Of a stretch of DNA of 41,104 nt, positions 1-41,104 are shown piece by piece. The notes below the pieces were generated by a model. It had not been told where the DNA came from. It saw only the letters and a list, made by a program, of their open reading frames with translations, and made no database searches. Position numbers and translations under genes: made by a program. The DNA comes from a virus. The stretch is from positions 1 through 41,104 of IMG/VR virus record IMGVR_UViG_3300035183_000528. One strand, written 5' to 3'. Positions within the stretch are counted from its first letter, which is position 1. Each line of letters opens with the position of its first letter.

Positions 1-367
1 TAATGGCTCATCGTTGACGAGCCAAAAACCGGGAGGGTCTGGCAGTTTTTGACCCACCAATCCTACGATAAAGCTCGTTAAAATCTCCAGTAAATTCCAT
101 ACACCTATCATCAATTATACACCTAAATAGTTAATTTCGGGAGGGGAAGAGGATAAGCACCTATCCCTACACCTCGGTTACGGCTTTTAGCCGTGACAGG
201 ACTTTCGTCCTCCTAGTGTTACTCCCCCTCCTGCCGCTATCCCGTTTCATATTCAGGCGGGAGTCACCCATAGAAGCCTCCGTGTGCTACTGGGCTTCGC
301 CCAGAAGTAGTTGCCAAACTTTCACTGCGGACGCTACTTATTTGGATAGTCTTCTGGGCAATTTTTT
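1..367 (+). ncRNA. Structured non-coding region, candidate large RNA (cut by window edge)
   Basis: I see no convincing gene between 1 and 337, but the stretch is GC-richer than its neighbours and full of nested inverted repeats. Visible helices: GGCTC/GAGCC (5-9 with 19-23); GGGAGGGG near 140 with the C-rich run near 222-231, enclosing three hairpins (GGATA..TATCC near 152-167, a TACGGC..GCCGTG type hairpin near 180-196, and AGGAC-TTTC-GTCCT near 198-210); CCCG/CGGG near 242-261; and CTAC..GTAG closed by a TTCG loop near 287-310. The + strand is preferred because the region ends in a terminator-like stem with a T run at 299-367. The 5' end may lie outside the window. It could be a large ornate phage RNA of the GOLLD/ROOL kind, but I could not match it to a known family. 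Confidence 0.4.
299..367 (+). terminator. Terminator-like stem with T tract, competing with an upstream hairpin
   Basis: GCCCAGAAG at 299-307 is perfectly complementary to CTTCTGGGC at 351-359, followed by A and a run of T at 361-367. The left arm also takes part in the TTCG-loop hairpin at about 287-310, so the two structures exclude each other, as in attenuators. The 43-base loop holds a further CCAAA/TTTGG pairing. It ends the + strand structured region; no + strand gene lies downstream. Confidence 0.4.
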
Positions 368-382
368 CTTACCTTCTTTCAT
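338..382 (-). CDS. Possible 14-residue basic peptide
   Basis: An ATG at 382 follows the same conserved early leader (383-395) as the six leader-preceded genes to its right, and opens a frame of only 14 codons, MKEGKKKLPRRLSK, ending in TAA at 338. The first four residues match the next gene (MKEG), so this may be a truncated copy of the zinc-ribbon gene start, a real basic micropeptide, or just a leader copy left behind. It overlaps the terminator-like stem on the other strand. Nothing shows a function. Confidence 0.2.
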   Translation of the reverse strand: MKEGKKKLPRRLSK

Positions 383-391
383 AGTTTTAAT

Positions 392-550
392 TTAATTCTT
401 CCTGTAATTCTTCCTGCTTTGTTTTTTGTTTTTTTTCTCTATTTCTAATTCGTATTCTCGGCGACAGGTTGGACATAGATAATCAATGGCATATATCCAC
501 ACTCCACAGTGTTCGCATTTTTTCCAATTTTCGTATTTTCCTTCTTTCAT
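392..550 (-). CDS. Small zinc-ribbon protein (52 aa)
   Basis: An ATG directly after the conserved leader opens a 52-residue frame. The protein has two CxxC knuckles, CEHC at residues 12-15 and CPTC at 26-29, spaced as in a zinc ribbon, followed by a Lys/Arg/Glu-rich tail. This is the pattern of small nucleic-acid-binding or adaptor zinc ribbons, though the partner is unknown. It lies in the early - strand array, downstream of the 89-residue cysteine-rich gene, whose stop is 25 bases away. The four cysteines in canonical spacing and the leader are the evidence that it is a real gene. Confidence 0.68.
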   Translation of the reverse strand: MKEGKYENWKKCEHCGVWIYAIDYLCPTCRREYELEIEKKNKKQSRKNYRKN

Positions 551-575
551 AGTTTTAATTTAATTCTCTTTATTC

Positions 576-845
576 TTAATTGGGGTCTAATGACCTTTTA
601 TTTTTTTTATATTTTAATCGATTAATTGCTTTCTTTACGCAACATCTAATATAACACTCCAAATGCATCCATTCTTCTTTATTCATCTCTGGGAAAGCAT
701 AATAAGGAGCGACATTTTGGACTAATATTCCCCATTTCGACATACCCGGACAATCATTAAAACAACATTTTACTTTTTTAATTTTTATATCTCCTTCTTT
801 GGTTTGAGACGGAATGGATTTATCAAATTCTTTTTCTTTTTTCAT
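576..845 (-). CDS. Cysteine/histidine-rich small protein, probable zinc-binding (89 aa)
   Basis: The ATG at 845 follows the conserved early leader. The protein has a basic N-terminus, then CCFNDC near residues 27-32, an aromatic middle, and HLECYIRCC near 61-69. The arrangement C-x4-C ... H-x2-C-x3-CC suggests a treble-clef or PARP-finger-like zinc site; WMHLECY resembles the second half of such fingers. The C-terminus is lysine-rich. Function is unknown; a DNA- or RNA-binding early protein is an inference. The gene upstream (855-1010) ends inside this gene's leader. Confidence 0.68.
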   Translation of the reverse strand: MKKEKEFDKSIPSQTKEGDIKIKKVKCCFNDCPGMSKWGILVQNVAPYYAFPEMNKEEWMHLECYIRCCVKKAINRLKYKKNKRSLDPN

Positions 846-854
846 AGTTTTAAT

Positions 855-1010
855 TTAATCTCTTTTAAGCCACACCAAACTTCCATATAAAAGGAGCGTA
901 AATATCAACGCCCATTGGGTTAAAATTTCAAGATTTCCACGAAAAACCAAAATCATTGAAAAGAAAATGCTAGGTAATAATACAGAAAATGTCCAAAAAA
1001 AGTATTTCAT
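855..1010 (-). CDS. Small membrane protein (51 aa)
   Basis: An ATG after the conserved leader starts 51 codons. The protein begins MKYFFWTFSVLLPSIFF and has two hydrophobic stretches, residues about 4-23 and 33-47, separated by a short RGNLEI segment, and ends LKRD. This suggests a two-pass inner-membrane hairpin. The last codons AGA GAT TAA lie within the leader of the following gene (start 845), so the two are translationally close. No family was recognised; early phage membrane proteins of this size often act on host envelope functions, which is only an inference here. Confidence 0.6.
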   Translation of the reverse strand: MKYFFWTFSVLLPSIFFSMILVFRGNLEILTQWALIFTLLLYGSLVWLKRD

Positions 1011-1034
1011 AGTTTTAATTTAATTCTCTTTGTC

Positions 1035-1223
1035 TTACTTGGGTTTTAATAAGATTTTGTTTACTTTTGTTGTTACTTCTTTCATTCTTTTAATTTGGTC
1101 TTCTAATTGTTTAAGGGTTATGTAATAATCATTCTTTTCGCCCACAACCTGCTGTTTTTGTTGAGCAATGGTCATAGCTCTTGCATAGAGTAAAATCAAT
1201 TCTTCTTCTATTTCTTTTTTCAT
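1035..1223 (-). CDS. Small coiled-coil protein (62 aa)
   Basis: It starts with MKKEIEEELILLYARAMTIA after the conserved leader. The whole chain is helical, with charged and Leu/Ile positions in a heptad-like rhythm (EEELILLYARAM, LKQLEDQIKRMKEV), and ends KILLKPK. A short coiled-coil dimer or partner protein is likely, but no catalytic motif is visible. It sits between two membrane-type small genes in the same direction. Confidence in the gene rests on the leader and the tight spacing. Confidence 0.62.
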   Translation of the reverse strand: MKKEIEEELILLYARAMTIAQQKQQVVGEKNDYYITLKQLEDQIKRMKEVTTKVNKILLKPK

Positions 1224-1232
1224 AGTTTTAAT

Positions 1233-1439
1233 TTAATCTCTTTCTTTATTAATTTTTACATATTCTTCCATATTCTTCTTTCCTATTTTAATCGTAATCT
1301 TTCTAAAAAACGTTGATTCTCGTTGCCCCCTTTCGTCCCATCTCCACGGCATAAAAATCAAAACGAAACTATCTAAAAGCGCAAATAAACACCATAAAAA
1401 ATCCAGTAATGCTATTTTTAGGTATTTCTTCTTTTTCAT
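1233..1439 (-). CDS. Small membrane protein with basic cytoplasmic tail (68 aa)
   Basis: The ATG at 1439 follows the conserved leader. The sequence is MKKKKYLKIALLDFLWC, then a hydrophobic run to about residue 31 (FALLDSFVLIFMPW), then a charged tail (RWDERGQRESTF) ending VKINKERD. One long or two short transmembrane helices with a positive N-terminus are visible. The terminal AGA GAT TAA is embedded in the leader of the gene starting at 1223, just as for the gene at 855-1010. Function unknown. Confidence 0.62.
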   Translation of the reverse strand: MKKKKYLKIALLDFLWCLFALLDSFVLIFMPWRWDERGQRESTFFRKITIKIGKKNMEEYVKINKERD

Positions 1440-1464
1440 AGTTTTAATTTAATTCTCTTTATTC

Positions 1465-1836
1465 TTAATTGGGGTTTTGATGACCCGTAAGAGATTTCGC
1501 TAACCATACCAACGCTAAAAATATAGCATCTTTATCTCTCTCGTCTTGCGGCAAATCATAAAAGGGCAATAAATCGGGGTGTGTCTTTTTTTCTATATCT
1601 CTTTTCTCTCCATATTTCCATCCCATTTCAAAATAAGACTTCATCCAAGAATTGTGGGCCTCTTCGGGTGTTGGTAATTGTTCCATAGCCATATATTTTT
1701 TAACTACTTCAATCATTTGATTTCTAAACTTCTCATCTCGTTCTTCCCATTTTTCTGGAATAATGCTTCGTTTAGACCAAATTGCCTCTAATCTTGCTGC
1801 TTCGTAAATAAGTTCCGTTATTTTTTCTTCTTTCAT
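1465..1836 (-). CDS. Hypothetical early phage protein (123 aa)
   Basis: It starts MKEEKITELIYEAARLEAIW after the conserved leader. It is a soluble, mostly helical protein rich in Glu, Lys and Trp, with a middle LPTPEEAHNSWMKSYFEMGW and a C-terminal DAIFLALVWLAKSLTG helix. The EEAHNSWMKSYFEMGWKYG part resembles host-interaction or regulatory phage proteins only in composition; no family was recognised. It is the longest of the leader-preceded genes and lies between 1439 and 1836 in the collinear early array. Confidence 0.68.
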   Translation of the reverse strand: MKEEKITELIYEAARLEAIWSKRSIIPEKWEERDEKFRNQMIEVVKKYMAMEQLPTPEEAHNSWMKSYFEMGWKYGEKRDIEKKTHPDLLPFYDLPQDERDKDAIFLALVWLAKSLTGHQNPN

Positions 1837-1845
1837 AGTTTTAAT

Positions 1846-2085
1846 TTAAAGTTCTGATTTAATTTTCTTTATCAACGCCAATAACTTCTTTCTCGACCAA
1901 GTTTTTTCATTTTTTATTTCCTTTTCCAGCTCTCCTAGAATTTCTTTTGTTATAACCCCTCTTATATGGCGATAAGTAATCTCCGCCAAGCGTTCAGACT
2001 CTCCTATGGGAATTCTGTATGCATAAAGAGTCACAAAAATAACATTTTTTATTCTGGTTTTCCAATCTAGTTTAACGCAAAGCAT
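1846..2085 (-). CDS. Hypothetical early phage protein (79 aa)
   Basis: The ATG at 2085 starts one base after the stop of the preceding gene (2087), so the two are translationally coupled. It lacks the conserved leader seen in the genes to its left. The sequence is basic and helical, with IPIGESERLAEITYRHIRG in the middle and paired Lys-rich helices at the C-terminus (EILGELEKEIKNEKTW, LLALIKKIKSEL). The stop codon lies within the leader of the next gene (start 1836). No function is recognised. Confidence 0.68.
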   Translation of the reverse strand: MLCVKLDWKTRIKNVIFVTLYAYRIPIGESERLAEITYRHIRGVITKEILGELEKEIKNEKTWSRKKLLALIKKIKSEL

Positions 2086-2086
2086 A

Positions 2087-2641
2087 TTATTTTTTCTCTT
2101 CTTCAGAGATTTTTTCTTCGGCTACTTTTACAAGCTCTGCCTCAAAGTGTTTAAGCAATAATGCCCAAATTTCATTCTTACCTTCATTAGTCAATTCAAG
2201 GTTGCCATCAATTAGACCAGCCTTGTAGAGCTTTTGAAGCTCTGGCGATAATATTCTTTTAAGTGTTGAAGTTAATTTTTGCATGGTAGTTTTAGGCAAA
2301 ATAATATATTGACTTGTATATGGACTACCTAACTTCCATGTCCAAGAACAACTAGAACTAGAATCTGTTAGATAACAAGTGGTTTCAATATCATTTTGCC
2401 TTCTTAAAATTTCTATTTCTCCTGGGCTCGACCAGTTTATCCACCAAGAGTATTTATAACCTTTTGTAGAGGGGTGAATAGAACCAACAGCCCCATCTCT
2501 CTCGTTTTGCCAAACAAAAAATCCACAATCATCTATTTCGCCTATCTCACCCTCAAGAAACCCCCAATAAGAATAAGTATTTCCGTTCGTCCTTACCCAG
2601 TCTCCAACTTTTAATTTTCCTCTTGCTTCTGATATTTTCAT
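2087..2641 (-). CDS. Hypothetical protein: SH3-like N-terminus, helical C-terminal domain (184 aa)
   Basis: The N-terminal half (LKVGDWVRTNGNTYSYWGF ... GEIGEID) looks like a small SH3-type beta barrel that could bind nucleic acid or protein. The C-terminal half (ILSPELQKLYKAGLIDGN, LELTNEGKNEIWALLLKHF) is a helical segment of a type I have seen at the ends of many unrelated phage proteins. A serine/cysteine-rich linker (SSSSCSW) joins the two. It is translated just after the nuclease gene (stop/start 2 bases apart). Function unknown; I am confident that it is coding. Confidence 0.75.
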   Translation of the reverse strand: MKISEARGKLKVGDWVRTNGNTYSYWGFLEGEIGEIDDCGFFVWQNERDGAVGSIHPSTKGYKYSWWINWSSPGEIEILRRQNDIETTCYLTDSSSSCSWTWKLGSPYTSQYIILPKTTMQKLTSTLKRILSPELQKLYKAGLIDGNLELTNEGKNEIWALLLKHFEAELVKVAEEKISEEEKK

Positions 2642-2642
2642 A

Positions 2643-2981
2643 TTACTCTTTAAAAAACTTTAATAGCCTTTCAAATAAGCTATAGCTCATCATTACATAA
2701 CTGCCTTCCATTGGCTTATACGGCGGATGCCATATAACCACAAACTCCTGATAACCAAGACTTTCTCTTTCTACCTGCTTCATAAACTTATTTGCCCTGA
2801 AAGTCTTTGTATTCTTGCACTCAATGGTTATTGGCAACTTGGTAGCGATATCGCCCTTCAGTCGACCACTGCCCGAGCCAATTTCTGGACGAGCCTGAGG
2901 GTCAATACCGGTATGCCTAAATCTCTCGGCTACCCATTTTTCTAATAACTTACCCTTTTGTTTGGCGCTTCTAGGTTTCAT
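2643..2981 (-). CDS. PD-(D/E)XK nuclease, resolvase-like (112 aa)
   Basis: The chain carries the signature of small PD-(D/E)XK nucleases: E14 in the first helix (KGKLLEKWVAER), a Gly/Ser-rich turn, D44 in KGDIATKLP, and E54-C-K56 in ITIECKN. D-x9-E-x-K is the metal-binding core. Such proteins cut branched DNA (Holliday junction resolvase, VRR-NUC or RusA-like role) or help phage recombination; which of these cannot be told. Its neighbours are small early DNA-metabolism-type genes. The C-terminal half (YQEFVVIWHPPYKPM) completes the beta sheet. Spacing to neighbours is 1-9 bases, so it is part of one operon. Confidence 0.8.
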   Translation of the reverse strand: MKPRSAKQKGKLLEKWVAERFRHTGIDPQARPEIGSGSGRLKGDIATKLPITIECKNTKTFRANKFMKQVERESLGYQEFVVIWHPPYKPMEGSYVMMSYSLFERLLKFFKE

Positions 2982-2990
2982 AAAAATTAA

Positions 2991-3281
2991 CTATTCCTCT
3001 TGTCCTTCTTCTATCAGAGCCTCCAATTCTTGTTCTATCTGTTTATCCGATTTTGCTTCGTGAGCATTAGGGAAAAATTCGTTAATATACCTATCAACTA
3101 GGCGGTCAGGCATATCAGAGAGAAAGAATTCAACTTGTTGGTCTATCCACTGCTTATCTTTTTCAGTTAGAGTGGGCTCCTGATTATTATTAAGCTTATG
3201 CTCCATTAGCACTTTATAAACTACTTGTCTTAGGATTAAGACGTCCCTCCTTAGATATTTTTTTATAGCTAGCCTATCCAT
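2991..3281 (-). CDS. Hypothetical early protein (96 aa)
   Basis: The sequence starts MDRLAIKKYLRRDVLILRQV and is highly charged and helical, ending in an acidic tail (QELEALIEEGQEE). A middle segment WIDQQVEFFLSDMPDRLVDRYINEFF looks like two packed helices. The start overlaps the end of the upstream gene (3274-3456) by eight bases, a sign of translational coupling. No family was recognised. The order coiled-coil protein, this protein, nuclease suggests that the three may act together, which is inference from position only. Confidence 0.72.
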   Translation of the reverse strand: MDRLAIKKYLRRDVLILRQVVYKVLMEHKLNNNQEPTLTEKDKQWIDQQVEFFLSDMPDRLVDRYINEFFPNAHEAKSDKQIEQELEALIEEGQEE

Positions 3282-3456
3282 TGTAATTTACTTTTGGTAA
3301 TTCTTCTTCTTGTTGTTGTTTTAGTTCTTTTTCTAGTTCTTCTAGAAGACGAATTTGACCAATAATCTGCTGATTTCTTGCCATCAGCTCATTGGCTAAT
3401 TGCTGATTTTTATTGAATTCTTCAACGAGTTCTTTTTTCTTTGTAGTGTAGTCCAT
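3274..3456 (-). CDS. Short coiled-coil protein (60 aa)
   Basis: MDYTTKKKELVEEFNKNQQL starts a nearly continuous helix with a heptad pattern and Gln-rich stretches (NQQLANELMARNQQIIGQI, LEELEKELKQQQEEELP). The length is typical of phage coiled-coil accessory proteins that dimerise or bind a larger partner. It starts just downstream of the 135-residue gene (stop 3458) and overlaps the next gene by 8 bases. There is no catalytic motif. Confidence 0.65.
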   Translation of the reverse strand: MDYTTKKKELVEEFNKNQQLANELMARNQQIIGQIRLLEELEKELKQQQEEELPKVNYNG

Positions 3457-3457
3457 A

Positions 3458-3865
3458 TTAGTCTACAACTGGTATATCTTCTTCGTTAATATCAAGGGCT
3501 TCAGCAAGCTTGTCTCTTCCCCTTTCTGTAGGAGAAATCCAGTCTGGCGGAGTAAGATAAATTACCTGCTTAAATTTGCCAGCAACATTTTGAGTAACAC
3601 AATGAACCTTTAAATCTCTATTCACCCAGTTTCTAGTATCATTTCCATATTGGCTAACTAGAGTAACCTGAGTAGTTCTATTAAGAGACATCTCCTTGAT
3701 TTTTCCGCTGGGAAGCCTAACTCTAAATACTAGAGTTTTTTCACGACCTTCTTTTTGAAATTGAGGAGGCAAAGGACGCCATTCGCCTTCAGAAACCAAT
3801 TGCACTATATCATCTTGTTTTACGTCAACACCTCCTACTACAAATCCCTCTATTTCAATTTTCAT
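3458..3865 (-). CDS. Conserved-type phage accessory protein, possible nucleic-acid-binding beta fold (135 aa)
   Basis: The protein is beta-rich: MKIEIEGFVVGGVDVKQDDI, then strands VFRVRLPSGKIKEMSLN and VTLVSQYGNDTRNWV, then KVHCVTQNVAGKFKQVIYLTP and a helical, acidic C-terminus (DKLAEALDINEEDIP). The pattern LNRTTQ...YGNDTRNWV...QNVAGK.KQVIYLTP resembles small phage proteins commonly coded near recombination or replication genes, but I cannot assign a named family. An OB-like single-strand-binding role is conceivable only. It overlaps the HTH gene upstream (start 3865, stop 3862) in ATGA fashion. Confidence 0.75.
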   Translation of the reverse strand: MKIEIEGFVVGGVDVKQDDIVQLVSEGEWRPLPPQFQKEGREKTLVFRVRLPSGKIKEMSLNRTTQVTLVSQYGNDTRNWVNRDLKVHCVTQNVAGKFKQVIYLTPPDWISPTERGRDKLAEALDINEEDIPVVD

Positions 3866-4047
3866 TTTTTTGGTTCAACCGTCGCATTCGGTTGAATTAA
3901 GTTATATTTATCTTTGTCTCGTTTCCAAACCCTGTATAAATTTCTTCTATCCATATTAAATATTCTTGAGAGAGACAATTTGGAAAACCCAAGTTTTATC
4001 AAAATCACAATTGCTCTATTTAGTTCTTTGTTTTCTTTGCCTTGCAT
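3862..4047 (-). CDS. Small helix-turn-helix DNA-binding protein, first gene of an early operon (61 aa)
   Basis: Residues about 7-43 form a three-helix HTH: ELNRAIVILIKLGFSKLSLS, then RIFNMDRRNLYRVWKRDKD, with the recognition helix in DRRNLYRVWKR. This looks like a small Trp-repressor or resolvase-type HTH regulator. The gene is the first behind a near-consensus promoter (4054-4083) placed so that transcription should begin at the A of the ATG (leaderless). It overlaps the next gene by an ATGA. Being promoter-proximal, it may regulate the early array, possibly itself; that is inference. Confidence 0.75.
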   Translation of the reverse strand: MQGKENKELNRAIVILIKLGFSKLSLSRIFNMDRRNLYRVWKRDKDKYNLIQPNATVEPKK

Positions 4048-4053
4048 ATTTTA

Positions 4054-4083
4054 ATTATATTCTTAATGACACAACTATGTCAA
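4054..4083 (-). promoter_or_regulatory. Sigma70 promoter giving a leaderless mRNA
   Basis: Read on the - strand: TTGACA (4083-4078), 18-base spacer, TATAAT (4059-4054), then six bases and the ATG of the HTH gene at 4047. Both hexamers are perfect. The usual +1 falls on the A of the ATG, and there is no room for a ribosome-binding site. Confidence 0.75.
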
Positions 4084-4106
4084 GATAGAGTTATCCACTT
4101 ATATCT

Positions 4107-4451
4107 TTAGTAGGGGTCACGCTCATAGTTATACCATCTTTCTAGCCATTCTTTTCGCTGAAGAATGCTCATATTTTGAGCCTCTTCAACCCCAAGATAA
4201 CCCCCTTCCACGGCGTAGCCAATTTGCCGATTTATTTCTTCAGCCTCTTTTGTTATATCATCAATTTGCTCTTGTACCTCTTTTTTGATTTCAACCTCTG
4301 TATCTGGTTCATAATAATAGGTAGGAGTTAATCTAACCTTTTTCTTCTCTTTTATTTCTTCAACCAGCGCCCGCCAATTTTTTACTTCTTCCTCTAATTG
4401 CTCAATTTTCTTAATAATTGTATTAAATTGTTCCTTTAATTCTTTGGTCAT
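4107..4451 (-). CDS. Coiled-coil early protein (114 aa)
   Basis: The start is fixed by a perfect Shine-Dalgarno, GGAGGTGA, three bases before the ATG at 4451. Residues 1-36 form a heptad coiled coil (LKEQFNTIIKKIEQLEEEV). A short linker LTPTYYYEPDTEVEIKKEV follows, then a second acidic helix and a tyrosine/tryptophan-rich C-terminus (WLERWYNYERDPY). The family is unknown. It is separated from the HTH gene by that gene's own promoter, and has a long upstream non-coding stretch with a possible pseudoknot (4612-4642). Confidence 0.75.
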   Translation of the reverse strand: MTKELKEQFNTIIKKIEQLEEEVKNWRALVEEIKEKKKVRLTPTYYYEPDTEVEIKKEVQEQIDDITKEAEEINRQIGYAVEGGYLGVEEAQNMSILQRKEWLERWYNYERDPY

Positions 4452-4611
4452 ATTTCACCTCCTTTCATTGAATTTGATTTTAATAATGCTTTTGATATAA
4501 TATGTATATTCCCCCGGTATGATATTCTAAAAGCTCCTCTCTACTTCTTTTCTTTAGGAGAATAAATATCATTCGGCGGATTTTTAAGAACAATCATTTC
4601 CCCCGTATATG

Positions 4612-4642
4612 GTTCCGATTACCACCGCTTCGGAACAAGCGG
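4612..4642 (-). ncRNA. Candidate H-type pseudoknot in a 5' non-coding stretch
   Basis: On the - strand: CCGCT (S1), T, GTTCCG (S2), A, AGCGG (S1'), seven bases TGGTAAT, CGGAAC (S2'). The loops of 1, 1 and 7 bases suit an H-type pseudoknot, and all pairs are Watson-Crick. On the + strand the loop lengths would not fit. It lies in the 276-base gap (4452-4727) upstream of the gene starting at 4451. Elsewhere in the gap I see only a weak CTCCT/AGGAG hairpin (4541-4561 region) and no gene. Confidence 0.42.
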
Positions 4643-4727
4643 AAATGAGCCTTGGTAAAATTACGCAAGAAAAGAAAGGAAAATAAAGGAATTACCAATT
4701 TAACCTCTCAACCTTTATTTTCTAATA

Positions 4728-4760
4728 AACAAAACCGCCGAACACGGCGGCGGTTTTGTT
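4728..4760. terminator. Bidirectional intrinsic terminator
   Basis: AACAAAACCGCCG (4728-4740) faces CGGCGGTTTTGTT (4748-4760): a very stable GC stem flanked by A and T runs, so it can work on either strand. On the - strand it closes the unit containing the 30-residue membrane peptide and the AAA+ gene. Confidence 0.7.
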
Positions 4761-4846
4761 CAGATAACTACCAGCCGTGTTCTGGTTGTTGTCTATTTTT
4801 ATTTTATTAGTTATAAAAAAACAAGTCAATAGTAAGTTATCCACAG

Positions 4847-4939
4847 CTAATATGGGTGTGTTTCTGTATAATCACGTGCCAAAACCCCGATAAGTGTTCC
4901 AATTACAATTCCCGTTATAAAGATAACAACGCCTTCCAT
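4847..4939 (-). CDS. 30-residue single-pass membrane peptide
   Basis: Ten bases after the stop of the AAA+ gene, an ATG at 4939 opens MEGVVIFITGIVIGTLIGVL followed by ARDYTETHPY and a TAG stop. Residues 3-21 make one ideal transmembrane helix with GxxxG-like small residues (TGIVIGTLIG), followed by a short polar tail. The composition and the tight spacing argue for a real micro-gene; its function is unknown. The next feature downstream is the terminator at 4728-4760. Confidence 0.5.
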   Translation of the reverse strand: MEGVVIFITGIVIGTLIGVLARDYTETHPY

Positions 4940-4949
4940 AGTCTTATAA

Positions 4950-5645
4950 TTAAGTTTGCGCAAACATCTTTCTTATCAAAACCTGATAATGAGCTGGCGA
5001 AACTTTATATAAATTTAATGCCAGCGGTAGAATTCTCAAGCTTAATTGCGGAGACGACGAACCGATTTGACGAATGTAATCTAAAACCCGGCGTTTGCTA
5101 TGATAAGGAATTTCAGGAAAATCTTTTTTAATTCTTTGCTCCATTAAGCTTAATATCTCCTGATTGGTAAAATTAACCTCGTAATAAAAAGACCTATCTT
5201 TAACAGCTTGTATTAACGGATTTTTAAGCGAGGCGTGATTAAGGATAATGATAACCTTGCCCCTAAAATCTTCTATAGTCTTATTTTTAATCTTATGAGT
5301 TCCCGACATCCAAGTAATCGTCCTTTTGCCTTCGGAAGTCCATAGAGCCGCTTTTAATAGCCCTAGAATGCGTTTATCGCTTAAAATGGCTTCTACATCA
5401 TCTAGCACTAGTAATCGTGGCTCTACGAGGCTATTAGTGCGTTCTAGGAGCAAATAAAACTCTACTGGAGTAATATAGTTTGAAACGTAAATATAATTTA
5501 CGTTCTGCTTATAGCCTAGCTTTTTTAAGGTATTAACTACCGTTGAGGTTTTGCCAATGCCGGCTCTGCCTACAACTAGTAAGCTATTGGTGTCTGTTTT
5601 GCTTAATCCAATTATAAAGTTTTCTAGTATTTCTAAGTTATTCAA
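4950..5645 (-). CDS. AAA+ ATPase, helicase-loader/DnaC-like (231 aa)
   Basis: Walker A is GRAGIGKT (residues 26-33, K32), Walker B is LLVLDD (D82, D83), and a sensor-1-type Asn sits in VIIILNHAS (N136). A C-terminal helical lid follows (ILSLMEQRIKKDFP ... SPQLSLRILPLALNLY). The size matches single-domain AAA+ proteins such as helicase loaders or DnaA/Cdc6-like phage ATPases. No helicase gene is in the window, so the partner may lie beyond it. The frame has no upstream ATG: TTG at 5645 (or ATT at 5648) must serve. It lies downstream of a 350-base structured gap and the sliding-clamp gene, which suggests a replication module. Confidence 0.82.
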   Translation of the reverse strand: MNNLEILENFIIGLSKTDTNSLLVVGRAGIGKTSTVVNTLKKLGYKQNVNYIYVSNYITPVEFYLLLERTNSLVEPRLLVLDDVEAILSDKRILGLLKAALWTSEGKRTITWMSGTHKIKNKTIEDFRGKVIIILNHASLKNPLIQAVKDRSFYYEVNFTNQEILSLMEQRIKKDFPEIPYHSKRRVLDYIRQIGSSSPQLSLRILPLALNLYKVSPAHYQVLIRKMFAQT

Positions 5646-5654
5646 AATATAAAA

Positions 5655-5950
5655 GCGAGTTTGAGGGTAAAACAGCCAGAAAACCCCTTCAAGACTACGC
5701 TAAAGCAATAAATAAATAAATTTAAGCTCTATTTAACGCCTAGACGGCGGCTAGCACTTGTTCGCCTGCTAGCTGACTAGATGTGTTTTCACCTCTCACC
5801 AAAACAGAAACATAAGCAATGAACAAAAAGGGCTGTATTGTCTTTAAGGAAGTTAGTAACGGATAAACTAGAACAGGAGCGGTAGGGCTGTTTTGATTGA
5901 CGGAACTACCAAGCTCTAGTTGCCGTTGCTATGGCTTGACCCTCAAAGCA
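5655..5950. ncRNA. Structured gap, candidate RNA or replication-related element
   Basis: The gap 5646-6001 holds no convincing gene (the longest - strand frame with an ATG is 13 codons). Its ends pair: TTTGAGGGT (about 5660-5668) with ACCCTCAAA (about 5939-5947). Inside are GGCTAGCA/TGCTAGC around 5751-5780, AACTA/TAGTT around 5904-5922, and AACAG/CTGTT around 5872-5895. An AT stretch with three AAAT units lies at 5706-5722. The closing helix plus internal hairpins fits a structured RNA, but the pairings are short and the strand is unclear. Confidence 0.3.
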
Positions 5951-6001
5951 AACAGCTTACTTTTCGCCATTCTTATATCCTGTTTTAGTCAAAAGCGAAA
6001 A

Positions 6002-6595
6002 CTATAAGTTTTTAAGCGGCATCAATAACGCTCTAGCTTTTTGATTTTCATTACTAGCTTCTAAAACAAGTGGTTTTTCGTTGTCGTAAAATTTAATTTT
6101 AACCGCATGTGTAGTGTCTAGATTAGATAAAATAGACAACAGCTCTTCTAAAAACTTTCCATTTATGCTTATTTCTGCTCTTGGCTTGCCTTGCGGGAAT
6201 ATCTTTTCGTAGTCGGGGAACCTGCCTTGTATTCTCTTAACTAGCCTACTCTCTCCACTTTCAAGGTTGGTAGTTATTAACTCAACCTGTTCAGGGTAAA
6301 CACCACCAATTGCCAAATTCTCAACTACAGGTAAACTTTTATTAGCAGGCAATTTTATTTTTTTAACCTCTTCTGCCGGTATAATAAAGGGCGGGCAATT
6401 GTGTAGTATTTTTTTATGATTTACAATCGGGAAGTCTTGAGAGGTATACGACTTATCAACGCTAACCTCAATCAGTTTATAACCATCGGTAGCCGCCGTT
6501 TTGTCTTTAGTAAAGAAAACACCGGATATTTCGGGACGGATGTCGTCTTTTGCCGCTATTTTAGCAACCGCCAAATTGTTTTTATTGTATAACAT
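6002..6595 (-). CDS. Short DnaN-like sliding clamp (197 aa)
   Basis: Two hallmark stretches of bacterial beta clamps are present in order: ATDGYKLIEV (residues 35-44, like the domain I motif ATDGHRL) and GRFPDYEKIFP (124-134, like the domain II motif). The C-terminus ARALLMPLKNL matches the usual VMPMRL-type ending. The protein would tether a polymerase to DNA. It is only 197 residues against about 370 for a normal DnaN, so one domain appears to be missing. Six-domain rings could then need three subunits, as in PCNA. The first eight residues, MLYNKNNL, are identical to those of the neighbouring upstream gene. Confidence 0.78.
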   Translation of the reverse strand: MLYNKNNLAVAKIAAKDDIRPEISGVFFTKDKTAATDGYKLIEVSVDKSYTSQDFPIVNHKKILHNCPPFIIPAEEVKKIKLPANKSLPVVENLAIGGVYPEQVELITTNLESGESRLVKRIQGRFPDYEKIFPQGKPRAEISINGKFLEELLSILSNLDTTHAVKIKFYDNEKPLVLEASNENQKARALLMPLKNL

Positions 6596-6647
6596 ATTAT
6601 TCTTAATTTATCCACCAACCTTTAAATTTTTAATTATAGGTAAATTC

Positions 6648-6878
6648 TTATTCTGCCAATAGTTCAAATAACTTAGAGGTTGGTTTCGGATACTTGATTT
6701 CACGAATTTGCTCTGCTAGTTTCAATCTTTTTTTAAGTAATTTTTCTCTTTTTGCTCTTAATGAAGACTTGTATCTTTGGGATATAGTATCGTTGGTAAT
6801 AGTATTATCTATTTCTTTTAACCATTCATCTATTTTTCTTGCTTCTTCTACTAGTAAATTGTTTTTATTGTATAGCAT
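6648..6878 (-). CDS. Small helical protein sharing its 5' end with the clamp gene (76 aa)
   Basis: It begins MLYNKNNLLVEEARKIDEWL; the first 22 bases match the clamp gene start except for one. The remainder is a basic coiled coil (SLRAKREKLLKKRLKLAEQI) ending PTSKLFELLAE. A near-consensus promoter at 6885-6913 places +1 on the A of the ATG, so the mRNA should be leaderless and likely continues into the clamp gene 52 bases further on. It could be a clamp accessory or regulator, but that is based on position alone. Confidence 0.66.
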   Translation of the reverse strand: MLYNKNNLLVEEARKIDEWLKEIDNTITNDTISQRYKSSLRAKREKLLKKRLKLAEQIREIKYPKPTSKLFELLAE

Positions 6879-6884
6879 ACTTTA

Positions 6885-6913
6885 ATTTTATTCCTACCTG
6901 ACACACTTGTCAA
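6885..6913 (-). promoter_or_regulatory. Sigma70 promoter giving a leaderless mRNA
   Basis: On the - strand: TTGACA (6913-6908), 17-base spacer, TAAAAT (6890-6885), six bases, then the ATG at 6878. The TGA inside TTGACA is also the stop codon of the 59-residue gene upstream (6910-7089), so promoter and gene end are fused. Confidence 0.75.
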
Positions 6914-7089
6914 GAGGCACTTATCAACAATAAATTTTTTAATAGCCACTTCTCGGTTATATCATAAAGCTCAAACGCTTTTTCGCTTTTTATCGCCGTT
7001 TCAATTGTCAGCTTGCTCATAAACTCAAAACGGGCTTTTTTGACAAACCTTAATGCTCTTAAAAGTTTTTTTTGCTTATTTTTGTTCAT
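6910..7089 (-). CDS. Small basic helical protein (59 aa)
   Basis: An ATG at 7089 starts MNKNKQKKLLRALRFVKKAR, followed by FEFMSKLTIETAIKSEKAFEL and a hydrophobic C-terminus (WLLKNLLLISAS). It is strongly basic at the N-terminus and amphipathic throughout. The stop TGA forms part of the next promoter's -35 box. No Shine-Dalgarno is visible; the upstream bases are A-rich (GATAAAATAAAATG). It is probably real because it fills the gap with a uniform, biased composition. Function unknown. Confidence 0.55.
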   Translation of the reverse strand: MNKNKQKKLLRALRFVKKARFEFMSKLTIETAIKSEKAFELYDITEKWLLKNLLLISAS

Positions 7090-7147
7090 TTTATTTTATC
7101 TTCAGCACAATTTTTGCTTGCCTTGTTTTAATAACCAAGCAAACAAA

Positions 7148-7179
7148 AAAGCATGATTCCGTCTGTAAAATCATGCTTT
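7148..7179 (-). terminator. Intrinsic terminator
   Basis: AAAGCATGATT (7148-7158) and AATCATGCTTT (7169-7179) form a perfect 11-bp stem. On the - strand it is followed by a T-rich run (TTTTTTGTTT), placing it just downstream of the 238-residue gene (stop at 7224). Confidence 0.65.
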
Positions 7180-7223
7180 GTTGCCGCATGGGATATTTAT
7201 TATATACCATGCAGGAGAAAGCA

Positions 7224-7940
7224 CTACCTATTTATTCTTTTTAATATACCTATAGCATGCCTTCTTACTATCTCATCTTCATAACTTAATAACTCGCCTA
7301 ATGTTATCTCTGTTATATTTTTGTCTTTTTGTTTATTTTTCAGCTCCTCAATCATCTTTATCCTCTTTTTATATTCTCTTTCAGCTTCTTCTTTTGCTTC
7401 TTCCAAAAGTCCGCTTTTGTTATAATCACCATAAAACCCCCAGCATCCTCCTACCTCCTCTTTATTGCCACTACCATCAACATCCTCTACCTCAATCATA
7501 TAACCATAAACATTGCCGCTTAAATAATCATTCCACTCATCTATTAAGCTTCTAGCTATTTCTCTAGCTTCTTTTTTATTTTTACAAATACCCCTTTTAA
7601 CCAAAACAAATCCTATTTGGCTGACATCCCACCCTCTATCGGGAAAATTGCCTTCATATGAAAAAGATAGTACTACTCCACCATGAATATACGCTTCTAA
7701 TCCAAATAAGTAATATTTTTTCAATATCTCTTTGCAGCCTTCGTCTTCCTCTCCTCTTGCAATAGCAATAGCACACTCTTTAGTAATGATATCATCCCTC
7801 TTTACCGTGAAGTCTCTATGATATGCTACTATAAAAACCTCATCACTATGCCATCTATCCGGAGAAGGAGAAGTGTCGTCTCTATATACATTTATATTTA
7901 TACCATCTTTATACTTTATTTTTTCTATTAAATCCTCCAT
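7224..7940 (-). CDS. Hypothetical phage protein with CWGFYGD motif (238 aa)
   Basis: The protein is acidic and soluble, with DRWHSDEVFIVAYHRDF near the start, a middle EAYIHGGVVLSFSYEGNFP, then NVYGYMIEVEDVDG followed by GGCWGFYGD near residue 170. The combination of YGY.IE and a C-W-G-F-Y-G-D box is a pattern I know from uncharacterised proteins of large phages and mobile elements. A charged coiled coil and a HEAT-like tail (YEDEIVRRHAIGIL) end the chain. A hairpin AAAGAG/CTCTTT (7948-7967) lies eight bases before the ATG and could hinder or help initiation. A terminator follows at 7148-7179. The function is unknown. Confidence 0.78.
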   Translation of the reverse strand: MEDLIEKIKYKDGININVYRDDTSPSPDRWHSDEVFIVAYHRDFTVKRDDIITKECAIAIARGEEDEGCKEILKKYYLFGLEAYIHGGVVLSFSYEGNFPDRGWDVSQIGFVLVKRGICKNKKEAREIARSLIDEWNDYLSGNVYGYMIEVEDVDGSGNKEEVGGCWGFYGDYNKSGLLEEAKEEAEREYKKRIKMIEELKNKQKDKNITEITLGELLSYEDEIVRRHAIGILKRINR

Positions 7941-8031
7941 TTTTTTGAAAGAGCAGACGGTCTCTTTTTATTAATCCCCTCTCTCTTGCTCGCCACTACC
8001 CGCTGGCATAATGACGGGCAAGGACAAAGGA

Positions 8032-8253
8032 TTAAAATCTTTTATCCTTCTTGACTTTTCGCCTCGCTTCTATCAATTCCAGCATCGAAACATCATCTTT
8101 ATCATTTTTGCTTGTTAACTCGCTTTTATAGTAATCCGCCCACCTTGGACAGTGGCGTATAAGAATGTCAGCAATGTCTAGATATGTCCCAAGGGGCACC
8201 CCCCAGTGCTCAGGAAACAAGATAGCATTTGCAATAGCGTTTGTTTTTATCAC
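8032..8253 (-). CDS. Hypothetical protein downstream of a structured 5' RNA (73 aa)
   Basis: A GTG at 8253 starts MIKTNAIANAILFPEHWGVP, then LGTYLDIADILIRHCPRWADY and a basic C-terminus (EARRKVKKDKRF). The first half is hydrophobic, the rest charged. No family was recognised. A clear promoter (8450-8477) and a compact structured RNA (8270-8404) precede it with only 16 bases between the RNA's closing helix and the GTG, so expression is probably controlled through that 5' region. The gap 7941-8031 to the next gene holds a CTTGC..GCAAG hairpin and no gene. Confidence 0.62.
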   Translation of the reverse strand: MIKTNAIANAILFPEHWGVPLGTYLDIADILIRHCPRWADYYKSELTSKNDKDDVSMLELIEARRKVKKDKRF

Positions 8254-8269
8254 ATTTTAATGTGCCAAC

Positions 8270-8404
8270 GGACACGATTTTTCTTTTTTGCCGTCTCCGC
8301 TTGTAACCGCAAGGCGACGGCGAGGCTACGGGCTTTCAGGGCATTTGCTTTTTTTGATACCGGGACGCCGTAGCTAGTCCATCTTAGCCGTCAGGCTAGT
8401 GTCC
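8270..8404 (-). ncRNA. Three-hairpin junction RNA, possible riboswitch-like 5' leader
   Basis: GGACAC (8270-8275) pairs with GTGTCC (8399-8404). Inside this closing helix are TAGCC-GTCA-GGCTA (8385-8398), GCTACGG/CCGTAGC (8325-8331 with 8368-8374), and GCCGTC/GACGGC (8290-8295 with 8316-8321) carrying an inner CTTG/CAAG stem. The block is GC-rich within AT-rich DNA. A sigma70 promoter at 8450-8477 points through it on the - strand towards the gene at 8253. The GUGUC of the closing helix can instead form a GUGUC-CGUU-GGCAC hairpin (8262-8275) just before the start codon: a possible on/off switch. Confidence 0.55.
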
Positions 8405-8449
8405 TAATTACTACGCAAGCCGCCCCAGTTATCAACACTTTATAACTCT

Positions 8450-8477
8450 ATTATATTCTTTTTAATACCTGTGTCAA
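8450..8477 (-). promoter_or_regulatory. Sigma70 promoter for the structured RNA and downstream gene
   Basis: On the - strand: TTGACA (8477-8472), 16-base spacer, TATAAT (8455-8450). Both boxes are perfect. The expected start near 8443 lies about 40 bases before the closing helix of the structured RNA. Confidence 0.72.
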
Positions 8478-8484
8478 GTCTAGT

Positions 8485-8530
8485 TATTCACAACCAGCCG
8501 TGAATAGAAATAACCGCCGGCAGGCGTTAT
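8485..8530 (-). terminator. Two adjacent hairpins, probable terminator upstream of the promoter
   Basis: TATTCAC/GTGAATA (8485-8491 with 8500-8506) is a perfect 7-bp hairpin. ATAACCGCC/GGCGTTAT (8510-8518 with 8523-8530) forms a second one with one bulge. On the - strand the GC-rich hairpin is followed by TTTCTATT, which would stop transcripts from the 66-residue gene (8795-8995) before the next promoter. Confidence 0.45.
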
Positions 8531-8794
8531 TATATAACCATGTAATTATATAATTATATCAGATTAGTTAATTCTATAGTTATTTATTACTTTATAATTA
8601 TACACAATAACCAGACTATAATATATTGAAGAGGTACCGACGGGGTTAATCCTTCCCTTCCCTTCCGTTCCGTTATCTTCCGTTACGTTACGTGTTAATT
8701 TAATTATATTATATTACATATAATTTATCCGGTTATAGATTTTGACATACGGATAGTTTTTTTTAAGAAAAGGAGAAGGCGAGGGCAGTCCCCT
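8531..8794. other. AT-rich, iteron-like stretch; candidate replication origin or control region
   Basis: There is no gene here. 8531-8640 is almost pure A/T with repeated ATTATAT words. 8651-8695 is a run of short direct repeats: CTTCC three times, then TTCCGTT variants and ACGTT twice. Its complement GGAAGGGAAGGGAAGG could form a two-tier G-quadruplex. 8696-8730 is again A/T only. Repeats beside an easily melted stretch, between oppositely directed gene blocks, is the usual look of an origin or a control region. Confidence 0.35.
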
Positions 8795-8995
8795 CTAAAT
8801 TGGCAAAGACTCTTGAATTTCTGATTTATTTATCAAGGATTTATCAACTTTCTTATCAATTTTCTTCCTTATTCCACATTTTGTACATAGTTCGCCGACA
8901 ATAACTTTATCATCTTCAACTACTATTTGTTTTGTATGTCCTGTATATTTTCCGTTTACTATACATGGAATTACTTTTACCTGATAATAAGCCAT
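8795..8995 (-). CDS. Small CxxC protein (66 aa)
   Basis: The start ATG at 8995 (MAYYQVKVIPCIVNGKYTGH) is preferred over an upstream in-frame start at 9142, because the upstream part (residues before MAYY) is low-quality sequence crossing a dyad. The protein is beta-rich, then has CTKCG near residues 43-47, and ends with a lysine-rich helix (KIDKKVDKSLINKSEIQ). Together with C11 the CxxC could hold a metal or form a small zinc knuckle. Function unknown. The two hairpins at 8485-8530 may terminate it. Confidence 0.58.
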   Translation of the reverse strand: MAYYQVKVIPCIVNGKYTGHTKQIVVEDDKVIVGELCTKCGIRKKIDKKVDKSLINKSEIQESLPI

Positions 8996-9095
8996 AATTA
9001 AAATAATTAAAATATAATATCCAGGAAGGCGGAGCCAGAAGGAAAGTTCCCCTGCGCTTTTCTTTTCTAAAATCGGGGGCTGTGGATAACTTCTA

Positions 9096-9125
9096 TTGAC
9101 TACATTGTGCGACACAGTGTAGTAT
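9096..9125 (+). promoter_or_regulatory. Possible + strand promoter with an operator-like dyad in its spacer
   Basis: TTGACT (9096-9101), 18 bases, TAGTAT (9120-9125). The dyad 9099-9123, ACTACA-T-TGTG ... CACA-G-TGTAGT, is palindromic over 11 of 12 positions (counting one G-T pair) and covers the spacer and both box edges. This is the classic place for a repressor. Downstream an ATG at 9131 opens a frame, but it runs across the terminator and tRNA-like RNA, so I do not call a gene. Confidence 0.4.
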
Positions 9126-9277
9126 TGGTAATGAGCTCTCAAACTGACTTAATGCCTTCTGTGATTATATCCAGTATAGGCGTCGCCGTCGGATTGAGTC
9201 TCCTGACTTTTAACAAAAGAAAAGAGCTCGCAAGGCAGTCAGGATTTAACCCCTGCACCTTGCTAGGCTTTTTAGCT

Positions 9278-9315
9278 AAAACAAAAACCTTCCTTGCTTG
9301 GGGGGTTTTTGTTTT
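9278..9315 (-). terminator. Intrinsic terminator of the tRNA-like RNA unit
   Basis: AAAACAAAAACC (9278-9289) and GGTTTTTGTTTT (9304-9315) are perfect 12-bp arms around a 14-base loop. It lies directly downstream, on the - strand, of the tRNA-like RNA and may also stop + strand transcripts from 9096-9125. Confidence 0.6.
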
Positions 9316-9316
9316 T

Positions 9317-9421
9317 AACTTAGATAAGCCATGTGGGCCGCTAGGGAGTCGAACCCTAGACAATGTACATTGTACCCTTTCAAACCAGTAGGCCCTGAGA
9401 GGTGAAGACTATATCTTCACC
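9317..9421 (-). ncRNA. tRNA-like RNA with its own promoter and terminator
   Basis: From the promoter at 9428-9455 the expected +1 is the G at 9421. The RNA opens with a perfect hairpin GGTGAAGA-TATAG-TCTTCACC (9401-9421). Next comes GGGCC (9395-9391), pairing with GGCCC (9339-9335) like an acceptor helix, then the 14-base palindrome ACAATGTACATTGT (9360-9373) and a textbook T arm, CTAGGG-TTCGACT-CCCTAG (9341-9359). Between GGGCC and GGCCC there is no D arm and no proper 7-base anticodon loop; the span is 61 bases. It may be a degenerate tRNA, a tRNA mimic or an attachment-site remnant of a host tRNA 3' half. Confidence 0.5.
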
Positions 9422-9427
9422 ATTTTC

Positions 9428-9455
9428 ATTTTAGCAAAATAAAAATTTGAGTCAA
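9428..9455 (-). promoter_or_regulatory. Promoter of the tRNA-like RNA
   Basis: On the - strand: TTGACT (9455-9450), 16-base spacer, TAAAAT (9433-9428). +1 six bases on is G9421, the first base of the hairpin 9401-9421. It is divergent from the terminase promoter at 9490-9518; the two -35 regions are 34 bases apart. Confidence 0.55.
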
Positions 9456-9489
9456 TAGGGACTTGTCAACAATGTCGTACAATTTTTAA

Positions 9490-9518
9490 TTGACAAGACA
9501 ATTTTTTGAATATATTTT
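9490..9518 (+). promoter_or_regulatory. Late-block promoter giving a leaderless terminase mRNA
   Basis: TTGACA (9490-9495), 17-base spacer, TATTTT (9513-9518), seven bases, ATG at 9526. The mRNA should start at or one base before the ATG. The TTG of the -35 box is itself an in-frame start codon, which makes a false longer frame. Confidence 0.72.
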
Positions 9519-9525
9519 AAGATAT

Positions 9526-10044
9526 ATGACCGTTGATGAACTAAGTGAACACGAAGAAGAAATAAAAGAGTTTTGGCTTGAGAACAGGGACTTAAAAAAA
9601 GTCGCCGAACATTTTGGTTTTGCCTGGGGTGGAAAAGAATGGATGTGGTTGGTTAGCCATTATAGAACTTGGAGAAACGAAATTATTGAGGAAGAAGCAA
9701 CCCAAAGGGCCAGCACTCTTACCGACGAAGAAGCAAATAGGCTTTTGGAACTGAGCCGCAAGAGGGCGATTATTATGTTAAGCGAAATACTAAAGCACTA
9801 CGAAGAAAACCCAAGACAACTAAAGAATGTTGACATTAAAGAAGTTTCTCGTCTTTATAGCATAATTAAATCCGCCGAGGAACAGGCTAAAAGAACAGAA
9901 ATAGCTCTTCACAAAGAAAAAAGAGAAACGGTTAAAGATTTTTTGCCATATCAGCGTCTTACCCCCGAACAACTAGAAGTGTTAAAACAAAAACTCGGAA
10001 ATGGAATTAACCAACTTATACAACCAAAATCCGAATCCACGTGA
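9526..10044 (+). CDS. Terminase small subunit-like protein (172 aa)
   Basis: An N-terminal HTH-type region (LKKVAEHFGFAWGGKEWMWL) is followed by a long helix (LSRKRAIIMLSEILKHYEEN) and a charged C-terminus. This fits a small terminase that recognises the packaging site and recruits the ATPase, and the gene lies immediately upstream of the large terminase, overlapping it by 44 bases. The ATG at 9526 is chosen because the frame's earlier TTG at 9490 is the -35 box of the promoter. The assignment rests more on position and fold pattern than on a diagnostic motif. Confidence 0.75.
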   Translation: MTVDELSEHEEEIKEFWLENRDLKKVAEHFGFAWGGKEWMWLVSHYRTWRNEIIEEEATQRASTLTDEEANRLLELSRKRAIIMLSEILKHYEENPRQLKNVDIKEVSRLYSIIKSAEEQAKRTEIALHKEKRETVKDFLPYQRLTPEQLEVLKQKLGNGINQLIQPKSEST

Positions 10045-11482
10045 GCTTAATAGTTTTCTTTTGGCTTTGGGAGAGAATGACCCAGTATTTTTTGCTAAAT
10101 ATTTTCTTGGGCTTCAGCTTAATGATTTTCAAATAAGATATTTAGGGGCTAGCGTAAAAGAGAAACAGCTTTTATTGATTACTTCTAATCAGTGCGGTAA
10201 AACCGTTGGTCTTGCTATTGAACATATCTGGACAAATTTCTATAAAAGAGGTCTTACTGGTGACCCGGAACTAATTGAAAAAACATATTATCAAACTCTT
10301 AATATTTCTCCGGTAAGTCGCCAAGCAAAAGAAGCCTTCCGCTATGTTGATGAAATACTTCATTCGTCGTTTAGCTGGGAAAATAATGGTAAACGTCAGG
10401 TTAACAACTGTTTGATTGAATGGTTTTGGGCTGGGAAGAACGAAACATTGGGCAGGATTGATTTTTCTAATAATTCGGCGATGTTTTGTTTATCAACAGG
10501 CGAGGACCAAGGCGCTGGTTTACAGGGAGCGCAATTCGGCTTAATAACATACGATGAGTGTAATCAAAGCCACCATCTTCAGGAAGAGTTGCCAGCAAGA
10601 GTCTTTTCAAGATGTTCAAAATTGTCGGCGCCGATTCATTTATGCGGAACACCTGATGAGATGGCGAAGTCTCAGCAATACTGGTTCCATCTTTACAACG
10701 AAGCAAAAAATCATATAATTAGGGGGACAAAGGGAACTTGGTTTTTGGTTGAGGGAATTTATGATGAAAATAAGTTTATTCCAGAAGAAATAAGAGAAGA
10801 ATACAAAAAGCGTTTGCTTAGTATATCTCCTACGAAGTATAATCAGGTTATATTAGGAAAATTTGTTGCTTCAGAAAAAAGGATGTTTCCGCCAGAGGTT
10901 ATTGAAGGAATTTGGAATGGAAGACAAGAACCGTCATCTCCTAAACCAGATAGACAATACGCAATTTCCGTAGATTGGGGTGTTGCCGAGGGAGGAGACG
11001 AAACAGTTATGTTGGTGGCTGATGTTACTGACCCACTGAACGCTGAAATAGTTAATCATTATTCTAGAACCGGCGGCGACCCAGTTGAATTGATGGCTAT
11101 GGTATCTTTTTTGCGGCAGGAGTATAATGATGCTGACTGTATCCTTGATACCGCTTCTATGGGTGGAGAAATGTTTAGAAAGATGCTATCTGCCCTAAAA
11201 CCAATATCCTTTGGGGCAGAACACAAGACCAATGCTCTTATTTATACCCAAATGAGATTACGTAATAATATAAGAAAAGATATGTCATTGACGGAATTAT
11301 CAAGCGCTGGTAAAATTAAATCGTATTATCTTCCAAAGCTGGAAGAACAGCTTTCATCGTATAGGGTAGAAGATTCTAAAATACAGCAAGACTGGGTTAT
11401 GGCTCTTATTCAGCTTGTGTGGTATCTTGATAAATACAAAAAACAGAATGTAATTGAGGCCTATCCCCTCCGATTATATTAA
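10001..11482 (+). CDS. terL: Terminase large subunit (493 aa)
   Basis: This is the ATP-driven packaging motor with a C-terminal headful or site-specific nuclease. The ATPase domain has Walker A SNQCGKT (K67) and Walker B LITYDE (D185, E186), followed by the coupling motif region HLCGTPDE. The RNase H-like nuclease domain has SVDWG (D325) and ILDTAS (D383) as metal ligands. The length of 493 is normal. It overlaps the small subunit gene and is followed with no gap by the portal gene (ATG at 11483), the standard packaging order. Confidence 0.94.
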   Translation: MELTNLYNQNPNPRELNSFLLALGENDPVFFAKYFLGLQLNDFQIRYLGASVKEKQLLLITSNQCGKTVGLAIEHIWTNFYKRGLTGDPELIEKTYYQTLNISPVSRQAKEAFRYVDEILHSSFSWENNGKRQVNNCLIEWFWAGKNETLGRIDFSNNSAMFCLSTGEDQGAGLQGAQFGLITYDECNQSHHLQEELPARVFSRCSKLSAPIHLCGTPDEMAKSQQYWFHLYNEAKNHIIRGTKGTWFLVEGIYDENKFIPEEIREEYKKRLLSISPTKYNQVILGKFVASEKRMFPPEVIEGIWNGRQEPSSPKPDRQYAISVDWGVAEGGDETVMLVADVTDPLNAEIVNHYSRTGGDPVELMAMVSFLRQEYNDADCILDTASMGGEMFRKMLSALKPISFGAEHKTNALIYTQMRLRNNIRKDMSLTELSSAGKIKSYYLPKLEEQLSSYRVEDSKIQQDWVMALIQLVWYLDKYKKQNVIEAYPLRLY

Positions 11483-13201
11483 ATGCCAATCTATAATCCG
11501 TTAGTTCAAAAAGACCTTGATGAGAATCAGCTCAATCAGTTTGTAATTGAGCAAACAACCTATCTTGAAAATGATTACTGGGACAGGGTTAATGGAGTAA
11601 ATAATTCTGTCGGGACTGGCAAGAAGATAGCTGGTTATGATACTTTAAGGAAGTTTTTTGAGGGCGACCATTGGTCATTCCTGAAAGAAGACGGGACTCC
11701 AATTAGGGTTTATAATTATTGCCGAACAACGGTTAATAACTATGTTTCGTTTATGGCCAATGAGCCGCCAGAAGACGATGTTCCCCCCAGAGATTCAAAG
11801 GATGATATTGAGGTAGCAAGAGCAGAAGAGGTTGAAAGATTACTTTCTACCATTAAGGAGGATAACCAATTCCCAATTCAATTTGCTGAAGCTGTTCAGA
11901 ATCAATCGCTTTTGGGCGACTGTTTTATTTTTGGTCCATACGTTGAATGGGTTGTGGTTAATGGAAAGAAAAAACCTAGAATTAGATTTAAGAACCTTAA
12001 AAGGGTTGAAAATGTAAGAATTCTTTGGTCGGATGAAGATTTTAATGAGTATGAAGGATTTATTTTGTATTATAGGGTTTCTGTTAAGCAGGCGGAAAAG
12101 ATTTATGCCGAGCAGATGAAGAAGAGAGGAATATCACACCTTTCTAGTGATGAGCCAACCAAATACCAAAAGCCAACCCAATATCCTATGCTTACTGTTA
12201 AGATTTATTGGGATGATACCTATATGCTGGCGACAATTAACGATAGGCCTATTGACTTTGTTAAACATAATTGGGGATTTGTTCCAGGTATCTTTGTAAA
12301 AAACCTTCCACATCCAACACGCCCTTGGGGTGTTTCAGATATTGAAGACATATTAGATGCCCAAGTTGAATATAACGAAACCGCCTGTGAGACAAGGGGT
12401 AAAATTAAGCAGGTTGCCATTCCCCATGTGTTCTATTCTGGAGAGGGGGCACCCATACAGTACAATGCTGGTAATGCACAGATGATTAAAATAGGGCCAG
12501 AGGACAAAATTTATCCAGACCCAATGGGACAATCAACGGCTCCGTTTGATACTTATCTTGCTTCAAGAAAAGAGGACATTCATCAGCTTTCAATGATTTC
12601 AGAGATATTTTATGGTGGTGCAATGACCGCTAGGGCTACCGGTAGAGCGTTATCTGTTTTAATGCAGGGGGTGAATAACAAGGTTAAGATGAAGCAACAA
12701 TATTGGGAGGTTGCCCTCAAGAAACTTAATGCTAACATTTTACGATTGATTGAGCTTTATGTTCCAAACGGCAAGAAGTTAATTCAGGGATACTATGTTA
12801 CCGATGTCTTCTTCCCATCAATTTTAATCAGGAATGTTACGGAAGAAATAAACAAATTCAATATGAAATTACAATCACAATATACTACAATGAAGAATCT
12901 TGGTATTCCTTCTCCAAAAGAGGAGCAGAAGCTTATGAAAAGAGAGTGGAATGATATTGATTTGGCGATAGAAATTTCTAGAAGCCCACAGTTAAGAATG
13001 CAGCTCCAACAGTTAATCCAGCAACAGATTGAAGCAATTGGAGGAAAACCTCCAACACAAAATCCACAGCTAACAGAGGGCGAAGGTGGAGCTGGGATAA
13101 CCGAAGAAGAATCGTTACCAATGTCAACACCTGGAATGCCGCAACAGGCTCCAATTAGTGGAGCTGGTGCGATAAGCCAGAGAGCATATCGTGGCCGTTG
13201 A
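11483..13201 (+). CDS. Portal protein, P22-type (572 aa)
   Basis: This is the dodecameric portal through which DNA is packed and ejected. Features typical of the P22-like portal family are the N-terminal clip and stem sequence (LRKFFEGDHWSFLKEDG), a long middle with MLTVKIYWDD, an ARATGRALSVLMQGVNNKVK helix, and a Gln-rich C-terminal barrel-like helix (LQQLIQQQIEAIGGKPP). The tail ends GMPQQAPISGAGAISQRAY. A P22-type portal with an SU10-type capsid suggests a short-tailed virion. The ATG is immediately after the terminase stop; the next gene begins inside it. Confidence 0.9.
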   Translation: MPIYNPLVQKDLDENQLNQFVIEQTTYLENDYWDRVNGVNNSVGTGKKIAGYDTLRKFFEGDHWSFLKEDGTPIRVYNYCRTTVNNYVSFMANEPPEDDVPPRDSKDDIEVARAEEVERLLSTIKEDNQFPIQFAEAVQNQSLLGDCFIFGPYVEWVVVNGKKKPRIRFKNLKRVENVRILWSDEDFNEYEGFILYYRVSVKQAEKIYAEQMKKRGISHLSSDEPTKYQKPTQYPMLTVKIYWDDTYMLATINDRPIDFVKHNWGFVPGIFVKNLPHPTRPWGVSDIEDILDAQVEYNETACETRGKIKQVAIPHVFYSGEGAPIQYNAGNAQMIKIGPEDKIYPDPMGQSTAPFDTYLASRKEDIHQLSMISEIFYGGAMTARATGRALSVLMQGVNNKVKMKQQYWEVALKKLNANILRLIELYVPNGKKLIQGYYVTDVFFPSILIRNVTEEINKFNMKLQSQYTTMKNLGIPSPKEEQKLMKREWNDIDLAIEISRSPQLRMQLQQLIQQQIEAIGGKPPTQNPQLTEGEGGAGITEEESLPMSTPGMPQQAPISGAGAISQRAYRGR

Positions 13202-14975
13202 GAGAACAAAAGAATTTGTAATAGATTTAGGAAAAATTGTTCAAGATCGTCTTGATAGTTTTTATAATTCAAGAAAGTCTATTCGAGCAAGACAGGAGTC
13301 TGATTTTCAAAGAAGAATAGTTGACGAAGATTTGTCTTACCAACAGCAACTTGATTATAGAAAACTACAACTAGAAGAAGAAATGTCAAAGGAATATCCA
13401 GATGAGGATTATGTAGATTATCTCAAAACAAGTATAAGCAATCTTAAAAATCTGGTAAGGCAAAGAAAATACAGGGACCAGTATAATGCTTTGCTGGACG
13501 AAATGGTTTCTGGGAGTAAGGGGTTAACAGACCAGATTCAATGGTTGGAGCAGCAACTTCAAAGCAATGATTGGTCTCAAGAAATAAAAGACCAGATTCG
13601 GGAGAGTTTACAATCAGCGAAACAGAGAAAGATGGAAGTAGATAATAAAATAATTCAGGACCAAATTGATTTTTATCAAAAAGACAAAACAATGGATTCT
13701 TTAAATAAGGCCTATGCTCTTGCCCAAGAAGGACTATCAAAAGCAACACTTTCTAACAATGAAGACTTAATTAATCAATATAAGTTAACGATTCAAGCCA
13801 TAAACAAACAAAAAGCTGAAGCTGGAATAGAAGATAAGGTTAATATACTTGTTGGTCAGATTGTGAGTAGAGATAGGTCCAACAACTCGTTGTATAAAAT
13901 TGATTCTATTTCTTCTTATGCCAATTCTGCATTTGATAGTATTCCTGTAACAGTTAATGGCAAGAAATATGCGTCGGAGAGGGATTTTTGGAATCAAACT
14001 CTTGGTTCGTATATTCAGAATGATTTTGTTGATGAATTTGTAAATGAGGAAAAGAATAAATTTTTGTCAGTATATAAGCAAACTGGATTTATTCCACCTT
14101 CTGTAGTTCAGACAATAGTTAGCAATATTAGTAATTTGAAGAGAAGACCAGAGCTTGTTCAATATGGAGCGGTGCTTGATAGAATTGTTTCTGGCGTTCT
14201 TGGTGAACTCGCCAAAACCAAGGTAAATGAAGTAAAAACAAAATACGCTCTTGATAGCGATTCTTCTACAACGCAGGATTTTCAGAACGCCCTTAACGAA
14301 TTAAAATCTTTTCAGACAAGTCTTGGTAACCTTTATTCAATTCAGCCAGATATTTCAAATATAGAAACTGGTTTAGCTGAAAAGAAATCCGGTTTGGTTT
14401 CTTCTATTGTTAGTGCGGCTGGAGAGATAAGAAGAGAAAGGGGGGTAACTGCGGAAGAAGCTATTAGCGAAGCGGCTAAGGGGGCTAGAGAACCTTCTAG
14501 GGAAGAGTTGCTTTCTAAAACTCCAGAAGAGATTGTAGGGAGCTCTGTCAGAACACTATCCTCGAATCCAGCTGATTATTATAAAGTGAGGACTGCTACT
14601 GGTTATGATATTTATCTAAAATCTACCGGAGAAAAGATGAGTGAAAAAGATTTATATCTTGCTCCAAATGCACCAAAACCGAATGTGGAGCTTATTGAAG
14701 ACAGAACTTCTAAGACAACACCCAGTCAAAAAACTTCTACGGAGTCTTTACAAAAATCACCCAGTTCAACAACTACGAAAACGGCGCCAGCCTCTACTCC
14801 AACTGTTTATACTGGACCAAAGAGTGTCCAACTAGGGAAAGAATGGGTTAGAAAGGGTAATGATGTTTATCAAATAATTGGAGGTCAACTTGGGCCAAAG
14901 CTTTCATATGAAGAATTTATATCCGTTTGGAAACCAAAAGGTTTGAATTTGGACATAATTCCTCAATATCAATAA
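13191..14975 (+). CDS. Long coiled-coil virion protein, putative ejection protein (594 aa)
   Basis: The start is a GTG overlapping the portal stop by 11 bases. The chain is dominated by helices and coiled coil (RQESDFQRRIVDEDLSYQQQ; LQSNDWSQEIKDQIRESLQS) with a Ser/Thr/Pro-rich linker near residues 495-530 and a small C-terminal domain (VQLGKEWVRKGNDVYQIIGG). There is no enzyme motif. Its place directly after the portal, ahead of two more large proteins, matches internal ejection proteins of podoviruses, which leave the capsid through the portal. This is inferred from order and architecture. Confidence 0.78.
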   Translation: MAVERTKEFVIDLGKIVQDRLDSFYNSRKSIRARQESDFQRRIVDEDLSYQQQLDYRKLQLEEEMSKEYPDEDYVDYLKTSISNLKNLVRQRKYRDQYNALLDEMVSGSKGLTDQIQWLEQQLQSNDWSQEIKDQIRESLQSAKQRKMEVDNKIIQDQIDFYQKDKTMDSLNKAYALAQEGLSKATLSNNEDLINQYKLTIQAINKQKAEAGIEDKVNILVGQIVSRDRSNNSLYKIDSISSYANSAFDSIPVTVNGKKYASERDFWNQTLGSYIQNDFVDEFVNEEKNKFLSVYKQTGFIPPSVVQTIVSNISNLKRRPELVQYGAVLDRIVSGVLGELAKTKVNEVKTKYALDSDSSTTQDFQNALNELKSFQTSLGNLYSIQPDISNIETGLAEKKSGLVSSIVSAAGEIRRERGVTAEEAISEAAKGAREPSREELLSKTPEEIVGSSVRTLSSNPADYYKVRTATGYDIYLKSTGEKMSEKDLYLAPNAPKPNVELIEDRTSKTTPSQKTSTESLQKSPSSTTTKTAPASTPTVYTGPKSVQLGKEWVRKGNDVYQIIGGQLGPKLSYEEFISVWKPKGLNLDIIPQYQ

Positions 14976-16288
14976 TGGTAATAAACGTATCAAAACTTTT
15001 AACACCGAGAGGTTCACAACAATATCAGGCAATATCTGATTATTTAACCATGCTTGAAAGGCAGTCTGAAATTGACCAAGGAGGAGGAATATTTAATCCT
15101 CAGACTTATTTAGATTTGGCTAATAAAGCTATGCAGGCATCAAGGGCTTCTGGGCTAAATGCTAACCAAAAAAGAGACCTATACAATAAAGCACTACTAT
15201 ATCAAGTTAAGGCTCTTGACCTTCAAAAAGATAAGTTAAAGAACTTTGATACCAAGGAGATAGAAAGCTGGCTAAATGAGGATATAAACCAGCTTGCCTA
15301 TGAAGTTCCTGGAGATCCATATAGATTTGCCAAGATGGCTTATGAGGCCTATACAACTGCCATAGATGGCGGTAAAACAGAATCTGGAGAATGGCCGGGG
15401 TTGAATAAAGTAATAGAGCTTCTAAGAGACAGCCATACTGATGTAAGCGGACTGGTTAAGGTTTTAGACAAGTGGGTTGAAGAAAGGAGCATGTATGCAG
15501 ATATTAAAAACGCTTTTGAGAAAAATCCAGAAAGACTTGAGAATTATGTTGTTGTTTATACACCGTCAAGAGATGGTAGAGTAATGTCGATGGAGATAAG
15601 AAGAAAAACTGATATGAGCGAACCAAAAGGAATTGATTCTAATCTAAAGTTTACAAAAGATGGTATTGGTTCTTATGAATCTACTGGTTTAAGAATTAGA
15701 TTTGTTGACCCACAGATTACCACCAAAGAGGGAAAGTTTGTGAACTTCGCTGGTGTTACGGGTAAATTAACCCCAAAGGGTGGAGAGGCTGGACAAGATA
15801 TTTTTGTATTACCAGAATTTAAACCATCTGATGTTAAGAAAGAACCAATACACAATTTGCCGCCTGGCACATTTCTTAAAGATACTACTGGTAAATATTA
15901 TTATGTTAGAAAAGATGGAGTGTTTGCTCCTATTGCAAATGAATATACTCTTGAGCAATTAGGAGTTAAGTCTAAGCCAGTTTATCAAATGACTAAACAA
16001 GACGAGGTAAATCTTAAGGCGGCTACTATTGGAAATCCAATTGATTTACAGGCTCGTTCTGAAATATATGAAGAGTATAAAAACTCGGCAATGAAGGAAT
16101 ATGAAGAACTGACGGCAAAATCTAGAGGGTTTTTAGGAACAATTAAGAAAATGGTTGGTATAGGAACACCTGGCCTTCCTTCGTTTGGTATATTTCCGTG
16201 GACTCAAAAAACTCCAGCACCCAAAATACCAACAGAAGAAGAGGCTATTCAACAAAGAACCCAACAGATTTTAAGGGGTGAATACTAA
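14975..16288 (+). CDS. Second putative internal/ejection protein (437 aa)
   Basis: The ATG at 14975 overlaps the previous stop as TAATG; an earlier in-frame ATG at 14927 would add 16 residues but lies inside the previous gene. The N-terminal half is helical (LTPRGSQQYQAISDYLTMLE), and the middle beta-rich (ENYVVVYTPSRDGRVMSMEI), with a short K/P-rich end (WTQKTPAPKIPTEEEAIQQR). No catalytic motif was found. Together with its neighbours it forms the triplet of large proteins expected for podovirus ejection proteins. Confidence 0.75.
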   Translation: MVINVSKLLTPRGSQQYQAISDYLTMLERQSEIDQGGGIFNPQTYLDLANKAMQASRASGLNANQKRDLYNKALLYQVKALDLQKDKLKNFDTKEIESWLNEDINQLAYEVPGDPYRFAKMAYEAYTTAIDGGKTESGEWPGLNKVIELLRDSHTDVSGLVKVLDKWVEERSMYADIKNAFEKNPERLENYVVVYTPSRDGRVMSMEIRRKTDMSEPKGIDSNLKFTKDGIGSYESTGLRIRFVDPQITTKEGKFVNFAGVTGKLTPKGGEAGQDIFVLPEFKPSDVKKEPIHNLPPGTFLKDTTGKYYYVRKDGVFAPIANEYTLEQLGVKSKPVYQMTKQDEVNLKAATIGNPIDLQARSEIYEEYKNSAMKEYEELTAKSRGFLGTIKKMVGIGTPGLPSFGIFPWTQKTPAPKIPTEEEAIQQRTQQILRGEY

Positions 16289-16289
16289 A

Positions 16290-18812
16290 ATGGGATTCTT
16301 AACCACAAAAAACTTTCAGGATTTATATAATGAGATTTCTCCTAATTTACCACAGGACTATTTTGATGTTCAAAAAGCAAAACAAATAGCAACAAATAAC
16401 GTTCAAAAGTTTGTTATAAAACCAAATACACCTGCTCCAATCGACGACCTAATTGAAGCTATTGCAAAAGCAGAAACTGGAGGTGTTAGTGAAAACGAAT
16501 TAGAAAGATATTCTTTTAAAAAATATTCTGGCAAAAAGAAACTCGGATTTGCTCTTGGTAAATATGGAGTCACAGAGGGCGAATTAAAAACATATAGTCA
16601 AAGATATTTAGGAAGAAATGTGTCCGCAGAGGAATTTCTTAATAATCCAGCGTTCCAGGATGCTTATATGGAAAATAAGCTTACATATTGGAGAGAGAGG
16701 GGGATTGATGATGATAACTTAATTGTGATTCATAGAGGCGGTCTTAAGGCCAAGGTTTCTAAATATCAGAATTATGTTAATAAAGTTAAAAGTTATTTAC
16801 ATCCCAGTTTAGGATTTCCAGAAGTTAGTTCCGATTTTTCACCTACTGCCGCAGCTTCAGTGAAGGCAGAAATGACAATACCAACCGAGGGAATAAAACC
16901 ACTTCTTAAAAGTATTTATAAAAGCTGGCCTGTTCAGTTGGGTAAAACAGCACTTGAGGCAGCTACTGCCCCTCTTGAGGTTATAGATTACCCGACCCGA
17001 AAAGCAGCAGAGCCAATTGTAGGGAAAAAGTTAGCTCCCCTTGTGGGGTTTGCGGCAACTATGTTAATGCCCGGTGGAGAGCTGAAGGGACCAGAAGGGT
17101 TAACAGAGTTAGAAAAAGCCGTAGCGGAAACAGCTAATCTAATTAGAAATTCTATAAAAGAAATTAGACCATTGAGAGAGGCTATGGAGGAAGCGTATTC
17201 AGCTGAAAGAGCAAGAAGATTTGCTCTTGCCGAAGAATTATATTCTAGGGTTGGGGGAGGAGAAGAAGGAATTCGTGCTGCCTTTAGGGCAACGAAGGGA
17301 ATTCTACTAACTGAAGAACAAAAAGCAGAACTGGCGTTTAGGCCATTAAGAGATGTTCTTTCTTCGGAAAAAATTAAAATTCTTGCGGATGCTATATGGC
17401 AACATCCTCTTTTTACAACTGGTGATAAACTCACTGTTTCCAATGGTTTAATGAAGCTTTTGGAGGGTGAGGTTCCGCAAATTTCAGAACTGGCGAAGAT
17501 GGAGGATGTTTTTGGTCCAGAAATCCCAAAGGCTATATTAGCAGCACAACAATTTGGGTGGGGAGAAAAGATTGCTAAAGCTGGTAGCGAAGTTATGGAT
17601 ATGGCAAGGTCTATTATAACATCTGGGGACCTATCAATGTTTTTGAAACAAGGTCTTTTGTATACCATTAAGCATCCAATTAAAGCTTCCGGGGCGTTAA
17701 AGCAAGCAGTAATTGAGGCATTCTCTCCACAGATTTATAGAGAGTGGTTTACAAATGTTTTGGCTAAAGACCCAGTATATTTATTAGCAAAGGAAAGAGG
17801 AATAGCACCAGAAATAACCAAGGCTGGTAAAATTGCTACTCTTGGAGAAAGGGAGGAATACTTTCGTTCAAGGTTTGTTGATAATGTACCAATTTTGGGT
17901 CAAATAATAGGTGCATCTGAGAGAGCCTATAGTGGTTTTCTTAATAAAGCAAGATATGATTTATGGAAAGATGGTTTAAGGGTTTTACAAAGACAGGGAT
18001 ATAATATTAATTCTGAAAGTGATTGGTTGATATTTAAATCATTGTCTGAGGTGGTTAATGCTTTTACTGGACGGGGTAGTTTGGGTGAGCTAGAAAAAAA
18101 TATGAAGATTTTAAATAAAGCATTTTTTGCCCCCCGTTTTCTTGGCTCTCGCCTTTTACAGATATTAAATCCATTTTGGTATGTTAGGTTGCCAAAACCA
18201 GTAAGAATGATTGCTCTTCGTAATTTGGGAGAAATGGTTTCTTTTTGGATTGGTCTTTCTATGGCAGCTAAAGCCGTTGGGTTTAAGGTTGAGTTAAATC
18301 CAATAAGCACAGATTCTTTTAAACCAAGGTGGGGTGATACTAGGTATGATATAAGTGGTGGATTACAACCATATCTTAGGGCCTATGTTCAAATTGCGCT
18401 TGGTGCAAGAAAGGATACTGAAACTGGGCAAATTAAAAAAATGCAAAAAGTTTTTGGAGGAAGGCTTGGGGCAATAGAGTCATTTTTTAGAGGTAAGTTA
18501 TCTCCTGGACTTAGTACTGCAATGGATATATTAAGCGGAGAAATGGTAACTGGGGAAGAGACGACGTTGAAAAAAGAGCTTATAAATAATTTTGTTTTTA
18601 TGTGGGTTCAGGATGTAATGGATGGATGGTATCAATGGGGGCCAGCTGGGTTTATTACGGTTGGGGCACCTAGCTTTTTGGGTGCTAGTGTTTCTACTTA
18701 TAAAACTAAATGGCGACAAAGGTGGGATAAATTTAACAAGTTAATTGAAAGTGTTCAGAAAGAAAAAGGGAAAAAGGCTCTAGGCATTCCTGAGCCATAT
18801 AAACCATACTAA
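16290..18812 (+). CDS. Large virion protein: transglycosylase-like N-terminus plus LPD38-like domain (840 aa)
   Basis: ATG at 16290 is preferred over GTG at 16278 because AAGGGGTG lies ten bases upstream. Near residues 45-155 is a lysozyme-superfamily-like pattern: LIEAIAKAETGG (with the candidate catalytic Glu), LGFALGKYGV, then AEEFLNNPAFQDAYME, as in internal phage transglycosylases that drill the cell wall during DNA entry. The C-terminal half (SGDLSMFLKQGLLYTIKHPI ... ASERAYSGFLNKARYD) matches my memory of the LPD38 domain of large phage polyvalent proteins. A hydrophobic helix (LGEMVSFWIGLSMAAKAV) near residue 650 could enter membranes. It is the third of the ejection-protein set. Confidence 0.78.
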   Translation: MGFLTTKNFQDLYNEISPNLPQDYFDVQKAKQIATNNVQKFVIKPNTPAPIDDLIEAIAKAETGGVSENELERYSFKKYSGKKKLGFALGKYGVTEGELKTYSQRYLGRNVSAEEFLNNPAFQDAYMENKLTYWRERGIDDDNLIVIHRGGLKAKVSKYQNYVNKVKSYLHPSLGFPEVSSDFSPTAAASVKAEMTIPTEGIKPLLKSIYKSWPVQLGKTALEAATAPLEVIDYPTRKAAEPIVGKKLAPLVGFAATMLMPGGELKGPEGLTELEKAVAETANLIRNSIKEIRPLREAMEEAYSAERARRFALAEELYSRVGGGEEGIRAAFRATKGILLTEEQKAELAFRPLRDVLSSEKIKILADAIWQHPLFTTGDKLTVSNGLMKLLEGEVPQISELAKMEDVFGPEIPKAILAAQQFGWGEKIAKAGSEVMDMARSIITSGDLSMFLKQGLLYTIKHPIKASGALKQAVIEAFSPQIYREWFTNVLAKDPVYLLAKERGIAPEITKAGKIATLGEREEYFRSRFVDNVPILGQIIGASERAYSGFLNKARYDLWKDGLRVLQRQGYNINSESDWLIFKSLSEVVNAFTGRGSLGELEKNMKILNKAFFAPRFLGSRLLQILNPFWYVRLPKPVRMIALRNLGEMVSFWIGLSMAAKAVGFKVELNPISTDSFKPRWGDTRYDISGGLQPYLRAYVQIALGARKDTETGQIKKMQKVFGGRLGAIESFFRGKLSPGLSTAMDILSGEMVTGEETTLKKELINNFVFMWVQDVMDGWYQWGPAGFITVGAPSFLGASVSTYKTKWRQRWDKFNKLIESVQKEKGKKALGIPEPYKPY

Positions 18813-18813
18813 T

Positions 18814-18972
18814 ATGGCACTTCAACCAGCACAAGGTAGAGCAGCATATCAAATCCCTCAGTCTGTTAAGAAGCAGGATTGGGCAAAGAAAAAGAGGGGT
18901 GGTTTTAAGGTAAAAGAATTAATAAGTCCAAAGATAAGAAGACTTATAATGAAGAAGTATAAATTACTATGA
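18814..18972 (+). CDS. Small basic protein (52 aa)
   Basis: The ATG two bases after the previous stop opens MALQPAQGRAAYQIPQSVKK and a strongly basic remainder (KKKRGGFKVKEL, IRRLIMKKYKLL). The stop overlaps the next start as ATGA, so it is embedded in the operon on both sides. A net charge this high suggests nucleic-acid binding, perhaps DNA in the capsid, or a tail of a neighbouring complex. No family was recognised. Confidence 0.65.
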   Translation: MALQPAQGRAAYQIPQSVKKQDWAKKKRGGFKVKELISPKIRRLIMKKYKLL

Positions 18973-20333
18973 GTGATATAAAAAATAAAAAAAATTTAAT
19001 TTTTGTAAGTAAAGATTTCTCTGGTTTGGGTTTTGCCAAAATGTCTTTTGATGGAGGGTATAATGTTTTATTTGCATATAAGAACGATGAAATTGAAAAA
19101 TTAGAGGCGAAAAAAGACAAAACAGATAGTGATATTGATAAGATAGAGGCATTTTATAATGTTGGTAATGGTATTGTAGAAAAGGTTCCGTTAGATGAGA
19201 TTTTTGGAAAGAGAGAAAAATACAGGAGCTGGTATTGGATTTTTGACCAGAATTATTTGTCTGAATATGCAGATAGGTTAAGGGAAGAGGGGTTTCCTAG
19301 GGTTTTTGGAACATCTAGGTTTACTGATAGAATGGAGCATGATAGAAAATTTAGTGCTGATATAATGAGGCAAGCAGGGTTTGATATTCCGGAAACAGTT
19401 GAATTTTCTGATTTAGAAAGTGGAATAAGTTTTATAGAGGAACATAATAAGGAGGCATGGGTATTTAAACCAGAGGGAGACCAGGATTCGTATATGACTT
19501 TTGTACCTAGTAATTGGGATGATAAACAGGCATCTCGTCAGGTATTGAGATATATGAAAAAAATAAAAAAAATTACTGGAAAATATGTTCTTCAAAAAAG
19601 GATTAAGGGAGTTGAGATAAACGTTGAAGCATGGATTTATAAAGGAACGCCGTTTTTTGCTTTTTGCACCCTTGAGAATAAAAGAAAATTAAACTATGAT
19701 GCCGGTTGTCACGTTGGATGTTCCCAAGATATTGTTTTTACGGTTCCTCTAGAATCTCAACTGGTTAGAGATACAATTGGTAAAACTTTTTCTTATTATA
19801 AGAGTATAAATTATACAGGTTTTGCAGATGTTAATTGTATTATTGCCGATGATAAATATTATTTCTTAGAAGTATGTAATCGGTTTGGGTACAATTCTCA
19901 TCCAAACCTCTTTAAAACACTTGCTATTGACAACTTTGGAGATATAATGACAGAGTTTATAGACGGTAAAATACATGATTTTCATAAACACTTTAGAAAG
20001 GGCTTTGGAGCCTCTATACTTGTTTATAATGAACACCCCAGAAATCTGCCAATTGAAATTGAGGAATCGCTAAAAAATAATTTTTATGAGTTTGATATAT
20101 ATGTTGATGATGATGGGGAATTATCTATTGCTGGTTCTGCCCCTGAGGTTGGAATAGTTACTAAGCATGGGTGGACAATTGAAGAGGCTGCTAGGGAATG
20201 CCTTGATGCTATCGACTTATTTGAAGAAATAAATTTTCCAGATATTGGTTATCGTAGTGACCTAGATAAAGATTATGGTGCTCACTCTCCAATAAGAAGA
20301 TATAGAGCATTGGAAACAATGGGATTATTATGA
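18969..20333 (+). CDS. ATP-grasp ligase, PurD-like (454 aa)
   Basis: The ATP-grasp fold is visible: VFKPEGD (K167, nucleotide binding), YVLQKRIKGVEINVE (Q209, E216), FADVNCII (D287), and FLEVCNRFGYNSHPN (E301, N304, R305, metal site). A C-terminal segment (GSAPEVGIVTKHGWTIEEAA) resembles the PurD C-domain. ATP-grasp enzymes join a carboxylate to an amine or thiol through an acyl phosphate. The substrate here is unknown, and the residues 1-115 preceding the fold have no PurD counterpart that I recognise. The gene lies in the virion block, so a peptide- or small-molecule ligation tied to the particle is possible. It is ATGA-coupled on both sides. Confidence 0.85.
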   Translation: MSDIKNKKNLIFVSKDFSGLGFAKMSFDGGYNVLFAYKNDEIEKLEAKKDKTDSDIDKIEAFYNVGNGIVEKVPLDEIFGKREKYRSWYWIFDQNYLSEYADRLREEGFPRVFGTSRFTDRMEHDRKFSADIMRQAGFDIPETVEFSDLESGISFIEEHNKEAWVFKPEGDQDSYMTFVPSNWDDKQASRQVLRYMKKIKKITGKYVLQKRIKGVEINVEAWIYKGTPFFAFCTLENKRKLNYDAGCHVGCSQDIVFTVPLESQLVRDTIGKTFSYYKSINYTGFADVNCIIADDKYYFLEVCNRFGYNSHPNLFKTLAIDNFGDIMTEFIDGKIHDFHKHFRKGFGASILVYNEHPRNLPIEIEESLKNNFYEFDIYVDDDGELSIAGSAPEVGIVTKHGWTIEEAARECLDAIDLFEEINFPDIGYRSDLDKDYGAHSPIRRYRALETMGLL

Positions 20334-20719
20334 ATATTTTTATTAAAACAATTCCACATAAAGAACAGAGATATGAAACCGTAGGTGATTGGTGGTGGGA
20401 TGGCGATGATTTGCATATTAGAGTTTCTGATATGGGGAACTATATTTATGAATGGCTGGTTGCAGAACACGAAATTAACGAAGCCCTACGATGTAAAAAA
20501 GACGGAATAGATGAAAAGGCGGTTAGTGACTTTGATAAATCTTTTGAAGAATTAAGAAAAAAGTTTCCAGATATAATTGGCGACCAGGAGCCAGGCGATA
20601 TGGTGTCTGCCCCCTATCATAAACAGCATGTTGGAGCAACGAAAATAGAAAAATTGTCTTGTAAATTTCATGGAGAAGATTGGGAGGAGTATAATAATAC
20701 AATTGACAGTTTGGAATAG
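20330..20719 (+). CDS. HExxE-motif protein of phage type, possible metallopeptidase-like fold (129 aa)
   Basis: It starts with ATGA coupling to the ATP-grasp gene. After a WWWDGDDLHIRVSDMG strand region comes a helix AEHEINEAL (HExxE, residues 46-50), followed by KKDGIDEKAVSDFDKSFEEL. Further on is EPGDMVSAPYHKQHVGATKIEKL with another two His, then a GEDWEEY close. HEIxEA plus a later PYH..H..A box is a pattern I have met in uncharacterised phage proteins; zincin-like metal binding is plausible but unproven. It may work with the ligase, since they share an operon junction. Confidence 0.72.
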   Translation: MNIFIKTIPHKEQRYETVGDWWWDGDDLHIRVSDMGNYIYEWLVAEHEINEALRCKKDGIDEKAVSDFDKSFEELRKKFPDIIGDQEPGDMVSAPYHKQHVGATKIEKLSCKFHGEDWEEYNNTIDSLE

Positions 20720-20731
20720 AAAAAATAAAAT
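20703..20731 (+). promoter_or_regulatory. Internal promoter for the scaffold and capsid genes
   Basis: TTGACA (20703-20708), 17-base spacer, TAAAAT (20726-20731), located across the 3' end of the preceding gene. The expected start near 20738 leaves a short untranslated leader with a CCATT/AATGG hairpin (20750-20765) before the ATG at 20774. Confidence 0.62.
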
Positions 20732-20773
20732 ATAGTTGTATAATCAAGCCATTACCTCCAATGGTTTAACAAA

Positions 20774-21442
20774 ATGGCAGAAGCCACTACTTCTACCCCA
20801 CAACAGGAAGCCACCCCTGGGGGCGAAGAAGCAATTACTTCGGTAGAGCCAAAGGGAGAGCCGGCCGCTCCCGATAAAAGGTTGGCAGAGCTGGAAGGCG
20901 AGGTCGAGCGTCTTAGAAAGGAACTTGAAAAACAAAGAACTCTACAATCCCAGGCTGATAAAAAAGCTAGGATTGCAGAAATTGAGAGGAGAAAGCTTGA
21001 GGCCCAACTGAAAAGAATCAAGGGGGACGAAGCATACATCCCTCCAAGTTCCGAAGGAGAAACATCGGTTGAAAAAGAGGTTCGCCTAAATGCAAGGATA
21101 GGTATACAGAACCTTATTCTGTCAAATCCTGATTATCAGGAACTTCTCAAACGGGATATTACCCTACGGGAGGTAATGATGAATAATCCATTTGCTCTTA
21201 TAGGCGAGTTCTTTGACGCCGAAGATGCTGTTTCTCAGATAAAAGAGAAACTCGATGAAAGGGTTTCTTCGCTGGTAACTCAACCGCCAGCAAAAAGAGA
21301 GGAAAAGGGCGGGGTTGAATTCGAGGTTGGACCAGTTCAACCAAAATCCGAATCACCTCTACCGCCAAAATCTACTCAAACTGGGTCTAGTTTACGAGAC
21401 TCCATAGAAAAATCTATTAAGTCTAAAATAAGATTTGAGTAG
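20774..21442 (+). CDS. Capsid scaffolding protein (222 aa)
   Basis: The N-terminus is low-complexity, with Glu/Gly/Pro/Ala (TSTPQQEATPGGEEAITSVE). Next is a coiled coil (LAELEGEVERLRKELEKQR, residues about 36-80), a middle helix (RIGIQNLILSNPDYQELL), and a basic C-terminus (SIEKSIKSKIRFE). This arrangement, including the basic end that binds the capsid protein, and its position just before the major capsid gene are typical of phage scaffolds that guide procapsid assembly and are then released. No protease motif is visible. Confidence 0.82.
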   Translation: MAEATTSTPQQEATPGGEEAITSVEPKGEPAAPDKRLAELEGEVERLRKELEKQRTLQSQADKKARIAEIERRKLEAQLKRIKGDEAYIPPSSEGETSVEKEVRLNARIGIQNLILSNPDYQELLKRDITLREVMMNNPFALIGEFFDAEDAVSQIKEKLDERVSSLVTQPPAKREEKGGVEFEVGPVQPKSESPLPPKSTQTGSSLRDSIEKSIKSKIRFE

Positions 21443-21489
21443 TTGGTCGATTCTTCTCTGTTAAATTATTTAGTTATTCCTCTTTTAAA

Positions 21490-22653
21490 ATGGCTTTATC
21501 TGCTGCAACTGGTTTAGCTGCATATAATATAAATGCTGCAGTAAAGAAGCTTGACTTATCGGAGGAGTTAGCGGAAATTATTAGAACGGATAACACCGCC
21601 TTTCTAAACAGGGTTGGAGCATCTAGTTTTGTTGCAACTCAGCTCAAGCACAGTTGGCCAGAGGACAAACTGAACCCGAACACCGCCACTGAGGCTGGCT
21701 CTGGAATTAATACCACTGCCACCTCTGTTACCGTTTCTGCTGGTCAGGGTAGTAGGTTTAGAATCGGAACCCTGTTCAAAGATAATACTGCTGGTAAATC
21801 AGAGGTAATGAGGGTTACTGCCATTTCTGGTGATACCCTAACTATTGAGAGAGGTGTTGGTTCTACTTCTGGCGAGACTCACGCTGCTTTCTTCCCGATA
21901 ATGATTATTGCCCACACGAAGCAGGAAGACTGGAAGCCAAATCAGGAAGATTGGTCTCAGGAGCGAACTGGTGCCTATAACTACCTTACGACTATGGGAT
22001 ATGGTATTAACATAACCAGAACTCGTCAGGCGGTTAGCCACGCTGGTGTTCCTGATGAATTTGCTCACCAAGCCGCTTACCGTTTACAAGAGTTTATGCG
22101 ACAGCTTGACAGCTCGGTCATTAACTCTGTCCGTTCGACAAGCGAGGGTGGTGCTGCAGATTATTCCTCAATGGGCGGTCTGATTGAATTCGTGTCCCAA
22201 ACTGGGGGCAATGTTACTACCACATCCGAAGCCCTTACTCCTAGTGTGTTAAACTCTATGATTAAGGATATTTGGGATGATGGAGGTATGGTTGCTGGGG
22301 GTAGGCTATTCTGCTTAGTAGGCGGAGTTCAGAAGAGGAAAATTTCAGCCTTTGACCAGGCATACAGAAGAATGGATTATGCTTCTAATGTAGCCGGTTA
22401 TGTGGTTGAAAAATTCCTTTCTGATTTAGGTTTTGAAGTGGAGGTTTTGGTCGATCCGTGGGTTCCTGACGATATTTGTATCGTTGGCGACCTTAATAGG
22501 GTCAGAGTTGGTCCTCTTCAAACCGATGCCGTTGCTCTTGAAAGTCTTGCCAAAACTGGTAGGTCAATCGAGGCAATGATTAGCGGGAGCTATACTGCAG
22601 AATTTAGAAATGCCCTAGAAGCGTTCGCTATTCATACGAATTTGACGAGCTAA
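21490..22653 (+). CDS. Major capsid protein, SU10 type (387 aa)
   Basis: The HK97-fold capsid protein of the SU10-like family (DUF5309 type): N-terminal LSEELAEIIRTDNTAFLNRV, a spine helix (AYRLQEFMRQLDSSVINSV), a P-domain-like stretch (LNSMIKDIWDDGGMVAGGR) and the C-terminal PLQTDAVALESLAKTG. Residues about 70-140 form a beta module (ATSVTVSAGQGSRF ... VMRVTAISGDTLTIERG) that also occurs in two other virion proteins of this window, so it may be a surface insertion. The order scaffold-capsid-decoration is normal. Confidence 0.92.
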   Translation: MALSAATGLAAYNINAAVKKLDLSEELAEIIRTDNTAFLNRVGASSFVATQLKHSWPEDKLNPNTATEAGSGINTTATSVTVSAGQGSRFRIGTLFKDNTAGKSEVMRVTAISGDTLTIERGVGSTSGETHAAFFPIMIIAHTKQEDWKPNQEDWSQERTGAYNYLTTMGYGINITRTRQAVSHAGVPDEFAHQAAYRLQEFMRQLDSSVINSVRSTSEGGAADYSSMGGLIEFVSQTGGNVTTTSEALTPSVLNSMIKDIWDDGGMVAGGRLFCLVGGVQKRKISAFDQAYRRMDYASNVAGYVVEKFLSDLGFEVEVLVDPWVPDDICIVGDLNRVRVGPLQTDAVALESLAKTGRSIEAMISGSYTAEFRNALEAFAIHTNLTS

Positions 22654-22672
22654 ACCTAGGATAATATAGGTC

Positions 22673-22709
22673 TGCTGGTCTCTCCTGTCCTTGCGGCAAA
22701 AGACCAGCA
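22673..22709 (+). terminator. Hairpin after the capsid gene (attenuator or processing site)
   Basis: TGCTGGTCT (22673-22681) and AGACCAGCA (22701-22709) form a perfect 9-bp stem around a 19-base loop. It is followed by ATCAATCAT rather than a T run, so it is probably a partial terminator or RNA-stabilising hairpin that raises capsid mRNA over downstream genes. Confidence 0.4.
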
Positions 22710-22749
22710 ATCAATCATAAAATCAATTCATTAAATCCTCTAAAATAAA

Positions 22750-23055
22750 ATGGCAACAGATGCTGGAAAATACATTCCTTTTTTAGACCCAAATAGACAT
22801 GCTGGTAAGTTCGTTCAACAGGATATAGGTTATGAGGTTGTTACTCTTCAGTTTGGGGCAACTGATACTTCTAAAACTACAACCGTTACTTCTGGTTCGA
22901 TTATTCTTGGATATTATGCTTCAGCAAAAACTGGAACACCTACTGCAAAACTTTTAACTCTGTCTGTTTCAGGAACTACTTTAACCGGAACGGTAGATTC
23001 TGCTCCTGGGGCTAGTAATTCCATTACTTATACAGTTGTCTTGTTGAAGGCCTAA
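22750..23055 (+). CDS. Putative head decoration protein (101 aa)
   Basis: MATDAGKYIPFLDPNRHAGK starts a beta-rich protein with Thr/Ser-rich strands (VTSGSIILGYYASAKTGTPT; LSVSGTTLTGTVDSAPGAS). The short N-terminal arm (YIPFLDPN) could clamp to neighbouring capsid subunits, as in decoration proteins. Position right after the major capsid gene and size about 100 residues support the call; no diagnostic motif is present. Codon use is like that of the neighbours. The start ATG follows an AAATAAA run rather than a Shine-Dalgarno. Confidence 0.66.
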   Translation: MATDAGKYIPFLDPNRHAGKFVQQDIGYEVVTLQFGATDTSKTTTVTSGSIILGYYASAKTGTPTAKLLTLSVSGTTLTGTVDSAPGASNSITYTVVLLKA

Positions 23056-23063
23056 AAAGGAAT

Positions 23064-23267
23064 ATGAATAAACCAATTATCAAAAAACTTGAAAATCGCA
23101 AAGCCGAGATAGAAGGGGAAATTTCTAGATTGGATTCTGAAAAAAGAAATCTGTCTCGTAGAATATCCGAGATTCAAGTTATGATAATTGGATTAACAGG
23201 AGAAAGAAACGCCATTGAGGATGTTATAAAAGAATTAAAATTAGAAGAATCAAATCCTCCACAATAA
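23064..23267 (+). CDS. Short coiled-coil protein of the head region (67 aa)
   Basis: An AAGGA ribosome-binding-like patch ends two bases before the ATG. The whole chain (KKLENRKAEIEGEISRLDSE, KRNLSRRISEIQVMIIGLTG) is a coiled coil with an acidic C-terminus. It could form a dimeric or trimeric bundle in the head-tail region. Its next neighbour starts directly after the stop (TAAATG, 23268). Confidence 0.66.
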   Translation: MNKPIIKKLENRKAEIEGEISRLDSEKRNLSRRISEIQVMIIGLTGERNAIEDVIKELKLEESNPPQ

Positions 23268-23543
23268 ATGACTTATAAAAAAATAACCTCAAGCACAAAC
23301 AATGTCTTTGGCTCAAGGCCTGTGAGGCTTCACAGGGTTATGCTGGTAGCCGGAAGTTCAGATGCTGCATCGGTAACCCTTGAGGATGCTGCTACTGCTG
23401 GCTCGAATGACTTTTACAAATCGGGCAGTGTAGCGGCAAATAGTAGCACATCACAAAGCTGGGGCGGTGATGGTTTAACGGTCAATTATGTTTCCGTGAC
23501 TCTTGCTGGTACTAATGCTGTTTGCTATTTGTATTATTCTTAA
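23268..23543 (+). CDS. Small beta-sandwich virion protein (91 aa)
   Basis: Short beta strands (VRLHRVMLVAGSSDAASVTL, DGLTVNYVSVTLAGTNAV) and a Ser/Thr/Gly-rich loop (SVAANSSTSQSWGGDG) suggest a jelly-roll or Ig-like minor head or decoration protein. Translation begins at the ATG right after the previous stop. No enzyme motif was seen. The assignment as a virion component rests on position and composition. Confidence 0.68.
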   Translation: MTYKKITSSTNNVFGSRPVRLHRVMLVAGSSDAASVTLEDAATAGSNDFYKSGSVAANSSTSQSWGGDGLTVNYVSVTLAGTNAVCYLYYS

Positions 23544-23546
23544 ACC

Positions 23547-23861
23547 ATGGCACATTGTGCAGAAATAGACCCACAAACTGGCAAGGTTTTAAGAGTAATT
23601 GTAACCCTTGATGAATACCCCGATGGACAAGGTGGGACTTTAACTTGTGAACAATGGTGTGAAAAAACATTTGGTGGTGTATGGAAGCAAACTTCCTACA
23701 ATACGGTCGGCGGTAAGCATTTAAGAGGCGGTAAGCCTTTTAGAAAAAACTTTGCTGGAATTGGTTATACTTATGACCCGCAAAGAGACGCCTTCATTCC
23801 TCCTAAACCAGAAGATGGAAAAGAATATAGGTCGAATGAAGAGACTTGTTTGTGTAAATAA
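23547..23861 (+). CDS. Conserved phage protein, G-GWYTYDxxxDAF-like type (104 aa)
   Basis: MAHCAEIDPQTGKVLRVIVT leads into a cysteine-containing middle (LTCEQWCEKTFGGVWKQTSY), followed by the signature FRKNFAGIGYTYDPQRDAFI and PPKPEDG. This signature is common in uncharacterised proteins of many marine and freshwater phages, typically close to tail or fibre genes. Four cysteines (near the start, CEQWC, and CLC at the end) could bridge or hold a metal. The function is not known. Confidence 0.8.
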   Translation: MAHCAEIDPQTGKVLRVIVTLDEYPDGQGGTLTCEQWCEKTFGGVWKQTSYNTVGGKHLRGGKPFRKNFAGIGYTYDPQRDAFIPPKPEDGKEYRSNEETCLCK

Positions 23862-23871
23862 ATAAAATAAT

Positions 23872-24681
23872 ATGGTTACTTTTCGTATATTAGTTATAGG
23901 TGGCGGAGGGGGAAGCGGAAGAAGCGGAAATAACAATACAAGAGCTGGTGGAGGAGGAGCTGGTAGATACTATCATAATACTGCGGCTACAATTCCTGCT
24001 GGTAGTTATACCATTACCGTTGGTGCCGGGGGAGCCGGGTCTACAGACAATTCATTGAAGGGGTCTAATGGCGGTGATTCTTCGATAGGAAGTTTATATA
24101 AAGCTATTGGAGGTGGAGGAGGGGGTTCAGGTTGGACTGGTAGTACTTCTGTTACTCGAGGAGCAGACGGTGGAAGTGGTGGAGGCTCCGGTGGTTCTTG
24201 TGGTGGAAGTGAGTGCTCTCCAGGAACCGGAAGTGATGGTACCGGAACTTCGGGAGGGTTAGGAAATGATGGGGGCTATGGAGGTTCACCAGCTGGTAGC
24301 AAAGGGGGTGGAGGAGGTGGAGCTGGAAGCGTTGGAAGAGATTATAATGGTACCCCTGCCGGAGGTGGAGGAGATGGTGTTTCTAATGATATAACAGGAA
24401 CGTCTGTTACATATGCCGCTGGCGGTTCTTCAGACGGTAATGCTGATGGAGCAAGCAATACTGGGAATGGTGGAAGTGGACCAAATACTAATGTTACAAA
24501 TGGGAAAGCTGGCGGTTCTGGTGTCGTTATTATCCGTTTTAAAACCGGAAGTATAAATGTAACTGACAGCACTGGAGCAACCCAAACCACAGTTGGAGGA
24601 GATACCGTTTTGACCTGGAATGCGAGTGGAACATTTGCGTTCAAAGAAATCATTGGTCCATTTCCTACATTCCTTCCATAA
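23872..24681 (+). CDS. Glycine-rich tail/adhesin protein (269 aa)
   Basis: Residues from about 8 to 210 are extremely Gly/Ser-rich, with GGGGGS and GAGGAG-type runs and regularly placed aromatic or hydrophobic residues, as in phage glycine-rich adhesin domains that form polyglycine helices. The closing strands SGVVIIRFKTG are the family's usual end. A short C-terminal module follows (WNASGTFAFKEIIGPFPTF). Such proteins bind host surface receptors at the fibre tip. It precedes the long fibre gene by six bases. The same SGTFAF ending recurs in the 39-residue gene at 28437-28556. Confidence 0.8.
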   Translation: MVTFRILVIGGGGGSGRSGNNNTRAGGGGAGRYYHNTAATIPAGSYTITVGAGGAGSTDNSLKGSNGGDSSIGSLYKAIGGGGGGSGWTGSTSVTRGADGGSGGGSGGSCGGSECSPGTGSDGTGTSGGLGNDGGYGGSPAGSKGGGGGGAGSVGRDYNGTPAGGGGDGVSNDITGTSVTYAAGGSSDGNADGASNTGNGGSGPNTNVTNGKAGGSGVVIIRFKTGSINVTDSTGATQTTVGGDTVLTWNASGTFAFKEIIGPFPTFLP

Positions 24682-24687
24682 ACTTTT

Positions 24688-27600
24688 ATGCCTTTATATG
24701 TAAAAAAGAACAATGCAAGGGGAGCGGTTCAAGATAATCCACTAACCGCTGGCGCAACTACCCTTAATTTACAATCAGGACAAGGGGCTAACTTCCCCAG
24801 CAGTTTTCCTTATGTAATTACTGTTTGGGATGATGTAAATTATCCATCTCCATCTGATGACCCAAATATGGAGATTATGAGGGTTACTGGAAGGACTGGC
24901 GACACCCTAACAGTTACGAGAGCGGTTGAGGGCACCTCTGCCGTTGAACACGCTCAAGGTTCAAGGGTTGAGATGCTTTTAACTGCTGGTATTTTTAATG
25001 ACCCAACTTATGGAATAGATGCCAATTTACCAACTGGTGCTACAGGTTATACAGGATACACAGGATATACAGGATATACTGGATATACTGGATATACAGG
25101 TCCCGCTGGTAGCGCTGCTGCAACTGGAGCTACAGGATATACAGGATATACAGGATATACTGGATATACTGGATATGCTGGAGATACTGGATATACAGGT
25201 TATACTGGTTATACTGGTTCTACAGGATATACAGGATATACTGGATATACAGGATATACTGGATATACAGGATATACTGGATATACAGGATATACTGGAT
25301 ATACAGGATATACAGGTCCCGCTGGTAGTGCTAGTGCAACTGGTGCTACAGGTTATACGGGTTATACAGGATATACGGGAACTCGATATCCCTGGAAGGG
25401 AGCCTGGATAACCTCAACTAGTTATGATGTTAATGATTGTGTTGAACATAATGGCTCTGGATATGTTTGTGTTGTTGCTCATACTTCTGGTGATTTTGAT
25501 ACAGATTTGGCTAACGGTAAGTGGAACCTGTTGGTTAGTATTGGTCCTACTGGTTACACTGGTTATACTGGTGCTGGAGCCTTTACAGGATATACAGGAT
25601 ATACAGGATATACAGGATATACGGGTTATACAGGTTATACTGGATATACTGGTTACACTGGTTACACTGGTTATACAGGAGCAACTACTGGTGCTACTTG
25701 GGGCTTAATTACTGGAACTCTTTCAAATCAAACCGACCTCCAAGATGCTTTAGATGCTAAAGCAGATGATTCTATCGTTCTTAAAAAAGATGGTTCTGTT
25801 GCTATAACTTCTAACTGGAATGTAGATGGGGCAAATACTTTGTATATTGATAAGACTAATGGGCGAGTCGGCATCGGGACGACGAATCCAGGAACTCTTC
25901 TTACAGTTGGCAATAATACTTTTCAAGTAAATTCTTCTGGCAATCTGGTTAAAATCAATAATGTAACTTATTCTTGGCCCTCAACTCAAGGAGGAGCTAA
26001 TACCGTTTTAACTAATGATGGTTCAGGTAATTTATCTTGGCAAACAGCAGGTGGAGGTGGCGGTGGTATATCAGGTTCAGGAGCATCTGGTCAGGTTACT
26101 TTCTGGACAGGAACAAGCTCTGTTTCGGGAAGTAATAATCTTTTCTGGGACGACACCAACAGCAGATTAGGCATTGGGACGACAAGTCCATCTGAAAAAT
26201 TACACATTGTAGGTAATGTTTTAACGACGGGAACGGGAACTTTTCAATCATCGCCATTAACTATTGGCAATCTTGCTTTATCTCATACGGGATTAACCGC
26301 TTCAAGAACTTTTACTTTTCCTGATGTTTCTGATACTTTAGTTTCTTTAACTGCTACCCAAACATTAACAAATAAAACATTGGGAACTGGTTCTGTTTGG
26401 AATGGCAACGTTATTGGAACTTCTTATGGTGGAACGGGCTTATCTTCAATAGGAACCGCCAATCAGATTTTAGGAGTTAATAGTGGCGCTACGGGATTAG
26501 AATATAAAAATATCGCCTCCCTACTTACAGCGGGAACAGGAATATCAATTACAGGAACAACTAATGCGACAATCACTAATACAGGCGTTATTTCTTTAAA
26601 TTCAGCCACGGGAACATTAACACTTCAAGGAACGGCTAATCAAGTTGACGTCTCTACGAGTGGAACAACTATTACCTTATCAACACCTCAAGATATTCAT
26701 ACTGGAGCATCTCCAACATTTACAGGTCTTACTCTTTCGTCTTTAACTTCTGGTTCGGTCATCTTTGCTGGTTCAGGCGGTGCCCTTTCTCAAGATAACG
26801 CTAATTTCTTCTGGGACAATACTAATAAGCGACTTGGTATTGGTACAATATCGCCGACAAATCCTTTAGATATTCATATCAATTCCAGCCTTCCGCAGAA
26901 CGACTTAATCAGGCTGACACAAGACGGTGCCTTTGCTTCTGCCCCTGTGGGTATAAGCTTCTTTAATTCGGCTGGAAGTATACAAATGGCGAGCATTGAG
27001 GCAGTTCCGGGTGCTTCTTATACAGCTTCTCAATTACGCTTTTTTGTTGCCAATAGTTCAAAAGTAAGAACTCAAAGAATGGTTATTGATGTAAACGGTA
27101 ACGTTGGCATCGGGACGACTGGACCGGGAACATTGCTTACTCTTAGAAAATCAGCGGCTGGCAATGTTTTTGCTATTAGAAATACAGCAGATACTGCTGA
27201 TACCTTCACTATTACTGATGCTGGAGTAGTAAATCTTGGGACTTGGCAGGGAACAGCCATAGGGGTGTCTTTTGGAGGCACTGGCGCTACAACCGCTTCT
27301 GGAGCAAGAACCAATTTGGGAGCGGCGGCAAGCGGTATAAACACCGATATCACTGCTTTACAGGGATTAAATCAGCAAAATGCTATCCAAATCAATCCTT
27401 ACGGAACTGGCGCTGGAAACACTGGAGAGGTTAGATTTTTAGAGCTAGCCGCTAATGGAAGTAACTATGTTGGTTTTAAAGCGCCAGACAATATAGCAAG
27501 TAATGTTATTTGGACTTTACCAAGTTCAGATGGAACTAATGGACAGGTTTTAACGACTAATGGTTCCGGGGTTTTAAGCTGGACAACCGTTTCTGGAGGC

Positions 27601-28416
27601 GGAGGTGGAGGTGGTTATACCACGATACAAGAAGAAGGAACTTCTTTGACGCAAAGAGCGACAATGAATTTTATCGGGTCAGGGCTCACGGCACAAGATG
27701 ATGCTACAAATTCAAGGACAAACATAACCTGGGACAGGTTTCTTGCTGAAAGAAAAGCGCCATTTTATTATACCGACTTTCTTGGACCAGCTGGTGTGGC
27801 AACCGTTGAAGCTGCTTATCCATTTGATTTTGCAGTAATTAGTTCGGGAACAAATGGAAAAATTCCAGGAACATCAAATCACCCCGGTATTTTAAGAATT
27901 TCTTCATCTACGACGGCAAATAGCGGCGGATATGTTTTAACTGATGTTGTTGGTTTTCTAATTGGTGGTGGAGAGGTTTTTGAAATTATTTTTCAACCAT
28001 TGGTATCAGGTAATACTAATACAACTATTCGTATGGGATTTTTAGATACAACAACCTCTACGGATGCTACCGATGGTGTTTATTTTGAATTACCTGCTAA
28101 TTCTTTGGGAATTGTAGGAAAAACAGCAAATAACGGTACACGAACAACATCATCGACTATTGCAACATTAACAGTAACTACTTGGTATAGGTGCAGGATT
28201 GAGATAAATAGCAATGCTACACAAGCCGATTTTTATGTCTATAATGATAGTGGGACATTATTAGGCTCTACAAGTATTACTACCAATATACCAACAGCAA
28301 CGGGTAGAGAAACTGGAGCTGGTTTAGTAGCTACTAATTCTGGAACAACTGCTACGGCATTGGCTCATTTTGATTTTATGGCAGTAGGTTATAATGGTAG
28401 AGAATTGACAAGATAA
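24688..28416 (+). CDS. Long collagen-like tail fibre (1242 aa)
   Basis: The N-terminal module (residues about 10-105; [11 protein letters not shown] ... [19 protein letters not shown]) is shared with the capsid protein. From about 112 to 330 runs a GYT-triplet collagen-like repeat, broken by PAGSA inserts and by one carbohydrate-binding-like unit ([20 protein letters not shown], near 232). Further on are GIGTT-type fibre motifs ([13 protein letters not shown] near 395), [11 protein letters not shown] and several Gly-rich hinges (GGGGGG). The C-terminal about 200 residues form a lectin-like jelly roll ([20 protein letters not shown]). I see no self-cleaving chaperone domain. It should be trimeric and receptor-binding. 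Confidence 0.88.
25045..25380 (+). repeat. Tandem 9-bp repeats coding GYT, first block
   Basis: Near-identical units GGATATACA / GGATATACT (and GGTTATACT variants) run in tandem, coding Gly-Tyr-Thr. Two PAGSA/ASATGA inserts interrupt them at about 25099-25130 and 25315-25350. The nearly uniform codons show recent expansion and would allow slippage in steps of nine bases without frameshift. Confidence 0.9.
25548..25681 (+). repeat. Tandem 9-bp repeats coding GYT, second block
   Basis: A second array after the carbohydrate-binding-like insert, with mixed GGATATACA, GGTTATACT and GGTTACACT units, broken once by GAGAF codons at 25571-25586. The more varied codons suggest that it is older than the first block. 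Confidence 0.85.
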
Positions 28417-28436
28417 ACAATAGGGTTGATTAAAAA

Positions 28437-28556
28437 ATGTTTAATTACACTGTTGCCAATAAATCTCGGTCGTCGGAAATCTCTGACGAGGCTCGGAATA
28501 CAAGCGGGACATTTGCGTTTACAGAATCATCTAGTGCACCCTTTCAACTATTCTAA
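28437..28556 (+). CDS. Small fibre-associated protein (39 aa)
   Basis: ATG at 28437 opens MFNYTVANKSRSSEISDEAR, ending NTSGTFAFTESSSAPFQLF, with a TAA two bases before the next start. The ending NTSGTFAF matches NASGTFAF at the C-terminus of the glycine-rich protein (23872-24681), also at DNA level (GGGACATTTGCGTT against GGAACATTTGCGTT). It may be a spare or swapped receptor-binding tip or a fibre cap. A TTGACA at 28405 lies upstream, but no good -10 box goes with it. Confidence 0.5.
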   Translation: MFNYTVANKSRSSEISDEARNTSGTFAFTESSSAPFQLF

Positions 28557-28558
28557 CT

Positions 28559-31501
28559 ATGGAAAAACCTCTATTCAGCATTTGTCTAATATCAAAAAAC
28601 GAATCAAAAACATTACCCCGACTAATGGAGTCATTAAAGGAGTTTCAGGAACGGGGCGGAGAAATAGTCCTACTTGATACTGGTTCTACCGATAGCACTC
28701 CCGAAATAGCGAGAGGTTTTGGAATTAAAGTAACCGAAGTCGGTGAAAAATACATAATTGTTATTGATGACGAATTGGCAAAAAAACTCAACGAGAGATT
28801 TATTGTTGATGGCGAAGAGCCAATTGCCAAAGGTGGAGATAAGATTTTTAACTACTCTGGGGCAAGAAACGAGGTGGCCTCTCTTGCTTCAAACAATATA
28901 GTTTCTTTTGCTGACTGCGATGAGAAATTTGAAAAACTTGATATAGATGCCATTAACCAAAAGATTAGAGAGGGGGTTGAACAGTTTGAATATCACTTTG
29001 TATTTTCTTATGACAGTTATGGTAGGGAGGCAATTAAGTTTATACAAAGCAAGATGTATGACCGAAGAAAGCTAAAGTGGGTAAATCTTATTCACGAAGT
29101 TTTGTCTCCAATAGACGGAAATATCAAGAGAGAATTTTTGCCAGAAAATATTTTCAAGTTAGTTCATCACCAAAATCCCTCACAAAATAGAGACCACTAT
29201 CCACTGGGGCTTGCTCTTGATTGTTATCTAAATCCAGATAATGACCGCAATAGTCATTATTGTGCTCGTGAACTTTACTGGCGAGGCAGACCGAAGTCGG
29301 CAATAAAAGAGTTTGAAAGGCACATAGCAATGAATAGATGGCCTGCCGAAAGAGCTCAATCAATGATTTTTATGGGTGATTGCTATGGAATGTTAAATGA
29401 GCCAGAAAAGCAGGTTGAGTGGTATAATCGTGCGTTTTATACAGATAGCACTCGCAGAGAAGCCTTAATTAAGCTGGCAAGATTTTATCACTACAATAAT
29501 AATCCGTATGCAACAGCTGCTTATGCGGCGGCGGCAATGGAGATTCCCTGGAATGGATTTTATGCCAACGATTTGGCTCATTATACTTTTGAACCACACG
29601 AACATTTATATTGGGCAAGGGGCTGGTTGGGAGATGTTTCTTCTGCCCAGGCTCATCTTTTAAAGGCTCTCGAATATCATCCACTTAATCCAACATACTT
29701 AAGGGATTTAAGATTTTACTTCCGTCTACCTAAAATTTCTATTATAATTCCTACCCTCGGTAGAGAGGAGGGTCTTGACCGTTGCCTAAAATCAATTCAG
29801 AACCTTAATTATCCACAAGAACTTATTGAAACTATTGTGATTGAGGACAATCCTCGTTTAGGAGTTCCAAAACGTGTAAAAGAGGGGGTGGAGCGTTCTA
29901 CGGGAGAATATATAATCTATGCTGCTAACGATATAGAATTTACCCCCGACAGTGTAATTTTAGCTTGGCGAGAATTTCAAAAGTATCCCAACCTGATTTT
30001 AGTAGCATTTAATACTGGAGAAGTTTTGCCAGACGAAGGAAATATTTGTGAGCATTTTATGTTCAAAAAGTCGGCACTACCAGATATCGGTGGTGAAATT
30101 TTTGATACCGAATTTCATCATGTAGGTGTAGACAATCTTCTATGGGCTAAATGTAAAAGATTAAATGCCGCAAAGCGATGCGAGGATGCAAGGGTAAACC
30201 ATTATCATTTCTCAAAGGGTGCTACAATGGACGATATATATAAACTCGGGTGGAGCAAAGTAGATGAGGATAGGGCTCTACTAAAAAAGAAATTGGCAGA
30301 ACTAGAACAAACCCCTAGTGTTGCTCTGGAATATTATAATCCTGCGGATAATAAAATAGAGGGATGGATGTCTTGGGGAGAACTTGATTGGCTCTATAAT
30401 CACGCAAAAGCAGTATCAAGCGTTGTAGAGGTTGGAAGCTGGATGGGTCGGTCAACTCACGCTTTGTTATCTGGGTGCAGGGGAATTGTTTATTCCGTTG
30501 ACCATTTTCTAGGTTCTGCCGACCCAATGGATACGGGCAATAGAGACGTTTATCCTGACTTTATAAGAAATGTTGGCCACTTTAAAAATTTAAGGGTTGT
30601 TAGAAAATATAGCCTAGATGCGGCAAAAGATTTTGAAGACAATTCTGTGGATATGGTATTTATAGATGCCGGGCATCAATATCACGAAGTTAAGGCGGAT
30701 ATTGAAGCGTGGCTTCCAAAAGCAACCAAGATAATATCTGGACACGATTATAACTGGCCATCGGTAGCTCAAGCTGTTGATGAAAAGTTGGGTAAAATAG
30801 AATTATACGAAAGCATCTGGTGGCTTGACCTAACTAATCCCTTAATGCAATTACAAAAGAAAATTGAAAATGGTGAAAATTTTAGTTTTGTTAAGATGGG
30901 CGATGGAGAAATGTTAGCAATGCTGGGCGTGGAAGGAGAAAACTGCGACGGGAGTAGGTATAACAAAGAACTCGGGGAAAGACTAAAAGAGGCTTATAGG
31001 TTTCTCGGGAAACAATCTGGGGTTCAAATTACCAAATGGAAACTGGGTATGGAAAAAGAAAGAGAAAGACTTGAAAAAGAGTTAGGAATTGAGTGTACCG
31101 CTAATCACGATTTACTGTTAAACCGAGTTGGAGAACTTTCACCATATCACTACAATTTCTGGAAAGCAATTAAAAACAGCAAGCGAAAAAAGATTTTTGT
31201 TGGACCAAGAAAATTAGAGGGAGTTGTTAAAATGCTAAACATAGATAGTTTTGTAGAAATTCCAGAAAAGAATGCTTATGAAAATCCAATAAATCTTAAA
31301 GCTGAAGAGAATGCCATTTACTTGTTTTCCTCCGGTTTTGCCAGTAAAATATGGATTGCCGAACTTCTTAAACAAAATAAGAATATAACCTGTATAGATT
31401 GTGGTTCTGCCTTTGACCCAATTTTTGTAGGGCAAACAAGAGCTAATCAGGTAAATCAAGATGAGCTTAAAGAGTTTTATGCAGAACTTCTTGTTCGATA
31501 A
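28559..31501 (+). CDS. Multi-domain glycosyltransferase-methyltransferase (980 aa)
   Basis: Domains in order: GT2 glycosyltransferase (1-205) with FSICLISKNE, LLDTGSTDST, and DxD-type FADCDE (117-122); TPR-like helices (212-385); second GT2 (391-560) with KISIIIPTLGREEGLDRCL and AANDIE (455-460); class I SAM methyltransferase (600-745) with VVEVGSWMGRST (622-633) and VFIDAGHQYHE (700-710); GT-D type glycosyltransferase (765-980) with KMGDGEMLAM (GDGE 781-784) and CIDCGSAFD near 960. Together these could build and methylate a glycan on virion proteins or the host surface. It follows the fibre genes, so glycosylating the fibre is a reasonable guess. The reactions are not shown by the sequence itself. 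Confidence 0.85.
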   Translation: MEKPLFSICLISKNESKTLPRLMESLKEFQERGGEIVLLDTGSTDSTPEIARGFGIKVTEVGEKYIIVIDDELAKKLNERFIVDGEEPIAKGGDKIFNYSGARNEVASLASNNIVSFADCDEKFEKLDIDAINQKIREGVEQFEYHFVFSYDSYGREAIKFIQSKMYDRRKLKWVNLIHEVLSPIDGNIKREFLPENIFKLVHHQNPSQNRDHYPLGLALDCYLNPDNDRNSHYCARELYWRGRPKSAIKEFERHIAMNRWPAERAQSMIFMGDCYGMLNEPEKQVEWYNRAFYTDSTRREALIKLARFYHYNNNPYATAAYAAAAMEIPWNGFYANDLAHYTFEPHEHLYWARGWLGDVSSAQAHLLKALEYHPLNPTYLRDLRFYFRLPKISIIIPTLGREEGLDRCLKSIQNLNYPQELIETIVIEDNPRLGVPKRVKEGVERSTGEYIIYAANDIEFTPDSVILAWREFQKYPNLILVAFNTGEVLPDEGNICEHFMFKKSALPDIGGEIFDTEFHHVGVDNLLWAKCKRLNAAKRCEDARVNHYHFSKGATMDDIYKLGWSKVDEDRALLKKKLAELEQTPSVALEYYNPADNKIEGWMSWGELDWLYNHAKAVSSVVEVGSWMGRSTHALLSGCRGIVYSVDHFLGSADPMDTGNRDVYPDFIRNVGHFKNLRVVRKYSLDAAKDFEDNSVDMVFIDAGHQYHEVKADIEAWLPKATKIISGHDYNWPSVAQAVDEKLGKIELYESIWWLDLTNPLMQLQKKIENGENFSFVKMGDGEMLAMLGVEGENCDGSRYNKELGERLKEAYRFLGKQSGVQITKWKLGMEKERERLEKELGIECTANHDLLLNRVGELSPYHYNFWKAIKNSKRKKIFVGPRKLEGVVKMLNIDSFVEIPEKNAYENPINLKAEENAIYLFSSGFASKIWIAELLKQNKNITCIDCGSAFDPIFVGQTRANQVNQDELKEFYAELLVR

Positions 31502-31545
31502 TTATGATACCAAAAGGCATATTATCACTATATGACAAGTTGGAG

Positions 31546-31568
31546 TGTTAAAAGAACGGTGGTATAAT
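31546..31568 (+). promoter_or_regulatory. Extended -10 promoter giving a leaderless mRNA
   Basis: TGGTATAAT (TGN plus perfect TATAAT at 31563-31568) is preceded by a weak -35 TTGGAG 17 bases upstream (31540-31545). The ATG at 31576 is seven bases after the -10 box, so the start of transcription falls on or next to it. Confidence 0.58.
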
Positions 31569-31575
31569 GTTATAG

Positions 31576-31797
31576 ATGAACAATATAAGCTGGAACAATC
31601 TTAAATTTAGTGATACTATTAACAAGAAGAAACCCTGGCGGGTTAAATCTGGTTTTTATAAGCCAAAAGCAGTTAATTATCCCTCTGCTAAAGAAGCTAG
31701 ATATCAAAAGCCAAAAGCAGTTAATTATCCCTCTGCTAAAGAAGCTAGATATCAAAAGCCAAAAGCAGTTAATTATCCCTCTGCTAAATCATTATGA
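31576..31797 (+). CDS. Repeat protein with 16-residue units (73 aa)
   Basis: After MNNISWNNLKFSDTINKKK a 16-residue unit KPKAVNYPSAKEARYQ is repeated almost three times, with DNA copies identical over 48 bases. It is Lys- and Tyr-rich with proline turns. It starts behind a promoter that would give a leaderless mRNA and overlaps the next start as ATGA. It could be a flexible, nucleic-acid- or wall-binding linker, but no family was recognised. Confidence 0.6.
   Translation: MNNISWNNLKFSDTINKKKPWRVKSGFYKPKAVNYPSAKEARYQKPKAVNYPSAKEARYQKPKAVNYPSAKSL
31660..31788 (+). repeat. 48-bp tandem repeat, 2.7 identical copies
   Basis: Units start at 31660, 31708 and 31756 (the last is 33 bases). Copies are identical base for base, which points to recent duplication. 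The length is a multiple of three, so the frame is kept. Confidence 0.9.
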
Positions 31798-32657
31798 CCT
31801 ATAGCTTATTTATTGCGAAAATTAGGAGCGAATTAAAAGATTTCAATAAACTTGGTAGAGATAGATGGGATGGAGATGGTTCTACCGCTATTTTTGAGTT
31901 ATCTCATCGTCCAATCAAAGATGCTAGTTATACTGTTAAGGTTGATGGGGTAACAAAAACAGAGGTAACCGATTATACTCTTGACAAGGATACTGGTATT
32001 TTGGAGTTTACATCTGCCCCTGCTTCGGGTTCAGATAATGTGGAAATAACCTATAGATATTATGTATTAAGAGACTCTGATTATATTGAAATCTTTAATG
32101 ATGCTATTGACCATTTCAAGTGGAAATTCTGGACAGAAGCCCTTGATGACTCAACTATTACTACAACCAAAGACCAATATGAATACGATTTAAGCTCAAT
32201 CTCGAGCAACATTATCCATATTGTTAATGTTTGGGTTAAGCCATCTTCGGGTAGCTCCCAGTGGACAGAGGTTCAGGGAACAACCAATTGGAAGTTCTTT
32301 CCTGAACGGAATGTTTTGTTTGTTAATCCACCATTTGACGTTTCTTCTTTGCCGTTAAAATTTAGATATCTTAAAAGCTTTACTAAGGGAACAACTCCCA
32401 GCTCAAATATAGATGTTCCAGAAAAGTGGTTATTGCCTTATAAGTATTATTGTTATGCCAGATATTATGAGCGAATGGTAAGCGAAAAAATACACGAAAC
32501 TGGAGCAGTAGTATCAGTTCCTGGCTTTGTTCCGGGACCAACGGTTCTTAATGTTGCAGAATACTATTATAAGAAAGCAGACCAAATTGCAAATAAATTA
32601 GCTCCAAAACTTCCTCCTCAAGTTATCCAAACGATACAAGAGGGGGTAATTCTCTAA
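31794..32657 (+). CDS. Putative head-tail adaptor/connector protein (287 aa)
   Basis: N-terminal helix (MTYSLFIAKIRSELKDF), a beta domain (STAIFELSHRPIKDASYTVK; ILEFTSAPASGSDNVEITYR), then an aromatic helical core (YIEIFNDAIDHFKWKFWTEA) and a C-terminal helix bundle (PYKYYCYARYYERMVSEKIH) ending KLPPQVIQTIQEGV. This layout resembles adaptor or connector proteins of short-tailed phages that bridge the portal and the tail hub, but it is a family-level guess. Neighbours: repeat protein (ATGA overlap) and beta-rich tail protein (TAATG overlap). Confidence 0.65.
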   Translation: MTYSLFIAKIRSELKDFNKLGRDRWDGDGSTAIFELSHRPIKDASYTVKVDGVTKTEVTDYTLDKDTGILEFTSAPASGSDNVEITYRYYVLRDSDYIEIFNDAIDHFKWKFWTEALDDSTITTTKDQYEYDLSSISSNIIHIVNVWVKPSSGSSQWTEVQGTTNWKFFPERNVLFVNPPFDVSSLPLKFRYLKSFTKGTTPSSNIDVPEKWLLPYKYYCYARYYERMVSEKIHETGAVVSVPGFVPGPTVLNVAEYYYKKADQIANKLAPKLPPQVIQTIQEGVIL

Positions 32658-34786
32658 TGGCAGACGTAAAGAAAAGTTTATACAATATAGCACTAGGAAC
32701 ACAGGGGTTTTTATTATCAAGCAGAGATAAGAGGGGTGTTTTTTATAGACCGGCTAGAACAATGGTTCAAGCTCCCGTTTTTGGTAATCGTTTTGCTTCT
32801 GGGGATAGAAACTATACCGATTTTACCTTCTGGTGGTATTGGGCTCAAACAGACTGGTCTAATGGGTTTAAGGATGAACCTTCGTGGAAAGATGATGCTA
32901 AATACTATCTTTCAACCAATATAGATGCTTGGTCTGAATATGGAGCAATAAAACTTACACGGGCTCCTCAACTTGTTAATACCTTTACTGAAAACCTTTA
33001 TTGCGGAGGAGAGTTTACCGTTGGTGGTAACACTACAAAGTATGTTGGAACCGACGAGGCAGCTAGCGGTAAGCCTATAGTATATGCCTTTATAAGTAAC
33101 AGCTGGACAGATATATCTTCTGGTAGCATGCCAACCATGGAAAATGTTATTTCTCAAATGTCGGCTAGGAATAATGTTCTTTGGGTTTCTTGTGTTGGAA
33201 GCGAGGGTCCGGGATTTGCTGTTGCTACATATGATGGAACAACGTGGCTGGGACAAAGCTCTGTATTTTTTCCACTTTTGACATATGACCCCATAAGCTC
33301 TCGTTGTCATACCGAATATGCTGGAGCGATGTATGTTTTTGTTGATAATTCGCTTAATAAACAATACGCTTTATTAAAAACAACAGTAACAAATCCATCA
33401 TCAGTAAGTGATTGGACAAAGGTTTTTGAAAGAATTGGACAGCTTGCTTCTGTGGTTGACTGTACTGTTTATGGTGAAAAACTTTACTATCTATTAGACA
33501 CTGGGGAATTGAGGGTATATGACGGAGTTAGTAGTCCAACATCGGATGCTTTTGTTTACAAGTTTAATGGAATTAATACGGCGCCCTATGGTCTAGGTGG
33601 TAAATTGCTTAAGGTTTTTAACGGAAAGCTCGTAATTACTATTCCTAAAGAAGAAATATGGGAATACAACGGTTCTACAATAAAAAGAATATTTAGGCGT
33701 GATGAATATAAGACCAACGAACTTTATTTGATTTTATCAGAAGGAGCCCGCCCGTCTCTTGATTATGGTTGTGTTGAATCTGATGGTAAATTGTTTTGGG
33801 GCAATTTAGTTTATGATGGAAATGTTTTTTATAACGGCTGGAAGGATGCTTCTGATGATAATTCTTCAAGGTTAAAAATGCTATTTACCGATTCAAGTGG
33901 AAATATTTATCATACCGATAGTGTTAATGCCAAAAAACTTTACAAATTAAATTTATATGGAACTAACTATAAAGGAACCGCAAATAAAAACTATCTAATT
34001 TTTAACAGAATTGACACTATTTCTACTATAAATAAGTTGTTTTATTCTTGTACAATAGTCTTTAAAAAATTAGTTACGGGTCAAAAAATAGCCATTGAAT
34101 ATTCGGTTGATGACCTAGCAAGCTGGACGGAGCTGGGAAATGTTAGTTATACAAATGATGGTGGAAATATCACTACTAAAACTTTTTACTTTCCAGAAAA
34201 CTTTATTCAGAAAAAACTATGGCTACGGGTAAAACTAGAGGGTGGAGGTTCTGACACCCCTACCCTTCAAGATATTTCTATTGCCTATTATCCTCTTCCT
34301 GAATATAAACACAGATGGGACCTAACTGTTCAATGCTATGATAATTTACTTTTACTTGACGGAAAAACCAAAGAGCCAAAAAGAGGAGAAGAATTAAGAA
34401 ATATTTTAAAAACATACTGGAAGGATAAAAAGATTGTTGAGTTTCAAGATGTTGATTATGCCCAAACTCAATTAAACGGAGTTTTAAATGCTTCTTCTAC
34501 TACCATTACTGTTGATGATACAAGCAAGTTTCCAGAACAGGGGATAATAAGAATAGAGAATGAAAAGATAAGATATTATAGCAAGACGGCTACCGCTTTT
34601 ATTGCGACAGACGGTAGCACAAGCGGTAGGGGATACGAAGGAACGGTAGCTACTTCCCACGCTGACAAAACTGAGGTTTCTAACAGCTATAAGGTAATTA
34701 TCATAAATTATGAAGAATTAACTCCGCTAGGAGCAGAATCAAGGGTAGATGAATTTTTGGTTTCGCTCCAGCTTATGGAGGTTTAA
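32657..34786 (+). CDS. Large beta-rich tail protein, propeller-like (709 aa)
   Basis: Several repeated strand-turn units are visible (VDCTVYGEKLYYLLDTGELR, VFNGKLVITIPKEEIWEYNG, CVESDGKLFWGNLVYDGNVF), as in a beta-propeller. The C-terminal part carries a third copy of the module seen in the capsid and fibre (LNASSTTITVDDTSKFPEQG). In SU10-like phages such proteins build the tail hub or nozzle. There is no enzyme motif. The TAATG start is coupled to the adaptor gene. Confidence 0.72.
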   Translation: MADVKKSLYNIALGTQGFLLSSRDKRGVFYRPARTMVQAPVFGNRFASGDRNYTDFTFWWYWAQTDWSNGFKDEPSWKDDAKYYLSTNIDAWSEYGAIKLTRAPQLVNTFTENLYCGGEFTVGGNTTKYVGTDEAASGKPIVYAFISNSWTDISSGSMPTMENVISQMSARNNVLWVSCVGSEGPGFAVATYDGTTWLGQSSVFFPLLTYDPISSRCHTEYAGAMYVFVDNSLNKQYALLKTTVTNPSSVSDWTKVFERIGQLASVVDCTVYGEKLYYLLDTGELRVYDGVSSPTSDAFVYKFNGINTAPYGLGGKLLKVFNGKLVITIPKEEIWEYNGSTIKRIFRRDEYKTNELYLILSEGARPSLDYGCVESDGKLFWGNLVYDGNVFYNGWKDASDDNSSRLKMLFTDSSGNIYHTDSVNAKKLYKLNLYGTNYKGTANKNYLIFNRIDTISTINKLFYSCTIVFKKLVTGQKIAIEYSVDDLASWTELGNVSYTNDGGNITTKTFYFPENFIQKKLWLRVKLEGGGSDTPTLQDISIAYYPLPEYKHRWDLTVQCYDNLLLLDGKTKEPKRGEELRNILKTYWKDKKIVEFQDVDYAQTQLNGVLNASSTTITVDDTSKFPEQGIIRIENEKIRYYSKTATAFIATDGSTSGRGYEGTVATSHADKTEVSNSYKVIIINYEELTPLGAESRVDEFLVSLQLMEV

Positions 34787-34787
34787 T

Positions 34788-35033
34788 ATGCCGATTTCCT
34801 ATACCACTAGACCAAAGATAGGTTTTTTTTCTAAAATTAAAGAAGATACTTTAAGGGTTTTGAATTACTTTACGCCTGAAACTATTCTAGTTATCCTCTT
34901 GATTGTTGCTATTATTATGGGTATATTAGAAATAGAAACATGGGGATATTACCTAGTGGTCGTAATTTTTATTATTGGTTATTTCACAGAAAGGTGTGTT
35001 CGCCTTATCAAAAGGAAACCTCCGCAAGTATAG
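34788..35033 (+). CDS. Two-pass membrane protein, possible holin (81 aa)
   Basis: ATG at 34788, one base after the tail gene stop, is used; the in-frame ATG at 34749 lies inside that gene. MPISYTTRPKIGFFSKIKED is followed by two membrane helices (TILVILLIVAIIMGILEI and WGYYLVVVIFIIGYF) and a short basic tail (RCVRLIKRKP). This is the topology of class II holins. It is followed by a coiled-coil protein with a C-terminal membrane helix, so the pair may be a holin-accessory system. It could equally be a structural membrane-interacting protein. Confidence 0.68.
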   Translation: MPISYTTRPKIGFFSKIKEDTLRVLNYFTPETILVILLIVAIIMGILEIETWGYYLVVVIFIIGYFTERCVRLIKRKPPQV

Positions 35034-35212
35034 TGAAGACAATACAAGATAGAGTAACCATAGAAAACAGATTGGCAACTCTGGAAGTTAAAATAGAAGA
35101 AATTATGGAAAACCATCTTCCGAGTATTGAAAAGAAGGTTGATTGGGTAACGGGGCTTTTAATTACCAACCTTATCAGTCTTATCCTTCTTCTTTTAAGC
35201 AAATATCTATGA
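35033..35212 (+). CDS. XhlA-like coiled-coil membrane protein (59 aa)
   Basis: A GTG start at 35033 overlaps the preceding TAG stop (TAGTG). The chain is KTIQDRVTIENRLATLEVKI (coiled coil, residues 2-40), followed by one C-terminal membrane helix (LLITNLISLILLLLSKYL). This is the layout of XhlA/hemolysin-type phage proteins, which support holins at the cytoplasmic membrane. An upstream in-frame ATG (34940) is within another gene and less likely. Confidence 0.68.
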   Translation: MKTIQDRVTIENRLATLEVKIEEIMENHLPSIEKKVDWVTGLLITNLISLILLLLSKYL

Positions 35213-35475
35213 ATGGATTAAAAAAGGTTTTTACCATTCCAAAGGAAGGATTGCTTGACCCTGACCAAATTCGCCAGAAGGAAGCTATGGAAAGAGCAGA
35301 AGCGGTAGCAAAAGCCGAAAGAGAAAGATTTGAGAAAATAGCCGATGAAATAGTAAAGATTTTAACGTCGCACAATGTTACTACTAGTGAACTTCCACGC
35401 ATTATTCAGGTTCTTATGGGTAAAATCAATTCCAAAATCGATTCAACAACCATTGAAAAGATTTTGAAACTATAA
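35209..35475 (+). CDS. Hypothetical protein (88 aa)
   Basis: The ATG at 35209 overlaps the previous stop (ATGA). The sequence is MNGLKKVFTIPKEGLLDPDQ, then a charged helix (RQKEAMERAEAVAKAERERF) and a C-terminal SELPRIIQVLMGKINSKIDS. It is helical and soluble. Its role is unknown; its position after the holin-like genes suggests a late accessory function. Confidence 0.66.
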   Translation: MNGLKKVFTIPKEGLLDPDQIRQKEAMERAEAVAKAERERFEKIADEIVKILTSHNVTTSELPRIIQVLMGKINSKIDSTTIEKILKL

Positions 35476-35861
35476 TGGCAAAAAAAGTATATTTTCATCA
35501 CCTAGTCTGTATTAAAAATTTTCATAAGTTTAGCATAGAATCAGAAGAAGAGAATAACACCAAAATAGGGGTAGATAAAATGAGGTGTCCCCGTTGTGGT
35601 TCAGAGGTTCAGCTAGATATAGGTTACTCAAGCACCGCTCCATCGTTTGAAGCTCAGGCCAAGCTTAATATTGAGGCATCAAAGATGGCTCTTCATATGG
35701 CTGCTGAACAAAAAAAGATTGACGAAGAAATGGGATTAAATGAAAAAGTGTTGGTAAATCCTCCGCCGGGCGAAAGAAAATCACCGTTTATGCTTTCTAA
35801 AAAGGTCATAGAAGGCATTAAGGAAAAAGTGACTCCAGAGCTGGAGCCGTTATTAGACTAA
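35475..35861 (+). CDS. Hypothetical protein with a zinc-knuckle-like segment (128 aa)
   Basis: It starts with TAATG coupling. After YFHHLVCIKNFHKFSIESEE comes MRCPRCGSEVQLDIGYSS (CxxC), then helices and a proline-rich tail (LVNPPPGERKSPFMLS). The early Cys/His residues (HHLVC, FH) could complete a zinc site with the CxxC. Not recognised otherwise. It ends 15 bases before the small basic gene. Confidence 0.7.
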   Translation: MAKKVYFHHLVCIKNFHKFSIESEEENNTKIGVDKMRCPRCGSEVQLDIGYSSTAPSFEAQAKLNIEASKMALHMAAEQKKIDEEMGLNEKVLVNPPPGERKSPFMLSKKVIEGIKEKVTPELEPLLD

Positions 35862-35876
35862 ATCCTCCATACAGCA

Positions 35877-36017
35877 ATGCCGCTAACTAAGAAGGGCAAG
35901 AAAATACTTCAAAAAATGAGAGAATACTATGGGTATAAAAAAGGAACCCAGGTATTCTATGCATCACAGAATGCGGGGAAAATTAAGGGGACGCATAAGA
36001 AAAGAAAGAAGAGATAG
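35877..36017 (+). CDS. Small conserved phage protein, MPLTKKGKKI type (46 aa)
   Basis: MPLTKKGKKILQKMREYYGY followed by KKGTQVFYASQNAGKIKG and HKKRKKR. This short basic protein type (MPLTxKGxKI...YG..KG..VFYAS.N.G.I.G) recurs in many phages, usually within structural blocks. Its function is unknown; small DNA- or capsid-associated roles have been guessed. It is the last gene of the + strand block, with the terminator 63 bases downstream. Confidence 0.72.
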   Translation: MPLTKKGKKILQKMREYYGYKKGTQVFYASQNAGKIKGTHKKRKKR

Positions 36018-36079
36018 TTTATATAATAGAAGGGGGTGTAAAATACCCGGAAAGAAGAAAAAATAAGTTTGAGAGCTTA

Positions 36080-36142
36080 AAAAGACCGTGGGCTAGCATC
36101 TGATTTAAGGAGGAAAATCAAGAAGCTAGACCCACGGTCTTT
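36080..36142. terminator. Bidirectional terminator between converging blocks
   Basis: AAAAGACCGTGGG-CTAGC (36079-36096) pairs with GCTAG-A-CCCACGGTCTTTT (36125-36142) with one bulge: a 17-18 bp stem flanked by A and T runs on both sides. It ends the late + strand unit and the - strand lysis unit. The 28-base loop holds a stray AAGGAGG. Confidence 0.85.
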
Positions 36143-36152
36143 TATTTGGAGA

Positions 36153-36296
36153 CTAGTGGTTACCGTACCAGCCTTTTTCTTCCTCTTCTTGGGGAGTCTC
36201 ATCTTGGGGCTCTGCCAATGGTTCTTCTACTAGAGTTTCTTCTACCCTTCCTTCCCCTTCGGGAACAACCTCTTCTTCTTGAAGTTTGTATTCCAT
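36153..36296 (-). CDS. Small acidic protein (47 aa)
   Basis: ATG at 36296, two bases after the transglycosylase stop, opens MEYKLQEEEVVPEGEGRVEE, then EEPLAEPQDETPQEEEEKGW, ending YGNH. About a third of the residues are Glu. It is probably disordered; acidic tails of this kind may inhibit or chaperone a basic partner such as the neighbouring lysis enzymes. No family was recognised. Confidence 0.6.
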   Translation of the reverse strand: MEYKLQEEEVVPEGEGRVEETLVEEPLAEPQDETPQEEEEKGWYGNH

Positions 36297-36298
36297 TG

Positions 36299-36706
36299 CT
36301 ATTTTTGCCAGCAAGATTTACTTGGATTCCACGGGGCAGTGCCTCGTGCCAAGAACAATCTGATGGCAGCATCTACGTTATTGTTAACATCAAAAACATC
36401 CCCTTTTCCCCAGCTCGACCAAGTGCTTTGTAAGAATTGAAAAATTCCACTTGCTGAGGAAATAGGGTTTTTAGCTTGAGGATTTAATCCAGATTCACAC
36501 ATCGCTATGCGTAGAAAAAGCCCCGGGTCTATATTATTTCTAACCGCCTTGGTAATTATTACGCTCTTAATCTCCTCTTTAAATGCCTCTGCGGGGCTCA
36601 AAATTGAGTTATATGCAACGATAAAGTGGTCAGAATAGGTAGGTATCGCTTTTACTCTTAAATCCTCTCCTGAAACCCTTTTTGCGAATGCTAGAATGGC
36701 GAGCAA
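36299..36706 (-). CDS. Lytic transglycosylase (SLT domain) with N-terminal membrane anchor (135 aa)
   Basis: The SLT pattern is clear: IAMCESGLNPQAKNPISSAS (catalytic E71), GIFQFLQSTWSSWG, and VDAAIRLFLARG. It would cleave the peptidoglycan glycan strands. The annotated TTG start gives a truncated hydrophobic end (MLAILAFAKR). In the same frame, 14 residues further upstream, an ATT at 36748 gives IKTLWLILLLIALWLLAILA, a complete signal anchor, right after the stop of the holin-like gene and behind GGAAAG. So the true start may be the rare ATT. It is coupled to the acidic gene downstream. Confidence 0.82.
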   Translation of the reverse strand: MLAILAFAKRVSGEDLRVKAIPTYSDHFIVAYNSILSPAEAFKEEIKSVIITKAVRNNIDPGLFLRIAMCESGLNPQAKNPISSASGIFQFLQSTWSSWGKGDVFDVNNNVDAAIRLFLARGTAPWNPSKSCWQK

Positions 36707-36751
36707 CCAGAGGGCGATTAGAAGTAAAATCAGCCAAAGAGTCTTAATAGG

Positions 36752-36928
36752 TTACTTTCCTGCGTATGGCTTTGACGAATCACCCTTGTTAGCGAAATAA
36801 AAGGTGAAGACCATCAACATTGCCGTCTTAAATGTTTCCTCGCTAATTTTTCCAACAAACAAACCAACTATCATCGCCGAGGCCACCAGCAGTAAAACCA
36901 ACTTACTTGCAGATTTTAGTATTGCCAT
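36752..36928 (-). CDS. Holin-like membrane protein (58 aa)
   Basis: MAILKSASKLVLLLVASAMI begins with a basic amphipathic segment and a membrane helix (LVLLLVASAMIVGLFVG); a second one follows (FKTAMLMVFTFYFANKG) before the tail DSSKPYAGK. Two-pass small proteins ending in FYFANKGD are common in phage lysis blocks. An earlier in-frame ATG at 37027 lies inside the endolysin gene and its extension (RKMRIPQQLAHLRIG) looks unlike this family, so the internal ATG is preferred. Neighbours: endolysin upstream, transglycosylase downstream. Confidence 0.72.
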   Translation of the reverse strand: MAILKSASKLVLLLVASAMIVGLFVGKISEETFKTAMLMVFTFYFANKGDSSKPYAGK

Positions 36929-37002
36929 ATTATATAACCGCATCGCATCCCACCGACCAATCCGCAAATGAGCGAGTTGTTGAGGAATGCGCATTTTACG
37001 CC

Positions 37003-37854
37003 CTATGGCGACGGTTGATAAAACCAACTAACTGAATCAATCTTGCTTTTGATTAGTTCGTCGGTAGGAGGCCAGAAATCCACAACCTGAACAGGGCTTC
37101 TGGTTCCCCTATTAGCATTATACCAAAACTGCAACTGATGGGCAAACTCGTATGTCAACAACCTGGCATCAGTTCCGGGACAAGTGGTTATACAGCAATT
37201 TCTTTTTGGAAAGTAATAACTAGCGTAAAACACACTAGAAGGAGCTGGCGGATAAAAGATAAAAACAAAATTCTCTTTAGGGTTTAATTCGTCAACTATG
37301 GCATAGGCATCATCTTGGGTTATAACCCCGTTATATTTTTGTAGTCCCACCGATTTTGCGTTTATAACACACGTAATTTTGCCACTTGAGTATTTCCTTA
37401 CATTCGCTACAAAGTCTTCTCCTAGGGGCAAATTTTCGCCAATAAACGCAATTTTAAGAGGGGTTTTGGGTTCAAACGGAGGCTTTAGCCAGCCTATAAC
37501 GTTTTTATAGTTATGGTCTTGAAAATGGCAAGGAGAGCCAACTGGATAATTTTGCTCAAAAACTCCAAAGTCAAACACCCTTGACCAGTTGCAAATAGCT
37601 ACGTGTCCATAGGGATTAACTTTGGTATTCCACACCACTATATCGCCGGGACTAGGAATGGCAAACCAGCTATTTTTTACACGCTTAAAACCCGGAATAT
37701 CCGTCCAGTAGTCAGTGGCATTGCCCTTAAACGGCGGCATATCCAGAACTTCTTGGAAGTATGCCTTGATAACATCTACACACTGAAAACCCTCCGAGCC
37801 ATCGTAGTCTAGGTATTTTTTATTATATTTTTGAAAAAATTGAGCCAGGTTCAT
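37003..37854 (-). CDS. CHAP-domain endolysin with unusual C-terminal domain (283 aa)
   Basis: Residues 1-125 form a CHAP amidase/endopeptidase: FQCVDVI (C25), GDIVVW, GHVAICNW (H84), FEQNYPVG (E100, N102). This cuts peptidoglycan stem peptides or crosslinks. The C-terminal 150 residues (LKIAFIGENLPLGEDFVANV; NCCITTCPGTDARLLTYEFA) are not a known wall-binding domain. They carry a ..YEFAHQLQFWYN.. stretch that resembles a degenerate metallopeptidase helix (ExxHQ) and several Cys (CC, C). ATGA coupling joins it to the acetyltransferase gene. Confidence 0.86.
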   Translation of the reverse strand: MNLAQFFQKYNKKYLDYDGSEGFQCVDVIKAYFQEVLDMPPFKGNATDYWTDIPGFKRVKNSWFAIPSPGDIVVWNTKVNPYGHVAICNWSRVFDFGVFEQNYPVGSPCHFQDHNYKNVIGWLKPPFEPKTPLKIAFIGENLPLGEDFVANVRKYSSGKITCVINAKSVGLQKYNGVITQDDAYAIVDELNPKENFVFIFYPPAPSSVFYASYYFPKRNCCITTCPGTDARLLTYEFAHQLQFWYNANRGTRSPVQVVDFWPPTDELIKSKIDSVSWFYQPSP

Positions 37855-38228
37855 CTTAATTTCTTAAACAAGGCTGTTTTCTCTTGTTGAAAAGTGGCAA
37901 ATCCAAGTCTTTCAAAGAAACTAGCCCTGCTTGTTATAGCAAAAACCTCATGTATTTTCTTTGCTTGAGCTTTTTTGAGACAGGCATTTACTAATTTTTT
38001 TCCAATTCCCTGTCCCCAAAACTTTTTTAATACCGCCAAGCTTCTAACTTCAGCTATTCTTTGTGAATAAATATCTAAAGCGCAACAGCCAACTATTTTT
38101 CCATCTTCTTCGGCTACAAAAAACTTCTCTGGCTGGGGGATATCTTCTTGCATTAGCTGATTAGGATAAAGAGCAATTAATCCTCTTATTTCAGTCCAAT
38201 CTTTTTTTGTGGCTCTTCTTATTTTCAT
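37851..38228 (-). CDS. GNAT N-acetyltransferase (125 aa)
   Basis: The acetyl-CoA binding motif VRSLAVLKKFWGQGIGKKLV (residues 61-80, with GQGIGK at 72-77) is typical, preceded by FFVAEEDGKIVGCCALDI and followed by SRASFFERLGF. It would transfer an acetyl group from acetyl-CoA to an amine of an unknown target. The overall pattern is close to ArgA/YjcF-type GNATs (KIRRATKKDWTEIRGLI). It lies between methyltransferase and endolysin genes and overlaps both by ATGA. A role against host defences or in protein modification is possible. Confidence 0.86.
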   Translation of the reverse strand: MKIRRATKKDWTEIRGLIALYPNQLMQEDIPQPEKFFVAEEDGKIVGCCALDIYSQRIAEVRSLAVLKKFWGQGIGKKLVNACLKKAQAKKIHEVFAITSRASFFERLGFATFQQEKTALFKKLR

Positions 38229-39493
38229 ATTAAAGGTTTGTTTATGGCTTTTAATCTTGCTTCAGCAATTTTACAACACTCAAAATTCAGTTCTATTCCA
38301 ATATAATTCCTACCTAATCTTTTAGCGACAACAGCAGTTGTTCCACTTCCCATAAAAGGGTCTAAAACTATTCCGTCTTTTGGACATCCCACAAGTATCA
38401 TTGGCTCTACAAGTTTCTCGGGGAACATAGCAAAAAATTTCCCCCTAACTTCTGGCGGGGCTGGTTGGGTGGAAATAGTCCAAAGGTCTCCAGGATTTTT
38501 ACCTAAATAATGAAACACCTCTTCCTGATAAGACTGAGATGGTTTTTCTTTTTCTCTCCAATACCCTGCTCTTGAGCTTCCAAAACTTTCTGCTTGGTCT
38601 TGGGGATAATGGGTTTGTCTATATCTTTCAATTTCTTCTTTTGTAACACAGGGAATAAACTCTCTTCTTAAACCCGCTTTTCTGTCTCCGCTATTAGGAC
38701 TGGCATGTCTTTTCCAACTTCTACCACAAACAGGACAAATACCTTCTGGGTCATAACCATATTTTAAGGCAATTTGTTCGGTTTCTGATAATTTAAATTG
38801 CGGACATTGTTTTGATTTCTTTTCGGCATCCCGAACACGGTAGTTAAAAGCGATATTTCTCCTTGCTTGATTATAAATAGTTTGATTTCCCTGTCCCATT
38901 CGCGGTCTTACATAATTAGGCTCTCGGGAAGGAATTCTCACCGCATCTAAATCAAAATAGTATTTTTTATTTTTTACCAGCATAAAAACTGGCTCGTAGG
39001 CATTGGTAAATCTGTCTTTAACGGAAGAGGGCATATGGTTGGGCTTATGCCAAATCATTGTGTTCCGCAATATCCACCCCTGTTCATCTATCATTCGTAA
39101 AATTAACCGCCAGTTTTGAAGAGCAAGACATTTGGGAGTTAGTTTTAATTGTGGGCTGGGTTTCTCATAGATATCTTTTTGTAATGATTTATTTTCTCTG
39201 TAATCATTTTTCCCGTAAGCACTCCCTCCATAACAATCCCCATGGTTCCAAAACATAATCCCGCTTGGCTTCAAAACCCTTTTCAATTCAGCAGTTATTT
39301 TCAAAAGTTTTTCGAGATATTCTTCTAAAGTCGGCTCTAAACCGATTTGCCCATCAACTCCATAATCTCTTAATCCCCAGTAGGGCGGACTTGTGATGAT
39401 TGTATCCACAAAATCATCTGGCATCCGTTGAAGTATTTCTAAAGCATCGCCTTGATGAATTTTATTTATCCAATTCTTGGCTTCGGATTTCAT
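38225..39493 (-). CDS. DNA methyltransferase, TSPPY type (422 aa)
   Basis: Catalytic motif IV TSPPYWGLRD (34-43) comes before the SAM motif near the C-terminus, DPFMGSGTTAVVAKRLGR, so the order is the beta class. TSPPY points to N4-cytosine (or N6-adenine) methylation. The middle has a CPVCGRSWKRH zinc-knuckle-like insert near residue 257, and a target-recognition region around 90-240. No nuclease partner is visible, so it is probably an orphan enzyme protecting phage DNA from host restriction. It is the first gene of an ATGA-coupled series with the GNAT and endolysin. Confidence 0.9.
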   Translation of the reverse strand: MKSEAKNWINKIHQGDALEILQRMPDDFVDTIITSPPYWGLRDYGVDGQIGLEPTLEEYLEKLLKITAELKRVLKPSGIMFWNHGDCYGGSAYGKNDYRENKSLQKDIYEKPSPQLKLTPKCLALQNWRLILRMIDEQGWILRNTMIWHKPNHMPSSVKDRFTNAYEPVFMLVKNKKYYFDLDAVRIPSREPNYVRPRMGQGNQTIYNQARRNIAFNYRVRDAEKKSKQCPQFKLSETEQIALKYGYDPEGICPVCGRSWKRHASPNSGDRKAGLRREFIPCVTKEEIERYRQTHYPQDQAESFGSSRAGYWREKEKPSQSYQEEVFHYLGKNPGDLWTISTQPAPPEVRGKFFAMFPEKLVEPMILVGCPKDGIVLDPFMGSGTTAVVAKRLGRNYIGIELNFECCKIAEARLKAINKPLI

Positions 39494-39499
39494 AGATCT

Positions 39500-39622
39500 T
39501 TATCTTGAATTTCCCCAGCGACCAATTTTAATAAAAATAGCCACAATTAAATACACAGGAAAAAATAAAACAAATCTTACTCCTCTCCAAAAATCTTTTT
39601 CTAATTCTATTTCTTCTTTCAC
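39500..39622 (-). CDS. Small membrane protein with the early leader (40 aa)
   Basis: A GTG at 39622 starts VKEEIELEKDFWRGVRFVLF followed by FPVYLIVAIFIKIGRWGNSR: one membrane helix (residues 16-32) flanked by charged ends. The 13 bases before the start (39623-39635) match the left-arm leader, here TTAAATTAAAACAGTG, and a real AAGGAG lies just upstream. Spacing to the methyltransferase start is six bases. The leader shared with the left early genes suggests common control. Function unknown. Confidence 0.62.
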   Translation of the reverse strand: MKEEIELEKDFWRGVRFVLFFPVYLIVAIFIKIGRWGNSR

Positions 39623-39643
39623 TGTTTTAATTTAATCTCCTTA
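39623..39643 (-). promoter_or_regulatory. Eighth copy of the early leader, with AAGGAG
   Basis: On the - strand: AAGGAG, ATTAAATTAAAACA, then GTG (39622). It differs from the left-arm copies by GTG for ATG and by having AAGGAG where those have AAAGAG, which suggests the purine patch is a diverged Shine-Dalgarno. Upstream (39646-39671) is a CCCGG/CCGGG hairpin without a T run. Confidence 0.72.
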
Positions 39644-39698
39644 ATTAGCCCGGTTCTTTTAGAGAGAGCCGGGAAGAACTCAAGGAGGAACACGGAAA

Positions 39699-39998
39699 CT
39701 ACTCATCATTGTTAATTCCCAAATCTTTCAAAAAATCTTTATCTTCTTTAGAAAGATTTTGTTGTCTCTCTAGCGGCGGTTTGAAAAAAGGACGATTAGC
39801 CGGATTAGGGGTCATAGAAATTAACTGCTCTAAAGGGGTTATAGAGCGAACAAAAGCTCCACACTTCATACAAACCCCTTCAACCCAAAACTCAAAACCT
39901 TCGGCAAGGTAAACAAATACTATTTGCACCCTGCCCCGACATTTTTGAGAGTCGTGAAACGTATCAAGCCTTCTCGTTAGCTTTTCCTTCTCTGCCAT
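39699..39998 (-). CDS. Hypothetical early protein with CxxC (99 aa)
   Basis: A strong AGGAGGCG ribosome-binding site precedes the ATG. The protein is MAEKEKLTRRLDTFHDSQKC, then a beta strand pair (RVQIVFVYLAEGFEFWVEGV) leading to CMKCGAFVRS (residues 43-46), and a charged C-terminus (LSKEDKDFLKDLGINNDE). C20 and the CxxC could make a partial zinc site. It overlaps the next gene upstream by 35 bases. Function not recognised. Confidence 0.7.
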   Translation of the reverse strand: MAEKEKLTRRLDTFHDSQKCRGRVQIVFVYLAEGFEFWVEGVCMKCGAFVRSITPLEQLISMTPNPANRPFFKPPLERQQNLSKEDKDFLKDLGINNDE

Positions 39999-40245
39999 TT
40001 TTCGCCTCCTCTAAATAGATAATTTTCTTTACCCATTTCTTAGGAACAAACAATATATCAGCGGTTGCCTTATCATTAACGTCTTGAATGGTTTGAATAA
40101 CAACTATCGAATCTCCACGCCTTAACACATAGCCAACGGATTTAGACTCACAAAGATAATTGGTCTCCTTATTCAGCTCAGCTAAAGGAAGACCTTGAAC
40201 CAAAACGGCATCTTCCCAAATAACCAAAGCCAGTCTCGCCGTCAT
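39964..40245 (-). CDS. Hypothetical small protein (93 aa)
   Basis: GGAGGTGA lies three bases before the ATG (start 40245). A mixed alpha/beta chain: MTARLALVIWEDAVLVQGLP, then SVGYVLRRGDSIVVIQTIQD and ADILFVPKKWVKKIIYLEEA. There is no catalytic motif. Codon use matches its neighbours. It is ATGA-coupled to the secreted-type gene upstream (stop 40242). Confidence 0.7.
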   Translation of the reverse strand: MTARLALVIWEDAVLVQGLPLAELNKETNYLCESKSVGYVLRRGDSIVVIQTIQDVNDKATADILFVPKKWVKKIIYLEEAKNGREGKANEKA

Positions 40246-40499
40246 TTCTCACCTCCATAGTGGATTACATTTAAAACGTGAACCTTCCACTTCTCAAAAA
40301 ACTCTACTGCCTCTTTAGGGGTTTCAAATTTTTGAGAAATAGACCAAGTCCAGTCTTTTCGGTTCTGATATTTCACAACAATCTTGGCGTAATACCCTCC
40401 GTCCGTACTATCTATCCTAAAAACAAACTTTTTAGCATTTTCAACATTGGGAGGATGAAGAAATACACACGTCGCCGCAAGCAATAGAAGGAGCGTCAT
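40242..40499 (-). CDS. Probable exported small protein (85 aa)
   Basis: GGAGGTGA precedes the ATG at 40499. MTLLLLLAATCVFLHPPNVE is a short signal-peptide-like N-terminus (a lipobox would need small residues before the Cys; AATC is imperfect). The remainder is a beta/alpha domain with Trp (FVFRIDSTDGGYYAKIVVKY, WTWSISQKFETPKEAVEFFE). It may act at the membrane or periplasm. Its start overlaps the metallophosphoesterase stop by ATGA. Confidence 0.66.
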   Translation of the reverse strand: MTLLLLLAATCVFLHPPNVENAKKFVFRIDSTDGGYYAKIVVKYQNRKDWTWSISQKFETPKEAVEFFEKWKVHVLNVIHYGGEK

Positions 40500-41104
40500 T
40501 TTTCACCTCCATTGGCTAAGCGAATTCTCCTTGTAAAAGTAATTCCCTGCCGAGGATGAACCGACAAAAGAACCTGCACACAAGAGCCCTTAAGCCCGAC
40601 GGTCTTGCGAACATAATCGTCATCGGTAACCCAAGTGCCGTTAACAATAAACTCCTTGTCATTCCAATCTTGGTGAACAAAATTATGGAAATGCCCAAGA
40701 ACCATTACATCAAAATTCTGAATGCTCCCCTGCCACCTCATAAGCCGCTGGGTAATGCCGTAAGATGGAATATTCATCCACATACGGATATTATCTCCGT
40801 GAACCAATAGAAAGCGGGTATTCATAACTTTGGCTACCTGATAGAAGTTATCAGTCAAATGAAATTCCACGTTTTTCTGGTTGCGAAACTCGCTCCTCAA
40901 AAATTCGTAAACAACGTCATCAAAGTTAGTCGTGGTAGCGGCAAACTTACCCATATTGCCGTGATTGCCCCTAACCGCCCAAATCCTAACCTGCTCAAAG
41001 TTAGTAGCGCAAAAAGCGATAATCCGAGACAGAATAGGAATTGCTCCTTCAAAGACCTGCTTTTTAACTACAACGTCAAACTCGTCTAAATCAAGAAAGC
41101 GTCC
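40496..41104 (-). CDS. Metallophosphoesterase, calcineurin type (partial at right edge)
   Basis: The frame is open from the window edge; the first internal ATG (40954) is not the start, because the catalytic motif WAVRGNHGNMG lies immediately around it. Further metal-binding motifs are FLLVHGDNIRMW and VMVLGHFHNF (GHFH). This is the GNH...VxxH...GHxH set of two-metal phosphoesterases, as in phage Mre11/SbcD-like or small nucleotide/DNA phosphatases. The first motif (DxH) should be beyond the edge. Its position at the head of the right early block suggests DNA metabolism. Confidence 0.85.
   Translation of the reverse strand, partial: GRFLDLDEFDVVVKKQVFEGAIPILSRIIAFCATNFEQVRIWAVRGNHGNMGKFAATTTNFDDVVYEFLRSEFRNQKNVEFHLTDNFYQVAKVMNTRFLLVHGDNIRMWMNIPSYGITQRLMRWQGSIQNFDVMVLGHFHNFVHQDWNDKEFIVNGTWVTDDDYVRKTVGLKGSCVQVLLSVHPRQGITFTRRIRLANGGEK

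Follow-up and report, generated by a model that had tools for sequence, protein, structure and literature searches.

Known RNA structures at the start of transcripts that most resemble the locus described here include: (i) 5'-terminal stem-loops that stabilise bacterial mRNA, as established for ompA and papA in papers cited in PMC3997798, and (ii) put RNA, which is ~70 nt in length, forms two stem-loops and, in the case of HK022 putL, acts on RNA polymerase right after the early promoter (PMC9378689). The present locus is a GC-rich block of 190 nt (8443-8254, minus strand) that lies downstream of a strong promoter in the IMG/VR virus record IMGVR_UViG_3300035183_000528. The window, i.e., the whole stretch of DNA analysed, spans 41,104 bases, with a tailed-phage late operon on the plus strand and small early genes on the minus strand (Table 1). 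GC content peaks locally at ~0.54 in the block compared to ~0.33 in its surroundings. A first-pass annotation of the DNA had read the block as a cis-regulatory phage RNA, possibly a ligand-gated riboswitch of a new class; the part of this proposal that holds is a promoter-driven and partly structured 5' leader, whereas the riboswitch of a new class is without support.

Table 1. Positions of the early unit, the conserved folded region and associated features (window coordinates unless a relative is named).
Feature	Position	Strand	Remarks
Perfect sigma70-type promoter, TTGACA-N16-TATAAT	8450-8477	-	
5'-terminal branched rod, 82 nt	8354-8435	-	MFE -36.4 kcal/mol; z -4.4 to -4.8 (post hoc); 0/200 shuffles
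GGACAC, 5' arm of the proposed closing helix	8399-8404	-	Complementary to GUGUCC (8275-8270)
Hairpin GCCGUC...GACGGC	8290-8321	-	In block half 8352-8254 (z -0.1)
GUGUC-CGUU-GGCAC, proposed alternative hairpin	8262-8275	-	Present
ORF73, 73 codons, GTG start	8032-8253	-	Without Shine-Dalgarno; no recognised homologue
Intercistronic hairpin	7971-8035	-	Begins at the ORF73 stop codon; z -5.5, 0/200 shuffles
238-aa gene, second cistron	7224-7940	-	PHROG 6186 family
Intrinsic-terminator-like hairpin	7148-7179	-	Closes the bicistronic unit
Conserved folded region	9130-9427; L008 7630-7966; L020 10085-10408; L049 5422-5672	-/+	
Late-direction promoters	9096; L008 7595; L019 13870; L020 10054; L024 7567; L049 5702		
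Small-terminase candidate	9490	+	
Large terminase	10001	+	
SPP1-type portal	11483	+	
SU10-type capsid	21490	+	
L008 leader	L008 6982-6764	-	Perfect tandem promoters, then strongly folded rod (z -6.4), before first early gene

The early promoter and its proposed transcription unit

The promoter is a perfect copy of its consensus, as the first-pass annotation had described, and sites of this type number two in the 41-kb window compared to 0.05 expected. Transcription is expected to start near 8443. The corresponding place in all five relatives compared (L008, L019, L020, L024 and L049) has a TTGACA-type promoter. The second perfect promoter of the window is at 4054-4083 (minus strand), and its -10 box is separated by ~6 nt from a start codon (4047) further downstream; thus, a transcript from this site would be leaderless.

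The GTG at 8253 opens a reading frame of 73 codons (ORF73) and is preceded by the end of the proposed helix at a distance of 16 bases, both as previously noted. The codon statistics of ORF73 are compatible with coding. No Shine-Dalgarno sequence was found upstream of the GTG, and no terminator-like site was found within the leader (8443-8254). The hairpin that begins at the stop codon of ORF73 occupies the most extreme of 684 windows in a folding scan of the whole 41 kb (120-nt windows). Homologues of the 238-aa gene that follows are found in L004, L005 and L020 (in the latter by inspection, ORF 8419-9093). Genes beyond the terminator-like hairpin have a promoter-like site of their own at 6913-6885.

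Other features of the early genes are apparent in the relatives and elsewhere in the window. In L024, two alike hairpins (6510-6460 and 6138-6088, minus strand) lie directly 3' of early-gene stop codons; the two differ by two compensatory pairs, and after each of them come AAAGGTCGG, an AU-rich run and then the next start codon. The motif GGTCGG recurs in the early leaders of L020 and L049, with some matches inside genes. Most early genes at 550-1860 of the window (minus strand) begin behind an AT-rich string, ATTAAATTAAAACT-ATG, without a Shine-Dalgarno sequence.

Folding of the GC-rich block

The block had been described as compact and GC-rich, with a closing helix and three internal hairpins. 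The GC peak is real, but the first 82 nt are the only part to fold beyond its composition. The complete 190 nt have a z-score of -1.8 to -1.9 compared to shuffled sequences, and the corresponding window ranks 115th of 684 in the folding scan. The 5' part (8443-8353) has z-scores of -4.8 and -4.4 in two runs, with none of 200 shuffles as stable, while the 3' part (8352-8254) is at chance level (z -0.1). Thus, the real element is a 5'-terminal, branched rod. The rod begins ~8 nt past the inferred start near 8443, and is predicted to form by pairing of UUGAUA-a-CUGGGGCG to CGUCCCGG-UAUCAA, with an inner hairpin of UAGCC-UGAC-GGCUA. The limits of the rod were drawn after inspection and, thus, its z-score is post hoc; the first percentile of the whole-window scan is -4.25.

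The helices invoked for a switch fare less well. The strands of the proposed closing helix (8404-8399/8275-8270) are complementary, yet their pairing probability is 0.000, forcing them to pair costs ~3.9 kcal/mol, and a 6-bp helix of this span turns up in 47% of shuffles. The GUGUC-CGUU-GGCAC sequence proposed to form the alternative fold exists, but has a pairing probability of ~0.03 and a counterpart in 13% of shuffles. Two global folds of nearly equal energy (-60.1 and -58.5 kcal/mol) are indeed predicted, although not the mutually exclusive pair originally envisaged: in these folds 8435-8420 pairs either locally or with ~8316-8305, the 5' side of the GCCGUC...GACGGC hairpin being the alternative partner. 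The local rod would be finished first during transcription, ahead of the competing global fold. A riboswitch-like appearance can come from GC-rich composition combined with one real 5'-terminal rod. The search of Rfam that had been recommended for the block (4227 models) gave no match at gathering or relaxed thresholds.

Relatives and the conserved region near the small terminase

The related phages were recovered by several routes: L008, L009, L010 and L011 by portal and capsid searches (with L019 and L020 as the upstream portions of the records of L010 and L011), L024 by scanning genomes with a portal alignment, and L049 by searching for a pattern of the upstream RNA element. L049 carries a related portal gene (ORF 1509-3272). 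The metagenome-assembled genome (MAG) in which L024 sits is named Candidatus Paceibacterota, which suggests the host group of these phages; the phage of the window probably infects Patescibacteria. The analysis links this phage group to hosts for which, to our knowledge, little phage gene regulation is known.

The only other copy of the block is on contig L003, a strain-level relative that is identical over the block and differs by 4 SNPs in 5.9 kb outside it; as none of these SNPs is in the block, L003 adds nothing on covariation. No further homologue was found in viral contigs, and a degenerate pattern of the rod matched only the identical contig. The leaders that follow the promoter in L019, L020, L024 and L049 are short and without a stable fold, and the L008 leader forms a strong but unrelated rod. 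When the block was aligned locally to each leader of the five relatives, no score was better than shuffles, and two further intergenic regions of the window gave unconvincing alignments (the best, 5646-6001, was equalled in 5 of 100 shuffles). The 73-residue gene is kept in none of the five related phages, and the first gene behind the promoter varies from phage to phage. By sequence comparison, the position of the promoter is conserved, while the leader and the first gene that follow it look like a module specific to each lineage. With its occurrence in one phage and its absence from five relatives, the block looks more like a structured leader of the ordinary kind than like a new riboswitch.

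Several matches were set aside. DNA matches in phage records and in 384 genomes from the class to which the host-like MAG belongs were short (19-47 nt, E 1e-5 to 0.01, scattered over the query) and were read as background. RNA models scored 20-26 bits in host-class genomes, which is close to background. A match of ORF73 in L002 (9 residues, on an unrelated GC-rich phage contig) is judged by the surrounding genes to be due to chance, and a pattern match in L021 belongs to an unrelated phage.

The small-terminase gene is separated from the early promoter by an intergenic region with collinear conserved blocks. Its terminase-proximal part (9427-9130, ~0.8 kb from the GC-rich block) is strongly folded in six of six phages (z -3.4 to -10.1), and is the strongest conserved RNA signal identified, better supported than the block. 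An 8-bp helix of this region is perfectly complementary in four lineages, and each change on one strand is compensated on the other: the window has UCCUGACU/AGUCAGGA, L020 has UCCUGACA/UGUCAGGA, L049 has UCCUAACA/UGUUAGGA and L008/L009 have UCCAUCUG/CAGAUGGA. The helix and the GNAGGNGUUAAAUCC hairpin are mutually exclusive, since they share a strand that is 5' in the helix and 3' in the hairpin. L008 is misplaced when the upstream region is aligned by MAFFT, and its helix was instead matched by direct search. The helix remains a lead, since it was found by direct search in few sequences, not by R-scape, and since the GUUAAAUCC hairpin is absent from L019 and L024.

Folding is about equally strong on the two strands of the 9427-9130 region, and there are promoters in either direction, with the early-strand promoter adjoining the terminase gene. 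Thus, the region may serve as a late-operon leader or as an RNA antisense to it. The chances appear evenly balanced that it is an undescribed structured RNA (either a leader switch of the late operon or an RNA antisense to that leader), next to which the GC-rich block would be a second, lineage-specific leader on the early side. It is a conserved, covarying candidate element at the early/late control region and is directly testable.

No Rfam match was found in the 9427-9130 region. Large phage RNAs of the GOLLD/ROOL type, considered for 9427-8700, gave no match in the whole window at the gathering threshold or in relaxed scans of 7900-8900, 9150-9500 and their counterparts in L020 and L049. 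A tRNA or tmRNA at 9400-9225 was likewise rejected, as ARAGORN at default thresholds finds none and the only match is weak and mascRNA-like. A tRNA-like sequence, GGGCC...CUAGGGUUCGACUCCCUAG-CGGCCCACA, is present at 9335-9395 (minus strand) in this lineage only, and has acceptor-like and T-arm-like stems, but neither a D arm nor an anticodon arm. The late-direction promoter of the window (9096-9125, plus strand) is a weak TTGACT-18-TAGTAT (9/12), with stronger promoters at the same place in the relatives; its spacer holds a dyad, ACTACAtTGTGcgaCACAgTGTAGT, that resembles a repressor operator. Between the early and late promoters, a AAACTACCC(C/G)TAAG motif is shared by the window (~8765-8740, AAACTATCCGTATG), L019, L020, L024 and L049, and could be a DNA site or an RNA.

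Interpretation and comparison with known leaders

The block is best explained, at a confidence that we place midway, as a structured 5' leader that is specific to this lineage, heads a bicistronic early mRNA and would act in cis on stability or elongation. We infer both the transcription of the unit as drawn and the function of the leader. RNA polymerase would start at the perfect promoter near 8443, and the first ~90 nt would fold co-transcriptionally into the stable 5'-terminal rod (8435-8354), to be followed by a loosely structured spacer, ORF73, the intercistronic hairpin, the 238-aa gene and the terminator. In cis, the rod would most likely shield the 5' end of the mRNA and set how stable or productive the early message is, possibly through the elongating polymerase in the manner of put RNA, rather than by way of a ligand. 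This reading is favoured by the rarity of the perfect promoter and its counterparts in the five relatives, by significant folding of only the 5'-terminal 82 nt, by the hairpin (8035-7971) and terminator-like site (7179-7148) that bound the cistrons, by the comparable hairpins right after two early-gene stop codons of L024, by the differences in leader and first gene among relatives, and by the precedent of the stabilising ompA and papA stem-loops. It is weakened by the post hoc limits of the rod and by the near equality in energy of the two global folds.

Other readings are less probable. The nascent leader may, by analogy to put RNA, bind RNA polymerase and confer resistance to pausing and termination, an unlikely alternative to which the position directly downstream of a strong early promoter (as in HK022 putL, PMC9378689), the compact rod with bulges and the terminator-like sites downstream on the same strand lend some weight; against it, the rod is a single branched structure of 82 nt instead of two adjacent stem-loops of ~70 nt in all, the genes past the 7179-7148 terminator have their own promoter-like site (6913-6885), and the rod is absent in relatives with the same operon position. 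It is also unlikely that the leader folds by GC-rich composition alone, without a specific RNA function: the modest z-score and rank of the whole block and its restriction to one lineage would fit, but the 5' domain is significant by itself. A trans-acting small RNA of ~190 nt with its own promoter would agree with the strength of that promoter and with a GC-rich block in an AT-rich genome, and is quite doubtful given that no terminator precedes ORF73 and that the 3' half has no structure beyond chance. Most improbable is a ligand-gated riboswitch or other switch on ORF73 translation, for the leader position and the two near-isoenergetic folds are outweighed by proposed helices at chance level, by the lack of a Shine-Dalgarno sequence or terminator to gate and of an aptamer shared with the five relatives, and by the lack of an Rfam match or of a homologue other than the strain-level copy.

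Read as a cis-acting early leader, the block can be compared to several known systems. Like translational riboswitches, it is located in a leader and has alternative folds close to a start codon, but differs in that it has no aptamer shared with the five relatives, no match to a known class and no ribosome-binding site to gate, and in that the helices proposed for it are at chance. The L008 leader differs from the block in fold, has no sequence similarity to it, and ends in a terminator-like hairpin. Compared to HK022 putL, the block is predicted to form one rod of 82 nt where put forms two stem-loops; alike are the location right after an early phage promoter and the compact, bulged structure. 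Compared to the ompA and papA leaders of E. coli, the block is a phage leader that is longer, branched and predicted from sequence, and it shares with them a stable stem-loop placed a few nt from the (inferred) 5' end and before the first cistron.

Follow-up and report, generated by a model that had tools for sequence, protein, structure and literature searches.

Organization of the locus

The sequence analysed here, referred to as the window, is the whole of a linear IMG/VR virus record of 41,104 bases. Next to its phage DNA-packaging genes, in the intergenic region between early and late genes, lies a small-RNA gene whose minus-strand promoter diverges from a late promoter; the gap that holds the element has promoters at both ends. 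The initial annotation had described here, on the minus strand, a promoter, a 5′ hairpin, an acceptor-like helix, a palindrome, a T arm and an intrinsic terminator, and every one of these elements was found in place (Table 1). The minus-strand transcript is predicted to start at position 9421, and the 5′ hairpin begins at this predicted +1. Read from there, the transcript consists of the hairpin GGTGAAGA-TATAG-TCTTCACC, followed by TCTCA, GGGCC, UA, CU-GGUUUGAA-AG, G, GUAC-AAU-GUAC, AUUGU, CUAGGG-UUCGACU-CCCUAG, C, GGCCC, A, CAU and the terminator hairpin.

We considered whether the minus-strand unit could be the leader of the early operon and set this aside: in the window, L004, L025 and L023, the early minus-strand genes beyond the terminator have strong, consensus promoters of their own, which points to a separate unit. 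Its independence, which the initial annotation had proposed, is well supported both by these downstream promoters and by the presence of a promoter and a 5′ hairpin at the matching place in four other lineages.

On the opposite side of the gap, the -10 box of the late promoter is only ~5-8 nt away from the start codon of the gene in the small-terminase position. Late promoters of this type are also present in three of the relatives described below (Table 1), and nearly leaderless late mRNAs thus appear, on sequence grounds, to be conserved among them. Elsewhere in the window, a large putative tail-fibre ORF (24688-28416) contains a long run of Gly-Tyr-Thr repeats (25019-25700).

Table 1. Positions of promoters, RNA elements and RNA loci (window coordinates unless a relative is named)
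Feature	Position	Strand	Remarks
σ70 promoter of minus-strand RNA, TTGACT-16-TGcTAAAAT	9428-9455	-	same position in L004, L023, L025, L008
Minus-strand promoter, L004		-	TTGACT-17-TATAAT
Minus-strand promoter, L008		-	TTGACA-17-TATACT
Minus-strand promoter, L023		-	TTGACA-16-TAAGAT
Minus-strand promoter, L025		-	TTGACA-17-TATAAT
Start-proximal 5′ hairpin, GGTGAAGA..TCTTCACC, 8-9 bp	9401-9421	-	hairpin of different sequence at the same place in relatives
Acceptor-like 5′ strand, GGGCC	9391-9395	-	from sequence and fold
UA linker and reduced D-like stem-loop, CU/AG closing GGUUUGAA with elbow-type GG	9377-9390	-	minimum-energy fold; putative functional reading
14-base palindrome, ACAATGTACATTGT	9360-9373	-	small hairpin in place of the anticodon arm, or DNA operator
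T arm, CTAGGG-TTCGACT-CCCTAG	9341-9359	-	
Acceptor-like 3′ strand, GGCCC, with discriminator-like A	9334-9339	-	followed by CAT, not CCA
Bidirectional terminator hairpin common to both convergent RNAs	9278-9315	both	better paired on plus strand
Promoter of plus-strand RNA, TTGACT-18-TAGTAT	9096-9125	+	23-bp imperfect dyad in spacer; stronger promoters there in L004, L023, L025
Convergent plus-strand RNA	9131-9315	+	start at ~9131
Convergent plus-strand RNA, L004	7631-7872		
Convergent plus-strand RNA, L025	4083-4295		
Late promoter, TTGACA-17-TATTTT, and start of nearly leaderless mRNA of small-terminase-position ORF	9490-9528	+	
Late promoter of the same type, L004	7999-8034		
Late promoter of the same type, L025	4484-4522		
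Late promoter of the same type, L008	5439-5477		
Early-gene promoter, window	8477-8450	-	12/12
Early-gene promoters, L004	7085-7057, 7016-6988	-	12/12
Early-gene promoter, L025	3623-3595	-	10/12
Early-gene promoter, L023	13167-13139	-	11/12
Ackermannviridae RNA loci	L029 597-740, L030 598-750, L031 597-740, L038-L044		PhaxI, MK-13, PC3, Cba120, May and others

The minus-strand RNA contains a tRNA-like body

In the body of the minus-strand RNA, GGGCC (9395-9391) pairs with GGCCC (9339-9335) around a T arm with a 6-bp stem and a TTCGACT loop. In the minimum-energy structure that RNAfold computed for the 65-mer, four elements meet in a junction: the acceptor-like helix of 5 bp, a D-like mini-stem of 2 bp, a small hairpin and the T arm. 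The mini-stem follows the U-A linker and is made of two pairs (C-G and U-A) that close GGUUUGAA, with GG opening the loop; acceptor helix, T arm and D-loop GG are therefore all part of the same predicted fold. The description of the RNA as D-arm-less was slightly too strong, the D region being reduced to this 2-bp stem and GG loop, while the lack of a 7-base anticodon loop is borne out by both the sequence and the fold. A tRNA “elbow” is possible in this model via the reduced D-like loop, as in human mascRNA.

When compared with an ordinary tRNA, the RNA has five acceptor pairs instead of seven (6-67 and 7-66 are unpaired), the 2-bp D-like stem and no 7-base anticodon loop on a 5-bp stem. Its T arm, for which a 5-bp stem and a TTCRANY-type loop would be expected, is canonical, with six pairs and TTCGACT. 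The body ends in A-CAT, and CCA is not encoded. Half-sites ACAATGT/ACATTGT, a possible set of operators, are located at 9102-9124 (in the spacer of the plus-strand promoter), 9360-9373 and 9469-9482.

The likeness to a tRNA 3′ half (T arm and acceptor) goes beyond chance. The strict pattern was a T arm of six or more Watson-Crick pairs with a TTCRA loop and a 5-bp outer acceptor (a 5-mer at tRNA spacing after the T arm with its complement 25-80 nt upstream). Shuffled, first-order Markov versions of the window lead one to expect 0.004 occurrences per 41 kb, both strands counted; since the pattern was picked after the element had been seen, this figure is a guide and not a p-value. With an all-GC acceptor, the pattern was found in none of 1500 simulated sequences. 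The whole transcript region folds better than shuffled sequences (z -4.3), and the 65-nt tRNA-like part alone is unremarkable by the same measure (z -1.4).

Searches for known RNA families

Neither the window nor the loci scanned in its relatives yielded a tRNA or tmRNA with ARAGORN, which the initial annotation had suggested running. At the gathering threshold, no Rfam family matched in the window, and the tRNA model RF00005 gave no match even at an E-value of 10, with 14 of 14 control genomes positive. An ordinary or degenerate tRNA was thus rejected. When the search was narrowed to the tRNA-like stretch, with E-values up to 10 allowed, the best match was mascRNA-menRNA (RF01684), which covered the full 61 nt at a sub-threshold 16.8 bits (E 0.18; gathering score 42.5 bits), and tRNA-Sec ranked fourth (11.8 bits).

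A fragment of tmRNA was also considered, as the 5′ end resembles a tmRNA D loop by eye (CUGGUUUGAAAGGG). The alanine identity pair of tmRNA, G3-U70, is completely conserved (PMC3985003). The corresponding pair of the window RNA is G-C, and neither a tmRNA covariance-model match nor an mRNA-like tag region was found in it, so this candidate was rejected too. In viral contigs, a search for a second copy of the motif returned one extra match (in contig L028), which has no T stem, looks like coding sequence and is attributed to chance.

The transcription unit is conserved, and its tRNA-like body is not

No homology to annotated phages was found by intergenic DNA or by terminase protein. Closest to the window is a 5.9-kb contig that carries the same element and matches window positions 8256-14126 at 99.9% identity. 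Four further lineages were identified by their related terminase large subunit (L004/L005, L008/L009, G001 (L023) and G002 (L025)), with 57-63% identity of terminase or portal where measured. The neighbouring early gene also has relatives in L034 and L035, but these phages carry other terminases and are uninformative here.

All four lineages have a strong minus-strand σ70 promoter at the same place, upstream of the gene in the small-terminase position and divergent from the late promoter. Each is followed by a large hairpin near the start (in L023, complete only when a longer piece is folded) and, further on, by another hairpin where the unit converges with the plus strand. Neither a T arm nor any similarity to the RNA body of the window was detected in the bodies of these relatives. 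It thus follows that the transcription unit is conserved in five lineages, including that of the window, and that the tRNA-like body is lineage-specific. Covariation, which had been proposed as a check, is not seen, the body being present only in the window and the 99.9% identical contig.

A convergent plus-strand RNA shares the terminator

The intrinsic terminator was initially assigned to the minus-strand unit. A hairpin with a T tract is indeed present, but it pairs better on the plus strand, where the stem has 16 continuous pairs (-20.2 kcal/mol); on the minus strand, a C/A internal loop interrupts a stem of 14 pairs, behind which lies a U tract (-14.9 kcal/mol). The plus-strand stems contain two G-U pairs in the window and L008 and one each in L004, L005 and L023 (the L025 piece is too short to inform this comparison). 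Since these pairs turn into C-A mismatches on the minus strand and leave weaker stems there, the hairpin is predicted to terminate mainly the plus-strand RNA, with a stem that would work both ways.

The plus-strand RNA contains a hairpin, GCAAGG/CCTTGC (9230-9235/9258-9263), whose loop sequence GTCAGGA (9238-9244) is able to pair with TCCTGAC (9201-9207) in a pseudoknot. By direct reading, the hairpin stem is TAAGGG/CCCTTA in L004 and GAAATCG/CGATTTC in L025, and the pseudoknot helix is TCCATCTG/CAGATGGA in L004. A strand ATTTAAC-M-CCT is common to the plus-strand RNAs compared; no copy of the element could be recognised in L023 or L008. No Rfam family corresponds to this RNA, and its exact pattern retrieved only two matches in viral contigs, both within the present phage group. 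The plus-strand RNA is structured and covarying on this reading, and the comparative case for it is stronger than that for the minus-strand RNA.

A leaderless reading frame (9131-9391, plus strand) begins at the predicted start of this RNA (MSSQTDLMPSVIISSIGVAVGLSLLTF...) and could encode one membrane helix; around the shared motif, the frame is not kept in L025 or L004. Read in reverse, the plus-strand hairpin (9230-9263, minus strand) has GGTTAAATCC, which is T-loop-like without C56, and L004 is similar; this likeness is probably a by-product of the plus-strand structure.

Comparison with other tRNA-like RNAs

The RNAs of human MALAT1 and MENβ, mascRNA and menRNA (RF01684), share with the window RNA a length of ~60 nt, an acceptor helix, a reduced D stem-loop with GG, a small middle hairpin and a canonical T arm. 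The elbow of mascRNA, from which RNase P and RNase Z measure, arises when the two guanines of its reduced D loop dock onto the T loop; these guanines and the T loop are enough for RNase P and tRNase Z to recognise the RNA, which has neither a normal D arm nor a normal anticodon arm (PMC11693755). The window RNA differs in belonging to a bacterial virus and not to the mammalian nucleus, in its sub-threshold score and in having its own promoter and terminator, whereas mascRNA and menRNA are 3′ ends of long RNAs. The tRNA-like domain of tmRNA likewise combines a deformed D arm, a T arm and an acceptor helix with no anticodon arm; unlike tmRNA, the window RNA has no mRNA-like or pseudoknot domain.

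Non-tRNA small RNAs are also encoded by phage T4, in the form of rnaC and rnaD (species 1 and 2), whose roles are unknown (PMC9697503, PMC3014915). Near its 3′ end, rnaC has a perfect tRNA T arm, CCGGG-TTCGAAT-CCCGG. The T4 RNAs are 139 and 119 nt long and lie in a tRNA cluster, whereas the window RNA stands alone as a unit, has no neighbouring tRNAs and has no obvious sequence in common with them beyond the T arm.

A weak BLAST match (E 2-7) led us to an unannotated tRNA-like RNA of ~130 nt that is conserved in 197 phage records, nearly all of them named enterobacterial phages, and Ackermannviridae wherever the taxonomy was read. Its acceptor-like closing helix, GCCGUU/AACGGC, is followed in most members by a CCA triplet one base further on; it has a T arm, TTGGG-TTCGACT-CCC, several further arms and no anticodon arm. 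Of its 38 predicted pairs, 7 show a change on both sides; for the closing and long stems the informative changes come from MK-13, and the alignment of fGh-Ecl02 is poor in the 5′ half. In the three members searched, ARAGORN was silent and no Rfam family matched at threshold. Its long inserted arms set it apart from the window RNA, which it resembles only at the level of the T arm. As judged from these sequences, the Ackermannviridae RNA shows that phages do keep tRNA-like molecules that are not tRNAs.

Interpretation

The explanation that we favour, at a probability of about 0.4, is that a conserved phage ncRNA locus acquired, in one lineage, a mascRNA-like tRNA mimic within its minus-strand RNA. 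This RNA is the predicted product of the minus-strand gene in a convergent small-RNA pair that is conserved; no integrase was detected in the phage. Its body would fold as a minimal mimic of the mascRNA type. Docking of the GG of the reduced D loop on the UUCGA T loop would create a tRNA elbow. Host RNase P might then cut before G9395 and release the 5′ hairpin, tRNase Z might cut after A9334, and the CCA enzyme could add CCA. The product would be a stable RNA of ~62 nt without the 5′ hairpin and the terminator. Having no anticodon, it would not decode; it may serve as a module for stability and processing, or else as a decoy for a host protein that binds tRNA.

The mimic is favoured by a T arm and acceptor that are beyond chance, by the conserved position of the promoter in five lineages and by the 5′ hairpins of the relatives. 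The U-A linker, GG mini-loop and T arm of the predicted fold point the same way, as do the full-length, though sub-threshold, match to mascRNA-menRNA and, by analogy, the precedents of the T4 rnaC T arm and the covarying Ackermannviridae RNA. Against it, the body is missing from every relative, so that selection on it has no comparative support, only five of seven acceptor pairs form, the 65-mer folds no better than z -1.4, CCA is not encoded and the tRNA and tmRNA models are silent.

A relic of a tRNA gene is a rival account that we hold to be plausible but short of probable. A phage tRNA present in, or recombined into, the ncRNA locus would have lost its D stem and anticodon arm, leaving acceptor and T arm recognisable. 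Phages often carry tRNAs in intergenic regions, the body is lineage-specific, two acceptor pairs are broken, the CCA is gone and the 3′ part weakly matches sequence of the tRNA T-arm/acceptor type. Decay, however, would not be expected to remove the whole middle and yet spare a T stem with all six pairs perfect and an acceptor helix of five GC pairs, and promoter and terminator frame the tRNA-like body exactly. Mimic and decayed tRNA had both been offered in the initial annotation and are inseparable here: restriction to one lineage is explained equally well by the relic, and we place the mimic only slightly ahead. Alternatively, the minus-strand RNA may be real and act through its 5′ hairpin or through antisense or transcriptional effects, its T arm and acceptor being chance hairpins in a fast-changing body. 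The RNA bodies are wholly different between relatives, the pattern was chosen post hoc and folding of the 65-mer does not reach significance; yet the strict pattern is rare even over 41 kb, and the intergenic gap around it makes up little of that length, which makes a fortuitous likeness improbable.

Two further explanations place the signal in the DNA. The palindrome ACAATGTACATTGT could be an operator related to the 9102-9124 dyad and to ACAATGT at 9469, with the RNA likeness secondary: the half-site or its complement occurs at three places in ~370 bp, one of them between -35 and -10. We consider this very unlikely, as a relaxed palindrome search was not above chance (2.4 expected, one found) and such dyads are not evident in the promoters of the relatives. 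The T arm and the 3′ strand of the acceptor are classic targets of phage attachment, and the initial annotation had proposed an attP that copies the end of a host tRNA for integration. No tyrosine (PF00589) or serine (PF00239) recombinase was detected in the window and six related records, with positive controls, and the 26-nt T-arm/acceptor end had no exact match, to a host tRNA or otherwise, in a collection of 85k genomes. A copied tRNA end would, moreover, leave the pairing 5′ acceptor strand unexplained. Because the record may be incomplete, the lack of an integrase lowers this idea without removing it; we regard it as the least likely of all.

Taken as a whole, the initial interpretation is partly supported. 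The minimal tRNA mimic may further be read as an RNA of ~62 nt that uses the host enzymes of tRNA maturation or titrates a protein that binds tRNA. It would then be the counterpart of mascRNA in a bacterial virus and, among phage tRNA-like RNAs, one of several that evolved independently; we put this fuller version forward as doubtful. Ever since T4 rnaC and rnaD, phages have been known to have RNAs that resemble parts of tRNA and are unable to decode, and these are still without a function. A natural RNA of 62 nt with its own promoter would be about the smallest on which recognition by RNase P could be tested. Together with the covarying Ackermannviridae RNA, the window RNA suggests that tRNA mimicry recurs in phages and escapes both tRNA finders and Rfam.
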